DNA of 57,347 nt from Chlorobiota bacterium (GTDB lineage: Bacteria; Bacteroidota; Ignavibacteria; OLB7), in NCBI GenBank assembly GCA_028287785.1, contig JAQBOZ010000031.1, forward strand, positions 1-57,347, read 5' to 3'. This document shows positions 1 to 57,347 of this stretch, one piece after another (the stretch's first letter is position 1; each line of letters opens with the position of its first letter). The translations under genes were made by a program, and so were the position numbers. The notes beneath the pieces were generated by a model that did no database searches, had not been told where the DNA came from, and saw only the letters and a program-made list of their open reading frames with translations.

Positions 1-1
1 G

Positions 2-3000
2 AACATCTACACCGAGCAGGGAACGCCGTTCCTCTTCACGCGGAAGATTCCCGGAACCAGCCTGATCTGGGGCTCGCAGGGCGTTGCACAGGGACAGGAT
101 CATTACCTCCAGGGAAAGAACGGCGCCAAGTTCGCCGGCTTTGTCTATGGCACCTATACCGGTGGCGAGGAGTATCGTCCCGGACGCACGAAGAAGAAGG
201 GTGATGATGTCTCCATCCTTGGTGGCGGCGGCGAGAATGATTCGGCCGACGCTCTCCATCCGTGCGAGTACGAGGAGTACAATGCGCTCTCCTACGGTTA
301 CCCGCTTGCTCCTCAGCGTCGCGTCCTCAGGCCGGCAGACAGCCTGAAGATCGATACGGTGATGGAGTGCACCGCGCTTCATGTCGTGATCAGGGCGCTC
401 AACCCAAGCCCGGTCGGCCTCCGTTCGATCTCGCTCGATCCGACCTCGGTGATCAACGCCAGGCTCAATCCGATCGACCCGTCCCGTCTTTCCGATATCA
501 TCGGCAAGAGCGTGGCGAAGGTGGATATCGTACCGATCAACCCGCTGAAGGATGCACAGGCAACGCTTGTGGTGAAGGATCGTACCGGCAAGGTCTGGTA
601 CATCTACTACACCTATCAGGCAGAGCGCCTCGATATGGATAAGGATTCGGTCAACTTCGGCGAGGTGACCAAGGGTCTGTCGCTGTCGACGACGATTACC
701 TATACCAACCCGCTCAAGCGTGATGTCAAGGTCGTTGACATGAAACTGACATCCGGTCTGGATGGCTTTACCATCGTCAGCACCGACCCTGCAATTCCGA
801 CCACGCTGAAGCCCGGCCAGACGCTCAAGGTTGTGGTGCGTGTCGATCCGAACATCGACAACAAGCTCTACCAGGATTCGTTGAAGGCCATTCTCGGATG
901 CGTGAACATCGCGATCCCGCTCAGCGCCGAGACCGTGCAGCCGATCATCACCATCAATGACGCCGAGTTCGGAGTCATGGTCGAAGGCGACCCGGTCAAG
1001 GGTAAACTGATCGATCTCTGCAACAACGGGCGCGGCTTTATTCGCTTCGCTCCGGACACCAGCAAGGATGCCTCGCCGGATGTGCTGACGTGGCTGGACA
1101 AGAACTTCAACGTTCCGCAGTCCACGCTCGACAGCCTGAAGAGCATGCAGCTCGGCCCGAACGAGTGCGTCCATTTCTATGTCTACTTCGATCCGTCGAA
1201 GAGCGGCCTCGGTAGCTTTGAGACCGTGGCTCGTGCATGGGCAAATACCCGGACCATCAAGGACCTTTCGAAGTGGACGGCAATCGTCACCAAGCCGGGT
1301 CCTCAGATCACCGGGTACCCATGGGGTGAGCAGTGGATTGTCCCCGCGGCTGTCAACTGCACCCAGGATAAGGCAACCAGCTATGAGAGCTTTATCTATG
1401 CGTTCAACAACGGCACCGCAGATGTCGACATCCAGTCGATCCAGCTGACCGGTGCTGATGCCCCTTACTTCGAGCTTGTCCGGGAAAAGGCGGGCGAGCA
1501 GATCGATCCGGGGATGCGTATTCCTGGAACCAAGCGTATCAGCGCGACTGAGATCGATACGGCCGGCATGCTTGCAAATCGCCTTCCGCAGAAGGTGCGG
1601 TTCAGGCCGACCGAGGAGCGGAGCTATTCATGCAATGTGGTTCTGACCACGGTTGCTGATCCGACTCATCCGATCCAGGCGTTCCTCAGCGGTACTGGTA
1701 TCGAATCGCATGCTCAGATCACGGGTCAGACCTACGGCCCCGCCCTCTTCGTCTCGTCGGGAGCGCTGATCGGTACGTCGAAGACGATCACGATCACGTC
1801 GAGCCCCGTCAAGGTGACGGAGAACCGTCGCGACCTTCACGTGACGAACGTGAGGATCACCGGACCGGACGCGAATGACTTCAAGATTACGACTGCTCCG
1901 CTCAACTTCACGATGAAGCCGAACGAGCAGAAGTTGATCGATGTCGAGTTCCGTCCGCAGACGTCTGGCAAGAAGTACGCATTCATCCAGCTCGATGGCG
2001 ATCAGTCGCTCTGCGACGTCGTTATCGACTCGCTCTACGGCTATACCTTCACGGTTGGTCTGGAGACTGAAGGCTACAACTTCAACATGAACCTCACCTG
2101 CAACCGTCCGGTTGGCACGGTCAAGGTGAAGAACACCGGCAGCGAGCCTATCACGGTCAACAACGTGAAGCTCATTGATTCGACGGACGCCTTTGAAATC
2201 GCGGTTGATCAGCTTCCGTTTACGCTGGCACCGAATGAAGTCAAGGAGATCCCTGCTACCTTCCACTCTCCGAACAACCGGACCGGCAGCTTCAGCGCGA
2301 CGGTCGAGTTCGAAGCTGTCGACAAGGATGGCAAGGTCGTCAACGTTCCGTCGGCGAGCCTGACGGGTCAGATGCGAATCCTCACGGTGGGAGCGCATAT
2401 CGACACCACGTATCGCGCATATCCGGGCAATCCGCTTTCGATCCCGGTCGTGCTCGACGACAATGCTGATCAGGCTCAGGTTACGACCCTCTTCATCAGC
2501 ATTCGCTACGACAACCGCGTCCTCCGCATGTCCAACGGCTCGGCGGATTCGGCGGCCATGGCAAAGCTGCTCAAGAACACGATCCTCGAAGGATGGACTG
2601 TTCGCATCGTCGAGGCAGATCATCCCGAGGGCGAGTACCTGGCGATCTTCACGGCGCCTCCGGGCAAGTTCCTCAAGGGTTCGGGCAACCTCCTGAATCT
2701 GAACTTCCTCACGTACCTTGGTGCAATCGACTTCTCGAAGCTCAACCTGAGCATCCTGCAGGTCGGTGATCAGCAGTGCGTGAAGGTCAACTCGAAGCCG
2801 GGTCTGGTGCGAATCGATTCTGTCTGCGGCCTCAACCTCCGCCTGATCGAGTCGACTGGATTCAACTACAAGCTGGGTCAGAACGCTCCGAATCCGTTCA
2901 ACCCGACAACCGACATCACCTTCTCGCTCGGCCTCGACGGTCAGACGACCCTCGAAATCTACGACGCGAGCGGCAAGCAGGTCGGTACGCTGCTGAACGG

Positions 3001-3124
3001 CTACATGAAGCCGGGAACCTACACGATTACCTGGGACGCAAAGAATCAGGCATCTGGTCTTTACTACTACAGGTTGCAGTCGGGTGACTGGACTCAGACG
3101 AACACGATGATCCTCCGTAAGTAA
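2..3124 (+). CDS. Large T9SS-secreted surface protein, 5' end missing
   Basis: The frame is open from base 2, so the true start is upstream; the first in-frame ATG (359) is internal. The earliest residues (an FAGFVYGTYTGGEEY stretch, then SYGYPLAP) resemble the end of the IgGFc-binding-like domain found in Bacteroidota surface proteins; this is a weak match. The middle is a string of Ig-like beta-sandwiches of the choice-of-anchor-D/ASPM-SPD2-Hydin kind, with motifs such as VNFGEVTKG and long stretches rich in T, V, D and N. From about 2395 to 2780 there is a cohesin-like domain, then IDSVCGLNLRLIE, then a textbook T9SS type A sorting domain (LGQNAPNPFNPTT, GLYYYRL, final MILRK) from about 2861. 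It is therefore probably exported by the Sec system and then T9SS, and attached to or released from the surface. Ligand unknown. A strong terminator follows. Confidence 0.9.
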   Translation, partial: NIYTEQGTPFLFTRKIPGTSLIWGSQGVAQGQDHYLQGKNGAKFAGFVYGTYTGGEEYRPGRTKKKGDDVSILGGGGENDSADALHPCEYEEYNALSYGYPLAPQRRVLRPADSLKIDTVMECTALHVVIRALNPSPVGLRSISLDPTSVINARLNPIDPSRLSDIIGKSVAKVDIVPINPLKDAQATLVVKDRTGKVWYIYYTYQAERLDMDKDSVNFGEVTKGLSLSTTITYTNPLKRDVKVVDMKLTSGLDGFTIVSTDPAIPTTLKPGQTLKVVVRVDPNIDNKLYQDSLKAILGCVNIAIPLSAETVQPIITINDAEFGVMVEGDPVKGKLIDLCNNGRGFIRFAPDTSKDASPDVLTWLDKNFNVPQSTLDSLKSMQLGPNECVHFYVYFDPSKSGLGSFETVARAWANTRTIKDLSKWTAIVTKPGPQITGYPWGEQWIVPAAVNCTQDKATSYESFIYAFNNGTADVDIQSIQLTGADAPYFELVREKAGEQIDPGMRIPGTKRISATEIDTAGMLANRLPQKVRFRPTEERSYSCNVVLTTVADPTHPIQAFLSGTGIESHAQITGQTYGPALFVSSGALIGTSKTITITSSPVKVTENRRDLHVTNVRITGPDANDFKITTAPLNFTMKPNEQKLIDVEFRPQTSGKKYAFIQLDGDQSLCDVVIDSLYGYTFTVGLETEGYNFNMNLTCNRPVGTVKVKNTGSEPITVNNVKLIDSTDAFEIAVDQLPFTLAPNEVKEIPATFHSPNNRTGSFSATVEFEAVDKDGKVVNVPSASLTGQMRILTVGAHIDTTYRAYPGNPLSIPVVLDDNADQAQVTTLFISIRYDNRVLRMSNGSADSAAMAKLLKNTILEGWTVRIVEADHPEGEYLAIFTAPPGKFLKGSGNLLNLNFLTYLGAIDFSKLNLSILQVGDQQCVKVNSKPGLVRIDSVCGLNLRLIESTGFNYKLGQNAPNPFNPTTDITFSLGLDGQTTLEIYDASGKQVGTLLNGYMKPGTYTITWDAKNQASGLYYYRLQSGDWTQTNTMILRK

Positions 3125-3149
3125 TCATCGCTTGTTCGCCCGGATTGTT

Positions 3150-3185
3150 GGGCGCCCCGGAAATTTCCGGGGCGCCCTTTTTTTT
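3150..3185 (+). terminator. Intrinsic terminator of the 5'-truncated T9SS gene
   Basis: A perfect 28-bp palindrome (GGGCGCCCCGGAAA and its complement, 3150-3177) is followed directly by eight T residues. It lies 26 bp after the upstream stop codon. Confidence 0.92.
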
Positions 3186-3228
3186 GGATTTTTTTGTTCC
3201 GGATATATTCCCCGCCATCCGCGCGCGC

Positions 3229-3262
3229 AAAAAAAAACGCGAAGCCCGCGATGGGCTCCGCG
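3229..3262 (-). terminator. Intrinsic terminator for the 868-residue minus-strand gene
   Basis: Read on the minus strand, a 10-bp stem with one mismatch (CGCGGAGCCC paired with GGGCTTCGCG, five-base loop) is followed by nine T residues (the A run at 3229-3237). It lies just beyond the stop at 3289. Together with the plus-strand terminator it insulates two convergent genes. Confidence 0.82.
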
Positions 3263-3288
3263 CCGTTATATATCCCATCCTCATCGTC

Positions 3289-5895
3289 TCATCGGACAAT
3301 CATCAGACGAAACGAAATCTCCTCCCCCCCCGATGAGAGCGTCGAGAAATACATTCCGGAAGGGAGATCGGAAAGATCGAGATCGATTGCATGCACGCCG
3401 ACCGATTCATGAGGACGAATCACACGCCGGACCTCCATGCCCGCCGCATCGTACAACAGCAATCGAAGTTCTCCCGGCCGCGACATCGCATACCGGATCG
3501 TGCCGTTGCCGGATGCGGGATCAACCGCATGCTCCAGAAGCGTAAACGCTCCGGGAACCGGCGGCAGATCGACTGAAGCCACGCCACACAGCAGCGTCTG
3601 GCGCGAACAGCAGAGCGGAAGATCTCCGCCGGATGTGCAGATCTCGATCGTCACCGGAGCGGAAGCGGCGGAATCGATCATCAGACGAAATCCCGCGAGC
3701 GAATCCCCCGATGCCACACTCGCTCCCCTGAACGCCACGCGTGTCCGCGTAAGACTGGCAAGCGACCATCCTCCCGCCCCGTTCACCGTCGCGTTGCGGA
3801 TAACGCCGGGGCCGCCGACAATCCGCGCCTGCACGCCATCGAAACCGCCGGGGGGCAGATGAAGATTGCGGATGGAGAAATCATAGACGCATGTGCCGGG
3901 ACCGGTTGCGGAAATCGCGGACGTGCTGACCGAATCGCACGGCTGCACCGTCGCCGGCGCAATGATGATATCCGCCGTGTCGATGCAGATGCGGCCGCCG
4001 CCGCCGAACGTCGACCAGATCAGCGGAACGTGAACGGGTGCGGCCAGCCGCCGTGCATCGATGCAGAAGGAAAATGGTGGCGTGGATGCCCCGGCGGGAA
4101 TCGCTCCGCCGGAAAACGAAATCGCGCGCGATGGCAATGTTCCGCCGGCGTGCCACGGCGCAACGTCCGTCGCGGAAATGAAGAACAACCCGCCGCCGAT
4201 GCTCAGTTGCACGCTGTCCAGCACCGCCGATGATCCCGACGGATTGGCAAGCGAAATCGAAAAGCAGGAACGGGATGAATCGGCCGATGGGATTCCCGCG
4301 ACGCGCGCGGAATCGCAGCCGGTTGCGATGATAAGATCGAGATCGACGGTGTCCGAGCAGAGCGCGCCGCGCACGTCGGATGTCAGCCACGCGATTCGCA
4401 GTGGATCGCGCGTGGATGCGCCGCCGGCGGAAACGCAGAATGAAAACGCCGCCGAGCCGCCGGCCGAAAGCGAGCCACCGCTGAAGATCGCGGAATCCCC
4501 CCCGAAATTCTCGACATGCCAGCCGGGCGGCGCGCTCGCTGACAACACCGTCCGCGCGGTTCCGGCGTTGGAAATGTGCGCCGTAAACCGCGTGATGGAA
4601 GTTGCGCGGGAATTCCGGTTGAACAGACGGAGCGCAACACAACGCCCGCCCCCCGGAGCCGATGCTTCCGCGCTCGCCGCGACGGAATCGCACGCGGTCA
4701 GCGGTCGCAGGCAGAAAACCGCTCCGGTTCCGGCATCCACGGGAACGCCGCGCGAAAAACTTTTCCAGCGATAGCGGATCGTGTCGCTGGCGGCGGCGGA
4801 ATTATCCAGGCAGATCGATTCAAAGAGCGCGGAATCGCCGGTGGAAAGGCCCGCGATCGATGTAAAGAAGACGGAATCGCGGGCCGGCGAAAGCGGATGC
4901 GCGTTCCATCCGTCAGGCGCGTCGGGATTGGCGCGAATCGCGGCGCCAGGCGTGAGCAACGCAAACGAAACCAGATCGATTGCCGAGCCTGCGACGTGAA
5001 GATTTTTGAACGAAAGATCGAAGCAGCAGGAATCGCCGGCTCCGCGCCCGATAAATCGCGCCGAATCGCCGCGCGTGAGCGAGGGAAACCGGAGCGTGAT
5101 GGTATCGCGACAAATAACATCGCCGCCGCTTGTGGACCACCATGCGATGCGGATCGCCGCGTCTCTCGGCGCCGAGAACTCGACGCGAAATCCCTCGGCG
5201 AAACGATCGCGCGTAAGCCCGCCGTTCTGCGCGCCGAAGCTGAGCGTATCGGGACGCGCTCGAAGTTTGATCCATCCGGCCGGAACCGCGCCGCCGGTTG
5301 TGACAAAGGAAGCGCCCGCGGTCAGGGAATGGAGATGAAAATCATCGATGACGCGATTGGGAGTATTGCCGGCGATCAGATCGAAATCCGCAAGCTCGGT
5401 CAAACTGCTGGGCCGAACCTGGGCAAACGCCTGATCGCAGTCGACGCCGCGGCAGGCCAGCAGCAGCGTATCGGAGCTGAGGACGCCATCCACCGTTCGC
5501 GTTTCCCAGAGCACGCGGACGATGCCGGTATCGCGCGCGCAGATATGAAATCCTCCAAGCGATCGGCCGGAGCGGATGTCCGCCGTCGCCGCGCTGCTGG
5601 TCCAGGTTGCGCTGGTCGTCGTCTGAAAAATCGTCCAGTTGGCCGGCGTCCCCGATGCGCCCGCCACAAAGGCGCCATGCCCGGAAAGGATCTGAAGACG
5701 CACCTCCGAAATCGTCACCGAAGTATCGTGGCGGTTATAGACCGTCAGATCGAAACAGCAGAGATATGGCGATCCGCCGGACGCAGCGGCAACTCCCACC
5801 GAATCGATCACAGCGGCCTCCGCCCGCCCGCCCGCGCCGTGCGCCAGCAGCAGCATCGCGGCGGCCATCGCCCCTTTTTTTACCGAATCACGCAT
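3289..5895 (-). CDS. Exported six-repeat beta-rich protein with T9SS sorting domain
   Basis: 868 residues. An N-terminal signal peptide (basic MRDSVKK, hydrophobic AMAAAMLLLA, cleavage near AEA) is followed by about six divergent repeats of roughly 120-135 residues. Each starts with a Cys-rich strand (SPYLCCFDL, DSCCFDLSF, GRCVALRLF, RSCFSISLA, GTCVYDFSI) and many carry a CDSV lead-in and a closing CxDT motif. The even Cys spacing suggests one or two disulfides per repeat. The last 85 residues form a T9SS type A domain (GELRLLLYDAAGMEVRR, LPSGMYF, final RLMIVR). The protein is probably a secreted or surface-anchored beta-sandwich chain; no enzymatic motif is visible. Start chosen because it gives a good signal peptide. 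Convergent with the preceding gene. Confidence 0.88.
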   Translation of the reverse strand: MRDSVKKGAMAAAMLLLAHGAGGRAEAAVIDSVGVAAASGGSPYLCCFDLTVYNRHDTSVTISEVRLQILSGHGAFVAGASGTPANWTIFQTTTSATWTSSAATADIRSGRSLGGFHICARDTGIVRVLWETRTVDGVLSSDTLLLACRGVDCDQAFAQVRPSSLTELADFDLIAGNTPNRVIDDFHLHSLTAGASFVTTGGAVPAGWIKLRARPDTLSFGAQNGGLTRDRFAEGFRVEFSAPRDAAIRIAWWSTSGGDVICRDTITLRFPSLTRGDSARFIGRGAGDSCCFDLSFKNLHVAGSAIDLVSFALLTPGAAIRANPDAPDGWNAHPLSPARDSVFFTSIAGLSTGDSALFESICLDNSAAASDTIRYRWKSFSRGVPVDAGTGAVFCLRPLTACDSVAASAEASAPGGGRCVALRLFNRNSRATSITRFTAHISNAGTARTVLSASAPPGWHVENFGGDSAIFSGGSLSAGGSAAFSFCVSAGGASTRDPLRIAWLTSDVRGALCSDTVDLDLIIATGCDSARVAGIPSADSSRSCFSISLANPSGSSAVLDSVQLSIGGGLFFISATDVAPWHAGGTLPSRAISFSGGAIPAGASTPPFSFCIDARRLAAPVHVPLIWSTFGGGGRICIDTADIIIAPATVQPCDSVSTSAISATGPGTCVYDFSIRNLHLPPGGFDGVQARIVGGPGVIRNATVNGAGGWSLASLTRTRVAFRGASVASGDSLAGFRLMIDSAASAPVTIEICTSGGDLPLCCSRQTLLCGVASVDLPPVPGAFTLLEHAVDPASGNGTIRYAMSRPGELRLLLYDAAGMEVRRVIRPHESVGVHAIDLDLSDLPSGMYFSTLSSGGEEISFRLMIVR

Positions 5896-6056
5896 GAAAT
5901 CCTCCCGATTGAATCACCACCACGAACATCTGGTTCCATCGGCGGCAATATCCAACAGCGTGCCCGCTTATGAAACAGGATTCTGCGGTGAGATGTGGCG
6001 TGAGGAGATTTCATCCGCGTCCGAGCGAACGATCAGCAAAAAAAAGTCCCGCGATC

Positions 6057-6365
6057 GGTAGTGACTCAGTTTGAATCCAGTCTTCCGTCTACTCAACAAT
6101 CATCGAGCGGCGATCCCTCCTTCACTCTTCAAGCTCCGTGGGAGCGCGCCGGTTGTAGCAACAATGCTCCCAGCTCCCGCTCAAGCTCCATCGGAGCGAA
6201 CCATCCCCGCATCCGTGCCAAATGGTACGCTCCGATGGAGCTTCAGATCATCGAAGACGTGGCATCGCTACAACCGGTACGCCCCGATGGGGCTGGAAGG
6301 AGAGATGCCGAATGCCCTCGATGAGTCCGAACAGCATGAGCCGTATCCCAAACTGAGTCACTACC
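6057..6365. mobile_element. MITE-like inverted-repeat element, copy A
   Basis: 309 bp bounded by perfect 17-bp terminal inverted repeats (GGTAGTGACTCAGTTTG at 6057-6073 and its complement at 6349-6365). The interior is a mosaic of short hairpins of the type AGCTCC-n-GGAGCG or GCCCCGATGGGGC, joined to GGTTGTAGCA on the left half and CTACAACC on the right half, so the whole element is roughly symmetric. There is no transposase frame. A related copy with matching termini lies at 14852-15122. The right end abuts a decayed gene that is cut off exactly at the repeat. No clear target duplication is visible at this copy. Confidence 0.72.
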
Positions 6366-6694
6366 AGTCGCTCGGTGTTGTTGGTGCGGATTGCAAGCGG
6401 AGTATTGTCGATCGAGCCGAGAAATGTTTTCGTCGGATCGATATTGCTGCTTCCCTTCAGCGACCAGAACATCGTGTCGCCGATAGTCCTGATCCTGCCG
6501 ATAAATCCGCTGCCGCCGGTGAGCGTATTGATAAACGTTGCGTTCACCGCGAGCAGCGTATCGATCTGCGGAAGGAGAAGCGGGGCGATATAATTCCGAA
6601 TGGCGAGAGCACATTGCGTTCGATCGTCTGCGATCGCAGCGATCCGCCCGCGATGATAACTACCGCAATCGGCACAAATCGATATCCCCTCATG
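6366..6694 (-). pseudogene. Decayed tail-fibre-like surface protein gene, frameshifted and truncated
   Basis: An ATG at 6694 opens a clear signal peptide (MRGYRFVPIAVVIIAGG then SLRSQT) followed by IERNVLSPF. Then a one-base shift is needed, near 6598-6605, to continue in the frame reading NYIAPLLLPQIDTLLAVNAT, and on to TFLGSIDNTPLAIRTNNTERL. The NFLGTTDNxPLxFRTNNTER motif is typical of Bacteroidota tail-fibre-like surface proteins, usually followed by more motifs and a C-terminal domain. Here the coding match stops at 6366, where the terminal repeat of the adjacent element begins, and the frame ends at a TGA inside the element (6248). A frameshift plus loss of the 3' part indicates a dead gene. 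It may be a relative of the intact gene at 54320. Confidence 0.7.
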
Positions 6695-7523
6695 GCAGTT
6701 CCTCCCTGTTGCAAAATCCGTTGAACGTGCGCTGTGCGCCGATGAAAAATACGTTGTGATGATATTTGATGTTCGTTCTCAGTCGGCGATGCGTGTCGCC
6801 ATAGAAGAATGAGTTCGAAAAAAAAGCTTCTTTGTTTTGATTGATGGTGGAGGGGAAAAATCGTGACGATCGAGAAAAATAACGCGAAAATAATCGATCA
6901 AAAATAAACGATGATTTTAATATTCGAAAGGGTTCGGCGCTGTTGAATCCGGCGTGATAAAATTGTGCGCTGTTGTCCATGATTTGCAATTACGTTGCGG
7001 GGTGGTATGATAGCGGGCCGGAATGTGATGGTCGGTCGATGGCGGCGGAACGGTATGTGCGGATATTTATTCCTGCCAACTAATCCGAAGGAGTTGCGTT
7101 GCTCACAGCGAAATAAGGTGATCGCTCCGGCGGGAGCCCCAACTATGAAAATGAAAATCTCCCCGCTCCGGGAGCAATCAGCGGCCTGCGCCGACCGCCC
7201 CGCTCGTCGAGGTTTTCCCAGGCGCAGCCCATCGGCCGTCCTGCCTGTAGTAATCCGATCCGGGGAATCGTGATCGAACGATGGGCTGCATGGACCTGAT
7301 ACGTTCAGTGCAGGGATGCCATCATTGGGTCGGGGTTGGAGAGTACATCTTTATGTACCCCTCCCGTCGGGGCGTCGATTCTCCCCTTCGATCGATGAAG
7401 AGATGCATCCGGACTGTATATTATCGGTTCCTGTCGCGTCGCGCCGGTGGTTTCTGGCAATGCGTCAGTTCCGCCGTTCCGGCGCCGATCAATCCCCTGA
7501 TGCCAGTCTCTCCGTCGCCTATC
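6695..7523. other. Gene-poor stretch, AT-rich in its first part
   Basis: About 830 bases without a credible gene. Bases 6750-6990 are clearly richer in A+T than the surroundings and probably hold the promoter region of the decayed gene. Around 7123-7173 two short hairpins (GCTCC-GGC-GGGAGC and GCTCCGGGAGC) and near 7358-7375 a CCCCTCCCGTCGGGG stretch recall the hairpin units of the two inverted-repeat elements, but no terminal repeats are present. Open frames here lack codon bias and similarity. Confidence 0.5.
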
Positions 7524-8345
7524 ATGATCCGTATCGTCAGCTTCCCGTTGTTCCTCCTTCTGTTGCTCGGCTGGCCCACGGCTGTTTCGTTATCCGCCGG
7601 GCAGCGCCCATCCCGTATCCTTCAGCCCCGCTCCGAGGCTGACAGTGCGCTCGATCTCTATATGAACGTCCTTGGCGCGAGCCTGCATCAGAAGGCTCGT
7701 GGCGCGCTTGCGGGGATTCCATCGCGCCCGCGTCGGCTTCTGGCGCTGAAATATTATCTCAACAGGACAGCGGAGGAGATTGAACGGAAGTGGGCGTGGT
7801 CGCAGGCGGAGGCATCGGCGTATCGATCGTCGGGAGAATATCAGGATGCGTTGCGGGAGCTGGTGGCCGTCCGGAGTTATTTCGCGATGCTGAGTCCGGG
7901 ATACCGTCTGGAGGCGAAAGTGGAGATACGGAGCTTCGGGGCGCAGCTCGGCAAATGGAACAGCGTCGGCTCGATCGGCTCGGCGGGAGGGGAGCTGATC
8001 ACGGCGGCTCTCACATTTCTTGCCGACAGCAGCCTTGTCGTCACCGACAGCAGTTCAAACCGCCTGTCGCGATTTATCGGTTTCCTTCACGACTTCGAAC
8101 CGAAGCAGATGCCGACCGTTGCGCTTCCCGGCCTTTCGCAGCACGGGCAGTTCCGCGCGTTCGATTTTCGGGTGATGAAAGGGGGGCGCGTGGTGGCCGG
8201 AACCGTGGCAAGGACGATTCCGGCGGTCTGGGATCGTGCGGGATGGACCGAAAAGCTCCGCGAAGCAATCTGCACCGCCAGCCGGAAGTTCGATGGCCCG
8301 CTCCCGGAGCCGTACGAGCCGTGGCATTACGCGTATCATCCCTGA
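7524..8345 (+). CDS. Exported protein of unknown function
   Basis: 273 residues from the ATG at 7524, which begins a clean signal peptide (MIRIVSFPLFLLLLLGWPTA, cleavage near SLSAGQ). An in-frame ATG at 7500 is possible; further upstream codons lack the local codon bias. The mature part begins with a helical stretch (ALDLYMNVLGASLHQKARGAL, a basic patch RPRR, then EEIERKWAWSQAEASAYRSS) and continues with beta-type sequence (LEAKVEIRSFGAQLGKW, TALTFLADSSLVVTDSSS). It ends PEPYEPWHYAYHP. I do not recognise a family. No sorting domain and no lipobox, so it is probably periplasmic. It precedes the ClC channel gene on the same strand by 175 bp. Confidence 0.6.
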   Translation: MIRIVSFPLFLLLLLGWPTAVSLSAGQRPSRILQPRSEADSALDLYMNVLGASLHQKARGALAGIPSRPRRLLALKYYLNRTAEEIERKWAWSQAEASAYRSSGEYQDALRELVAVRSYFAMLSPGYRLEAKVEIRSFGAQLGKWNSVGSIGSAGGELITAALTFLADSSLVVTDSSSNRLSRFIGFLHDFEPKQMPTVALPGLSQHGQFRAFDFRVMKGGRVVAGTVARTIPAVWDRAGWTEKLREAICTASRKFDGPLPEPYEPWHYAYHP

Positions 8346-8520
8346 GCGCGGCGGGCGGAATGCCCTGGGATGCCGCTGATCGAAGGAGAGATCATATGGG
8401 TCTGGGAGGATCGCGTGGAGGCATAAGAGCGCTACAATTGAGAACGGGATGATTCAGTCCGACGATGTATTTTCCTCCGATTATGTCATGGTACGATATG
8501 GTATTGGGGAGATGTGATTG

Positions 8521-10335
8521 ATGGAGCCTTCCGAACCGGATCAGTCCCAACCGGGATTTCATTCCCGGCCCGACCGTTTTCTGATCTTCCTGCGCGGGCT
8601 GTTTCCCGGCAGTATTCCTCGATCCGACTCAATCATCCTGACCACGCTGGCGCTTTGCGTCGGTGTCATCGCCGGATTTGGCGCCCACCTCTTTCATCTC
8701 CTTCTCGAACATACCGATGAGCTTCTCCGCTGGTCCGCTCGCGCTGTTGGGTCGGGCAACGGCGGATGGGTGGTGATTGCCCCGGTGATTGGAGCGCTGG
8801 CGGCGCTCGGGCTGATCCGGCTGTTTGCCAGGGATGACCAGAGCCACGGAACATCGGCGGTGATAGAATCGGTGGCGTTGCGGGGGGGGCGGCTTCCGGG
8901 GAGGGCGCTGCTGACGAAGGTGGTGGCGGCGGCGGTCTTCATCGGCTCTGGCGGATCGGCGGGGCCGGAGGACCCCAGCGTGCAGCTTGGCGGCGTTGCG
9001 GGATCGAAGATGGGGCAGTTGCTCAGGCTTTCCGAGCAGCGGACGCGGACGCTGGTTGCCAGCGGCGTTGCGGGAGCGGTGGCCGCGGCGTTCAACGCCC
9101 CGATTGCCGGCGTCTTCTTCGCGCTGGAGGTGGTGGTCGGGGAATTGCAGGCGGCGCTGTTTCCTCCCGTGGTTCTGGCCTCGGTCACGGCGTCCGCGGT
9201 CAGCCGGTGGCTCAACGGCAACACCCCCGCGTTCACTGTTCCCGCGTACGGGCTGAACAGCGCGCTCCTCGAGCTTCCGATGTACGCGGTCCTTGGCGTG
9301 CTCACCGCGATTATCGGCGTGATGTTTATACGCCTCGTGTTCGGCATCGAGGATCTGGTGGCGAAGTTCAGGCTCTCCCGCCTGGTGCGTGGGATTTCCG
9401 TCGGGCTGGCTGTGGGTCTGGTGGGGCTGTGGCTGCCGGATGTGCTGGGCGTGGGGTACGGAACGGTGGGGAATGTGCTTGCCGGCAGAATGATCGATCC
9501 GCTTCACATCTCACTGCTCCTGTTCTTCAAGCTGACCCTCACGGCGCTCTGCATCGCGGTTATCGGTGTCGGCGGCACGTTTGCGCCATCGCTCTATCTG
9601 GGGGCGATGGCCGGTTCGCTCGTCGGCATGGTGGCGCATATGATGTTTCCGGGAACGCCGCCCGCCGCCTACGCTCTCGTCGGGATGGGAGGGGTGCTGG
9701 TGGCCGTGGTTCGCGCGCCGATCACCGCCGTTCTTCTCCTCTTCGAGATCACCAACGACTACCGCATCATCCTTCCGATCATGCTCTGCGTGGCGGTAAG
9801 CAATCTGATCGCGCGGATGCTTTCCGAGGAATCGGTCTACACTGAGCGGTTGGCGCGGCATGGCATCCGGCTGCGCGGGGGGATCGATCAGAACGTGATG
9901 GAGCGGATGAAGGTGGGGGAGGCGATGTCGAAGCGGTTCGATACGGTAAATGCCGATGTTTCCATTCGAACGGCGCTCGATCTGATGACGGCCCATCATT
10001 ACTACGGGCTTCCGGTGATCGATGGGGACCTGCTCTCCGGCATCATCACCACAAGCGATATCGCCCGCGCTCTGGAAAACGGCACATCGGAGGAGACGCC
10101 GGTGCTGGCGGTTGCGACCAGGGACCCGCTGGTGGCGTTTCCCGATCAAACGCTCCACGATGTGATCGCGCTCTTCGCCGTCCGCGATATCAGACAGGTT
10201 CCGGTGGTTGAACGGAGCAACTTGCATCACGTGGTGGGAATGCTCCGCCGCACCGACGTGATGCGCTCGTATTACGCCGGCGTTGTCGGAAGCGGAGAGG
10301 GGGAAATCGTGGCGGCGCAAAATCATCACTCATAG
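8521..10335 (+). CDS. ClC-family chloride channel/antiporter with C-terminal CBS pair
   Basis: 604 residues. About ten to twelve hydrophobic segments span residues 38-450, followed by two CBS domains (about 460-600; VGEAMSKRFDTV, HYYGLPVIDGDLL, VPVVERSNLHHVVGMLRR). ClC signatures are present: GSGGSAGPEDPSVQLGG (residues 142-158), where the usual GREGP is GPEDP but the gating glutamate (E150) is kept; FNAPIAGVFFALEV near 191-204; and GGTFAPSLYLGAMAG, the second anion-binding loop. It should move chloride across the inner membrane, as a channel or H+ antiporter; the CBS pair probably senses an adenine nucleotide. A TTG directly before the ATG at 8521 is in frame, but the ATG is preferred, with GGGGAG about 8 bases upstream. 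Confidence 0.93.
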   Translation: MEPSEPDQSQPGFHSRPDRFLIFLRGLFPGSIPRSDSIILTTLALCVGVIAGFGAHLFHLLLEHTDELLRWSARAVGSGNGGWVVIAPVIGALAALGLIRLFARDDQSHGTSAVIESVALRGGRLPGRALLTKVVAAAVFIGSGGSAGPEDPSVQLGGVAGSKMGQLLRLSEQRTRTLVASGVAGAVAAAFNAPIAGVFFALEVVVGELQAALFPPVVLASVTASAVSRWLNGNTPAFTVPAYGLNSALLELPMYAVLGVLTAIIGVMFIRLVFGIEDLVAKFRLSRLVRGISVGLAVGLVGLWLPDVLGVGYGTVGNVLAGRMIDPLHISLLLFFKLTLTALCIAVIGVGGTFAPSLYLGAMAGSLVGMVAHMMFPGTPPAAYALVGMGGVLVAVVRAPITAVLLLFEITNDYRIILPIMLCVAVSNLIARMLSEESVYTERLARHGIRLRGGIDQNVMERMKVGEAMSKRFDTVNADVSIRTALDLMTAHHYYGLPVIDGDLLSGIITTSDIARALENGTSEETPVLAVATRDPLVAFPDQTLHDVIALFAVRDIRQVPVVERSNLHHVVGMLRRTDVMRSYYAGVVGSGEGEIVAAQNHHS

Positions 10336-10545
10336 GTGATGCGATTCGTTCGCAGTGAGATGGCCCTGATCACCTCCCAGAGCAGGCAGGTGATATGTGC
10401 AGTGCCTGATCCGCCTGCAGATCCATTCCCGCGGGATTTCCCGCTCACCCCGGTATGGAAAGCTCCATAATCCTCCGTATGTTATCGCCGGTTTTTCACC
10501 CTCCCCCGGATCATATCTCCGTTGTTCAATATTGGTGAGCCGTGT

Positions 10546-10972
10546 ATGCGTTACGCGATCATTCTCATCATTTTCCAGATGGCCGTGGTTCCGTGGCTTC
10601 GGGCGCAGGACACGCTGAAGCCGGCCTGGGTTATCACTCGCCGCAGCCCGGTGTCCACCGCAAACGCGGAGGCATGGGGGATCAATGCCGCGCGCGATGG
10701 CTCGCTCTACTGGGCCACCAATCAGACCGGCACGGGAATCCTGAGCGGCTACGATGTCTATCTCTACCGGCTGGACGCCGATGGGCACGAGCTGTGGCCC
10801 AGGCCGTTCGTGTACGTGGGGGATTTCGCGCAGCAGTCCTACAACGTCATCGCGGGTGACACGGCGGTGTACGTCCAGCTCGAAGGCCAAGGGAACCAGC
10901 ACGGATGGGCCAAGCTCCACCGATATCGGCATCGCCGGCCCGATCCGCATCTCGCTCGGCATCGGATTCTAG
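10546..10972 (+). pseudogene. Chimeric gene remnant: exported-protein N-terminus joined to a barrel-like C-terminus
   Basis: An ATG at 10546 gives a signal peptide (MRYAIILIIFQMAVVPWLRA) and about 105 residues of normal-looking sequence (WGINAARDGSLYWATNQTG, YDVYLYRLDADG, GDTAVYVQLEGQG) up to about 10920. That frame then turns into Arg/His-rich nonsense that only stops inside the next gene. In another frame, at about 10920-10972, the sequence reads TDIGIAGPIRISLGIGF then stop, which looks like the last strand of an outer-membrane barrel (GPIRxSxG, terminal Phe). The simplest reading is a deletion or frameshift that joined two gene ends, leaving no working product. Alternatively it is one short gene with a frameshift. 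Confidence 0.5.
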
Positions 10973-11102
10973 GAATTGTCGGTGAGCAGGGATGCCGCGC
11001 CTGGGATCGCGGCACCCCGTGCTATCACAAGGCGCTCTTCATGCGTCTCCGCGATCAATATATCGTGGGGGCGCATGTCGTTTCCGCCACGCTCGGCCCC
11101 GG

Positions 11103-14100
11103 CTATCGCATCACCATCATCACTTTGGTCTCCATCCAATCGCCCGATGCAAGCCGGTAGTAGTAGATGCCGGACGGCATCGCCGATGCATCCCACACGA
11201 CCGAATACGTGCCGGGCTTCATATACCCGTCGATCAGCGTCGCCACGGCATTGCCGCGTTCATTGGTGACTGTCAGGGTCGTGGGCCCATCAAGGCCGAG
11301 CGAGAAAATGATGGTGGTGGCGGGCGAGAACGGGTTTGGAGAATTCTGCTTTAACGCGTACGCGCCGGTGATCGGCTCGATAAGACGCTGACTGAGGCCG
11401 CAGATGGAGTCGATATGAACCAGTCCGGGGGTGGTTTCCACGAATGTACAGGAGCTGTCGCCAAGGCGGAGAGTGAACGGCAGACGGCTGTAGACCGTAT
11501 CGCCCACGAACCCGTCGATCTGAAACAGCAGAAGGGTGTCGCTGGCTTCAGCCGGCATGCCGGGCGGGCGGATTCCGTGAATGGAGATGATGCCCGCGCT
11601 GTCGGCCAGCGTATCGATTCGCCATCCGTCAGTTGCGGTGCGCGAGGTCACGAACCCACGATGCCGGATGATGCTGGTTCGATAACCGAGCCGCAGCACG
11701 AAGTCGCTGAACGTCGCCAGTGCCAGGGGATCATCGATCAGTATGGGGACGGTCAGCCTGTCGCCGGGAAGCAGGTGAAGATCGCGGGGGATATGGGCGT
11801 GCAGCAGCCTGGAGGGATGGGTGAAGACCGTGATGGAATCGATCCCCTCGCATCCGTTGAAGCTGGCGCTTGTGACCACATATGTCGTGGTCCGTCCGGG
11901 GCTTGCGATCGGGTCGGGGCAATCGGCGCAGCTTAAACCGAGCCGCGGGCTCCAGCGATAACTGATCCCGCCCGACGCATGAAGCTGTATGGTATCGCTT
12001 TCGCAGATGGCCGTGTCATGGCCGGCATCGACGACGGGGGCGGGGAGCACCGATACGAACACGGAATCGGCCGAGCTGCATCCTCCGGCGCCGATGGCGG
12101 TGAGATGATATCTGGTCGATATCGCCGGCGAAGCGACCGGATCGGCGCAGTCGGTGCAGCTTAGCCCTGCGGCCGGGCTCCAGCGGTAGGATGCGCCGCC
12201 GGTTGCGTGAAGTACCGCTCCGGTGCCGGCGCAGATCGTGGTGTCGGCCCCCGCGCCGGCGATCGGAGGGGGAACCACCATTACGGTGACGGAGTCCATC
12301 GCCGAACATCCGGCGCCGCCGAACACCTCCAGATGATAGGTGGTTGTTCCGCTCGGGGAGGCTGTCGGCCGCCGGCAGTCGACACAGCTCAACCCGGCCG
12401 CGGGGCTCCATCGCCACGCCGTTCCATCCGATGCGTTGAGCGCGACGTTTCCTCCGATGCAGATGGTGGTATCGCGACCGGCATCGGCGACCGGATGCGG
12501 CGCCACGGTCACGAGGATCGAGTCGATCGACGGGCAACCGCCCGCGTTCATGACCTCCAGGCGGTAGATGGTGGTCACGGCGGGCGAGGCCACCGGGTCG
12601 CGGCAATCGGCGCAGCTCAGCCCGAGTGATGGGCTCCATTGCCAGGATATTCCATCGGATGCGTGGAGCCTGATGGATGTTCCGGCGCAGATGGTCGTGT
12701 CCGAGCCCGCATCGGCGGCGGGTGTGGGGATCACCGTGACCGTCACCGAATCGGTGGCAGTGCAGCCACCGCTGCCGCCGATCTCCAGATGGTACGTGGT
12801 TGTCTGGAGCGGCGTGGCGACCGGATCGGCGCAATCGACGCAGCTCAATCCCGTGGCCGGGCTCCATCGCCACGATCTTCCATTCGATGCGTGAAGCATG
12901 GCGGATGCTCCCCGGCATATGGATGTATCATTCCCCGCGTCGGCTGTCAGCGGAGGCGCCACGATCACCTTGATCGAGTCGGTTCCGGTGCAGCCGCCGG
13001 AATCCGTTACCATCACCGTATAGGTTGTGGTCTGCGCGGGCGAAGCCGTCGGGTTCCGGCAATTGGTGCAGCTCAGCCCCGCCGCGGGGGTCCATGTCCA
13101 TGCTGTTCCGCGCGAAGCGTGGAGCTGAACGCTGTTCCCGGAGCAGATCGTGGTGTCGTTCCCGAGCGCGTGCGGAGTTGGCCCATGCACGTCCACGCGG
13201 ACGCTGTCGGTTGCGGAACATCCATTTGCGTCGGTGATCGTGACGGTATAGGTCGTTGACGTTGCAGGGGTTGCTTTCGGGGACCGGCAGTCGGTGCAGC
13301 TCAGCCCCGCGGCGGGGCTCCAGAGATATGTTGCTCCGGGGGTGGAGGTGAGCGTGGTGCTGCCGCCGGTGCAGATCGACCGATCCGCTCCCGCGTCGAC
13401 GATCGCGGCGGGACGGACGAACACCGTCACCGAATCGACAAACGGGCAGGCCCCGCCGTTGGAGATCGTCACCGTGTAGGTGGTCGTCACCGTCGGTCGC
13501 GCGATCGGGTCGGGGCAGGTGGCGCAGTTCAGCCCCGCCGTCGGGCTCCACTGGTAGGAGCTGCCGCCGGACGCGTGAAGCACGACGATCCCGCCTCCGC
13601 AGACCGTGAGGTCAGGGCCGGCCGTGGCGCCGTTGAGCTCCGGCGAATAGGCATCGATCAGGTTTGGAAGCCCGAGGCTCGACCGACCGTAGGTAAGCGG
13701 GAAACCGCCGTAGGTGAAGACCGCCGCCGCGCCCAGCCCGTTCGGGTTGGAGATGATCCCGAGCGCATCCTGATTATAGACCGAGCAGTAGATCCTTCCA
13801 TCAGGCCCGAGTTGAAGGGCGCCGATGCTGTTATCGGGATCGCGCGGCATCGTCTCGAATCGGGATGCAACGATTGCCGCCTGATTGCCGGATGTAAGAT
13901 CGTACTGGAAAATCCCCTGAAAATACTCTCCGATATAGAGCTTTGAATCATCGGGAGAGAAACAGAGCCCGTAGCAGATCGTGCTGGCAACGGGGGACTG
14001 GATGGTGATCGGGTTGGAAACGGTGCCGGTGGAGGCATCGAAGTCGAAAAGCTGGACGAGCGATGTGCTCGCCACCGCCAGCCTCTTTCCATCGGGGGAT

Positions 14101-14756
14101 GCCTTCATATAGCCGATGGCGAAGTTCTGCGATGGCCCGTCAACGATGCCGGTCGCCGACACAACCGGTGGATCGACGCCGAGCGATGTAATTCTATATG
14201 CATAAAATCTGTTGTCGCCGAATCCATGCGCCAGCACCCAGTAATATCTCCCGTTGCAGCTCGGTATCGCCGTCTGCCGCTCTGTTACCGGCGTGATCAG
14301 CGGGGTGTTCCGCGCGGTGACATCACCAAATCCGCTGTTCAGCCGCATGTCGACGATGGAATAGCGGAGGCCGTTTCCAAGGTTGTTGTCGATGGCATCG
14401 GTGGTGAAGACGTAGTATTTCGTGGAATCGCCCGGCGTCGGGACGATCAGCGCGGACTGCGTGCTGCTGTTATGGCCGAGAAGAGGCTGGCCGGGGGACA
14501 TCGGGATGTTGTTGCGATTCCATATCGTCACACCATCCGTGTAGAAGAGGAGTTTGCCGGTGCGATGATCCGCAATGCTGGCGCAGCCCTCGTACGTGTT
14601 GATCAACCCGCCGGCGATCGACACCGGAACCGGGCCGTTGAAGTCGATTCCCGCGCCGTAGCCGAAATACCAGACGTTGTTCTGCTTCTGCGCCCGAAGC
14701 GCCGAAGGGAGCAGCAGCAGGGCCAGTATCAGGCATCCATAGCGGAGGAAATTCAT
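11103..14756 (-). CDS. Propeller plus eight Cys-rich Ig repeats, T9SS-secreted surface protein
   Basis: 1217 residues. Signal peptide (MNFLRYGCLILALLLLPSAL). Residues about 25-375 form a beta-propeller-like region (NVWYFGYGAGIDFNGP, KLLFYTDGVTIWNRN, SPDGKRLAVAS, FSPDDSKLYIGEY, LGPDGRIYCS), as in gliding-type surface proteins. Eight tandem Ig/PKD-like units of 75-77 residues follow (about 380-985), each with the pattern DAGxDTTICxG, WSPAAGLSCxDC, TTTYxxxV, GGCxxxDSVxV, so four cysteines per unit. Then come a cohesin-like domain (HAHIPRDLHLLPGD onward), IDSICGLSQRLIE and a T9SS type A domain (QNSPNPFSPATT, PSGIYYYRL). It is a probable adhesin or surface-layer protein. Its tandem paralogue lies downstream on the same strand (15157-18348 is upstream in transcription), with an inverted-repeat element between. 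Confidence 0.92.
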   Translation of the reverse strand: MNFLRYGCLILALLLLPSALRAQKQNNVWYFGYGAGIDFNGPVPVSIAGGLINTYEGCASIADHRTGKLLFYTDGVTIWNRNNIPMSPGQPLLGHNSSTQSALIVPTPGDSTKYYVFTTDAIDNNLGNGLRYSIVDMRLNSGFGDVTARNTPLITPVTERQTAIPSCNGRYYWVLAHGFGDNRFYAYRITSLGVDPPVVSATGIVDGPSQNFAIGYMKASPDGKRLAVASTSLVQLFDFDASTGTVSNPITIQSPVASTICYGLCFSPDDSKLYIGEYFQGIFQYDLTSGNQAAIVASRFETMPRDPDNSIGALQLGPDGRIYCSVYNQDALGIISNPNGLGAAAVFTYGGFPLTYGRSSLGLPNLIDAYSPELNGATAGPDLTVCGGGIVVLHASGGSSYQWSPTAGLNCATCPDPIARPTVTTTYTVTISNGGACPFVDSVTVFVRPAAIVDAGADRSICTGGSTTLTSTPGATYLWSPAAGLSCTDCRSPKATPATSTTYTVTITDANGCSATDSVRVDVHGPTPHALGNDTTICSGNSVQLHASRGTAWTWTPAAGLSCTNCRNPTASPAQTTTYTVMVTDSGGCTGTDSIKVIVAPPLTADAGNDTSICRGASAMLHASNGRSWRWSPATGLSCVDCADPVATPLQTTTYHLEIGGSGGCTATDSVTVTVIPTPAADAGSDTTICAGTSIRLHASDGISWQWSPSLGLSCADCRDPVASPAVTTIYRLEVMNAGGCPSIDSILVTVAPHPVADAGRDTTICIGGNVALNASDGTAWRWSPAAGLSCVDCRRPTASPSGTTTYHLEVFGGAGCSAMDSVTVMVVPPPIAGAGADTTICAGTGAVLHATGGASYRWSPAAGLSCTDCADPVASPAISTRYHLTAIGAGGCSSADSVFVSVLPAPVVDAGHDTAICESDTIQLHASGGISYRWSPRLGLSCADCPDPIASPGRTTTYVVTSASFNGCEGIDSITVFTHPSRLLHAHIPRDLHLLPGDRLTVPILIDDPLALATFSDFVLRLGYRTSIIRHRGFVTSRTATDGWRIDTLADSAGIISIHGIRPPGMPAEASDTLLLFQIDGFVGDTVYSRLPFTLRLGDSSCTFVETTPGLVHIDSICGLSQRLIEPITGAYALKQNSPNPFSPATTIIFSLGLDGPTTLTVTNERGNAVATLIDGYMKPGTYSVVWDASAMPSGIYYYRLASGDWMETKVMMVMR
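11870..13610 (-). repeat. Eight tandem Ig-repeat units, 225-231 bp period
   Basis: The segment encoding the SCxDC motif recurs near 11926, 12156, 12387, 12612, 12838, 13068, 13297 and 13528. The spacing of 225-231 bp (75-77 codons) stays in frame, so unit number can change by recombination without breaking the gene. Confidence 0.85.
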
Positions 14757-14851
14757 ATCGGCTCCTGAGATTGATCGGGGAGATCCCGCCCGAATCGCAA
14801 CGGGACAAGGTAATGCTCACAGGCTCCACGCGCAATTGTTCCGGCCAACCT

Positions 14852-15122
14852 GGTAGTGACTCAGGTTGAGATGCTGTGGATGATGCTCAGCATATCCGAC
14901 ATCCGTCTTCCCAGCCCCATCGGGGCGTGCCGGTTGTAGCATCACCACGCCCTCAATGATTTCAAGCTCCAGAGGAGCGTACCATTCTGCCGACATGCGG
15001 GGATGGGGAGGTATCGTTACTACAACCGGCACGCTCCTGACGGAGCTTGAAGCGTGAAGAGAGGATCGTCGATGGCTCATTGCGCTATCAACCGGAGGGT
15101 GGAATTAAATTGAGTCACTACC
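14852..15122. mobile_element. MITE-like inverted-repeat element, copy B, with flanking direct repeats
   Basis: 271 bp with perfect 12-bp terminal inverted repeats (GGTAGTGACTCA at 14852 and its complement ending at 15122), the same termini as copy A. Inside, hairpin units AGCCCCATCGGGGCG, AGCTCCAGAGGAGCG and GCTCCTGACGGAGC alternate with GGTTGTAGCA and CTACAACCGG. The 8-bp GGCCAACC occurs at 14843-14850, one base before the left end, and again at 15123-15130, directly after the right end; this is what a target-site duplication should look like. No coding capacity. It sits in the spacer between two paralogous T9SS genes. Confidence 0.75.
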
Positions 15123-15156
15123 GGCCAACCACCCGTTCCAACGTCGCGGTCGCTCG

Positions 15157-18100
15157 TCACCGCACCAGCAGCATCACCCTGGTGGCACTCCAGTCCCCCG
15201 ATGAAAGGCGGCAGTAATAGAGTCCCGATGGTATCGCGGAGGCATCCCACGCTACCGAATAATTTCCCGATGGCATCGGCCCGTCCAGCAGCGTTGCCAC
15301 CGCGTTTCCACGTTCATCCACGATGATCAGCCGTGTAGGCCCGTCGAGGCCGAGCGAGAACTCTATGGAGGTTGAAGGGGAGAATGGATTGGGGGTGTTC
15401 TGCCGGAGAGCATACTTCCCCGTGATCGGCTCGATAAGGCGCTGGCTGAGGCCGCAGATCGAGTCGAGCGTGACAAGGCCGGGGATCGCATCGACGGAGG
15501 CGCAGCCAAGCTCCAGCGTGAATTGAAGCTCGCTTGCAATGCTGTCACCGACGAACACCCGCAACCCGAACATCAGCAGCGTATCGCTGATCGAGGTAAT
15601 GGCGCCGGCCGGCCGCGTCATCCGGAGCGTCACCCTGCCGATGGTATCCAGCCGGGAATCGACCATCCAGCCGCTCGAAGCGGTGCGATCGGTGATCACG
15701 TCTCTGACGCGGATGATTCCGGGGCGGTAGGCCAGCCGGATGGTGTAGGAATTGCCGTTGGTGATCGCGGCCGGATCATCCACGATGACCGGCACGTCGA
15801 TCGATGTGCCGGGGAGCAGGTGGAGATCGCGCGGGATATGCGCGTGGATGACCTCGCGCGGAAGAACGGTGATCCGCACCGAATCGATCGCCGGGCAGCC
15901 CGTGGTGGTCGCGGAGCGTACGATATACACAGTCGTCCGCGACGGTGTTGCAATCGGATCGGAGCAGTCGGTGCAGCTCAGCCCCGCGGCGGGGCTCCAG
16001 TGATAACCGCCGCCGCCGGAGGCATGGAGCGCCGCCGATCCATCGGCGCAGATGATGGTGTCGGAACCGGCATCGATAGGAGGGGGGATGATGACGCCCA
16101 GTGTGACCGAGTCGCTGGCGGTGCAACCGCCTGCGTTCGCCACCGTGAGGATGTAGGTGGTGGTTTCGCCGGGGGTCGCAATCGGATCGGAGCAATCCGC
16201 GCAATTCAGTCCGGCCGACGGGCTCCAGCGATATGTTCCGGCGATGCCCGCATGAAGCGCGATCGAGCTTCCGGTGCAGATCGTCGTGTCGCGACCGGCA
16301 GCCGCGATGGGGAGAGGATTCACCGTCACCGTAAGCGAGTCCTCGCCGATGCAGCCGTTGGCGCCGGTGACGAGCAGATGGTATGTCGTGGTGATTGCCG
16401 GCGATGCGAGCGGCGAGCGGCAGTCCGCGCAGCTCAACCCGGCGGCAGGGCTCCACTGCCAGGCCGTTCCATCCGACGCATGGAGTCCCACGTTTCCACC
16501 GGCGCAGATCGCGGCATCGTTTCCAGCATCAACAAACGGGAGCGATGTGACGTTGACGGTGATCGAATCGGTCGCGACGCAGCCTTCCGGGCTGGTGATC
16601 GCCAGGTGATATGTCGTGGTTGCCGATGGCGAGGCCACCGGATCGGGGCAGTCGGCGCAGCTCAGAGTTGTCGCGGGGGTCCATTGCCATGCCGCTCCGC
16701 CGGACGCATGGAGGGAAATCGCGGCTCCGCGACAGATCGCGGCGTCGGGTCCGGCATTGGCGGTGAACGATGGAAGCACTGTTACGCGCACACTGTCGGT
16801 TGCTGTGCATCCGCCGGAGTCGGTAACGATGACATGGTAGAGCGTGCTGGTCGCCGGCATGGCCCTGGGGGATCGGCAATCGGCGCAGCTCAATCCGTCT
16901 GACGGGCTCCACAGATAGACGGCTCCGGCTGTTGCGGCAAGCGTGGCGGAATCTCCCCGGCATATCGCCACATCATCTCCCGCATCGATGTCCGCCGGCT
17001 GGTGCACCAGCACCGTCACCGAATCGACGGCAGGGCAGTCCGCGTCGGTGTAGACGTTCACCGTATACGTGGTGGTGACGGTTGGCGATGCCGTCGGCGA
17101 CGGGCAATCGGCGCAGCTCAATCCCCGGGCCGGGCTCCACTGGTAGACTGTCCCGCCGGACGCATGCAGTTGCGTTGTCCCGCCCGGACAGATCGACCGT
17201 GCGGAATCGATCTGAATCTTCAGCACATCGTGAGCATCCCCCTCGATCATGTTGGGGAGGCCGAGCGAACCGGATGCCGTGCCGAGATCAAACCCCGATG
17301 GCCGAAAGTCCGCCCCGGCCCCCCGGACATTCGGGCTTTCGATAACGCCAAGGCTGCTCTGGCCGTTCATGACGTAGTAGATCCTGCCGTCCGGCCCAAG
17401 CTGGAGCGCCCCGAAACTGGTGTTCCGGGTCGGGCTGTTCAGCATGAAGCGCGACGTTCTGATCGCATCCGCATCGCCGGAGGTGATATCGTACTGGTAG
17501 ATCACGTTCTTGAATCCCGACACATAGAGAAGCGAGTTATCGGGGGAGAACGCGACCCCGTAGGTAAACGTTGTATCAGGGAGCGGGAGGTCAATCGGGT
17601 TGGTGATATTTCCCGTTCGCGTGTCGAAATCGAAAAGCTGGGTCACGTTGGCGCCGGTGATCGCCACGGCCAGCTTCCGTCCGTTCGGCGAGAGCTTCAT
17701 ATACCCGACCGCGTAGGTCTGATAGGCCTTGTGGCCGATTCCCACGGCTGAAATCACCGGGCTCGAAATCCCATTTAGGGTGATTTTATACGCGCGAAAC
17801 GCATTGCTCCCCCATTCATGGGCTATCACCCAGTAATAGCGTCCGTCGCAGCCGAGCATGCCGGTCACCTTTTCGGCGGCGGGAGCCATCAGCGGGACAT
17901 TTTTTCTGGCGATATCTCCACGGCCGCCATCGAGTCGCATATCGACGATCGAATACTGTAGCCCGTTGGCGAGATTGTTTTCGGCGGCATCGATGGTGAA
18001 GAGATAATACTTCATCGAATCGCCGGGCATCGGCACAATCAGCGAGGACTGCGTGCTGCTGCTGTTGCCATGGAGGCCGGTTCCGCCGGGCATCGGCTGG

Positions 18101-18348
18101 CGGTTGCGGTTCATTGCCCTTTCGCCATCCGTGTAGAAGAGGAGCGCGCCGGTGTTCCGATCCGATATCACCGCCGATCCCTCGAAATTGCTCGCAAGGC
18201 CGCCGGGGATATTGACGGGCGTGGGGCCGTTGAAATCGATCCCCGCTCTGAATCCGAAGAACCAGATGTTGTTCCGCTTCTGCGCCTGAAGCGCGAAGGG
18301 GACAAGGAGGATGGCGATTGCCGTGTACCAGCAGCGGAATGTGAGCAT
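15157..18348 (-). CDS. Propeller plus six Cys-rich Ig repeats, T9SS-secreted paralogue
   Basis: 1063 residues, same architecture as the 1217-residue paralogue at 11103-14756: signal peptide (MLTFRCWYTAIAILLVPFAL), propeller region (NIWFFGFRAGIDFNGP, GALLFYTDGERAMNRN, FSPDNSLLYVSG, LGPDGRIYYV), six Ig units with ICxG, WSPAxGLSCxDC and GGC motifs, cohesin-like domain (HAHIPRDLHLLPGT), DSICGLSQRLIEPITG and T9SS domain (QNTPNPFSPSTS, PSGLYYCRL, final MLLVR). The two proteins stay alike at both ends and differ mainly in the number and sequence of units, which points to tandem duplication followed by unit gain or loss. Surface exposure is inferred from the sorting domain. Function of the pair is unknown; adhesion is the likely role. 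Confidence 0.92.
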   Translation of the reverse strand: MLTFRCWYTAIAILLVPFALQAQKRNNIWFFGFRAGIDFNGPTPVNIPGGLASNFEGSAVISDRNTGALLFYTDGERAMNRNRQPMPGGTGLHGNSSSTQSSLIVPMPGDSMKYYLFTIDAAENNLANGLQYSIVDMRLDGGRGDIARKNVPLMAPAAEKVTGMLGCDGRYYWVIAHEWGSNAFRAYKITLNGISSPVISAVGIGHKAYQTYAVGYMKLSPNGRKLAVAITGANVTQLFDFDTRTGNITNPIDLPLPDTTFTYGVAFSPDNSLLYVSGFKNVIYQYDITSGDADAIRTSRFMLNSPTRNTSFGALQLGPDGRIYYVMNGQSSLGVIESPNVRGAGADFRPSGFDLGTASGSLGLPNMIEGDAHDVLKIQIDSARSICPGGTTQLHASGGTVYQWSPARGLSCADCPSPTASPTVTTTYTVNVYTDADCPAVDSVTVLVHQPADIDAGDDVAICRGDSATLAATAGAVYLWSPSDGLSCADCRSPRAMPATSTLYHVIVTDSGGCTATDSVRVTVLPSFTANAGPDAAICRGAAISLHASGGAAWQWTPATTLSCADCPDPVASPSATTTYHLAITSPEGCVATDSITVNVTSLPFVDAGNDAAICAGGNVGLHASDGTAWQWSPAAGLSCADCRSPLASPAITTTYHLLVTGANGCIGEDSLTVTVNPLPIAAAGRDTTICTGSSIALHAGIAGTYRWSPSAGLNCADCSDPIATPGETTTYILTVANAGGCTASDSVTLGVIIPPPIDAGSDTIICADGSAALHASGGGGYHWSPAAGLSCTDCSDPIATPSRTTVYIVRSATTTGCPAIDSVRITVLPREVIHAHIPRDLHLLPGTSIDVPVIVDDPAAITNGNSYTIRLAYRPGIIRVRDVITDRTASSGWMVDSRLDTIGRVTLRMTRPAGAITSISDTLLMFGLRVFVGDSIASELQFTLELGCASVDAIPGLVTLDSICGLSQRLIEPITGKYALRQNTPNPFSPSTSIEFSLGLDGPTRLIIVDERGNAVATLLDGPMPSGNYSVAWDASAIPSGLYYCRLSSGDWSATRVMLLVR
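15900..17190 (-). repeat. Six tandem Ig-repeat units, about 225-230 bp period
   Basis: SCxDC-encoding positions recur near 15973, 16198, 16428, 16656, 16884 and 17112, in frame. One unit lacks the usual GLSC context by reading TTLSCADC, and the unit near 16198 reads GLNCADC. The period matches the array in the paralogue. Confidence 0.82.
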
Positions 18349-18562
18349 TCAAGCCCCCGAAGTTGGATGGATCAGCAGCACCACATGCGGAAACCTGCGT
18401 GATTGCATCCGCGCGCGCATGGTGGTGACTGGATGGGGGAGCTGTGGAATCATGGCGATGAATGTACTACTCCATCCACCGCCGGTCAACTCCATATTCG
18501 GGGCGATGGGGATTTCATTGAAGCTCTTGACGCAATGACCCGCCCGCCCGCGACGATGCCGT

Positions 18563-20059
18563 CTATTTCGGCATCGTGAACTTGGTCACCCTGGTACGGG
18601 CCACCGCGTACAGTTCATCCCTGTTGTTGAAGGCGATGGCATCGGCGGAGCCACTGATCTGGATCGAGCCGAGATAGCGGCCCTCGCCGTCGAACTCCCG
18701 CACTCCCCTGAAGCCGGTCACGAACACCCTGCCACGGCCGTCCACGGCGATCCCCTCAGCTCCTCCAGCCGCGCCGCTTTCATCGGTCGCCGACCCGAAT
18801 TTGTCCACATATTTTCCCTGCGGGTTGAAATGGTAGATGGCGCTTCCCGACTCATCGATCACATAGACGTTGCCAAGCCCGTCGGCGGCGGCCTTCGGGT
18901 GGAATACGACCCCGCGGCTGATGGAGCTGATCGGATGCCGTATCGTCCGCACGGCCTTCATCGATGCGTCGAACACGACCACATTCTCATTGCTCACCGG
19001 GTTGATCATCAGCCCTCCGCGCCACAGCCCATCCCATCCGGCCACTAGCCCGCCGTCGGCAGTCATGGAAACGCTGACAAAGCCCGGCCCGCCGGAGTAT
19101 CGGAGATCGCCGAGAGGTTTTCCGGTGACGCCGTCGTAGCGGGAGATGCGGCCGGAGTGGGCAACGAAGACCGTTCCGGTTCTGCCGACCGCCAGCCCCT
19201 GGACATAGACATCCTCGCCGATCGTCCACTGGCGCAGAAAATTTCCGAGCGAATCGAACACCTGAACCCGCCCGCTGCTGTATTCGGCCACGTAGACCTG
19301 GCCCGCGCCGTCGACGGCGATGGCGCGCGCATCGGTGAAGAGGCCGGCACCGGTTCCCTCCCTGCCGAATGTGAGGAGGACATCCGCGATTCCCGCCGCT
19401 GCGGGAGTTGCCACAGGGTCATACCTCGGCTTGCGCGGCAACGGGGCTGGAGGGGGCGTCTGCGGGGTCGGCTGGGAGATCGTGCGGGGCTGCGGTTTCG
19501 GGCCGCCGCCGCTTGAGAGGGCTATCACCATCACCACAATGGCGGCAACGGCGATCAGCACGGCGATCAGCCGCGCCCGCCGGTTGCTGCCGGACTGCGG
19601 CGGAGTTCCCACCTCTTTCGCCAGCAGATCCGTTTGTCTGGTCTGAAGCGCGCTGACGATGCGGAGCGCCGTGTCGTTCCGGGAGTCGATCTGCAGAACA
19701 CGTTCCGCCGCGCTCCGGGCATGCTCGGCATCGGCCTTGTTGCCCGCGTTCTGCCAGCGACCGGCGTACGCGGTGGCAAGGGCATTGAGCGCCGTCACGT
19801 TATTGGGGGCCAGCGCCCGCGCCTGCTCCAGCTCCTGGATCGCATCGTTCCAGTTGCGATAGCGGATAAATCCATTGCCGCGGTTCAGGCAGTCATCGAT
19901 GCGCTGGCGGACGAGGGCCAGATCGGCATCGGTCATCCCCGCATCCAGCGCAACCTGCTCAAGCTCCTTGTCGCTGAGCGCCGTCCGGTCACTCTCCTGC
20001 TGAACGCGGAGAACGTTCTCTATATAGGTCCGAAGGATTTCGTCGGAAGAATCGGGCAT
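18563..20059 (-). CDS. Membrane-anchored TPR / NHL beta-propeller protein
   Basis: 498 residues from the ATG at 20059 (MPDSSDEILRTYIEN). An in-frame codon at 20200 would add a Pro-rich leader without normal features, so the shorter form is preferred. Residues 1-150 are helical with TPR character (GFIRYRNWNDAIQELEQARALAPNN, ALATAYAGR, AERVLQIDSRND). One transmembrane helix follows (residues about 162-183, RLIAVLIAVAAIVVMVIAL), then a Pro-rich linker and an NHL-type propeller (RAIAVDGAGQVYVAEYSSGR, GLAVGRTGTVFVAH, GNVYVIDESGSAIYHFN, GIAVDGRGRVFVTGF). With a positively charged stretch before the helix, the TPR part should be cytoplasmic and the propeller periplasmic. That arrangement suggests signal relay or scaffold work across the membrane. 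No catalytic domain is visible. Gene lies 209 bp downstream of the epimerase gene. Confidence 0.85.
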   Translation of the reverse strand: MPDSSDEILRTYIENVLRVQQESDRTALSDKELEQVALDAGMTDADLALVRQRIDDCLNRGNGFIRYRNWNDAIQELEQARALAPNNVTALNALATAYAGRWQNAGNKADAEHARSAAERVLQIDSRNDTALRIVSALQTRQTDLLAKEVGTPPQSGSNRRARLIAVLIAVAAIVVMVIALSSGGGPKPQPRTISQPTPQTPPPAPLPRKPRYDPVATPAAAGIADVLLTFGREGTGAGLFTDARAIAVDGAGQVYVAEYSSGRVQVFDSLGNFLRQWTIGEDVYVQGLAVGRTGTVFVAHSGRISRYDGVTGKPLGDLRYSGGPGFVSVSMTADGGLVAGWDGLWRGGLMINPVSNENVVVFDASMKAVRTIRHPISSISRGVVFHPKAAADGLGNVYVIDESGSAIYHFNPQGKYVDKFGSATDESGAAGGAEGIAVDGRGRVFVTGFRGVREFDGEGRYLGSIQISGSADAIAFNNRDELYAVARTRVTKFTMPK

Positions 20060-20268
20060 GAGGAAACCGGCTGATAAAGGGAGTCTGAAGATGTTGGGAG
20101 GTGGCAATATAGCGAGCGGAGAGGGACGGGCGTAACCGGGTTGTCCCGGGATATGATCCGGCGGTGGATTGTTCGGCGGGGATTGCGTGGGGATTCTCAT
20201 CGGAATGTACCGGAAGGCCCTGAAAGGCAGGCCCGACGGCTCGTTCCGTCATCAGCATCGGCCTCTGT

Positions 20269-21246
20269 TCAGGCCATCGTCGGCGTTCCGGCGCGGGCAT
20301 GCTCGATCACCTGCCGGATGATGGTCTCCAGCCCCAGCTCCGGCCTGTAGCCGATTGCGCGCTCGATTCTGCGGAGATCGGGAACCCTCCCCATGATCTC
20401 CTCGAACCCGTCGGGATAGGCATCGCGGTAGGGGACGAAGGTGATCGGCGAGCTGCTCCCGGCCAGCTTCCTTACTCTGACGGCGAGCTGCGCCATCGTG
20501 ATGGTGCCATGGCCGCCGATATTGAATATCTCGCCGTGGGCCTCCGGCGATCTGAGGAGCCGGATCATCGCCCGCGCCACATCGAGCACATGGCTGAAGC
20601 ATCGGGTCTGTCTGCCGGTGCCGTAGACGGTGATCGGCGTGCCGCGAAGCGCCTGTTCCACGAATGACGGGATCACCATTCCGCCATGTGCGCTCTGTCG
20701 CGGTCCGGCGACGTTGAAGAGACGGGCGACCACCGCCGGCAGGCGTTCCCGCCGGTGATATGCCAGCGCAAGCGATTCGCCCATCGCCTTTGCTCCGGCG
20801 TAGGCCCATCGAAACGTGGCGGTGCTTCCATACTGGCGCGGATCATCCTCGGCGAGCGGCTCGCGCGTGGCATGGCCGTAGACTTCGGATGATGAGGCAA
20901 TCAACACCGGCCTGCCCCGCGCCGCCGCGATCCCGAGCATCGCCGCCGTCCCCTCCATGTTGGTTCGCATGGCGTCCAGCGGGCGTTCCAGAATCAGTTT
21001 TACCCCAACCATCGCGGCCAGATGATAGATCTCATCGCAGCCGGCGATTGCCTGCTCCAGCATCGGAGTATCCAGCAGATCCCCCTCGATCAGCTCGAAC
21101 AGGGGATTGTCGATGATATCGCGCAGGTTCTCCCGGCTCCCCGTGCTCATATTGTCGAACACGGTGACGAAGTTTCCGGTCGCAATCAGCTCCTGCGCCA
21201 GATGGGACCCGATAAAGCCGGCCCCCCCGGTGATCAGACACTTCAT
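20269..21246 (-). CDS. NAD-dependent nucleotide-sugar epimerase/dehydratase
   Basis: 325 residues, the usual length of extended short-chain dehydrogenases. The Rossmann motif TGGAGFIG sits at residues 6-13, the adenine-binding acid at D31 (VFDN), the catalytic serine region SSSEVYG at 118-124 and the YxxxK pair at Y149/K153. GDL and YHLAAMVGV are conserved as in UDP-glucose 4-epimerases and UDP-glucuronate decarboxylases, as is LFNVAGPRQ. The motifs do not fix the substrate; a UDP-sugar is most likely. The gene follows the deacetylase/sugar-transferase fusion by 70 bp on the same strand, so it probably supplies a precursor for the same surface polysaccharide. Cytoplasmic. Confidence 0.92.
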   Translation of the reverse strand: MKCLITGGAGFIGSHLAQELIATGNFVTVFDNMSTGSRENLRDIIDNPLFELIEGDLLDTPMLEQAIAGCDEIYHLAAMVGVKLILERPLDAMRTNMEGTAAMLGIAAARGRPVLIASSSEVYGHATREPLAEDDPRQYGSTATFRWAYAGAKAMGESLALAYHRRERLPAVVARLFNVAGPRQSAHGGMVIPSFVEQALRGTPITVYGTGRQTRCFSHVLDVARAMIRLLRSPEAHGEIFNIGGHGTITMAQLAVRVRKLAGSSSPITFVPYRDAYPDGFEEIMGRVPDLRRIERAIGYRPELGLETIIRQVIEHARAGTPTMA

Positions 21247-21316
21247 AGGCGTACACCACCCTTCTGATTGTTGAATGATTATGGAGCATCAGCATGGCCG
21301 GCTCCGGGATATGTTC

Positions 21317-22807
21317 TCAACGTCCGCCGAACCCCGTGAGAAGGGCGCCGACCGTTTTCAGGACGATCAGCAGATCGAGCCGGGGAGAGATGTTGATGAT
21401 ATAGTGAAAATCATGTTTCAGCTTGATTCCGATCTCATCCAGCTCCGCCGTATGCCCCTGCGTTACCTGTGCCCAGCCGGTCAGACCGGGCCTGACCATA
21501 TATCGCAGGGCATATAGCGGATATGATTGCTCATAGCGAACGGCAAGCGGGAAGGGCTCGGGGCGAGGCCCTATCAGGCTCATATCCCCCTTCAGAATAT
21601 TCCAGAGCTGGGGAAGTTCATCGATGCGACGGCGTCTGATAAAATGGCCGAACGGCGTGACGCGAGGGTCGGCGTGCGCGGTTGGAAGCGCCCCCGAGTC
21701 ATCGCCAACGTACATGCTTCGAAATTTAATAATCCTGAATATCTCTCCTCCCTTGCCTTTTCGGTTCTGTCGAAAGAGCACCGGTCCGGGCGAGCCGATC
21801 GCAATTGCAGCGGCGGTGATGGCGCAGATCGCGAGCGTGATGGGAAGTGTCGACACAATCAGCAGGATTTCGAGAACCCGTCGAAACGCCAGATATCCCA
21901 CGGGAAGCCGGAGTTGTTCCGGGCGTTTCTCAAGCACAATCGCCGGGGGGGCAGAGGGGGGGAGCCTCTGTTGCAGCGATCCGCGAATTGAAGTAAATCG
22001 AAAATCGCGCAGCAGCATGGTTATTTTTCTCTCCACGCTCTCCAGATTCTGGTAATGACGGAACCGATCCATGCGGCCCGAGGCAATGCGTGGCTGGCGC
22101 GGATCGAGTTCCCACGGGTGGATATAGAACATTACGCCGCGACCATCGCGATGGCAGGCATCGATCAATCGCCTTGTCATGAAATAGGGCATGATCCGGA
22201 AATATCCACCGCCGCCGCAGGGGATGCGCCGACCGGCCACCACGGCGCAGCTCATCGGAATCTCGATGATTCCATTGTCATGGCTGTGAATATCGAGCGG
22301 CGCGTCCACGATGCCATAATCGGGATGGCCCGCGTACGGGAACACCGAGGAGTCGTAGCGGATGCCCATCTCCCGCAGGATATCGATGGACCAGAGCGTA
22401 TCGCGAATAACGGAAAATCTGGGGGCGCGAAATCCTTCGATCGTCGTTCCGGCCGCCCGTTCGGTTGCCTTCAACGCCCGCTCAAGATCGCGCCGGAACT
22501 GATCCGGCGTCATCTGTGTAAGCATCGCGTGAGAGTAGCCGTGTGTGGCAATCTCGTGGCCGGCCTCCGCTACTTCACGTATCAGATCGGGATGCCGTTG
22601 TGCAACCCACCCCAGCACGAAAAATGTCGCCTCGATCCTATGCTCGGCCAGGATTTTGAGAATTGTTCTGGTGCCTATCTCCACGCGCGATTCATGACGT
22701 TCCCAATCCCGATAATTCGGGATTCCCCGATCGCGAAAGCAGAACCATTCCTCAAGATCGACGGTGAAGATGTTGGGGATTTCAGGTTGCGCGACATGTT
22801 CAGGCAT
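21317..22807 (-). CDS. Polysaccharide deacetylase fused to undecaprenyl-phosphate sugar transferase
   Basis: 496 residues with two complete domains. Residues 10-280 match the deacetylase/DUF3473 family known from exosortase (XrtA/PEP-CTERM) polysaccharide loci: FTVDLEEWF (D17), HGYSH (H89, H93), FRAPRFSV (R127-P129) and the DUF3473 signature HPWELDPRQPR then RFRHYQNL. Residues 305-496 are a bacterial sugar transferase: a membrane segment (about 311-337), GSPGPVLFRQNRKGKGG, KFRSM (361-365), RIDELPQLWNILKGDMSL and GPRPEP, RPGLTGWAQV. The second half should load a sugar phosphate onto the lipid carrier to start polysaccharide synthesis. The first half resembles enzymes removing N-acetyl groups. 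They are normally separate genes. The membrane helix between them raises the question of which side each half works on. Probably co-transcribed with the epimerase. Confidence 0.92.
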   Translation of the reverse strand: MPEHVAQPEIPNIFTVDLEEWFCFRDRGIPNYRDWERHESRVEIGTRTILKILAEHRIEATFFVLGWVAQRHPDLIREVAEAGHEIATHGYSHAMLTQMTPDQFRRDLERALKATERAAGTTIEGFRAPRFSVIRDTLWSIDILREMGIRYDSSVFPYAGHPDYGIVDAPLDIHSHDNGIIEIPMSCAVVAGRRIPCGGGGYFRIMPYFMTRRLIDACHRDGRGVMFYIHPWELDPRQPRIASGRMDRFRHYQNLESVERKITMLLRDFRFTSIRGSLQQRLPPSAPPAIVLEKRPEQLRLPVGYLAFRRVLEILLIVSTLPITLAICAITAAAIAIGSPGPVLFRQNRKGKGGEIFRIIKFRSMYVGDDSGALPTAHADPRVTPFGHFIRRRRIDELPQLWNILKGDMSLIGPRPEPFPLAVRYEQSYPLYALRYMVRPGLTGWAQVTQGHTAELDEIGIKLKHDFHYIINISPRLDLLIVLKTVGALLTGFGGR

Positions 22808-23184
22808 ATCCCGGTCTCCGGGTTATGAAACAGGGCTTGTGCATGAACGATAATTCGTGATCGCGAAAGGCCATATCGTGAACAATGCAGTGATTATCCC
22901 GGCCGGCCGATAATGCGGTTCACCATTCCGGCTGGCGTTCAATGGCTGCGAATCTAGACAAAGCAATCGACCACAAAAGGGTAGAAATGAAGGGACTATT
23001 GCGGCACATGGCGGTGACGGCATAGTGGTCGGGGGGAGAAGTGAGTGTGATGCCTCCGCAATGAAAGGCTCGTCGCGGTGTGGAACAGCATTTCCGGTTG
23101 GGACGGTTGGCCGGGATTGCTTCAGTATATTGAAGCGATTATCGTGAATCAGTTGAATATTTTTTCAAAAATTCACATCAACGT
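22808..23184. other. Intergenic region between divergent genes
   Basis: 377 bases between the fusion gene (minus) and the small lipoprotein gene (plus). Nothing coding is convincing. It should hold promoters for both directions. One inverted repeat at 23116-23139 is the only clear structure. Confidence 0.5.
23116..23139. promoter_or_regulatory. Inverted repeat upstream of the small lipoprotein gene
   Basis: ATTGCTTCA and TGAAGCGAT flank a six-base GTATAT centre: nine-base arms with one mismatch. It ends 45 bp before the ATG at 23185, where an operator could sit. There is no T run, so it is not a terminator. Confidence 0.35.
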
Positions 23185-23556
23185 ATGCGCGTTGCATTTT
23201 TCGCATTCTGTCTGATATGTATGGCGGCATGTCCCCGATCCAGGGGAGAACTGATTGCGGTCGATTTCACCACCCGGCACGAGAACCGATTGGTCAACGG
23301 AACACTGACGGTGTTCAAAGGTGTTCCCGAGTCGATGTGGACGGTCCAGAATATGGATGGCTCGAATTTACGCCGCTGGAGTGGCTCGTCGGAAGAAGTT
23401 CAGGAATCGTGGGAAACGATCGCGAACGATGCCGACCTCGACAAATATGCTGTCAGGAATGATACAATGCTGTCATTTCACCATGACTATATTGATAATA
23501 GGGCGGTTGCTGTCGGACAGCATAAGAACCCGGACCTATTGTGTTCCTCATGGTGA
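23185..23556 (+). CDS. Small putative lipoprotein, possibly frameshifted at its 3' end
   Basis: 123 residues. A hydrophobic N-terminus (MRVAFFAFCLICMAAC) with a Cys at residue 16 fits a lipoprotein signal, though the lipobox (CMAAC) is imperfect. The rest is polar (VDFTTRHENRLVNGTLTVF, SSEEVQESWETIANDAD) and matches no family I know. The frame ends at 23556, but after about 23537 another frame continues with plausible protein (VPHGDSLTNIGVLIRRVESL) to a stop at 23614. A base change there may have shortened the gene, or the two frames may be chance. Base composition is less GC-rich than the neighbours. It is isolated and transcribed opposite to the genes on both sides. Confidence 0.5.
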   Translation: MRVAFFAFCLICMAACPRSRGELIAVDFTTRHENRLVNGTLTVFKGVPESMWTVQNMDGSNLRRWSGSSEEVQESWETIANDADLDKYAVRNDTMLSFHHDYIDNRAVAVGQHKNPDLLCSSW

Positions 23557-23727
23557 CAGTCTGACAAATATCGGTGTATTGATTCGACGGGTGGAATCGC
23601 TGTGCGTGAAGTAATGGCCTTCCGGCGGGTTGCGGAACGGTTCGATTTCTCCATCGGTATTCCGGCCCGACGGGCTTTTGACAAGCGATGTTTCCCGTGG
23701 AAATATCGATCATTTCATTGACCGGAA

Positions 23728-25014
23728 TTATTCTTTCCGCATCGGTTTGATAAATGTCGGCGCTACAACCGCCGTGTAATCGGTTGCCTTCGACGATAAT
23801 CGCGTGAAAACCCCGGCGGCTTCGCCACCGATCAGGTAAAGCCCGTAATTCGGGATCATATCACGTTCAATCGGCGCGGCATCGAAATACTGCTGGAGTA
23901 TCCAGCGTTCCGGGATGGCGGCGGCAAGCGATTGCGCCCAGATCTCATCGGTGACGGCGCGGCCAAGAATCACTTCATCCCCTTCGCATCCGTAATCGGA
24001 TTTCAACACCCATTCATCCTTCGGCAATACGCCGGCATCGATATCGGTCAGACGATGGGTCGGCGGCATATATCGCCGGATTGCCTCGCGGGATTCCGCA
24101 GAAAATCGCTCGATATTATTCCAGAGAAATGCCATCGTCAGCTTGTTCTGCGTTATCACCGCGCCAAACGGGTTGACAATCGATACGGTGCCGGCCGCAT
24201 CGGCATCCAGGGCAAGGCGGAGGGGGACATCGAGCGGATCGGGATCATTATATGGGGTGCCGTCGTTCCAGGCGGGGAAACGCTCCCCCCACCAGTCTGT
24301 TTTGTAGTGGCGGATCATGATGTCGATCGGCGTTTCGAACAGCGCTATCCCGCCGGATTCCAGCGGGTGGATATTGAACGGCGAGCCGAGCACATACGGC
24401 ATCCCGCGCGATTCCAGCCATTGCTGGTAGATGGCGATCATCGAAAGATCCTCCGGCAGATCGGTCGGATAGAGTATCCCGACCGATGGGACCGAGCCCG
24501 CGCGTTCAGGCGATGCCGCGTCGCGCGACTGGATCAGCATCTCCATAAACCGTTCCTCGAACAATCCGTTCGGATCGGTCAGTTCAGGATGGTCGGGATG
24601 GAGCATCCTGTTGATCAGCACCGTCTCGGCCTCGCCGCTCGGCGTATCGGAGTTCATCTCGCAGACGCGAATGGTTCCATCGGAAAGAATGAAGAGATCG
24701 AGCCGGGCGATGCCATGCCAGCGCCCCCGCGACGCAAGCCACATCAGCTTCTGCCACGGGGTGAGATGGAAATATTCATCGAGGAGGGACGGCTCGTTCC
24801 ATACGATCTCCGCCAGCTCCTCATATGCGCTACCGATTGCCTCGCCTGCCGCGCAGAGTCCGGCATATGTCTCTTCGCTCAGGACCACGGGTTCCAGCCT
24901 GAACCGTTCCTGGCCCGCAATCCAGGGATCGCTGATGATATTGGTGGCATACAGCTCACGGGCAAACGCGGCATAATCTTCCGGCGTCGATATGTGCTGG
25001 TCTGCATGAGGCAT
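23728..25014 (-). CDS. Glutathionylspermidine synthase-like ATP-grasp enzyme
   Basis: 428 residues. Two blocks match the synthetase half of glutathionylspermidine synthases (GSP_synth ATP-grasp family): RLDLFILSDGTIRVCEMNSD and TPSGEAE at residues 104-130 (substrate and Mg2+ region), and EWVLKSDYGCEGDEVILG at 334-351 with K338 as nucleotide contact, followed by WILQQYFDAAPI and GVFTRLSSKATDYTAVVAPT near the end. Family members join a carboxylate to an amine using ATP. Outside the enterobacterial and kinetoplastid enzymes the real substrate is usually unknown, and it need not be glutathione or spermidine here. No amidase domain is fused; instead a papain-like C39 peptidase gene lies 53 bp upstream on the same strand. 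Cytoplasmic. Confidence 0.85.
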   Translation of the reverse strand: MPHADQHISTPEDYAAFARELYATNIISDPWIAGQERFRLEPVVLSEETYAGLCAAGEAIGSAYEELAEIVWNEPSLLDEYFHLTPWQKLMWLASRGRWHGIARLDLFILSDGTIRVCEMNSDTPSGEAETVLINRMLHPDHPELTDPNGLFEERFMEMLIQSRDAASPERAGSVPSVGILYPTDLPEDLSMIAIYQQWLESRGMPYVLGSPFNIHPLESGGIALFETPIDIMIRHYKTDWWGERFPAWNDGTPYNDPDPLDVPLRLALDADAAGTVSIVNPFGAVITQNKLTMAFLWNNIERFSAESREAIRRYMPPTHRLTDIDAGVLPKDEWVLKSDYGCEGDEVILGRAVTDEIWAQSLAAAIPERWILQQYFDAAPIERDMIPNYGLYLIGGEAAGVFTRLSSKATDYTAVVAPTFIKPMRKE

Positions 25015-25067
25015 GGTCGCGTATGATTATTGTCGGCAACGTGAGGGATATTCCGGCGGGCTTCGCG

Positions 25068-25721
25068 TCAGATTTTTCGTACGATACGGATTGCGTAGAT
25101 ATTGCTGTTATATCTCGAAAGCGAATCGAGCCTTGTGCCATCGCCCAGCGGGTCCTTGATAAGGTATTCCGTTCCCTCCTTGCCGACAACCAGCACCCAG
25201 TGGTTGAACGTGCCGCGGATCATCACTCGCGCCAGCAGGGGAATTCCCTGGCGCAGAACCGAGTCGATCGTCGCATGGGTGAGCGGAAGATCGGTCTCCA
25301 CGGAGATCCTGCCATCGGTGATATCGGTAATCGCATCCCACTTTATCCAGCCCTGGCGTGTAAAGCCGGAGGCCGCCTGCAATATGGCGTTCAGGCTGTC
25401 CGGGCGCATTCCGATATTATAATGATTCATCGCCATGCTCATGCAGCAGATAGCGCAGCCCGTGGCGCCGAACCGCTCGCCGCTGCCCCCCAGCCTGCTA
25501 TCCTTCCATCGTGGATCGGTCTGTAGAACGATTGGCGTCTGATCCAGCGCAAACCGGGGCAGGGGGGTGCCGCCGCGTGGAGAAATCGATGCCATGTCCG
25601 ACTGCCCTTTCAGCCAGGCGTAGCGTGCCACCATTCCGCCGCATGTCAGGATAATGATGCCAAGGAACGCCGTGATGAATTTCATCTTATGCCGAGCGAG
25701 CGCGATCACCATAGACCTCAT
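25068..25721 (-). CDS. Membrane-anchored C39-like papain-fold cysteine peptidase
   Basis: 217 residues. One N-terminal transmembrane segment (about 14-34, KFITAFLGIIILTCGGMVA) precedes a C39-like domain (Peptidase_C39_2 type). The expected catalytic set is visible: Q67 in VLQTDPRWKD, C89 in FGATGCAICC, H174 in FNHWVLVVG and D190 in IKDPLGDG. The domain probably faces the periplasm. A shorter start at residue 13 (25685) is equally good. Family members cut peptides or amide bonds, often near Gly-Gly; substrate unknown. It is the upstream neighbour of the ATP-grasp ligase, which may form and break the same type of bond. Confidence 0.82.
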   Translation of the reverse strand: MRSMVIALARHKMKFITAFLGIIILTCGGMVARYAWLKGQSDMASISPRGGTPLPRFALDQTPIVLQTDPRWKDSRLGGSGERFGATGCAICCMSMAMNHYNIGMRPDSLNAILQAASGFTRQGWIKWDAITDITDGRISVETDLPLTHATIDSVLRQGIPLLARVMIRGTFNHWVLVVGKEGTEYLIKDPLGDGTRLDSLSRYNSNIYAIRIVRKI

Positions 25722-25852
25722 AGCTGATGGAATAAATGCCGATAGCCGGTATTCCCGGATGGGAATTGTGCACGCGCCGGAACCCCCGTTGTTACGCGAT
25801 CATCGGAATTGGGGATCAATTGGTTCGATATTCCGCTGCCGGTGTCGCAAAA

Positions 25853-27124
25853 TCAATTGCCGTAACGATATTTCTCTCCCGGCGGAAGGGGAGTGGCAAA
25901 TCGGAAATCGCCGAAGCCGCTCTCATCGAGGAATACCAGCTTGAGGCCCCGATGATAATACTGCCATGTCTCCACCGCCTTTCCGTCGCTGTGAAACGGG
26001 TCGTTCATGGTATTGTCCGGCTGGCCGTAGATCACATAGGCGCGCCCCATATCGGTCAGCCATCCCTGCGCGTAGCTGCGGTAATGCGCGTCGGCATATT
26101 CGATTCTCCTGAAATATTCGTCCATCGCCTCGTTTTCCGCGGTGCCCGGCGTCGGGTCCAGGCGTGACCAGAAATCATCGTAGCGATGCTGCCGTTCGGC
26201 GAGAGATCCGGCGTTTCTGATGTTGTCGATATCGCTCTGCATTGCCACGTAACGAAGCTGTCCCATCTTCTCCTCCAGCTCTTCCTCGCTCAGCGAGACC
26301 GCGTTGCCGCTCCCCTCGATCCTCACCGTCCGTTGCGATGTGGCAAGGGCGCGCGCCGTATCATCGGCGGCGGCGATCCGCAGCTCGACGGTATAGATGC
26401 CGCGCGCGATCGTGGCAATCGGCATCCGCACCCATTGCTGCGAGCGTCCGGCGGGGATCGCCTTCTCGAACAGGCTCCGCGTTCCGACCGGCTTCCCTCC
26501 GTTGCGATATATCGCCTCGATCCTGAATTTTTCCCGGCCGGTGGAGTTATAGGTTTCGAAGAAGAGGAAGTACGCCTCGTCGTCAGGTCGGATGCTCTCC
26601 GAGAGCATCGGTGTGATGGCATAGGTTCCGTGCTCCTCGCGGATCTTCCTCACCAGCAGCAGGCTGCTCATGCCGAACTGCGATGCCCGATAATCGACGG
26701 CGATCACGTTCTGCCTGAGCGGCACCAGGATGTTGGTGCGGAGATCGAGAAGATCGATGCTGGCGGAATAGGTGCCGGCGGGGAGGACCACCTGACGCTG
26801 ATAGAACTCGTAGGATGGCTCGCGGCCGATGGTGGCGCCGTATGATGGCGTTTTCAGCGTCCGCGTGAAGGTGGAATCGTACCACTTCCTGCCATTTCCC
26901 TCCACAAGAATACGCGCCTGGTAGCGGGCCACGTAGATGCCGTTGTTCCGCTCGAAGTTGATGGCGCTGTAGGGGATGGTGAGATAGAGATCGAGCCGTG
27001 TGGAGTCGAGCGATCGTGCGGCAAATGCCAGCGCCTCAAACGAGGGATGCCCCGCTTCCCGCGCCTGCGCGCGCGCAAGGAGAGGGGCCAGAACAAGGAG
27101 AGCGATGATGGAAAATCGTTTCAT
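25853..27124 (-). CDS. GWxTD domain-containing exported protein
   Basis: 423 residues from the ATG at 27124, giving the signal peptide MKRFSIIALLVLAPLLARA. The middle is beta-rich (RLDLYLTIPYSAINFERNN, QRQVVLPAGTYSASIDL, ARGIYTVELRIAA). The C-terminal 110 residues carry the GWxTD domain: AYAQGWLTDMGRAYVIYGQPD is represented by QGWLTDMGRAYVIYGQPD, followed by DGKAVETWQYYHRGLKLVFL and DFRFATPLPPGEKY. The domain is widespread in Bacteroidota, Acidobacteria and Gemmatimonadota, and its function is not known. The protein is probably periplasmic or surface-bound. It lies between rimO and the C39 peptidase gene on one strand, spaced about 130-155 bp each way. Confidence 0.88.
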   Translation of the reverse strand: MKRFSIIALLVLAPLLARAQAREAGHPSFEALAFAARSLDSTRLDLYLTIPYSAINFERNNGIYVARYQARILVEGNGRKWYDSTFTRTLKTPSYGATIGREPSYEFYQRQVVLPAGTYSASIDLLDLRTNILVPLRQNVIAVDYRASQFGMSSLLLVRKIREEHGTYAITPMLSESIRPDDEAYFLFFETYNSTGREKFRIEAIYRNGGKPVGTRSLFEKAIPAGRSQQWVRMPIATIARGIYTVELRIAAADDTARALATSQRTVRIEGSGNAVSLSEEELEEKMGQLRYVAMQSDIDNIRNAGSLAERQHRYDDFWSRLDPTPGTAENEAMDEYFRRIEYADAHYRSYAQGWLTDMGRAYVIYGQPDNTMNDPFHSDGKAVETWQYYHRGLKLVFLDESGFGDFRFATPLPPGEKYRYGN

Positions 27125-27279
27125 GCGGTCGTTGTCTCTGCCGGCCACCGAGGATGTTCAGGGCCGGGCTGAATCTCGGAAGTGATTGGAGATTCCAACG
27201 GAGTTGCCGGGGAACTCCGGGGAGAGTACGATATCCCGCGCCACCGGCCGCGCATGGCGGCCCGTTCCGTCGGGAGCGT

Positions 27280-28605
27280 TCAGAGCAGGCCGGTCGGGGG
27301 GATCAGCTCGGCGAAGAGATCATAATCCACGGCATCGGTGATCTCCACATCGACGAACTCCCCCGGAAGCAGGCGCACCGGGGATGTGACGTATACCTCG
27401 CCATCCACTTCGGGCGCGTCGCGATAACTCCGGCAGATGTATTCCCCCCCGGATTCGCTTTCAACGAACACCCGCTCGCGACCGCCGATCAGCGACTCGT
27501 TCCTGCGGGCGGAAATCGTCCGCTGCAGTTCCATCACACGCTCGATCCTCTCCTGCTTCACCTCGGCCGGGATCGGGTCCTCCAGCGGGTGGGCCGTGGT
27601 ATTCTCCTCCTGCGAATAGGCAAACACCCCGAGGCGTTCAAACTCCGCCTCGGCCACGAAATCGAGCAGCTCCCGGAATTCCGTTTCCCCCTCGTTCGGA
27701 TAGCCGATGATCAGCGTGGTCCTGAGCGCGATATTCGGAACGCCGGCGCGGATTTTTCCGATCAGCTCCATCATCGCGCGGCGCGTGATGCCCCGGCGCA
27801 TCGATTTGAGGACCGGATCGGAGACATGCTGGATCGGCATGTCGATATACTTGCAGATCGTCGGCTGCTCCGCGATCACCGGCAGGATATCCAGCGGGAA
27901 CTTCGCCGGATAGGCGTACATCAGCCGGACCCATTCTATGCCGCGGACCTGCGCCACTTTTTCGAGCAGGGTCGCCAGCTTCCGCTCGCCGTAGAGATCC
28001 AGCCCGTAGTAGGTGGAATCCTGCGCCACCAGCACCAGTTCCTTCACTCCCTCGCTCGCCAGATAGGTTGCTTCCAGGAGGATATCCTCGACCGGACGCG
28101 AGACGTGTCCGCCGCGCATCAGCGGGATGGCGCAGAAGGAGCAGGGGTTGTCGCACCCCTCGGAGATCTTGATGTAGGCCGATTTCGAGCCCTCCGGCAC
28201 AAACCGCTCGCTGATCAGATCGTGCTTCAGATTCGGGTTGATCGTCTTCAGGATGTTGCCGAAATCGGTCACCCCGAAGTATGCGTCCACCTCCGGGATC
28301 TCCTCTTCAAGATCGTTCATGTAGCGCTGCGAGAGGCAGCCGGCCACATAGAGCTGCCCGATCCTCCCCTCGCGCTTCATCGCCGCGGCGGCCAGGATGG
28401 CGTTGACAGATTCCTCCTTGGCAAGGTCGATAAAGCCGCAGGTGTTGATGATCACGGCATCGGCCCCGTCAGCTTCGTCGGCAAGCTGGATGTTGTTCTT
28501 CCGCAGAAGGCCCATCAGCGCCTCGGAGTCCACGGTGTTTTTCGAGCAGCCGAGCGTTACCACGTTGACGCGCTTGGTGGGAAGGGCAATGGAAATTGGA
28601 TTCAT
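27280..28605 (-). CDS. rimO: Ribosomal protein S12 methylthiotransferase RimO
   Basis: 441 residues, full length. The N-terminal UPF0004 domain binds one Fe-S cluster through C20 (LGCSKNTVDSE), C56 (INTCGFI) and C90 (AGCLSQR). The radical-SAM domain has the CxxxCxxC motif at C151/C155/C158 (SEGCDNPCSFCAIP). A TRAM domain closes the protein (GRERVFVESESGGEY, GEFVDVEIT). The TLGCSKNTVDSE sequence and lack of MiaB-specific features identify RimO, which methylthiolates an aspartate of ribosomal protein S12. ATG at 28605 preferred over the in-frame GTG two codons earlier. It lies 77 bp downstream of the giant T9SS gene. Confidence 0.97.
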   Translation of the reverse strand: MNPISIALPTKRVNVVTLGCSKNTVDSEALMGLLRKNNIQLADEADGADAVIINTCGFIDLAKEESVNAILAAAAMKREGRIGQLYVAGCLSQRYMNDLEEEIPEVDAYFGVTDFGNILKTINPNLKHDLISERFVPEGSKSAYIKISEGCDNPCSFCAIPLMRGGHVSRPVEDILLEATYLASEGVKELVLVAQDSTYYGLDLYGERKLATLLEKVAQVRGIEWVRLMYAYPAKFPLDILPVIAEQPTICKYIDMPIQHVSDPVLKSMRRGITRRAMMELIGKIRAGVPNIALRTTLIIGYPNEGETEFRELLDFVAEAEFERLGVFAYSQEENTTAHPLEDPIPAEVKQERIERVMELQRTISARRNESLIGGRERVFVESESGGEYICRSYRDAPEVDGEVYVTSPVRLLPGEFVDVEITDAVDYDLFAELIPPTGLL

Positions 28606-28682
28606 GAGCACAATCTATCCGCCGAAATGAGGAATAAACGAATGACGAATGCAGGAGCTTCCGGGGGCGCGAAACGGAGCAC

Positions 28683-31600
28683 TTACCGGAGTATGATCAC
28701 CTCGCGACGGTCCCGCTGCGTGGGCGTTCGAAGCTCAAGATAGTAGACTCCGCTCGGAAAATCGGTTCCGGAGAGCGTCACAATGTATGAGCGCGCCATC
28801 AGGCCGGCCTCGACCAGCACCGCCGCCTCCCGTCCAAGCTGGTCGAACAGGGTCAGCCGGGCGGGGCCATCCTCCACGGTCGTGAACTCGATCTGCGACC
28901 GGCCCGCGATGGGGTTCGGGGTTACGCTCTTCAGGCCGAAGCCATCGTTGATCCGTATCAGCCTCCCGGTTCCCCCCGCCAGGCAATACCCGTTGAGCAT
29001 GAACAGGCCGGGCGCCACCGAAAGGGTGGCCCGCTTGCTGTCGGTGCCGGATGTATCGCCGGCCGAAATGAGCGTTGTCACCGAATCGCCCAGCATCACC
29101 TCCGCCTCCAGATAGGCCAGGATGCCGGTTCCCGTCAATGGAACGGTGCCGGTCACGGAGAAGGAAACGCTGCCGGGAGAGAAGTTCTGCGATGCCACGG
29201 TCCAGCCGCCGGAAAGGGTGTTCTCCAGCACGATACGGCGGGGAATGAGCATCGAGGGGTTGAACCGCGCGCTCGCGGTGTAGCCAGTGACGGCCGCCTC
29301 GGTCAGATCATTGTTCAGCAGCAGCGGAACATTCACCGTTTCCCCCGGCGCGCCGGAGACGCGACCCCACATCACCACCCCCTGAATGATCCCCAGATCG
29401 AACCCGGTGGCGGCAACCGGCAGGAAGCTGGAATCGCAGAACACCGGCGATCCGATGGTGATGCTGTCGATATAATCACCCGGCGTGAGCGGGGCGAATG
29501 TGATATCCGCCTCCAGCGAATCCCCCGGCGCAAGCGTGACCGGCAGCGCCGGACGGATTCCGCTCACGGTGAACGGCCCGCCGATCGTAAGCTGGTCGAT
29601 CGTGACCGGAGCGGACCCGGTATTGACGATCCATCGCGTGGAGCTTCCGGTTTTCCCCGCCTCCACCTGCACGAACTGCGGCCCGGCGAGCGCAAGCCGC
29701 TGCGATACCCGCGACCCGAGCAGGGTGATCTTCACCGGCGGGTTGATCGGGTCGTTTGTATAGAGCGTCAGCACGCCGGTGATCGAGGCATCCGGCCCGT
29801 TCCCCGGAACAAATCTGATGATGATCGTATCGGATGCGCCGGCCGGGATCGAGGTTGTCGGCGTCGGGCCCTGAAGGATGGCGAAGGCGGCCGTCGGGTC
29901 CTGCGTGCTGATATCCATGTGCTGCACCACCAGCGGGGCCGTGCCGATATTCCTGATGAAGATCGTATCGCGCGCATCCTGGCAGCGCAGAAGGGCCCCG
30001 AACTGGACCGAAAGCGGCGATACATCGATCCCCCCCGCCGTTCCCGTTCCGGTGATGCCCGCCTCCAGCGTGGACGGGCAGGTGGAGTCGGCGGCCAGGA
30101 CAAGTCTGGTTCCGGCGGGGATATCGCCGATCGCCGACGGCGTGAACCTGAGGCCGATCTGCGTGGATGCCCCTGCCGCGATAAACTGCGGGATCTGTCC
30201 CGGATCGATCGTGATGGTGCCGTTCGGCGGCGCGATCTGCGCGTCGGTGATCCAGACGCCGACGCTGTTTCTGTTGGTCAGCGTGGCGCTGCCGGCCGTG
30301 GAGCCGCCCACCGATACAAGGCCGAAATCGACATTGGTGATATCGTATCGCGCCGACGATCGCTCCGCGGTCACCAGCACGGAGTCGCGGATGTTGCAGG
30401 GGGATATCTCGTAGATCAGCCACGCCGAATAGACGCCGTCGGCAATCGGCGCGAATGTCAGATCCACCGCGACCGAGTCCCCCGGCGGGATCGGCGTCTT
30501 TCCCGGCGGGACGAAGGAGTAGGGGGATGTTATGTACACGGCGTCCAGCGTCGCCGTCGCCGTGCCGATATTCCTCAGCCAGAGCTTTCCCTTGCTCGAT
30601 TTACGGCAGGAGAAGATCTGCGGCAGGATCAGATTTCTGGTGGCGGGAACGATGTTCACCGAATCGAGCACCCCCGTCAGGCTTACCTCGAACGTTTCGC
30701 GGTTCGGATCGGTGGTCGTGAAGTCCAGCGTGCCGCTCGATTCCCCCGCATCGAAGGCCGAGTAACGGACGCGGACCGGCCTGGCGCCGCCGGGGGGGAG
30801 CGTAAACTTTGGGGGGATCGGGGAGAGGAGCGTGAAGATGCCATCCCCCGCGGTCGTGATGTTGGTGATATCGATCGGCGCGGTCCCCGCGTTGAAGACC
30901 ACCAGCGAATCATCCACCCAGTTCGGCTGCGAACACGCGGCGATCGTAAACGCGATCTCCGTTCTGGAAACCCCGATGTTGGCGTTGGTGCCGCTTCCGG
31001 TGATGACGTAGCGCGAGCTGTCGGCGCAGGGGGCATCGACGACGATTGCCATCGCGGTCTTCGGGAGCTTGCCGGCCGCGCCCGGCGTGTACTCGATCGT
31101 CACGCGAAGCGTATCGCCGGGGGCCAGCGTTCTGGCGGGCGGAATGGCGGGCTGGATGATCGTCACCTCGGACGATGCCGGCGCTATCACGATCCTGGAG
31201 ATCGTCACCGGCACGGCGCCCGGAGCGCCCGGGTTGGTGATGATGACGGTTTTCCGGGATGACTTGCCGATCTGCACCTCGCCGAACTCCACGTTCGCCG
31301 GCGCCAGCGCCAGCCCTGCGCGGACCACCTGCCCGCGCAGGATCAGCCGGATACGGCGGTTGCAGGGCTGGTAGAGGAGGGAGAGCGTATCGAGAAACGC
31401 CCCCGGCAGGCCGGCATCGAGACGGATCGAAAGATCGCTGGCGGAGGCGGGAGGAAGCTCGCCCGGAAACTCCGCCGGTATCACCACGGAGAATGGGGAG
31501 GCGGAATCCGAATGCGTCACGCCCACGATTGTCCTGGTTGCCCGCTGCGCGTCATTGCGGATCGGGATCGTCCGGAAGCCATCCTTTCCGATGCAGATGG

Positions 31601-34406
31601 TCCCGAACTCCAGAACGCTGTCCGCAACGCTCAACCCCGCCGGGTCCTTGTCGGCGAACAGGTCGATCGCATACGGGTTCTTTCCCCGAAAGCCGTCGTT
31701 GTTCGCGAAGATCAGTTGCGCGGCCGGAACCGTTCCGGCTCCCGCGTAGATCACGCGAACCGTGATGCCGACGGAATCCCCGGCCCGCACCTGCAACGGA
31801 AATCCGAACGCGGCCGGGGTGATCACCGTATAGTTTGCTGCGCCCGGCCCTGAAAGCGTCGGGTTCTGGAGAACGAGCGGCGCGTTCCCGCTGTTCTTTA
31901 CGAAGAACTGTCCGGTGGCCGTATCTCCGCAGGCCAGCCCCGCCAGCTCCCAGGTTTTCCTGGCGCTGATGATCGGCGAGCGGGCGTAGCCCCTGATGAT
32001 CAGCGTGTCCAGTTGATCGCACGGATCGGAGTAGACCCTGTAGCGGATTTCGAATCTCCCGGTATCGACCGGCGTGTAGGTGAACCCGATGATGGCGGAG
32101 TCCAGCCCCTTCTGGATCGATATAAGAGATGGAGCCGTGCGGACCATCGTCCCCGGCCCGATGGAGAAGAAGGGGACGATCGCGTTCAGCGTATCGCGAT
32201 AGCTGTTCAGGTTTCGGTAGACCGCCACTGTGTCGCGCGAGGTCCCCACGTAGACATCACCCAGATCGATGATCTTCTCCCGAAGGGCGCGGAGCCTCGG
32301 CTCCTTTACCACGTCGATGGCGATATCCTTCTGCGGGCTGGCCGGATCGTTGGTCGCCAGACGGAGCGTGGCGCCGGTCGATCCCGCCGGGGCGGCGACG
32401 CCGTTGAAGCTGATCACAAGCCTGCCGGTGCTGTCCGGACGGATGGTATCGGGAAGCGCCGGGGAGACGATCCTGTAGAACCCTCCGTTCGGGCCGATGA
32501 AGCCGGAGCCGGTGCCGATGATCAGCAGGCCGGTGCCGATGTTTCTGATCGGAATGGTGTCATAAAGTATAGTCGGGCAGGTGACGGTGTCCAGCCGATG
32601 GGCCAGCGGCGCCGAGATCACCGGGATCAGATTGAGCCTGACGATGTTGGCGGCCGACTGCGAGAAGATATGGGAGGGGACGCGGGTGGCCTGGGTCGAT
32701 GCCGTGATATCGGCGGCGGGGGTAAGCTGCACGGCGCAGACGTAGGCGATCGAATCGTACGGGAACGCGATTCTGGCGCTCCAGGTGCTGTCCGCCTCAA
32801 CGATCGCGCGGAACGGCGCGGCGAAGTTCCAGCCGGAATTCTCCCCCCTGACGAATACGTAGATCGAGTCGCCGCCGTTGCCCGGCAGATATCTCCCCGT
32901 CCCCCGTATCGTCCAGTTCATGGAGTCCGCGTAGGTCAGCGTGTCGGTGGTCGGCCCGGTAAAGCTGCTGGCGCCCGTGGTCAGCGAAAACGCGCCGGCG
33001 GTGCGCCCATCATGGCGGAAGCGTCCAATGCCACCATCGCCCGCCACGGGAACTCCCACCGCCGATGCCGCCGCCGTGCCATGCAGCCCGCCGCTTACGT
33101 TGATCGTGCCGATCTGCACGCCACGTTTTCCGCCGACCGTGATTCCGCCGCCCGAGCCGCCACCGGAAGGATCGCCGCTCAACGCGCCGTTGAATCCGTT
33201 CTTTCCATCCCCGCCCCGCGCCTCGGCGCTGGAGAGGAGCACGCCCGTTGCGGAGTAGAGCGCAAGCGCGCCGCCGCCGCCGCCACCGACGCTGTCATTC
33301 GGGCCGCCGCTTGCGCCGCCGGCGCCGCCGTGCAGCGGCACGAGCTGAATGTTCCCGATGATCTGGCCGTTGACCGCGTCCGGCGTTCCCGGAGGAAGGC
33401 CGCTCCCCTTGGTCGCGTTGCCACCGCCGCCGAAATGCTGCCCGAAGGCGAGGCCCACGCCAAGGCCTATCTCACCGGCACCGCCGCTCTGGCCGTTGTC
33501 GTCGAACGGATGTCCCGGCGCGCCGGCGTAGAGGCGTTGCGGGCTGAAGATGGCGCTTGCCTTTACATCGTTGATGCCTGCGGCGTTCGCCCCGGTTCCC
33601 TCGCCGAAATTCCCCGCGATTGCCGGGAACAGGGGAACGGCGCTCGATCCCCCCGCGAACCCGCTGCCGAGCGGGATATCGCGTTCCGCCGGCACCGCGG
33701 GGAGGGGGAAGAATGCTCCCCGTCCGCCGTAACCGCCGCCGCCGCCGCCGCCGGGCCCGCCGTTTTTCGACAGAACGCCCGTGGGCGCGCTTGCCACGAT
33801 CGTTGCTCCGGGGCCTATCACGATCCTTCCCCTGCTCAGGATGATCAACGGGAGATATCCCTGGTTGCCGTTGACCGCGGCGTCGGGATCGCGGGTGTCG
33901 ATGGTGTAAACGCCGTTGTTGAGGATCATGCTGTCAACGATCATCGCCCCTCTGCGGGACCGATTGCCCCAGCCGCCGCCGCTTCCTATCACGCCGCCGC
34001 CATCCTTCACGCCGAACGTCTGCGTCGGCTCGATATGAAAGCTGCCGATATCGAACGTGGAGGTGTTCACCCGTACCTGCATCGGCACATCGCCGAGCGG
34101 AGAATTGGGGGAGATGAAGAACTGAAAGGAGATCATCCGCCTGTCCCAGCTTATCACGCCGGGGGATACCCTGATCCTGAGAGAGTCGGCCGGGTTGGTG
34201 AACGTTATCGAAAGAAATGCCGGCGAGACAAGGCCATCGGCCAGCACGAATTTTCCGAGCTGGCCGACCGGGGCGATCACCTCGACATACGTGTTCATCC
34301 CCGGCGTGCCGACATCGGGGATCATATAGATCATCGGCTGCGCCCCGAGCGGCAGGGCCAGCAGAAAGAGCATCGCCAGAAGCGGAAACGTCTGAACTCG
34401 TTTCAT
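28683..34406 (-). CDS. Giant choice-of-anchor-D repeat protein, T9SS-secreted
   Basis: 1907 residues. Signal peptide (MKRVQTFPLLAMLFLLALPLGA). Residues 25-140 are beta-rich; about 140-450 is an unusual Gly-rich region (GGPGGGGGGGYGGRGAF, GGGGNATKGSG, SVGGGGGGALALYS). From about 590 to 1640 there are roughly ten ASPM-SPD2-Hydin/choice-of-anchor-D units, each with an FGxVxVG strand, a Cys before a DT/DS pair, an IRNIGTAPL motif and a PPGDSxxVxxxF motif. A cohesin-like domain (about 1640-1810) and T9SS type A domain (VTPNPIAGRSQIEF, FPSGVYYLEL, final VIILR) close it. It is probably a long fibrous surface protein with the Gly-rich block near the N-terminus. Divergent from xerC. Confidence 0.9.
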   Translation of the reverse strand: MKRVQTFPLLAMLFLLALPLGAQPMIYMIPDVGTPGMNTYVEVIAPVGQLGKFVLADGLVSPAFLSITFTNPADSLRIRVSPGVISWDRRMISFQFFISPNSPLGDVPMQVRVNTSTFDIGSFHIEPTQTFGVKDGGGVIGSGGGWGNRSRRGAMIVDSMILNNGVYTIDTRDPDAAVNGNQGYLPLIILSRGRIVIGPGATIVASAPTGVLSKNGGPGGGGGGGYGGRGAFFPLPAVPAERDIPLGSGFAGGSSAVPLFPAIAGNFGEGTGANAAGINDVKASAIFSPQRLYAGAPGHPFDDNGQSGGAGEIGLGVGLAFGQHFGGGGNATKGSGLPPGTPDAVNGQIIGNIQLVPLHGGAGGASGGPNDSVGGGGGGALALYSATGVLLSSAEARGGDGKNGFNGALSGDPSGGGSGGGITVGGKRGVQIGTINVSGGLHGTAAASAVGVPVAGDGGIGRFRHDGRTAGAFSLTTGASSFTGPTTDTLTYADSMNWTIRGTGRYLPGNGGDSIYVFVRGENSGWNFAAPFRAIVEADSTWSARIAFPYDSIAYVCAVQLTPAADITASTQATRVPSHIFSQSAANIVRLNLIPVISAPLAHRLDTVTCPTILYDTIPIRNIGTGLLIIGTGSGFIGPNGGFYRIVSPALPDTIRPDSTGRLVISFNGVAAPAGSTGATLRLATNDPASPQKDIAIDVVKEPRLRALREKIIDLGDVYVGTSRDTVAVYRNLNSYRDTLNAIVPFFSIGPGTMVRTAPSLISIQKGLDSAIIGFTYTPVDTGRFEIRYRVYSDPCDQLDTLIIRGYARSPIISARKTWELAGLACGDTATGQFFVKNSGNAPLVLQNPTLSGPGAANYTVITPAAFGFPLQVRAGDSVGITVRVIYAGAGTVPAAQLIFANNDGFRGKNPYAIDLFADKDPAGLSVADSVLEFGTICIGKDGFRTIPIRNDAQRATRTIVGVTHSDSASPFSVVIPAEFPGELPPASASDLSIRLDAGLPGAFLDTLSLLYQPCNRRIRLILRGQVVRAGLALAPANVEFGEVQIGKSSRKTVIITNPGAPGAVPVTISRIVIAPASSEVTIIQPAIPPARTLAPGDTLRVTIEYTPGAAGKLPKTAMAIVVDAPCADSSRYVITGSGTNANIGVSRTEIAFTIAACSQPNWVDDSLVVFNAGTAPIDITNITTAGDGIFTLLSPIPPKFTLPPGGARPVRVRYSAFDAGESSGTLDFTTTDPNRETFEVSLTGVLDSVNIVPATRNLILPQIFSCRKSSKGKLWLRNIGTATATLDAVYITSPYSFVPPGKTPIPPGDSVAVDLTFAPIADGVYSAWLIYEISPCNIRDSVLVTAERSSARYDITNVDFGLVSVGGSTAGSATLTNRNSVGVWITDAQIAPPNGTITIDPGQIPQFIAAGASTQIGLRFTPSAIGDIPAGTRLVLAADSTCPSTLEAGITGTGTAGGIDVSPLSVQFGALLRCQDARDTIFIRNIGTAPLVVQHMDISTQDPTAAFAILQGPTPTTSIPAGASDTIIIRFVPGNGPDASITGVLTLYTNDPINPPVKITLLGSRVSQRLALAGPQFVQVEAGKTGSSTRWIVNTGSAPVTIDQLTIGGPFTVSGIRPALPVTLAPGDSLEADITFAPLTPGDYIDSITIGSPVFCDSSFLPVAATGFDLGIIQGVVMWGRVSGAPGETVNVPLLLNNDLTEAAVTGYTASARFNPSMLIPRRIVLENTLSGGWTVASQNFSPGSVSFSVTGTVPLTGTGILAYLEAEVMLGDSVTTLISAGDTSGTDSKRATLSVAPGLFMLNGYCLAGGTGRLIRINDGFGLKSVTPNPIAGRSQIEFTTVEDGPARLTLFDQLGREAAVLVEAGLMARSYIVTLSGTDFPSGVYYLELRTPTQRDRREVIILR

Positions 34407-34700
34407 GAAGAGATTGTTGGATAAGACTGGGGAGGCCGTGCCATCCGGCCCATCGTACGGCTCGGATGGCGGCGGGCGCTCCGTTGCGTGACGCGCTCGC
34501 CGCCGAACCGGTCCGTCTCACGGCGGAAATTGTGCGCGTGGGAATCCGGCCGCCGGTGGGGAATGGCGCGGCCTGAATCACCACGAAGGCCATCACGACC
34601 GGGCCTGTGGTCGATCTCCGGGGATGCTGGAATGCTCGAAGGAATAATGTAGCTTGGCACCACGTTCAATCCCGTTCCCTGAACATAGCGATAAACGATC

Positions 34701-35675
34701 ATGAGCGAAGCGCTGCCGGTGCATATCGCGGTACGGCAATTCCTGGAATATCTGGAAAATGACCGAAACTATTCGCCGAAAACGATCGAGGCGTATCAGG
34801 CCGATCTGTTCGGGTCGGAGAGTTTCGGGCACGGGAACGCCGCTCCGGGGTTCTGCCAGCACCTTGTGCGGGCGCTCGGCATCGACGCGCCGATGCTGAA
34901 CGATGTAACCCAGCGGGAGGTTCGCGGGTATCTTGCCGAGCTTCACCGCCGGGGGATGGCTCGCCGGAGCGTTGCCCGGAAACTGGCGGCGGTGAAATCG
35001 TTTATGAAGTTTCTGATGGCGCGGGATCTTATCGAGGCGAACCCCGCGCGGCTGGTGCAGACCCCGAAGCTGGAAAAGCGCCTGCCGACAGTCCTGAGCG
35101 CCGACGAGGCGCGCGACCTGATGGAGATTCCCGACAGGACGACGGCGGAGGGATGGCGCGACACGGCGATACTGGAGCTGCTCTATTCCACCGGCATCCG
35201 CCGCGCGGAGGTCTGCGGCGCCGAGATGCGGGATCTGGATCTTCGGAGCCACACGCTGAAGGTGATGGGAAAGGGGGGGAAGGAGCGTATCGTGCCGTTC
35301 GGCGATCATGCCTGCGATGCGCTCGGCCAGTATGTTGCGCGGCGCGATGAGCTGCTGCCGGCCGGATCGAAAAGCGGCAGGGTCTTTATCGGCAATCGCG
35401 GCGGGGAGATGTCCGGGGGGGATATCTACCGGATCGTCAGGAAGTATATGTCGCGCGTGACCGAACAGAAGAAGCGGAGCCCGCATGTGTTGCGGCATTC
35501 GTTCGCGACCCATCTGCTCGACGAGGGGGCGGGGCTGCGGGAGGTTGGAGAGCTGCTGGGACACGCATCGCTTTCCAGCACGCAGGTCTACACGCATGTG
35601 ACCATCGAGCGCCTGAAGGAGGCATACTCCAGGGCGCATCCGAGAGCCGGCGGGGATGATACCCGCACGGAATGA
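34701..35675 (+). CDS. xerC: Tyrosine recombinase XerC
   Basis: 324 residues. N-terminal SAM-like core-binding domain (FLEYLENDRNYSPKTIEAY, SVARKLAAVKSFMKFL) and a complete catalytic domain: R167 (STGIRRAEVCG), K191 (GKGGKERIVPF), H262 and R265 (PHVLRHSFATHLL), H288 (LGHASLSS) and nucleophile Y297 (TQVYTH). This is the pattern of XerC/XerD, which resolve chromosome dimers at dif. The N-domain has about 20 extra residues (SESFGHGNAAPGF) compared with typical XerC. The context (next to hpf, no integron or phage genes) favours the housekeeping enzyme; a XerD assignment is also possible. Cytoplasmic. Confidence 0.9.
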   Translation: MSEALPVHIAVRQFLEYLENDRNYSPKTIEAYQADLFGSESFGHGNAAPGFCQHLVRALGIDAPMLNDVTQREVRGYLAELHRRGMARRSVARKLAAVKSFMKFLMARDLIEANPARLVQTPKLEKRLPTVLSADEARDLMEIPDRTTAEGWRDTAILELLYSTGIRRAEVCGAEMRDLDLRSHTLKVMGKGGKERIVPFGDHACDALGQYVARRDELLPAGSKSGRVFIGNRGGEMSGGDIYRIVRKYMSRVTEQKKRSPHVLRHSFATHLLDEGAGLREVGELLGHASLSSTQVYTHVTIERLKEAYSRAHPRAGGDDTRTE

Positions 35676-35751
35676 AACGAGCCGGAATACCAATGATTAC
35701 CGATCGCGCACGTAGAAGAGATCATCACCTCCTCCGCTCCGGAGCCATCCG

Positions 35752-36636
35752 ATGACATCATCAACCATCATCCCGGCCGATGCGCGCGCGCGCGCCACAT
35801 CCCCGTCGCCGTTCCTCCGTGTCGCAATGCTTCTGGCCGTGCTGATGCTTCCATGTCAGGCGCGGAGCCTGCGCGCGCAGATGACTGCCGGCAGGACCGC
35901 GGTGCTGACCGACAGCACATCGTCATCGGCGAGAACGCGCGATCTCGATGTCCTCTCCATCGGGCTGGAATATGTGCCATCGCCGGGGCTCGGCTCCTTC
36001 TTCGAACAGTATGCCATGCTGGGGGGGAGGGTCAACAGCCTGGACCCTTTCATCATGCCGACCGCCACGTTCCGTCTTGCATCGCACGGGCCCGTCAGGA
36101 TCGTGTTGACCGGCTCCTATGCGTACGGATCGTTCACCGACGTTTTCGGATTGCGCGATACCTCGGAGACGGCGGGAGGGACGGCATCGCTGGTGGAGCA
36201 GTTCGACGCGATCGCGGTGCCGTTGATGGGGGGCATTGAGTATACGCCGGTCGCCGCGCAGTTCTCGTCATATGTCGGCGCGGTGGGGGGGCTCTCGGTC
36301 AACAACGTTACCTGGACAACGAACGTCCGGGAGCAGACGTTTGCCCTGTTTTATCGTCCCATGACGAACCTGAAGGGGCTTGGGCTTGGGCCGGCGTTCA
36401 GGATCTACGCCGGCATCGATCTGCGGTTCGATGGATACTTTTCCGAGGGGTCTCCGTTTCGTGGCATATTTCTGGAAGGCAGCTATCTTGCCCTGCCGGT
36501 ACGGCGCAACTATTTTGCCGCCGTACGACTTGGAGGGAAGGGATTGCCGACCGTCCCATCCGAGGATGGTGCGACGATGAATCTTGGAGGATTGACCCTG
36601 ACGCTTGGGCTCAATCTCCAGTTCGTCCGACGGTAG
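35752..36636 (+). CDS. Exported protein of unknown function, possible outer-membrane barrel
   Basis: 294 residues. A long N-region then hydrophobic core (VAMLLAVLMLPCQA) with cleavage near RAQ marks export; an internal ATG (MLLAVLML) could be the real start. The mature part alternates polar and hydrophobic residues in aromatic-rich strands (FRLASHGPVRIVLTGSYAYGS, YTPVAAQFSSYVGAVGGLSV, LKGLGLGPAFRIYAGIDLRF, RRNYFAAVRLGG) and ends GLTLTLGLNLQFVRR, which fits a small beta-barrel. No family recognised. It sits 33 bp before hpf, so the two may be co-transcribed. Confidence 0.7.
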   Translation: MTSSTIIPADARARATSPSPFLRVAMLLAVLMLPCQARSLRAQMTAGRTAVLTDSTSSSARTRDLDVLSIGLEYVPSPGLGSFFEQYAMLGGRVNSLDPFIMPTATFRLASHGPVRIVLTGSYAYGSFTDVFGLRDTSETAGGTASLVEQFDAIAVPLMGGIEYTPVAAQFSSYVGAVGGLSVNNVTWTTNVREQTFALFYRPMTNLKGLGLGPAFRIYAGIDLRFDGYFSEGSPFRGIFLEGSYLALPVRRNYFAAVRLGGKGLPTVPSEDGATMNLGGLTLTLGLNLQFVRR

Positions 36637-36657
36637 GTTGTTCGTTTTACAAACAAC
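36637..36657 (+). promoter_or_regulatory. Small hairpin in the hpf leader
   Basis: GTTGTT and AACAAC flank a nine-base loop (CGTTTTACA) just after the stop at 36636. GGAG at 36658 lies eight bases before the hpf ATG and serves as its ribosome site. The hairpin ends next to this site and might affect initiation; it has no T run. Confidence 0.3.
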
Positions 36658-36669
36658 GGAGCTAACGTT

Positions 36670-37056
36670 ATGAACATCCAGTTCACCGCGCGGCATTTCA
36701 AGGCGCCGAGCGAGCTTCAGCGTTTCGCTGAGGATTCGATTCAAGGACTAAGCCATTTGTACGAGGGGATCGTCAACGCTGAGATCGTGTTGGAGGACAG
36801 GCCGCATGGGGGCGATGACAAGATGGCCGAGGTGATCATCTCGGTGTACAAGGAGCAGCTTTTCGCCAAGGAGAAGTCCGACGATCATCGAAAGAGCATC
36901 CAGGCGTGCGTTGATAAACTTGAACGCCAACTGGTCAAGTATAAATCCAGGCTCCACGACGGGCAGCGTCCGCACGAGAAACCGGAGTTTATCGATATCA
37001 CGGGCATCACGCCCGATATCACGGATCTGACGCCCGATATAACCGACCTGCCATAG
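36670..37056 (+). CDS. hpf: Ribosome hibernation-promoting factor, short form
   Basis: 128 residues. The N-terminal 95 residues match HPF/RaiA (NIQFTARHFKAPSELQRFAEDSI, AEIVLEDRPHGGDD, AEVIISVYKEQLFAKEKSDD, SIQACVDKLERQLVKYKSR), which binds the 30S decoding region in stationary phase and blocks translation. The tail is odd: a short acidic repeat, ITGITPDITDLTPDITDL, made by a tandem 24-bp duplication in the DNA. There is no long-HPF dimerisation domain. A clear GGAG ribosome site precedes it. The gene next to hprK recalls the hpf/hprK association seen in other phyla. Confidence 0.93.
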   Translation: MNIQFTARHFKAPSELQRFAEDSIQGLSHLYEGIVNAEIVLEDRPHGGDDKMAEVIISVYKEQLFAKEKSDDHRKSIQACVDKLERQLVKYKSRLHDGQRPHEKPEFIDITGITPDITDLTPDITDLP

Positions 37057-37197
37057 AATAGTAACGCGGGATCGATGATCCGGCGGTGAAATCGAGGGTG
37101 GAAGTCTGCGAGTGCTCCCTATATTGGCGGCATCGCGGGCGATCCACCCTTCTTTGTAACCGGGTCGCCCGATGCCTTCACGTTATCGATTCAGCTT

Positions 37198-38223
37198 ATG
37201 GGCGCTCTCGACACCATCCAGGAAGTGAGGAAGAAAAGCATCACCGTTGGATTTCTCGCCGACGAGTGCCGCGACCGTTTCGATCTCCGGCCGATCAACG
37301 CCGGGATCGGACGGGAGAAACTGATCACCGATAAGAACCTTCACCGCCCGCAGCTTGCGCTGACCGGCTATACCAAGCTCTTCACGTATCACCGTATCCA
37401 GGTGCTGGGGAATACGGAGTTCTTCTATCTTCAGGGGCTTTCGCACGACCGGCGGATCAGCGTCTTTCGCAATCTGATCAGCTTCGATGTCCCATGCCTG
37501 ATCACCACCAGCGGCAACCAGCTTGATGATGAGCTGGTGGAGATCGCCACGGCGCGCGATATCGGCGTCTTCGCCATCCCGCATGAAACCACCAAGGCCG
37601 TCTACTTCCTGAGCGATTTTCTGGACGATCAGTTCTCCGCGTATGCTCCCATCCACGGGGCCTTCGTCGATGTCTACGGCGTCGGCGTGCTGTTTATCGG
37701 GCGGTCCGGGATCGGCAAGAGCGAGGTGGCGCTGGACCTGATCGAGCGGGGGCACCGTCTGGTTGCCGACGATGTTGTGCTGGTGACGCGGAAGGGGGAG
37801 GGGATTCTGATAGGCGCCGGAACCGCCCTGGCACCCCACTTCATGGAGGTTCGGGGGCTGGGGCTTCTGGATGTCCGGCAGATGTTCGGCATCCGGGCGA
37901 TCCGTTTTCAGAAGAGGGTGGAGATCGTGGTGGAGCTTGAGGACTGGGACCCATCGGCGGATTATACAAGGACGGGGCTCGACGATCCGATGGCGGCGCT
38001 CCTGGAAGTGGAGATCCCCTATGTCCGGCTGCCGATCTTCCCGGGGAAGAATATCACCGTGATCGCGGAGGTGATCGCTCTCAACTATCTGTTGAAGCAC
38101 TACGGCTATAACGCCGCGAAGGTCTTCGCCGATAAACTGAACACGGCAATATCCCGCCGCAGTTCAAGCCATGATCGCTCGTCGGACCGTTCCACTCCGT
38201 ACTTCGAGCACGACTTCGAGTAG
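37198..38223 (+). CDS. hprK: HPr kinase/phosphorylase
   Basis: 341 residues. The N-terminal domain (about 1-135; VGFLADECRDRFDLRPI, ISVFRNLISFDVPCLITT) precedes a kinase domain with P-loop GRSGIGKS (168-175), ADDVV (190-194) and the HprK signature MEVRGLGLLDVRQMFG (216-231). The enzyme phosphorylates and dephosphorylates Ser46 of HPr in response to metabolites. No HPr, EI or EII gene lies in the window, so what it controls here cannot be told. About 20 Ser-rich residues extend past the usual C-terminus. The start has no evident Shine-Dalgarno site, and lies 141 bp after hpf. Confidence 0.95.
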   Translation: MGALDTIQEVRKKSITVGFLADECRDRFDLRPINAGIGREKLITDKNLHRPQLALTGYTKLFTYHRIQVLGNTEFFYLQGLSHDRRISVFRNLISFDVPCLITTSGNQLDDELVEIATARDIGVFAIPHETTKAVYFLSDFLDDQFSAYAPIHGAFVDVYGVGVLFIGRSGIGKSEVALDLIERGHRLVADDVVLVTRKGEGILIGAGTALAPHFMEVRGLGLLDVRQMFGIRAIRFQKRVEIVVELEDWDPSADYTRTGLDDPMAALLEVEIPYVRLPIFPGKNITVIAEVIALNYLLKHYGYNAAKVFADKLNTAISRRSSSHDRSSDRSTPYFEHDFE

Positions 38224-38497
38224 GGGGCCCGCTAACCTGGGGGGTGGTTGGTACGTTACTCCATCTCAAGCTTCGATTCAGGTTACAAGCTTTTAATGCG
38301 CTACTTGCGTAGGAAACAAGGTCCGTCTGTGTATATTTGTGCCCGGTCGAGGTACATTTCACCAATTGGGGAGCCATCCTCAATCATTTCCGATACCCCC
38401 GACTATCTCTGAAAAACGGAACTCAGTTCCTCCGTTCCCTCTCGTATCGCAGACAATTCTCTTCGCTGTTCAACCGTACCATACTACACGAGCCGTT

Positions 38498-38587
38498 ATG
38501 AGCGCTGTTGATTTTACCCGCCGTCTTTCCTATGCCTTGGTCTGGGGAAGCGTCCTGGCCGCGCTGATCTTCGCGATCACGAGCTGA
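38498..38587 (+). CDS. Possible 29-residue membrane peptide
   Basis: ATG to TGA encodes a peptide beginning MSAVDFTRRLSYALVW and ending AALIFAITS: a short basic N-terminus followed by one hydrophobic helix, the usual form of small bacterial membrane proteins. It is the only coding-like frame in the 750-bp gap between hprK and the sigma factor. No clear Shine-Dalgarno site. No family recognised, so this is tentative. Confidence 0.35.
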   Translation: MSAVDFTRRLSYALVWGSVLAALIFAITS

Positions 38588-38979
38588 TTCCCAGCCACTT
38601 TCACCCCTCCTCCAGGTCGGTATCCCTCACCGATCGACTATCACGATTCACATCCCTTCAGGATCGTTGTCGGAGTCCATTCGATAACGAACTCGCTTAT
38701 GTCTTGCCGGAAGCAACCCTTTCAACGGTTACTTTAAGTCCCTGATGTTCCCTCCGGAAATGCCGCGGAATTTCGTCGGTTAATGCCTATCACTATCGCC
38801 AAAATCTTATCTTGGGTCTTCCGAACGCCGGTAACAGCCGCACGTTGCGCCCCGTTCCGGGCGTTTTGTGGGCGGCCCTTCAAGTAGTTGTGTAACGTCG
38901 TGCCGTCGTGCGAGTGCAATGGATCGATCCTTGAATGCGCTCGTGTCGCCGGTATTATAGATCGTGGAGTCGTTTGCAG
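38588..38979. other. Intergenic region before the sigma factor gene
   Basis: About 390 bases without a convincing gene. The right end holds a good vegetative-type promoter (38931-38958). The remainder shows no tRNA cloverleaf and no strong terminator. Confidence 0.5.
38931..38958 (+). promoter_or_regulatory. Sigma-70-like promoter of the ECF sigma factor gene
   Basis: TTGAAT (38931-38936) and TATTAT (38953-38958) are separated by 16 bases, close to the classic consensus. Transcription would begin near 38965, about 15 bases before the GTG start chosen for the sigma factor. Confidence 0.5.
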
Positions 38980-39708
38980 GTGACCATAGCAACTAACTCA
39001 CCGACAATCGTCGAACCATCGGCGGAGAGCGATCCCCGGAATGGTTCCGGGGAGACCCCGCAGCCGGAGCAGCAGGCCGATGGCGCCGGTCCGGCTTCGG
39101 TTACCCCGGCGGCGCAGCCCCTGCACGATATCGGCAATGAGCTTATGATGGCATTGCAGCGTGGCGACCGCGCGGCGCTCCGCCGTCTGCACGCGCTCTA
39201 TAACCCGAAGCTCTACAGTTTCATCTGTCGCATCGTTGTCGATCCCTCCACGGCCGAGGATATCGTGCAGGAGACATGGATGACGCTGTATGAGCGGCGC
39301 CAGGGGTATCAGCCGACGTTCAAGTTTTCCACCTGGCTCTTCACGATCGCGCGGCGGAAGGCGCTGAGCGAGCTTCGCCGGCGAAGTGTCCGCTCCATCG
39401 TCCGGTCGCTGACGCATAGCGGCCGATCGGGGGAGACGGAGGATCTCGAGTTCCGTCAGAACGTGTTCTGCGACCCCGATGCCTCGGCCGACGGGGCGCT
39501 TGTGGCGAAGATCGTGGAGCGGGCGCTGGGGTCTCTTTCCCCGCAGCAGCGGGAGATCGTGGTGCTGAGGGATATCGAGGGGTTTGAGAACGATGAGATT
39601 GCGATGATTCTGCAGTGGACCCTGAAGCCCGGAGCGCTCCGCAAGCGGATCTTCGATGCGCGGGAGGCGTTCCGGCGGGCGATGCACGGACAGGGATACA
39701 GGGATTGA
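38980..39708 (+). CDS. ECF-type RNA polymerase sigma factor
   Basis: 242 residues from the GTG at 38980. A Pro/Ala/Glu-rich N-terminal extension of about 45 residues precedes region 2 (ALRRLHALYNPKLYSFICR, STAEDIVQETWMTLYERR, FKFSTWLFTIARRKALSEL) and region 4 (ALGSLSPQQREIVVLRDIEGF, DEIAMILQWTLKPGALRKRI, ARE). It should direct RNA polymerase to a small regulon, under control of the probable anti-sigma factor encoded 86 bp downstream. The extension is longer than usual; an internal ATG near 39146 would remove it, but the promoter position and codon use favour the longer form. Promoter visible at 38931-38958. Confidence 0.88.
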   Translation: MTIATNSPTIVEPSAESDPRNGSGETPQPEQQADGAGPASVTPAAQPLHDIGNELMMALQRGDRAALRRLHALYNPKLYSFICRIVVDPSTAEDIVQETWMTLYERRQGYQPTFKFSTWLFTIARRKALSELRRRSVRSIVRSLTHSGRSGETEDLEFRQNVFCDPDASADGALVAKIVERALGSLSPQQREIVVLRDIEGFENDEIAMILQWTLKPGALRKRIFDAREAFRRAMHGQGYRD

Positions 39709-39794
39709 GGATGGCCTGTCGAGGCCGCGGCGCAGACGAACCGCGGCCGATGACCGGGATGATTACGAACAGCCGAGATCAATGATTTCCGATT

Positions 39795-40292
39795 ATGACC
39801 GAACATAACCTACATACTGCCGACGATACTCCCGGTGATTGGGAGAAGTACCACGCGCTTCTCGCGAAACAGCCCGATCTCCCCATGCCGGTGAGTTCGC
39901 TCGCGATGATGTCCCGTATCGACTCCGCGATCGATCGCCGTCCGGGCGCTCTCCGTCGCTGGGTTGCGGCCCCCGCCATCGCCCTGTCGACGCTCCTGGT
40001 CGTCTTCTGGTTCGGCATCTCCGGCACGCCGTCCGGCAATTCCGGGCCGGCCATGCCCGCCGAAGTATCGGCCAGAACCAGCCCGCAGGCTCCGCGACTG
40101 GTGCATCGCCCGCGCAGGCACCTTCAGCCCCCGACGCTGCCGGATGTTGACGAGGCCGAGACGCCGAACACCGATACGGCTGTGATCCCGCAGCGCTACG
40201 AGCCGCAGATTCCGCAGAAGGAGCCGGGGCCCGGAGAGATTCATTTCGGCCCGTCGCCCGGACCCGGTCGCGACCTTCGCTTTGCTCCCTGA
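39795..40292 (+). CDS. Probable membrane anti-sigma factor
   Basis: 165 residues. N-terminal 55 residues are hydrophilic and helical (DWEKYHALLAKQPDLPMP, SSLAMMSRIDSAIDRR). One transmembrane helix follows (about 58-77, APAIALSTLLVVFWFGI), then a Pro-rich tail (PRLVHRPRRHLQPPTLP, GPGEIHFGPSPGPGRDL) that should lie in the periplasm. Position just after an ECF sigma gene and this topology are typical of anti-sigma factors. No zinc-binding HxxxCxxC motif is seen, so the function rests on context. Confidence 0.65.
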   Translation: MTEHNLHTADDTPGDWEKYHALLAKQPDLPMPVSSLAMMSRIDSAIDRRPGALRRWVAAPAIALSTLLVVFWFGISGTPSGNSGPAMPAEVSARTSPQAPRLVHRPRRHLQPPTLPDVDEAETPNTDTAVIPQRYEPQIPQKEPGPGEIHFGPSPGPGRDLRFAP

Positions 40293-40401
40293 AATGATTG
40301 TCGGCACAATGGAATAGGGGAGATTTCCGTTACTTTAGTGCCATGCCACGTCCCGTGAACCCGGTGGCGCACTATCGAGACTCAACTTCCATGCAATCAT
40401 T

Positions 40402-42207
40402 ATGAAGCATTTCAGCCGTTCAATCCTTCGCAGCGGAGCGTATTTCGGGGTCCTGACCCTGACCGTGCTCTCGCTTGCCTCGTGCGGGAAGCCGACAGTA
40501 AGAGAGAAGATCGTGGCCAACGGTCCGCCGGTGGAAGGGGACTGGGTGGTGATTCACGATCTTGCCGATCCCGAGAGCCTGAATGTGCTTACTTCGAGCG
40601 ATGCCAGCGCCAGCGAGATCGACGCGTATATCTACGAGACGCTGATCAACACCGATCCGATAACGCTGAAGGATGTCCCCTGGATTGCCGATTCCCTCCC
40701 GAAGATCAGCGATGACCGCTTGAGCTATGATTTCCATATCCGGAAGGATGTGAAGTTCAGCGATGGCGTTCCGGTGACCGGCGCCGATTTCATCTTCTAT
40801 CTGAAGACGCTGAAAAACCCGATGATCATCGATGCCGCCCCGACACGCGGATACTACGAACGTGTCGATAGCGCCATCCTCGTCGACGGCGATCCATACC
40901 ACCTCCGCGTGATCATGAACAAGCCGTATTATCTGGGCGATCAGTTCGCGGGCGGGTTGTACGCGCTTCCCAAGCATGTCTGGGACCCGAAGGGGCTTAC
41001 CGACAAGATGAGCTTCGCGGAGCTGAACAGCAACGATACCAACAATACAAACCCCTATATCAAGCAGTTTGCCGACTCGTTCACGGTGGTGGAGAAGGGG
41101 ATGTCGCGGGAGTACCTCATCGGCTCGGGGCCGTACAAGTTCGACGAGTGGCGGAGGAACGAGAGGGTTTCGCTGGTGCGCGATCCCAACTACTGGAACA
41201 AGGGGGATTCGCTCGCGCTTTCGTATCCCGAGAAGCTGGTCTGGAGCTCGATCAATGACTTCAACGCCGCGCTGGTCTCGCTCCGTGGCGGCGATCTCGA
41301 CGTGATGCCGAAGCTGGAGAAGATCCAGTACATGCGCGTGAAGGATGTGATGCCGTCGCTCGGCCTGAAGCCCGCCGTCTACGATTATCCCGGCTACACC
41401 TATGTGGGCTACAACGCCCTCCACCCGATGTTCGCCGATAAGAAGGTGCGTCAGGCGCTGGCGCATCTGATCAACCGCGATGCCATCATCGAGAAGATCT
41501 ACTTCGGCATGGCCCGGCCGGTGCAGTCGCCGCTGTTCTACAAGCGGCCCGAGTGCGATACCGCGCTGCCGACCATGAAGTACGATCCGGCGCTTGCCAA
41601 GAAGATGCTTGCCGAGGCGGGATGGACCGACAGCGATGGTGATGGCATTCTGGATAAGGTGATCAACGGGGTGAGGACTCCCTTCAAGTTCGATATCATG
41701 CTCAACTCCGGCAATCAGGCGCGCCAGCAGATGGCGATCCTCTTCGTGAGCGAGCTGAAAAAAGCGGGCATCGATGCTCATACGCTTACGCTCGACTGGG
41801 CCACATATCTGAAGAAGACGCGCAGCAAGGATTTCGATGCCTGCATCGCCGGGTGGGCGATGGAGGTGCGGGAGGGGGATCTGAGCCAGATCTGGGCCTC
41901 CAAATCGGCGGATGAGGGGGGCTCCAACAGCGTTTCGTTCAAGAACAAGCGGGTGGATGAGCTGCTGGATGCCATCAGGAGCGAGTTCGATTATTCGAAG
42001 CGGCTTCCTCTCTACACGGAGCTTCAGGAGATCATTCACGACGAGCAGCCGTACAACTTCCTCGTGGCCGAGCAGGTGACCGGCGCCTTCAGCGATCGGT
42101 TCCAGAACACGAAGTTCTACGCTCCGCGCCCCTGCTACAACGCCGGCTGGTGGTGGTCGCCAAAGGGAGCGCAGCGTTACGGAAACAAGGCCGTGGCGAT
42201 GAACTGA
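40402..42207 (+). CDS. Oligopeptide ABC transporter substrate-binding lipoprotein
   Basis: 601 residues, SBP family 5 (OppA/DppA). The lipoprotein signal ends LASC with the lipidated cysteine at C28. Family motifs: DPESLNVL near residue 55, YIYETLI, LSYDFHIRKDVKFSDGVPVTGADFIF, YLIGSGPYKFDEWRRNERV, DPNYWNKGD, VRQALAHLINRDAIIEKIYFG and AGWTDSDGDGILDK. It should capture peptides (or another solute of this family) at the inner membrane for the two permeases downstream. A strong terminator lies between it and the permease genes. No ATPase gene in the window. Confidence 0.93.
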   Translation: MKHFSRSILRSGAYFGVLTLTVLSLASCGKPTVREKIVANGPPVEGDWVVIHDLADPESLNVLTSSDASASEIDAYIYETLINTDPITLKDVPWIADSLPKISDDRLSYDFHIRKDVKFSDGVPVTGADFIFYLKTLKNPMIIDAAPTRGYYERVDSAILVDGDPYHLRVIMNKPYYLGDQFAGGLYALPKHVWDPKGLTDKMSFAELNSNDTNNTNPYIKQFADSFTVVEKGMSREYLIGSGPYKFDEWRRNERVSLVRDPNYWNKGDSLALSYPEKLVWSSINDFNAALVSLRGGDLDVMPKLEKIQYMRVKDVMPSLGLKPAVYDYPGYTYVGYNALHPMFADKKVRQALAHLINRDAIIEKIYFGMARPVQSPLFYKRPECDTALPTMKYDPALAKKMLAEAGWTDSDGDGILDKVINGVRTPFKFDIMLNSGNQARQQMAILFVSELKKAGIDAHTLTLDWATYLKKTRSKDFDACIAGWAMEVREGDLSQIWASKSADEGGSNSVSFKNKRVDELLDAIRSEFDYSKRLPLYTELQEIIHDEQPYNFLVAEQVTGAFSDRFQNTKFYAPRPCYNAGWWWSPKGAQRYGNKAVAMN

Positions 42208-42241
42208 GCCGGCGACGACGCCCGCTGTCAAAAGCAATCAA

Positions 42242-42272
42242 GGGAACCCGGCCTCCGGGTTCCCTTTTTTTT
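42242..42272 (+). terminator. Intrinsic terminator after the binding-protein gene
   Basis: GGGAACCCGG and its complement flank a three-base loop (CCT), followed by eight T residues. It lies 35 bp after the stop and before the permease genes, so permease mRNA depends on read-through or a separate promoter. Confidence 0.9.
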
Positions 42273-42479
42273 GCCGGAGGGGCTGTTTATGGGCCGATGA
42301 ATCTCCCCCGAACGAAGTTCGTGTTGGTATCTCCATCTTTCCATCCGTATTTTCCCGTTGATTCGCCTCTCCATGCTCGATCATCGTCAGGAATCTCTTA
42401 TGCGGAGCCGGCCCGATGATGTCTTCGAGCGCGGAATGGGCTTCCCATGAAGCGTTCATTCACTCGATGTACCGCGCCG

Positions 42480-43487
42480 ATGCTTACCTATATCTTCAAG
42501 CGAATCTTCCTGTTCATCCCCACGCTGCTGCTTGTCACTGTTATCACGTTTGCGATCGGCCAGCTTGCGCCGGGCGATCCCGCCGAGCTGAAGGCGGGGG
42601 GATTATCGGAGAGGGCGGACCGCGGGGTTACCAAGAAGATGATCGAAAATATACGAAAGCAGTGGCATATGGATGAGCCTATTCCGGTGCAGTACGGATA
42701 CTGGGTCGGTAATCTGGTAAGGCTCGATTTCGGTAAATCGTTGAAGGATGAGCGGCCGGTGATCGACAAGATCTGGGAGCGGATCCCGATCACGCTGCTG
42801 ATGAGCTTCATATCGATATTGCTGGCCTACCTGATAGCTGTGCCGCTCGGCATCTATTCAGCCACGCATCCGGGGACAAAGACCGACAAGATATCCACCG
42901 CCATCCTCTTCATGCTCTACTCGCTCCCGTCGTTCTGGGTGGCGACGCTTGGCATCATCTATCTCTGCCGGGGGAGCGGGTTTATCGAGCTGTTCCCATC
43001 AGCCAAACTTCATTCGGTGGATTATTCACCGGCGTGGCCGTTCGCGGACAAGGCGCTGGATCTTCTCTGGCATATCGCGCTGCCGATGATCATCTATACC
43101 TACGGCAGCTTCGCCTATATATCGCGGCAGATGCGCGGGGCGATGCTTGAAACCATCCGCCAGGATTATATCCGCACCGCGCGCGCCAAGGGGCTTTCCG
43201 AGCGGGTGGTGGTCTACAAGCACGCCCTCAGGAACTCGCTTATCCCGATCATCACCCTGCTGGCCGGCCTGCTTCCGTCGCTCATCGGCGGCTCGGTGAT
43301 CGTGGAGCAGATCTTCTCGATCCCCGGCATGGGGCAGCTTGCCATTCAGGCGCTCAACGAGCGAGACTATCCGCTGATCATGGGTGAGCTTACCTTCAGC
43401 GCCATCCTGACGCTCTTCGGGGTTCTTCTCGCCGATCTCCTCTACTCCGTTGCCGATCCCCGGATCTCGCTCACGAAGAAGGGGTGA
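42480..43487 (+). CDS. Peptide ABC transporter permease, DppB/OppB type
   Basis: 335 residues from the ATG at 42480 (MLTYIFKRIFLFIPTLLLVT); the codon 33 bases earlier gives a less typical start. Six membrane segments. Typical DppB features: the long first periplasmic loop (DPAELKAGG to YWVGNLVRLDFGKSL) and the EAA loop that contacts the ATPase (DYIRTARAKGLSERVVVYKHALRNSLIPII). Inner membrane. The partner permease follows 122 bp downstream. Confidence 0.93.
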   Translation: MLTYIFKRIFLFIPTLLLVTVITFAIGQLAPGDPAELKAGGLSERADRGVTKKMIENIRKQWHMDEPIPVQYGYWVGNLVRLDFGKSLKDERPVIDKIWERIPITLLMSFISILLAYLIAVPLGIYSATHPGTKTDKISTAILFMLYSLPSFWVATLGIIYLCRGSGFIELFPSAKLHSVDYSPAWPFADKALDLLWHIALPMIIYTYGSFAYISRQMRGAMLETIRQDYIRTARAKGLSERVVVYKHALRNSLIPIITLLAGLLPSLIGGSVIVEQIFSIPGMGQLAIQALNERDYPLIMGELTFSAILTLFGVLLADLLYSVADPRISLTKKG

Positions 43488-43609
43488 TCCCGAGGATCGC
43501 TCCGCATGGGAGTTCCCGGCGGCATGGGCTTTCGGCCCGTTGATCGATGCCCTTCGGTGGCATCCCGTTACACGCTTTGAACGCAATCAATTTCTCAATC
43601 ATAGAACGC

Positions 43610-44701
43610 ATGGCCGACGAAACAGCAATTGCAACCCCGGTGACGACCGAGACGAACGGCGTTGCGATCGACCCGAAGAATGCGAAGAAACGCCCCGATC
43701 AGAGCTACTGGAGCCTTGTCAAGCATCAGTTCAAGAAGAACCGCGCGGCGGTCTGGGCGCTCTATTTCATCTACTTCCTGGTGGCGGTTGCCCTGCTGGC
43801 CGATGTTCTCGCCAATGACAAGCCCATTTTCTGCTCCTACCACAAGACGTTCTACGCGCCGGTGTTCAAGGATTACGCGGTCGGCCTGGGGCTTTCGAAG
43901 TATGCTCCCGAGCTTGCCAACGCCGATTGGAAATCGCTGAAATATGATTGGGCGGTGTTCCCGCCGGTCAGGTACGCGGCCAGCTCCACCGATATCATGG
44001 CCTCCTTCCAGCCGCCGTTCCAGTCCGGCAGCGATCACTATTTCGGGACGGATCAGCCGGGCCGCGATGTCCTCTCCGGCCTGATTCACGGCTCGCGGAT
44101 ATCGCTCTCGATCGGGTTGATATCGATGGGCATCGCCACGTTTATCGGGGTGATTCTGGGGGCTCTGGCGGGCTATTTCGGGGGATGGGTGGATAACGTG
44201 ATCTCGCGTGTGACCGAGGTGTTCCTGAACTTCCCGACGCTCTTTCTGATTCTGGCGATCGTCGCCTTCTATGGAGCCAGCGTCTTTCTGGTCATGGTCG
44301 TGATCGGCATCACCGGCTGGATGGGGATAGCGCGCCTTGTGCGTGGCGAGGTGCTCCGGGTGCGGAATCTGGAGTATGTCACGGCCGCCAACTCGGTCGG
44401 GTTTACAGCGACGCGCGTCATCTTCCGCCATGTGCTTCCGAACTCGATTGCCCCGGTGCTGGTGTCGATCGCGTTCGGCATCGCGGGCGCCATTCTTACC
44501 GAATCGGCGCTGTCGTTCCTCGGCTTCGGCGTCCCGATCGAGACGGTGACGTGGGGGTCCGCGCTGAACCAGTCGCGCACGGCCACGTTCGCCTGGTGGC
44601 TCGCCGTGTTTCCGGGGCTGATGATCTTCCTGACGGCGTACTGCTATAACATGGTCGGCGACGGTCTTCGCGATGCCACCGATCCAAGGCTGCGCGATTA
44701 A
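43610..44701 (+). CDS. Peptide ABC transporter permease, DppC/OppC type
   Basis: 363 residues from the ATG at 43610. The cytoplasmic N-terminus (QSYWSLVKHQFKKNRAAVWAL) and first membrane helix are followed by a periplasmic stretch of about 100 residues, then HYFGTDQPGRDVLSGLIHGSRISL, GALAGYFGGWVDNVISRVTEV and the EAA loop (YVTAANSVGFTATRVIFRHVLPNSI), and LSFLGFGVPIETVTWGSAL. The enlarged loop after helix 1 is longer than in E. coli DppC. Forms the channel with the DppB-type subunit. Gene ends with a strong terminator; no DppD/DppF follows. Confidence 0.93.
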   Translation: MADETAIATPVTTETNGVAIDPKNAKKRPDQSYWSLVKHQFKKNRAAVWALYFIYFLVAVALLADVLANDKPIFCSYHKTFYAPVFKDYAVGLGLSKYAPELANADWKSLKYDWAVFPPVRYAASSTDIMASFQPPFQSGSDHYFGTDQPGRDVLSGLIHGSRISLSIGLISMGIATFIGVILGALAGYFGGWVDNVISRVTEVFLNFPTLFLILAIVAFYGASVFLVMVVIGITGWMGIARLVRGEVLRVRNLEYVTAANSVGFTATRVIFRHVLPNSIAPVLVSIAFGIAGAILTESALSFLGFGVPIETVTWGSALNQSRTATFAWWLAVFPGLMIFLTAYCYNMVGDGLRDATDPRLRD

Positions 44702-44741
44702 GAGTGCCCCACGATATGCCCGGTAAGGGCATGGTACAACA

Positions 44742-44796
44742 GGGGATCGCCCGGTTTCGCGCATGACGCGGCTTCGGGCGATCCCCTCGTCGTTTT
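44742..44796 (+). terminator. Terminator after the permease genes
   Basis: A perfect 12-bp stem (GGGGATCGCCCG, 44742-44753, paired with 44775-44786) with a 21-base loop, then TCGTCGTTTT. It lies between convergent genes. Confidence 0.72.
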
Positions 44797-44807
44797 GCCA
44801 CCGTCGT

Positions 44808-46115
44808 TCAGAATACCTGATTGAGCCGGATGATCAGCCGTGGATCGCGGAAGATATCGGTGCGGAACGCATAGCCGATTCTGAACTGTCCCGCCGGCGT
44901 CCCGACGTAGATGCCGGGAGAATAAAGGAAGAGCGCCGGGTCGGTGGGGATGCCGGCCAAGGGGCCCGCTGCGCTGTCGGCGGTGGTTACCGCGCCGAAG
45001 TCGTTTGAAAAGATTACCCGGAGATTGTGCAGAAACCTGCTGTCGGCGAACGGCGCGATCAGCAGATCGGTCTGCAACAGCGCCATCCGATTCCCCTGGT
45101 AGGCGTTCTGCGGATATCCCGGAAGCGTTCCCCATCCACCGATCGTAAAGAGCTTCTGCAGCGGCGCCGCGCCGGTCGCGCTCCCCACGCGACCGTGAAC
45201 GGCGAGGGAGAGCCATGGGTCGATCGCCACGGTCTTCAATCGGAGATCGAGCACGTACTGTGCAAACCTTCCATCCAGCGATCCCCATTCCGCCTCGGTT
45301 TCAAGGCCGAACTCCGTTTCGCTCCAGCTTCTCAGGCTCATAAAGTCCATCACCAGCCCCACGGCAGCGGAGGTCAGGCGCCCTTCCTGAATTCCCTGAA
45401 CGTCGCGGAACGGTTGTTTCGGGCCGAAGAGCGACCAACCCACCTCGCGCCGCGAGTTTATATAACGATCGCTCCGGAATTCCCCCCTGACGCCGATTCT
45501 GGGGCTCAGGAACTGCTCGATCGAAAGTGAGTAGCCCTTCCGCTGATAGTAATCGCGGGAATCCACGCCGGCCAGCAGCGCGTCCAGACTGTTCTCGAAA
45601 CGCTCCACCTTCCAGGCATCGCGCGTGTCGGTCAGGATATGCCCCTCACCGCCGATCCTGAGCGGCGTGGTGGTGGAGAGGAAATCCCTGCTCAACCCGC
45701 CATAGACCTGCCAGTAATGCGAGCCGAACGCGTAGCCGAACCCGAAATATCCCTGAATCCGCTTTTCCAGGAACTGCGTCGCCGGCAGATTATCTCCCAC
45801 GCCCAGAAAAAAACCGTCGGCCCTGTCGTAGTTGAGGAGAAATGGGGGGGAGTCCTCCATTTTGAGCAGCGGGCGCCGGGCAAAATTCGTTGGAAACTCC
45901 GGCGACCAGCTTCCGGGAAGATGCTCGGGGAGCGGATGTGTCTCGTCGCGACGAAATGTGGTGTCCCGTCTGATCGCGATGCTGTCGAAAAGCCGTTTAT
46001 CGCGGAGAACGAGGCGTTTCGCTGCGGAATCGACCGATGGCTGGGCGCGTAGAAGGGAGGCCGCAGTAAGAATGAAAAGCGTCGCGAGCAGTGAAATCCG
46101 GTATCGATTGTTCAT
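44808..46115 (-). CDS. Omp85-like outer-membrane beta-barrel protein
   Basis: 435 residues from the ATG at 46115, which gives a signal peptide (MNNRYRISLLATLFILTAASLLRA). After a polar N-terminal part comes a barrel with alternating strands (YFGFGYAFGSHYWQVYGG, GLSRDFL, RIGVRGEFRSDRYINSR). The block FTIGGWGTLPGYPQNAYQGN, then MALLQTDLL, resembles the GG-x-LRGY segment of Omp85/BamA-type barrels, and the protein ends IIRLNQVF with terminal Phe, an outer-membrane insertion signal. No POTRA domains are recognisable, so it is closer to the barrel-only surface-antigen type. Role unknown. Convergent with the permease operon, divergent from the TetR gene. Confidence 0.75.
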   Translation of the reverse strand: MNNRYRISLLATLFILTAASLLRAQPSVDSAAKRLVLRDKRLFDSIAIRRDTTFRRDETHPLPEHLPGSWSPEFPTNFARRPLLKMEDSPPFLLNYDRADGFFLGVGDNLPATQFLEKRIQGYFGFGYAFGSHYWQVYGGLSRDFLSTTTPLRIGGEGHILTDTRDAWKVERFENSLDALLAGVDSRDYYQRKGYSLSIEQFLSPRIGVRGEFRSDRYINSRREVGWSLFGPKQPFRDVQGIQEGRLTSAAVGLVMDFMSLRSWSETEFGLETEAEWGSLDGRFAQYVLDLRLKTVAIDPWLSLAVHGRVGSATGAAPLQKLFTIGGWGTLPGYPQNAYQGNRMALLQTDLLIAPFADSRFLHNLRVIFSNDFGAVTTADSAAGPLAGIPTDPALFLYSPGIYVGTPAGQFRIGYAFRTDIFRDPRLIIRLNQVF

Positions 46116-46459
46116 GCTGATCAACAATGTTCGTGAACGGGGAGACCACCGGGAGTGGCGTATCGGGGGCTGGCGGAGGGAATTTGTCCGTGTAAACGCC
46201 CGTGGCCGGCGCCGGTTTAACCTCACGGCAACAATTCTTCACCCGCGCAATGACGATCGATCCCCCCGTTTTATCCGAAATATCACTATTTCCAGCTCTT
46301 CACCGAAAGGACCCGACCTCCACGCAACTGTTTACAACTCATAACTTGCGGAGATGGACCGCCATTCCTATGTTCGTACTGTTCGGTCGGAAAATGACTC
46401 GCTGGTCAGTATGTGAACCATGAGTGAAAAACAAAGGCTCGACAGCTTTTACCCCTCCA
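46116..46459. other. Intergenic region between the barrel gene and the TetR gene
   Basis: 344 bases between divergent genes, without a credible gene. It must contain promoters for both. The only marked structure is the TetR-type inverted repeat near 46395. Confidence 0.5.
46395..46408. promoter_or_regulatory. Candidate TetR operator
   Basis: TGAC-TCGCTG-GTCA, a 14-bp partial palindrome of the form often bound by TetR/AcrR repressors, 51 bp before the regulator's ATG. A GTTCGGTCGG stretch just upstream (46381-46390) may be a second half-site. Autoregulation of the efflux operon would be the expected role. Confidence 0.4.
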
Positions 46460-47161
46460 ATGGATAACAATATCACGCAGATCTCGCGAAGAGATAGAGA
46501 GAAACTGGCTCGTCGGCGGGAGATAATCCAGGCGGCGCGGACGGTGTTTGCCCGCAAGGGTTTCAACGATACAAAGCTGGAAGACGTTGCCGAGCTGGCG
46601 GAGTTCGGCAAGGGAACGCTGTACAACTATTTCACGAACAAGGAAGCGCTCTTCCAGGTTGTGCTGGAGGATTCCTTCGAGGCGCTGAAGCTGATTGCCG
46701 AGCGGACGTTGCAGAGCGACGCGCCGTTTCCGGAGAAGATCGACAGGTTTATCCGCGAGGAGCTGACCCTGTTCTTCAACAATCTGGAGGCCGTGCAGCT
46801 GTTCATCAGGGAGTCCCACCACCTGCGTGGGGGAAACCCTTTGATGCATTTGATGCCGCAACTTCTCGGAATCGTGGCCGATACGATCGCTGCCGAACAG
46901 ACCAGGGGGACGGTGATGAACGATGTCCAGCCGATGGCGCTGGCGATCATCCTGATCAACATGCTGATGGGGCAGTTCAACTGCCGCGTGCTCGGCCGGC
47001 TCTCCGATCCCCGAAGCTGCGTTCAGGCGGACAGCGCGAACGACCCGCACATGAGCCTTTCAAAGATCTTCGCGGACCTCACCCCTCAGGATATCGAACG
47101 CGAAGTAGCCGATGCCACCAGATTGATTCATGCCGTTTTCTTCAACGGTATAGCACGATAA
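46460..47161 (+). CDS. TetR/AcrR-family transcriptional regulator
   Basis: 233 residues from the ATG at 46460 (MDNNITQISRRDREKL). The DNA-binding domain covers about residues 18-65: REIIQAARTVFARKGFNDTKLEDVAELAEFGKGTLYNYFTNKEALF, seen here in the pieces IIQAARTVFARKGF, TKLEDVAELAEFGKGTLY and NYFTNKEALF. The C-terminal part is helical and lacks a recognised ligand pocket. It is the first gene of the efflux cluster, 63 bp before the tolC-like gene, and probably represses it until a toxic compound or metabolite binds. A GTG at 46424 would lengthen the protein by 12 residues. Confidence 0.92.
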   Translation: MDNNITQISRRDREKLARRREIIQAARTVFARKGFNDTKLEDVAELAEFGKGTLYNYFTNKEALFQVVLEDSFEALKLIAERTLQSDAPFPEKIDRFIREELTLFFNNLEAVQLFIRESHHLRGGNPLMHLMPQLLGIVADTIAAEQTRGTVMNDVQPMALAIILINMLMGQFNCRVLGRLSDPRSCVQADSANDPHMSLSKIFADLTPQDIEREVADATRLIHAVFFNGIAR

Positions 47162-47224
47162 CAGAACCATACTTATCGGCTGGAGGGAAATCTTCCGCCG
47201 TACATCAGCCCGAGAGTCCGTCTC

Positions 47225-48595
47225 ATGAAGAAGATACTCATCACGTTAGCAGCATTCTTAACGCTACCGGTGCTTGCCTCCGCGCAGGACACCACCCGCC
47301 TCTCGCTTGGAGACGCGATCAATGCGGCCATCAAGACCAATCGCGATCTGCAGATCGCGCGGATCATGATCGCCAACTCTGAGGCGCAGATCGACGAAGC
47401 GTATGCGACGGCCTATCCATCGCTGACGCTCACCTCCAGCTACCAGCGGAATCTTCAGCGCCAGGTGTTCTATTTCCCCGGCGCCGATGGGATCACCCGG
47501 CCGATCAAGATCGGATCGGATAATGTGCTGGGGGCCGACGCCACCGTGAATCAGATCGTCTACAACGGCGCGCTTTCCACGGCGGTTGAGGCGGCCAAGG
47601 AATATGGCAAGATCTCGCGGCAGTCACTTCGCACGCAGGCCGGACAGACCGTGCTCGATGTGAAACGCGCGTACTACACCGCCCTGTTTGCCCGCGAGGC
47701 ACTGCGGGTGAACGAGACGTTGCTGGCAAACGCCGAGGAGAACCTGAAGAACGCGCAGTTGCAGTTCAAGGTGGGGCTCCGTCCGGAGTTCGACGCGATC
47801 CGCGCGGAAGTTCAGGCGGCGAACCAGCGCCCGGTGGTGATACAGTCCCGCGATAACTATCAGCAGGCGATCGACAATCTGAGGCTGGTGGTCGGCATTA
47901 CCGGCGACAACCCGATTGCGCTCACCGAGAGCCTTACGCGGCCGGTATCGCTTGACAAGGTGGAGCCGTCGGTGGCGGAGGCCAGGACGATTCTCGACAG
48001 GAACAACGCGCAGCTCCAGACGCTGAAGCTGAACGAGAAGGTGAACGAGCTGCTTGTGAAAATCAAGAAGGCCGATTATCTCCCCTCGGTCTCCTTCATC
48101 GGCCGCTACAGCCTCTCCACGCAGTTCGATAACGTGTCGGACATCAGCTTTCAGCCGACATCCTTTGTGGGGCTGAACCTGAGCTACAACCTCTTCAGCG
48201 GCTGGAGGACAGACGCGCAGGTGAAGGAGGCGCAGTTTCAGGTGGAGCAGAGCAAGCTGCGGTACGATCAGGCAGCGCAGGCGCTCTCCACGCAGCTTGG
48301 AATCGTGCTGAGGAAGGTGGACTACGCGCGCCAGAGGATCTCCACGGGCGATCTCACGATCAACCAGGCACAGCGCGCCTATACCATCGCCACAACCTCC
48401 TACAGGGCGGGGACCGGCACGCAGCTTGCCATCAACGACGCCGATCTGGCGCTGGCGCAGGCAAAGCTCAATCAGCTCAACGCCGTATACGATTTCGATA
48501 TGGCGCTCTCGGAAGTGGAAGGGTTGCTCGGTGATCATTATCAGCTTACCGACGACAACGCCAACATCAAATACGAGGCCGTGCCCGGACAGTAG
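47225..48595 (+). CDS. TolC-family outer-membrane efflux channel
   Basis: 456 residues. Signal peptide (MKKILITLAAFLTLPVLASA) followed by two repeated OEP domains: the first includes LSLGDAINAAIKTNRDLQIA, EAQIDEAYATAYPSLTLTSS and DVKRAYYTALFAREALRVNE; the second LSYNLFSGWRTDAQVKEAQ, GIVLRKVDYARQRISTGDLT and YRAGTGTQLAINDADLALAQ. This is the trimeric duct through which the RND pump ejects its substrate across the outer membrane. First structural gene of the operon. Confidence 0.94.
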   Translation: MKKILITLAAFLTLPVLASAQDTTRLSLGDAINAAIKTNRDLQIARIMIANSEAQIDEAYATAYPSLTLTSSYQRNLQRQVFYFPGADGITRPIKIGSDNVLGADATVNQIVYNGALSTAVEAAKEYGKISRQSLRTQAGQTVLDVKRAYYTALFAREALRVNETLLANAEENLKNAQLQFKVGLRPEFDAIRAEVQAANQRPVVIQSRDNYQQAIDNLRLVVGITGDNPIALTESLTRPVSLDKVEPSVAEARTILDRNNAQLQTLKLNEKVNELLVKIKKADYLPSVSFIGRYSLSTQFDNVSDISFQPTSFVGLNLSYNLFSGWRTDAQVKEAQFQVEQSKLRYDQAAQALSTQLGIVLRKVDYARQRISTGDLTINQAQRAYTIATTSYRAGTGTQLAINDADLALAQAKLNQLNAVYDFDMALSEVEGLLGDHYQLTDDNANIKYEAVPGQ

Positions 48596-48670
48596 TTCCG
48601 GTGCGGGCCGATCACCCTGATAGATTGAAGAACGTTCAACACAGACAACAATACCAGAGAGATAGTCACC

Positions 48671-49735
48671 ATGAAGAAGGTGCTTGCAGTAATTATCACG
48701 ATTGTGATCGTCGGCACGATGGTCTTTATCCTTCGCAACAACAAGGCGAAGAGCAACGAGAAGTCCAAAGTTCCGCCCCCCAAGGCATTTGCCGTCACGG
48801 TTGCGCCGATCACGGTTGAAACCGTCAGCGACGATCTTTCGCTGGTGGGGACGATCGTCGCCAATCGCGAGGTATCCGTTACCTCCGAAACCCAGGGTCG
48901 CGTCAGGGCCGTGGGGCCGCGCGTGGGGGACCATGTCTCCGCCGGCGCAACGATTGCCCGCGTCGACGACGAATTGAAGTCCGCCGCCGTGGCGAACGCG
49001 CAGATCAACTACGACAAGGCCAAGACCGATCTGGACCGCTACAAGCTCCTCCAGAGCGAGAGCCAGGGGGGCGTTGCCGATATCCAGGTGCAGAACATGT
49101 ACCAGGCGATGAAGGGGGCTGAGACACAGTTGACGATAGCGCGTCGCCAGCTTCGCGATACCCGCATCACCTCGCCGATCTCCGGCGTCGTGACCGCGCG
49201 GCCGATCGAGATCGGGACCTCGCTTGCGCCGGGAACGCCCGTGATCACGATCGTCGATATCTCCCAGCTCAAGGTGAAGGTGAATGTGCCGGAGGAGGAT
49301 GTCTTCAAGCTGAAGGATGGCGATCGCGTGGAGATCTCCACCGATGTCTATCCCGGCGTGACATTCAACGCCCGCGTGACGATGATCGGCGCCAAGGCGG
49401 ACGAGGCGCATACCTATCCGGTGGAGGTGACCCTTTCCAACACCTCGGAGCATCCGCTGCGGGCGGGGATGTTCGGTCGCGTTCACTTTATCTCCATCCC
49501 CAGCCATAGCGCGCAGTTCCTGCCGCGCGAGGCGCTCCTCGGCAGCATCAAGAACGCCCAGGTCTACGTTGTGGAGAACGGCGTGGCGAAGGTGCGGAAC
49601 ATCGAGGTGGGACAGGAAGTCGGGACGAAGATCGAGGTGCTGAAGGGTCTGTTGCAGGGTGACAAGGTGGTCGTCAGCGGCCAGAACAACATCCGCGACG
49701 GAGCACAGGTCACCGTGACGAACCAGAATCCGTAA
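48671..49735 (+). CDS. RND efflux periplasmic adaptor (membrane fusion protein)
   Basis: 354 residues. An N-terminal membrane anchor (MKKVLAVIITIVIVGTMVF) leads to the split lipoyl domain (VSVTSETQGRVRAVGPRVGDHVSAG and TRITSPISGVVTARPIEIG; the hairpin between them runs from about residue 100 to 155). Beta-barrel and membrane-proximal domains follow (LKVKVNVPEEDVFKLKDGDRV, HPLRAGMFGRVHF, KVVVSGQNNIRDGAQV). The coiled hairpin is short, as in many MexA-like or HAE1-type adaptors. It joins the TolC-like duct to the inner-membrane pump. Confidence 0.94.
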   Translation: MKKVLAVIITIVIVGTMVFILRNNKAKSNEKSKVPPPKAFAVTVAPITVETVSDDLSLVGTIVANREVSVTSETQGRVRAVGPRVGDHVSAGATIARVDDELKSAAVANAQINYDKAKTDLDRYKLLQSESQGGVADIQVQNMYQAMKGAETQLTIARRQLRDTRITSPISGVVTARPIEIGTSLAPGTPVITIVDISQLKVKVNVPEEDVFKLKDGDRVEISTDVYPGVTFNARVTMIGAKADEAHTYPVEVTLSNTSEHPLRAGMFGRVHFISIPSHSAQFLPREALLGSIKNAQVYVVENGVAKVRNIEVGQEVGTKIEVLKGLLQGDKVVVSGQNNIRDGAQVTVTNQNP

Positions 49736-49869
49736 GCCCGATATCCGCGACCGGGAGCGGGGCGTCCCGTGCGGGATGCTTCTCCGGCCTTGGCCGGGGA
49801 GAACCCCGATCATCCCTCCCGGTCTCGTGCGCTACACAGTGAACAAAGAACGCTCAAATAGATAGAGTC

Positions 49870-52800
49870 ATGACACTTACCGAATTATCAATCAAGCGCC
49901 CCACGCTGGTCGTCGTGATCTTCGCGGCGCTTGGAGTGCTCGGCCTCTTCAGTTTCGCGCAGCTCAAGTACGAGCTGCTGCCGAAGATCAGCCCGCCGGT
50001 CGTGACCATTGCGACGGTCTATCCCGGTGCTTCCCCGAGCGAGGTCGAGGCATCCGTCACGAAGGTGATCGAGGACGCAGTATCGGGGCTGGACAAGATT
50101 CAGGACGTCCGGTCGAGCTCCCGCGAGGGAGTATCGTTCGTGACCATCCAGTATCTCCAGTCCGCCAATATCGATTTCGCGTTGCAGGACGCGCAGCGGA
50201 AGGTGGGAGAGGTGCTTGGCCGCCTTCCCGAGGGAGTCAAGAGCCCCACGCTCTCCAAGTTCGCCCTGGATGAGATCCCCGTGCTTCGCATGGGCGTCAC
50301 CAGCACGATGCCGGAGAAGGAGTTCTACCAGTTCCTGAAGGACCGGATCAAGCCGCAGATCTCCAAGGTGCCCGGCGTTGGAAATGTGACGCTGGTGGGC
50401 GGAAACGAGCGGGAGATCCAGGTGAATCTTCATGAGGATGCTCTCATCGGCTACGGGCTTTCCCTGGCCGCGGTGACGCAGACGATCAAGGCATCGAACC
50501 TGGATTTCCCGACCGGCAACATCAAGGATGCCGATGGGCAGTTCGTGGTCCGTATCGCCGGCAAGATCGCATCGATCTCGGAGCTCAGGAATCTTGTCGT
50601 CGGCAAGTCGCGCGCCGGGGGCGATGTCAAGCTGAGCGATGTGGCCGATGTGCAGGACGGGCAGAAGGAGGATCAGACGATGAGCCGCATCAACAATGTG
50701 AGCGCCATCGGTATCCTTGTGCAGAAGCAGTCGGACGCCAACTCGGTGGATGTCAGCAAGCTGGTGCGCGTGGAGCTGAAGAAGCTGGAGCTTTCCAACA
50801 AGAGCGCGAATCTGAAGTTCGACGTGGCGCAGGATGGTTCACTCTTCACGGTGGACGCGGCCGACGCGGTGACGCACGATCTGTTTATCGCGGTCATCCT
50901 GGTGGCCTGCGTGATGCTCCTGTTCCTCCACAGCCTGCGGAACTCGGTGATCGTGATGGTCGCCATTCCGGCGTCGCTCATCTCCACGTTTATCGCGATG
51001 TATGCGTTCGGGCTGACGCTCAACCTGATGACGCTGCTGGCGTTGTCGCTGGTGGTCGGCATCCTGGTGGATGATTCGATCGTGGTGCTGGAGAACATCT
51101 ACCGGCGGCTTGAGCTTGGCGATGACCAGCGGACGGCGGCGCTTCGCGGTCGTAACGAGATCGGCTTTGCGGCCCTTTCGATCACGCTGGTGGACGTTGT
51201 CGTGTTCCTTCCACTTACGCTTGTGCAGGGGCTTGTGGGGAATATCCTTCGGGATTTCGCGCTGGTCGTCGTGGTCAGCACGCTCCTCAGCCTCTTCGTC
51301 TCCTTCACGGTCACGCCGATGCTCGCCTCCCGGTTCTCCAGGCTTCAGCATCTCACCAAAGAGACGCTGATGGGACGCTTCGGGCTCTGGTTCGAGGGGC
51401 AGTACGACAAACTCACGGCGTTCTATGTGGGCATCCTCGGCTGGTGCCTGCGGCATCGCTGGGTGGTGTTTGTCTCGACGCTCGTCCTGTTGTTCGGCTC
51501 GTTCGCGCTGGTGGGATTCGGCTTCGTCGGCGGTGAGTTCATCACGCAGTCCGATCGTGGCGAGTTCGCCGTATCGATCGAGCTGCCGCCGGGCGCGACG
51601 CTTGCACAGACGAACCGGATCACGCAGCAGGTGGAGCGGACGGTGCTGGAAATGCCCGAGGTCAACAAGGCGTTCGTGAACGTCGGTGCGTCGAGCGAGG
51701 GGCTGGTGGGGCAGACCTCGAACAACAACGCGGAGTTGAACGTCGCTCTGGTCCCGAAGGAGCAGCGCGTCAAGTCCACCGATGATGTTGCCGAGGCGAT
51801 CAAGCAGAAGGTGGGAGATATCCCCGGAGTGAAGGTGCGTGTCAACCCGATCGGCATCTTCGGCACGGCCAACCAGACGCCGATTCAGATCGGCGTGGTG
51901 GGAGCAAACCTCGACTCCGTCCGTTTCGCCGCGAATGTCGTGGCGGATCTGGTCAGGAAGATCCCCGGCGCGGCCGATGTCCGTCTCTCGTCCGAGGATG
52001 GAAAGCCTGAGACGCGCGTCCAGATCGATCGCGAGAAGATGGCCTCGTTCGGGCTTTCGCTCGCCGAGGTGGGCGCAACGCTCCGGCTGGCACTCAGCGG
52101 CGACGACGACGCGAAGTTCCGCGACGCGGGGAACGAGTACGATATCAGGATCATGCTTGATGAGGCGGATCGTTCCCATACGGCCGATGTATCGAACCTC
52201 AGCTTTATCACGAGGACCGGCGCGCAGGTGCAGTTGAAGCAGTTTGCGTCGATCATCCAGACCACCGGGCCGACGATTCTTCAGCGGAAGGATCGCAATC
52301 CGACGGTCAACGTGCTGTCGCAGGTGATCGGCCGGCCCACCGGCACGGTCGGCGGTGAAATCCAGAAGGCGATTGCCGCCACGAAGCTGCCTGCCGGCGT
52401 CGAGATCGCCTACGACGGTGATCTGAAGAACCAGGGAGATGCCTTCGGGAGCCTTGGTGCTGCGCTCATGGCGGCCATCCTCTTCGTCTATATGGTGATG
52501 GTGGCGCTCTATAACTCCTATCGCTATCCGTTCGTGGTGCTCTTCTCGATCCCGGTGGCGATCATCGGAGCATTGCTGGCGCTGGCGTTGACGGCCAAGA
52601 CGCTCAACCTCTTCTCCATCCTTGGGGTGATCATGCTTATCGGGCTGGTGACGAAGAACGCGATCCTGATCGTCGACTTCACCAACCGGCTGCGGGAGGA
52701 GGGGGCAAGCGTTCGCGATGCGCTCATGGAAGCCGGGCGCGAGCGTCTCCGTCCAATTATCATGACCACGGCGACGATGATCTTCGGCATGTTCCCGATC

Positions 52801-53052
52801 GCCCTTTCGACAAGCGCGGGTGCAGAATGGAAATCCGGCCTTGCGTGGGTGCTGATCGGCGGTCTTACCAGCTCGCTCCTTCTGACGCTGGTGCTGGTTC
52901 CGGTTGTCTATTCTACACTTGACCAGACGCTGGACTGGATCGGGAGCACGTCCCGCCGCGCTATTTCCGGGCTCTCCGGAGGGAAGAAAAGCGCTGTGGA
53001 TGAGGCGAAGCCGGTTGCCGCCGCGCTCGATCTGAAGCCGCAGAACAACTGA
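49870..53052 (+). CDS. RND multidrug efflux pump, AcrB/HAE1 type
   Basis: 1060 residues, the usual size. Twelve membrane helices in two halves with large periplasmic loops (MTLTELSIKRPTLVVVIFAAL start; ATVYPGASPSEVE; SRFSRLQHLTKE before the second half). The proton relay is intact: D401-D402 in GILVDDSIVVLENIYRRL and K929 in IGLVTKNAILIVDFTNRL. The DDSI motif and lack of metal-binding Met residues put it in the hydrophobe/drug group rather than CusA. The 134-bp spacer before it holds two hairpins (near 49762-49779 and 49780-49803) that lack T runs and might affect mRNA stability. The operon closes with a strong terminator. Confidence 0.95.
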   Translation: MTLTELSIKRPTLVVVIFAALGVLGLFSFAQLKYELLPKISPPVVTIATVYPGASPSEVEASVTKVIEDAVSGLDKIQDVRSSSREGVSFVTIQYLQSANIDFALQDAQRKVGEVLGRLPEGVKSPTLSKFALDEIPVLRMGVTSTMPEKEFYQFLKDRIKPQISKVPGVGNVTLVGGNEREIQVNLHEDALIGYGLSLAAVTQTIKASNLDFPTGNIKDADGQFVVRIAGKIASISELRNLVVGKSRAGGDVKLSDVADVQDGQKEDQTMSRINNVSAIGILVQKQSDANSVDVSKLVRVELKKLELSNKSANLKFDVAQDGSLFTVDAADAVTHDLFIAVILVACVMLLFLHSLRNSVIVMVAIPASLISTFIAMYAFGLTLNLMTLLALSLVVGILVDDSIVVLENIYRRLELGDDQRTAALRGRNEIGFAALSITLVDVVVFLPLTLVQGLVGNILRDFALVVVVSTLLSLFVSFTVTPMLASRFSRLQHLTKETLMGRFGLWFEGQYDKLTAFYVGILGWCLRHRWVVFVSTLVLLFGSFALVGFGFVGGEFITQSDRGEFAVSIELPPGATLAQTNRITQQVERTVLEMPEVNKAFVNVGASSEGLVGQTSNNNAELNVALVPKEQRVKSTDDVAEAIKQKVGDIPGVKVRVNPIGIFGTANQTPIQIGVVGANLDSVRFAANVVADLVRKIPGAADVRLSSEDGKPETRVQIDREKMASFGLSLAEVGATLRLALSGDDDAKFRDAGNEYDIRIMLDEADRSHTADVSNLSFITRTGAQVQLKQFASIIQTTGPTILQRKDRNPTVNVLSQVIGRPTGTVGGEIQKAIAATKLPAGVEIAYDGDLKNQGDAFGSLGAALMAAILFVYMVMVALYNSYRYPFVVLFSIPVAIIGALLALALTAKTLNLFSILGVIMLIGLVTKNAILIVDFTNRLREEGASVRDALMEAGRERLRPIIMTTATMIFGMFPIALSTSAGAEWKSGLAWVLIGGLTSSLLLTLVLVPVVYSTLDQTLDWIGSTSRRAISGLSGGKKSAVDEAKPVAAALDLKPQNN

Positions 53053-53078
53053 TCGCACACAGCTCAGGTTGAATTAAA

Positions 53079-53117
53079 CAAATGCCACGAGGAGTTAATT
53101 CTCGTGGCATTTGTTTT
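53079..53117 (+). terminator. Terminator of the efflux operon
   Basis: Perfect 13-bp stem (CAAATGCCACGAG, complement at 53101-53113) with a nine-base loop and TTTT after it, 26 bp past the pump's stop. Confidence 0.85.
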
Positions 53118-53663
53118 GCTGCTTATTCCAATGTCCTCGATCATCCATTCGTTACGTCATTGTCTATTGGAAATCTGCCGTCCCTCGGGATTTGAATTGT
53201 CAGGTATTGTTGGAATTATGGCGGCAACATTCCAAACTGGCAGGCCTTGCATTTCGAATTGTTTGATCAGAAGAAAAATTGTGGGCACCACTATTGCAAT
53301 AGCTTGGATGCTGGTGTAACTTAGCTGGCGTAGAAGAGTTAACAGACAGGCCACGATAGATATGCGAGGGTTTGTCGGTGTCCAGAGTGTAATCGGGCCC
53401 GATCCGATGTCGCTTACTCCATACCACCAGGCGCATTCCAGATGCGTCTCGTGTTCACAGGCTTCCCCCCAAGCCGTAATCTCCCCATTCGACATTCTCA
53501 ATTTCTCATAGCACGGCCGTGCCGTGGCGTTTCGGTTATGAACGCATGCACGGGGGTTTGTACAGGTCGGCGAAAACGCGGAGGTCCAATTCCGGTCCTA
53601 TGGCTGTCCAGCTATATTGACCTCACTTCCCGCGAATTTCAATCATTTATCAGGAGGTTACGA
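53118..53663. other. Gene-poor stretch between the efflux operon and the surface genes
   Basis: About 545 bases, less GC-rich than the genes around it. The longest open frame (minus strand, 53157-53501) has one hydrophobic stretch (AIAIVVPTIFLLIKQ) but no start context or recognised family. The right end must hold the promoter for the T9SS gene. Confidence 0.5.
53652..53657 (+). promoter_or_regulatory. Strong Shine-Dalgarno site
   Basis: AGGAGG, six bases before the ATG at 53664. It fixes the start of the small T9SS gene and is one of the few perfect sites in the window. Confidence 0.7.
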
Positions 53664-54266
53664 ATGCAACACCGTGCCCCGTTTACTGCGGTGATGTGCG
53701 CTGTAGCGGTGTCGTCGTTCGGGCTGCTGGCTACCGTGCCGGCAAATGCCCAGAACGCTCTGATTCCCTGGTCCGTCGTTGGGACGGGAGGAGTCATTGG
53801 CGCCAGCGATGGTAGTACGGTACTATCCGCTACCATCGGACAGCCGATCATCGGGCCGGCCTCGGATGGCCCGCTTCAATTGCAACAGGGTTTCTGGCTC
53901 CCTATTCAGTCAGTCGCCGATGTCGAGCAGGATGTCGCCCTTGCCTCTGAAGAGGGGATGTTCAGGCTCCATAACTTCCCCAATCCCGTCTCCACCTCGA
54001 CCACTATTCGCTACACTCTTCCAGAGATGAGCCATGTGACCTTGGAGATAGTCGATCTCGTCGGCAAGCGCGTGACTCGCCTTGTCGATGATTGGCAGAA
54101 CCAAGGCGAGCAGCAGACCGTCTGGAACGGAATGAATGCATCGGGGGAGCCCGCAAGCGGCGGGATGTATCTCTACATCCTTACCGTGGAACCGGCCGGA
54201 AGCAGTGGCAGGCTTACCGGTGGTGGCGTCCGGACGGAACGCCGGAAGATGCTCATCGTGCGGTAA
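53664..54266 (+). CDS. Small T9SS-sorted surface protein
   Basis: 200 residues. Signal peptide (HRAPFTAVMCAVAVSSFG, cleavage near ANA), then a short domain with the motif seen in many small Bacteroidota exported proteins (WSVVGTGGVIGASDGSTVL, SATIGQPIIGPAS, LQLQQGFWLP). The C-terminal 85 residues are a T9SS type A domain: FRLHNFPNPVSTSTTIRYTL, VTLEIVDLVGKRV, GMYLYIL and final KMLIVR. The start is fixed by a perfect ribosome site. It is followed 53 bp later by the tail-fibre-like gene, and the two are probably one transcript; such pairs are common, so this protein may act with its large neighbour at the surface. Confidence 0.85.
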   Translation: MQHRAPFTAVMCAVAVSSFGLLATVPANAQNALIPWSVVGTGGVIGASDGSTVLSATIGQPIIGPASDGPLQLQQGFWLPIQSVADVEQDVALASEEGMFRLHNFPNPVSTSTTIRYTLPEMSHVTLEIVDLVGKRVTRLVDDWQNQGEQQTVWNGMNASGEPASGGMYLYILTVEPAGSSGRLTGGGVRTERRKMLIVR

Positions 54267-54319
54267 TACACGCTTGAGCCTAATACGCGACAGCACATCC
54301 CTTCATAATAGTTATCGAT

Positions 54320-57300
54320 ATGAAAAAAACTCTATCAACCTGCACTGGTTCCGCGCTCGGCCTGGTCCTGCTGAGCGGAATCGCGGCAGCGCAGATACCG
54401 CAACAGATCAGCTACCAGGGACTGGCGACCAACCCTCAGGGAATACCTCTTCCCAACAGCACCAGTAACACGTTTACGTTCAAGATCTATGATCAGGCGA
54501 ATTCCACGACGCCGATCTGGACAGAGACGCAATCGAATGTCGTCATCAACAAGGGTCTCTTCAATGTGATCCTTGGAAGCGTCAACCCTCTGACGATCCC
54601 GTTTACCAAGCCTTATTATCTCGGCACCACCATCAATGGCGGCAACGAGGTGGCTCCCCGCACGCAGTTCACTACCGCCCCCTATAGCTTTCGGTCGCTC
54701 TGGGCGGATAGCGCGGCGGCAGTCGCTGTAAACGCGATCTCCAGCGAGAACATCAAAAATGGCGCGGTCACTCTCTCCAAGCTCGATCCCACCGGCTCCA
54801 CCGCCGGCCAGGTGCTTACGTCGACGGGAACCGGGCTTGCCTGGCAGACTCCGTCGCCCTCCGGCGGTGCCGGTGTCGCGAGCATCAACGGTCAGAGCGG
54901 TGTTCTGACCTTCAGCGGTGCCGGCGGCGCTACGATCACCCACACGGGGAACAATTTCACGATCTGGGCGCCGAGCGGTGTCAGCTCCATCAACAGCGCC
55001 GACGGCGCGATAGCCGTCACAAACCCGACCGGACCGGGAGTAACCCTCTCGCTGGTCCCCTTCGGCATCACCGAGCCGCTGCTCGGGGATGAGGCCGTGA
55101 CAACCAGAAAAATCAAGGATGGCGCGGTGACGGGCGCGAAGATCGCCGACGGAACCATCAGCGGCCTTGATATCGCGGATAACTCCATCACGTCGCCGAA
55201 GATTCTGGATGGATCGATTCAGAATGTCGATCTCGCAAATTCCACGATCACCATCAATACCGGCTCCGGCCTGTCGGGCGGGGGAGTTGTTCCACTCGGT
55301 GGGACGCTGAACCTTGCCAACACCGGTGTTCTCTCGGTGACGGGCACGCCGAATCAGATCAATGTGTCGGGCGCCACGGGGAATGTGACCATCTCGACAC
55401 CGCAGAATATCGCGCCGACCTCATCGCCCACGTTTCAGGGATTGACGCTTACCGGCAAGGCGACTTCGGCCTCGACCGCCGCCGCCGATCCGGGGAACAC
55501 GCTGGTAACGAAGGACTTTCTGACCAGCGGCAACGTGACGGTGGTAACCAACGCTTCGCTGATCGGCAACGGCACCAATGCCACCCCGCTGGGCATCAAC
55601 CTCGGTAATGCCAACACCTATACGGCAACGCAGACGTTTCCGGTAACGGCGGCGCAGGGTGATGCGCTTATCGGAGCCACCAACGCCGGCACGGCCTTCA
55701 TCAATCCCGTTCGTATCGGCAACGGCATTACCGACGCACAGGTAAATGATAACCTGACGATCGCCGCGGGTGTGATCAACAACACGCCGATTGGAGGTAC
55801 CACGCCGAACACCGGTGCCTTCACCGCAATCACGGGCGCCTCGCTCGCTCTGTCGGGGAAGGGGACATCAGCATCGACGATCGCTGCTGATCCAGGCACC
55901 ACGCTGGTGACGAAGGACTTTGTGACGGCGGCCGGTAATGTGGCCGTGAGCACGAACGCCTCGCTGGTCGGTAACGGCACAACCGCCAGCCCGCTTGGGA
56001 TCAACCTTGCGAACGCCAACACGTTCACCGCGACCCAGACGCTTCCAGCGTCGGCGCCACAGGGCGATGCGTTGATTACATCGACGAACGCCGGTACAAC
56101 CACGGTGAATGCGGTCCGCATCGGCAACGGCCTGACCGACACGCAGGTAAATGATAACCTGACGATCGCCGGCGGCACGGTCAACAACACACCGATCGGT
56201 GCAACGACGCCGAACACCGGCGCCTTCACGACGATCAACGGAGCAAGCCTCGCGTTGACGGCAAAGGGAACATCGGCTTCGACAGCGGCGGCGGATGCCG
56301 GCAACACGCTGGTGACGAAGGACTTCGTGACGGCAGCTGGTAATGTGGCGGTCAGCACGAACGCATCGCTGGTTGGCAACGGCACGACGGCGACTCCGCT
56401 GGGCCTGAACCTTGCGAATGCCAACACGTTCACCGCAACGCAGACGCTACCGACGACGGCGGCTCAGGGCGATGCGCTGATCGCATCGACGAACTCCGGT
56501 ACGACGACGATCACCGACGCTCGCGTGGCGGACAATCTGACGGTCAACGGCGGCACGGTCAACAACACACCGATCGGCGCAACGACGCCGAACACGGGTG
56601 CCTTCACAACGGTCAACGGCACGAGCCTGGCGTTGACAGCGAAGGGCACATCGGCATCGACGATCGCTGCTGATCCGGGAACCACCTTGGTCACCAAGGA
56701 CTTCGTGACGGCAGCCGGTAATGTGGCGGTCAGCACGAACGCATCGCTGGTTGGCAATGGTACGACGGCGACTCCGCTGGGTATCAACCTCGCGAACGCC
56801 AACGCGTTCACCGCAACGCAGACGCTTCCAACGACGGCGGCCCAGGGTGATGCTCTTATCGCCTCGACGAACGCGGGCACAACAACGATCACCGACGCTC
56901 GCGTGGCGGACAATCTGACGGTCAACGGCGGCACGGTCAACAACACACCGATCGGAGCAACGACGCCGAACACCGGCGCCTTCACGACGATCAACGGAGC
57001 CAGCCTCGCGTTGACCGCGAAGGGAACCTCGGCATCGACGGTTGTCGCTGATCCAGGCACCACGCTGGTGACGAAGGACTTCGTCACCACGGCCGGTAAT
57101 GTGGCCGTGAGCACCAACGCTTCTCTGATTGGTAACGGCACGACAGCCACTCCGCTGGGCATCAACCTTGCGAACGCCAACACATTCACCGCAACGCAGA
57201 CGCTACCGACAACGGCGGCCCAGGGCGATGCGCTGATCGCATCGACGAACTCCGGCACGACGACTGTCAATGCGGTTCGCATCGGCAACGGCCTGACGGA

Positions 57301-57347
57301 CGCACAGGTGAACGATAACCTGACGATCGCCGGCGGCACGGTCAACA
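54320..57347 (+). CDS. Tail-fibre-like repeat protein, 3' end beyond the window
   Basis: At least 1009 codons, open to the last base. Signal peptide (MKKTLSTCTGSALGLVLLS, cleavage near AAA). Residues 25-130 form a conserved N-terminal domain of tail-fibre-like surface proteins (IPQQISYQGLATNPQGIP, FKIYDQANSTTPIWTE, GLFNVILGSV, YYLGTTINGGNEV, TTAPYSFRSLWADSA). Then come short repeats (IKDGAVTGAKIADGTISGLD, IADNSITSPKILDGS), then from about residue 375 long near-identical units of 126-135 residues, each with TLVTKDFVT, ASLVGNGTTATPLGINLANA and NNTPIGATTPNTGAFT. A fibre with a stalk of repeats is implied. Any C-terminal sorting or peptidase domain lies outside the window. Confidence 0.88.
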   Translation, partial: MKKTLSTCTGSALGLVLLSGIAAAQIPQQISYQGLATNPQGIPLPNSTSNTFTFKIYDQANSTTPIWTETQSNVVINKGLFNVILGSVNPLTIPFTKPYYLGTTINGGNEVAPRTQFTTAPYSFRSLWADSAAAVAVNAISSENIKNGAVTLSKLDPTGSTAGQVLTSTGTGLAWQTPSPSGGAGVASINGQSGVLTFSGAGGATITHTGNNFTIWAPSGVSSINSADGAIAVTNPTGPGVTLSLVPFGITEPLLGDEAVTTRKIKDGAVTGAKIADGTISGLDIADNSITSPKILDGSIQNVDLANSTITINTGSGLSGGGVVPLGGTLNLANTGVLSVTGTPNQINVSGATGNVTISTPQNIAPTSSPTFQGLTLTGKATSASTAAADPGNTLVTKDFLTSGNVTVVTNASLIGNGTNATPLGINLGNANTYTATQTFPVTAAQGDALIGATNAGTAFINPVRIGNGITDAQVNDNLTIAAGVINNTPIGGTTPNTGAFTAITGASLALSGKGTSASTIAADPGTTLVTKDFVTAAGNVAVSTNASLVGNGTTASPLGINLANANTFTATQTLPASAPQGDALITSTNAGTTTVNAVRIGNGLTDTQVNDNLTIAGGTVNNTPIGATTPNTGAFTTINGASLALTAKGTSASTAAADAGNTLVTKDFVTAAGNVAVSTNASLVGNGTTATPLGLNLANANTFTATQTLPTTAAQGDALIASTNSGTTTITDARVADNLTVNGGTVNNTPIGATTPNTGAFTTVNGTSLALTAKGTSASTIAADPGTTLVTKDFVTAAGNVAVSTNASLVGNGTTATPLGINLANANAFTATQTLPTTAAQGDALIASTNAGTTTITDARVADNLTVNGGTVNNTPIGATTPNTGAFTTINGASLALTAKGTSASTVVADPGTTLVTKDFVTTAGNVAVSTNASLIGNGTTATPLGINLANANTFTATQTLPTTAAQGDALIASTNSGTTTVNAVRIGNGLTDAQVNDNLTIAGGTVN
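55441..57347 (+). repeat. In-frame tandem repeat array, 378-405 bp units
   Basis: The segment encoding TLVTKDF begins at 55499, 55901, 56306, 56684 and 57062, that is at spacings of 402, 405, 378 and 378 bp, all multiples of three. Units are so alike at the DNA level that recent expansion or gene conversion is likely. The 378-bp units lack a nine-codon stretch (part of NAVRIGNGLTDTQVNDNL) present in the longer units. The array continues past the window. Confidence 0.9.

Follow-up and report, generated by a model that had tools for sequence, protein, structure and literature searches.

The minus-strand gene at 21317–22807 of the window (the whole stretch of 57,347 nucleotides of Chlorobiota bacterium DNA that was analysed) encodes a protein in which a DUF3473-type polysaccharide deacetylase is joined to a monotopic phosphoglycosyl transferase (PGT). 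The preferred reading, given a probability of about one half, is that this is a genuine bifunctional monotopic PGT which would prime the lipid carrier with an N-acetylated sugar and de-N-acetylate the lipid-linked sugar, and which would have arisen by the fusion of adjacent genes; both activities, the lipid-linked substrate and the order of the steps are predictions. The features on which this reading is built are the following:

21317–22807, minus strand: fusion gene, 496 aa, polysaccharide deacetylase plus monotopic PGT, a single open frame with Pfam and NCBIfam matches in both halves
21980–22774, minus strand: deacetylase region (NodB fold and DUF3473), residues 12–276, from a TIGR03006 match of 301 bits and conservation in 53 homologues
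21902–21979, minus strand: linker, residues 277–302 (about 26 residues), with pLDDT below 50 at residues 282–298
21794–21901, minus strand: predicted re-entrant membrane helix, residues 303–338 (helix 303–319, break at 320, helix 321–338), from the AlphaFold2 model of the PGT half
21335–21793, minus strand: PGT catalytic domain (PF02397), residues 339–491, with the Asp-Glu dyad D396-E397
20269–21246, minus strand: SDR nucleotide-sugar epimerase/decarboxylase-like protein, next gene downstream of the fusion (PF01370, 1.8e-55), with a homologue in the three-gene set of relatives

The initial annotation had described one protein uniting the two enzymes, with complete active-site motifs in both halves, and both points were upheld. 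The open frame starts with ATG and contains no internal stop. Pfam domains were found at residues 46–150 (Polysacc_deac_1, 1e-23), 153–276 (DUF3473, 1e-39) and 309–490 (Bac_transf, 2.8e-54), with the whole PGT part spanning approximately residues 303–491, and the NCBIfam model TIGR03006 ("XrtA system polysaccharide deacetylase") matched residues 12–274 above its curated cut-off of 276.2 bits. The deacetylase motifs HGYSH (H89, H93), RAP (R127) and HPWE (H230) and the PGT motifs KFRSM, DELPQLWN (D396-E397) and GPRP were all present. Among the 53 homologues of the deacetylase, D17, E19, H89, H93, R127 and H230 were invariant and D152 was conserved, and the KxRxM, DExPQ and GPRP residues, including the catalytic pair, were invariant in a PGT alignment of 36 rows. 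Judged from their sequences, both active sites look intact.

The term Bi-PGT has been given to proteins whose monoPGT catalytic domain carries fused functional domains at either end (PMC10942596). The fusion protein belongs to this class by its domain composition, with a DUF3473 deacetylase as the extra domain and with both activities predicted. It differs from the large PGTs of the WbaP type, which carry an N-terminal four-helix membrane bundle and PF13727, in having an N-terminal deacetylase and no PF13727 match. Its deacetylase half scores as a TIGR03006 member with the conserved residues in place and is set apart from that family by the PGT partner and by the lack of an exosortase match in the genome. 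The closest solved chain to the deacetylase half in a structure search was 3rxz; Foldseek matched CE4 structures and also listed ArnD (8t0j), more weakly than CE4 deacetylases such as 3rxz. ArnD is the deformylase of undecaprenyl-phosphate-Ara4FN and provides a NodB-fold precedent for action on an undecaprenyl-linked N-acyl sugar, which is also the type of substrate proposed for the fusion. ArnD is, however, a separate enzyme, and the resemblance is a structural one, with no membership claimed.

The PGT half modelled alone with AlphaFold2 (pLDDT 90, pTM 0.86) showed a helix-break-helix arrangement and superposed on PglC 8e37 (Z 19.9, rmsd 3.0, 176 residues, 38% identity) and on WbaP 8t53 (Z 20.1, rmsd 2.6, 164 residues). 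The superposition on PglC (VIA match) covered model residues 16–206, including the re-entrant helix, so that the predicted helix, the Asp-Glu dyad and the fold are shared with this small monotopic PGT. The model of the full-length fusion, based on alignment A2, was moderate (pLDDT 77.5, pTM 0.59, linker below 50), with low confidence in the relative placement of the domains. In PglC, the re-entrant topology is set by Lys-Arg and (Ser or branched-chain)-Pro motifs, and the N-terminus and the globular domain are both cytoplasmic (PMC6133551). R309-R310 and L321-P322 of the fusion resemble these motifs, their spacing being four residues shorter, and no signal peptide was seen by eye on the deacetylase, whose N-terminus reads MPEHVAQPEIPNIFTVD. 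Because of the predicted re-entrant helix with PglC-like motifs and the lack of a recognisable signal peptide, the deacetylase most likely faces the cytoplasm, and a periplasmic location was rejected on the same grounds. According to the models, both halves most likely lie on the cytoplasmic face in an ordinary topology, where the initial annotation had taken the membrane segment between them as a sign of something out of the ordinary.

Searches with the window protein covered 395 genomes of the phylum and five of the family, and 80 loci were retrieved. TIGR03006-type deacetylases were further sought in the class (42 matches among 391 genomes), in the phylum of genome G691, Pseudomonadota by locus title (75 matches among 398 genomes), and in Planctomycetota, the phylum of genome G688 (137 matches among 392 genomes). 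Just one of these 254 deacetylases from 1,181 genomes, the window protein itself, carried a PGT, which makes the fusion rare within this survey. Most TIGR03006 relatives had open frames of about 270–350 aa. A deacetylase with a PGT needs approximately 450 residues, and all matches from the three surveys with a frame of at least 450 were retrieved for inspection. Among all the open frames collected, 164 encoded deacetylases and 102 were recognised by a PGT profile built here; the window protein was the only one to be both, a result that leaves aside some genes at contig ends. These long deacetylases were rejected as further fusions of this kind, as a PGT was detected in none; some were GT2 fusions and others showed no recognisable domain besides the deacetylase. 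Matches from planctomycetes which spanned both halves of the query were also discarded, since they turned out to be adjacent genes, mostly in reverse order with the PGT preceding the deacetylase. One deacetylase frame (L139, G070:C74:169418-170233) would reach 504 codons were a single TAG read through.

A scan of ten long deacetylases, drawn from planctomycetes, one proteobacterium and one gemmatimonad, showed six of them (L217, L218, L219, L221, L222 and L227, from planctomycetes and the gemmatimonad genome) to be fused to a GT2 glycosyltransferase (PF00535). In these proteins, as in the fusion, the DUF3473 deacetylase is N-terminal to a sugar-transferring enzyme, but the partner is a GT2 enzyme and not a priming PGT. 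Among the bifunctional monotopic PGTs, a class already described, the fusion is a rare and probably genuine new combination.

In four relatives, the deacetylase and a small PGT were encoded by separate genes, adjacent or overlapping and in the same order as in the fusion, and in three of them an epimerase gene was also present. The epimerase, deacetylase and PGT genes of genome G394 (L137) lie on one strand with a 4 bp overlap between the last two, the cassette of G598 (L177) has a 20 bp overlap between the deacetylase and PGT genes, and that of G163 (L178) consists of overlapping open frames. In G516 (L174), the deacetylase and PGT genes are separated by a gap of 42 bp and the epimerase is missing. 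The same three functions are found in the window, with the deacetylase and PGT fused and the epimerase-like gene next downstream; its product had UDP-glucuronic acid decarboxylase 4lk3 as the best PDB match, and its matches spanned UDP-glucuronate decarboxylases, epimerases and dehydratases.

The PGTs of the three epimerase cassettes formed a sister group, weakly supported (0.65), to a clade comprising the PGT of the fusion, the PGT of a same-genus genome (G001) and two stand-alone paralogues from the genome of the fusion (G000). These small paralogues are located at C36:189828-190457 and C18:9063-9665, and no polysaccharide genes were seen by eye beside the one on contig C36. The second part of the linker matches the N-terminal tail (...DPPVVSLDEMTEERLRSIRLPAGYLALRR) of the C36 paralogue. 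Because of the cassette in relatives, the PGT clade and this likeness of the linker, the fusion is most simply explained as a merger of two adjacent genes from an epimerase-deacetylase-PGT cassette, the two having probably been coupled in translation.

A trace of the same arrangement was detected in G001, which was assembled separately from the genome of the fusion. A 376-codon PGT open frame on its contig C3 (L103:10475-11602) carries the decayed remains of DUF3473 in its first part, in the same frame as the PGT, with nearly the spacing found in the fusion and no stop in between. The remnant gave a local alignment score of 81, whereas 2,000 shuffles averaged 31 and never exceeded 60; scores in the remaining five frames were 26–42, the signal being confined to the PGT frame. 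The deacetylase has lost its N-terminal catalytic part, an amine-oxidase-like gene lies upstream and GT4 glycosyltransferase genes are nearby. As G001 keeps the PGT while its deacetylase has decayed, the deacetylase is dispensable for priming in this genus, which counts against the preferred reading.

Two runs at the junction bear on whether the single frame is genuine, and a third small feature of the fusion gene is an internal start codon:

21945–21951, no strand assigned: run of seven G in the linker, possible frameshift site
21956–21962, no strand assigned: second run of seven G in the linker, possible frameshift site
22016–22018, minus strand: internal ATG (M264) in frame with the PGT, with GTGGAGAG upstream, read from the sequence

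Because of the two 7-G runs at the junction, a sequencing or assembly artefact has to be considered, in which a one-base error joined a deacetylase gene to an overlapping PGT gene starting nearby. The runs sit exactly where the two homologies meet, between the end of the deacetylase (around residue 276) and the start of the PGT (around 287), a one-base change in either of them would stop the deacetylase close by, at a TGA near 21930 that follows soon after in the alternative frame, and overlapping pairs of precisely this kind exist in the relatives. Runs of at least seven G or C are, however, found 11 times elsewhere in the window inside intact open frames of at least 200 aa, no Shine-Dalgarno-like sequence precedes GTG codon 291, the in-frame start nearest to the junction, and the independently assembled G001 carries the remnant in frame with its PGT. 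An indel artefact at the junction was considered unlikely. Within the intact frame, a start at M264 might give a PGT-only product of 233 aa.

Under the preferred reading of a bifunctional PGT, the PGT half would carry out priming by transferring an N-acetylated sugar phosphate to undecaprenyl phosphate, and the N-terminal CE4-type deacetylase, kept on the PGT's side of the membrane by the re-entrant helix, would strip the N-acetyl group from the lipid-linked sugar or from a short lipid-linked chain built on it, so that the surface glycan would contain a sugar with a free amine. The fused partners are plausibly successive enzymes acting on one membrane-bound substrate; in four relatives they are encoded by adjacent or overlapping genes, and the independent deacetylase-GT2 fusions fit a deacetylation among the cytoplasmic, lipid-linked steps of glycan synthesis. 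Against this reading, the genes scanned around the fusion included no recognisable flippase, polymerase or other polysaccharide gene. The initial annotation had invoked the XrtA/PEP-CTERM setting, which was abandoned, since no exosortase (PF09721) match was obtained in the genome of the fusion, which is 95% complete, nor in 37 of the 43 genomes searched, nearly all of them carriers of a TIGR03006-type deacetylase. With no exosortase detected, "XrtA" is here a mere family name, and the label should not be transferred.

The fusion could also be real and yet serve only to co-locate enzymes of one pathway at the membrane, with the deacetylase acting on a UDP-sugar or on the finished repeat unit instead of the primed lipid-sugar. 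This was regarded as possible, though clearly short of probable: gene adjacency in relatives points to a shared pathway and not to a shared substrate, and the fusions of the deacetylase family to GT2 enzymes, together with a deacetylase found by eye in a glycosyltransferase-type cluster without a PGT, suggest that the deacetylation step may fall at different points. On the other side stands the repeated pairing with a small priming PGT, seen in four genomes and as overlapping genes in at least two of them, which favours a step close to priming.

Two further proposals concern the attachment of secreted proteins. In one, the enzyme would deliver a free-amine priming sugar by converting Und-PP-HexNAc to Und-PP-hexosamine before chain extension, and the amine on the reducing-end sugar could anchor secreted proteins in an organism with a type IX secretion system (T9SS); this was held to be quite improbable. 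The other, in which the enzyme would make the free-amine linking sugar for cargo attachment by a PorU-type sortase, comparable to VimE in the Wbp/Vim pathway, was judged highly improbable. VimE is a putative CE4 deacetylase of the proposed linking-sugar pathway (PMC7468200), and the genome of the fusion encodes a PorU-type T9SS sortase homologue scoring over the cut-off and, on contig C14, a FemAB/VimA-like protein scoring below it. The co-occurrence with PorU weighs little, though, because all seven genomes tested proved to have this sortase, and the link to the Wbp/Vim pathway is weakened by G001, which has PorU but merely the decayed copy of the deacetylase; in the vicinity of the fusion, no Wbp gene was recognised. 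A T9SS type A sorting domain, together with choice-of-anchor D repeats, is present in a 1907-aa protein encoded in the window itself, at 28683–34406 on the minus strand.

For the DUF3473/TIGR03006 deacetylases, the literature consulted did not establish which substrate they act on or where. The deacetylase tied to a PGT, the overlapping gene pairs and the GT2 fusions all point to enzymes that deacetylate lipid-linked intermediates inside the cell and not the polymer outside, and the fusion protein makes both the site and the substrate of this widespread deacetylase family directly testable.
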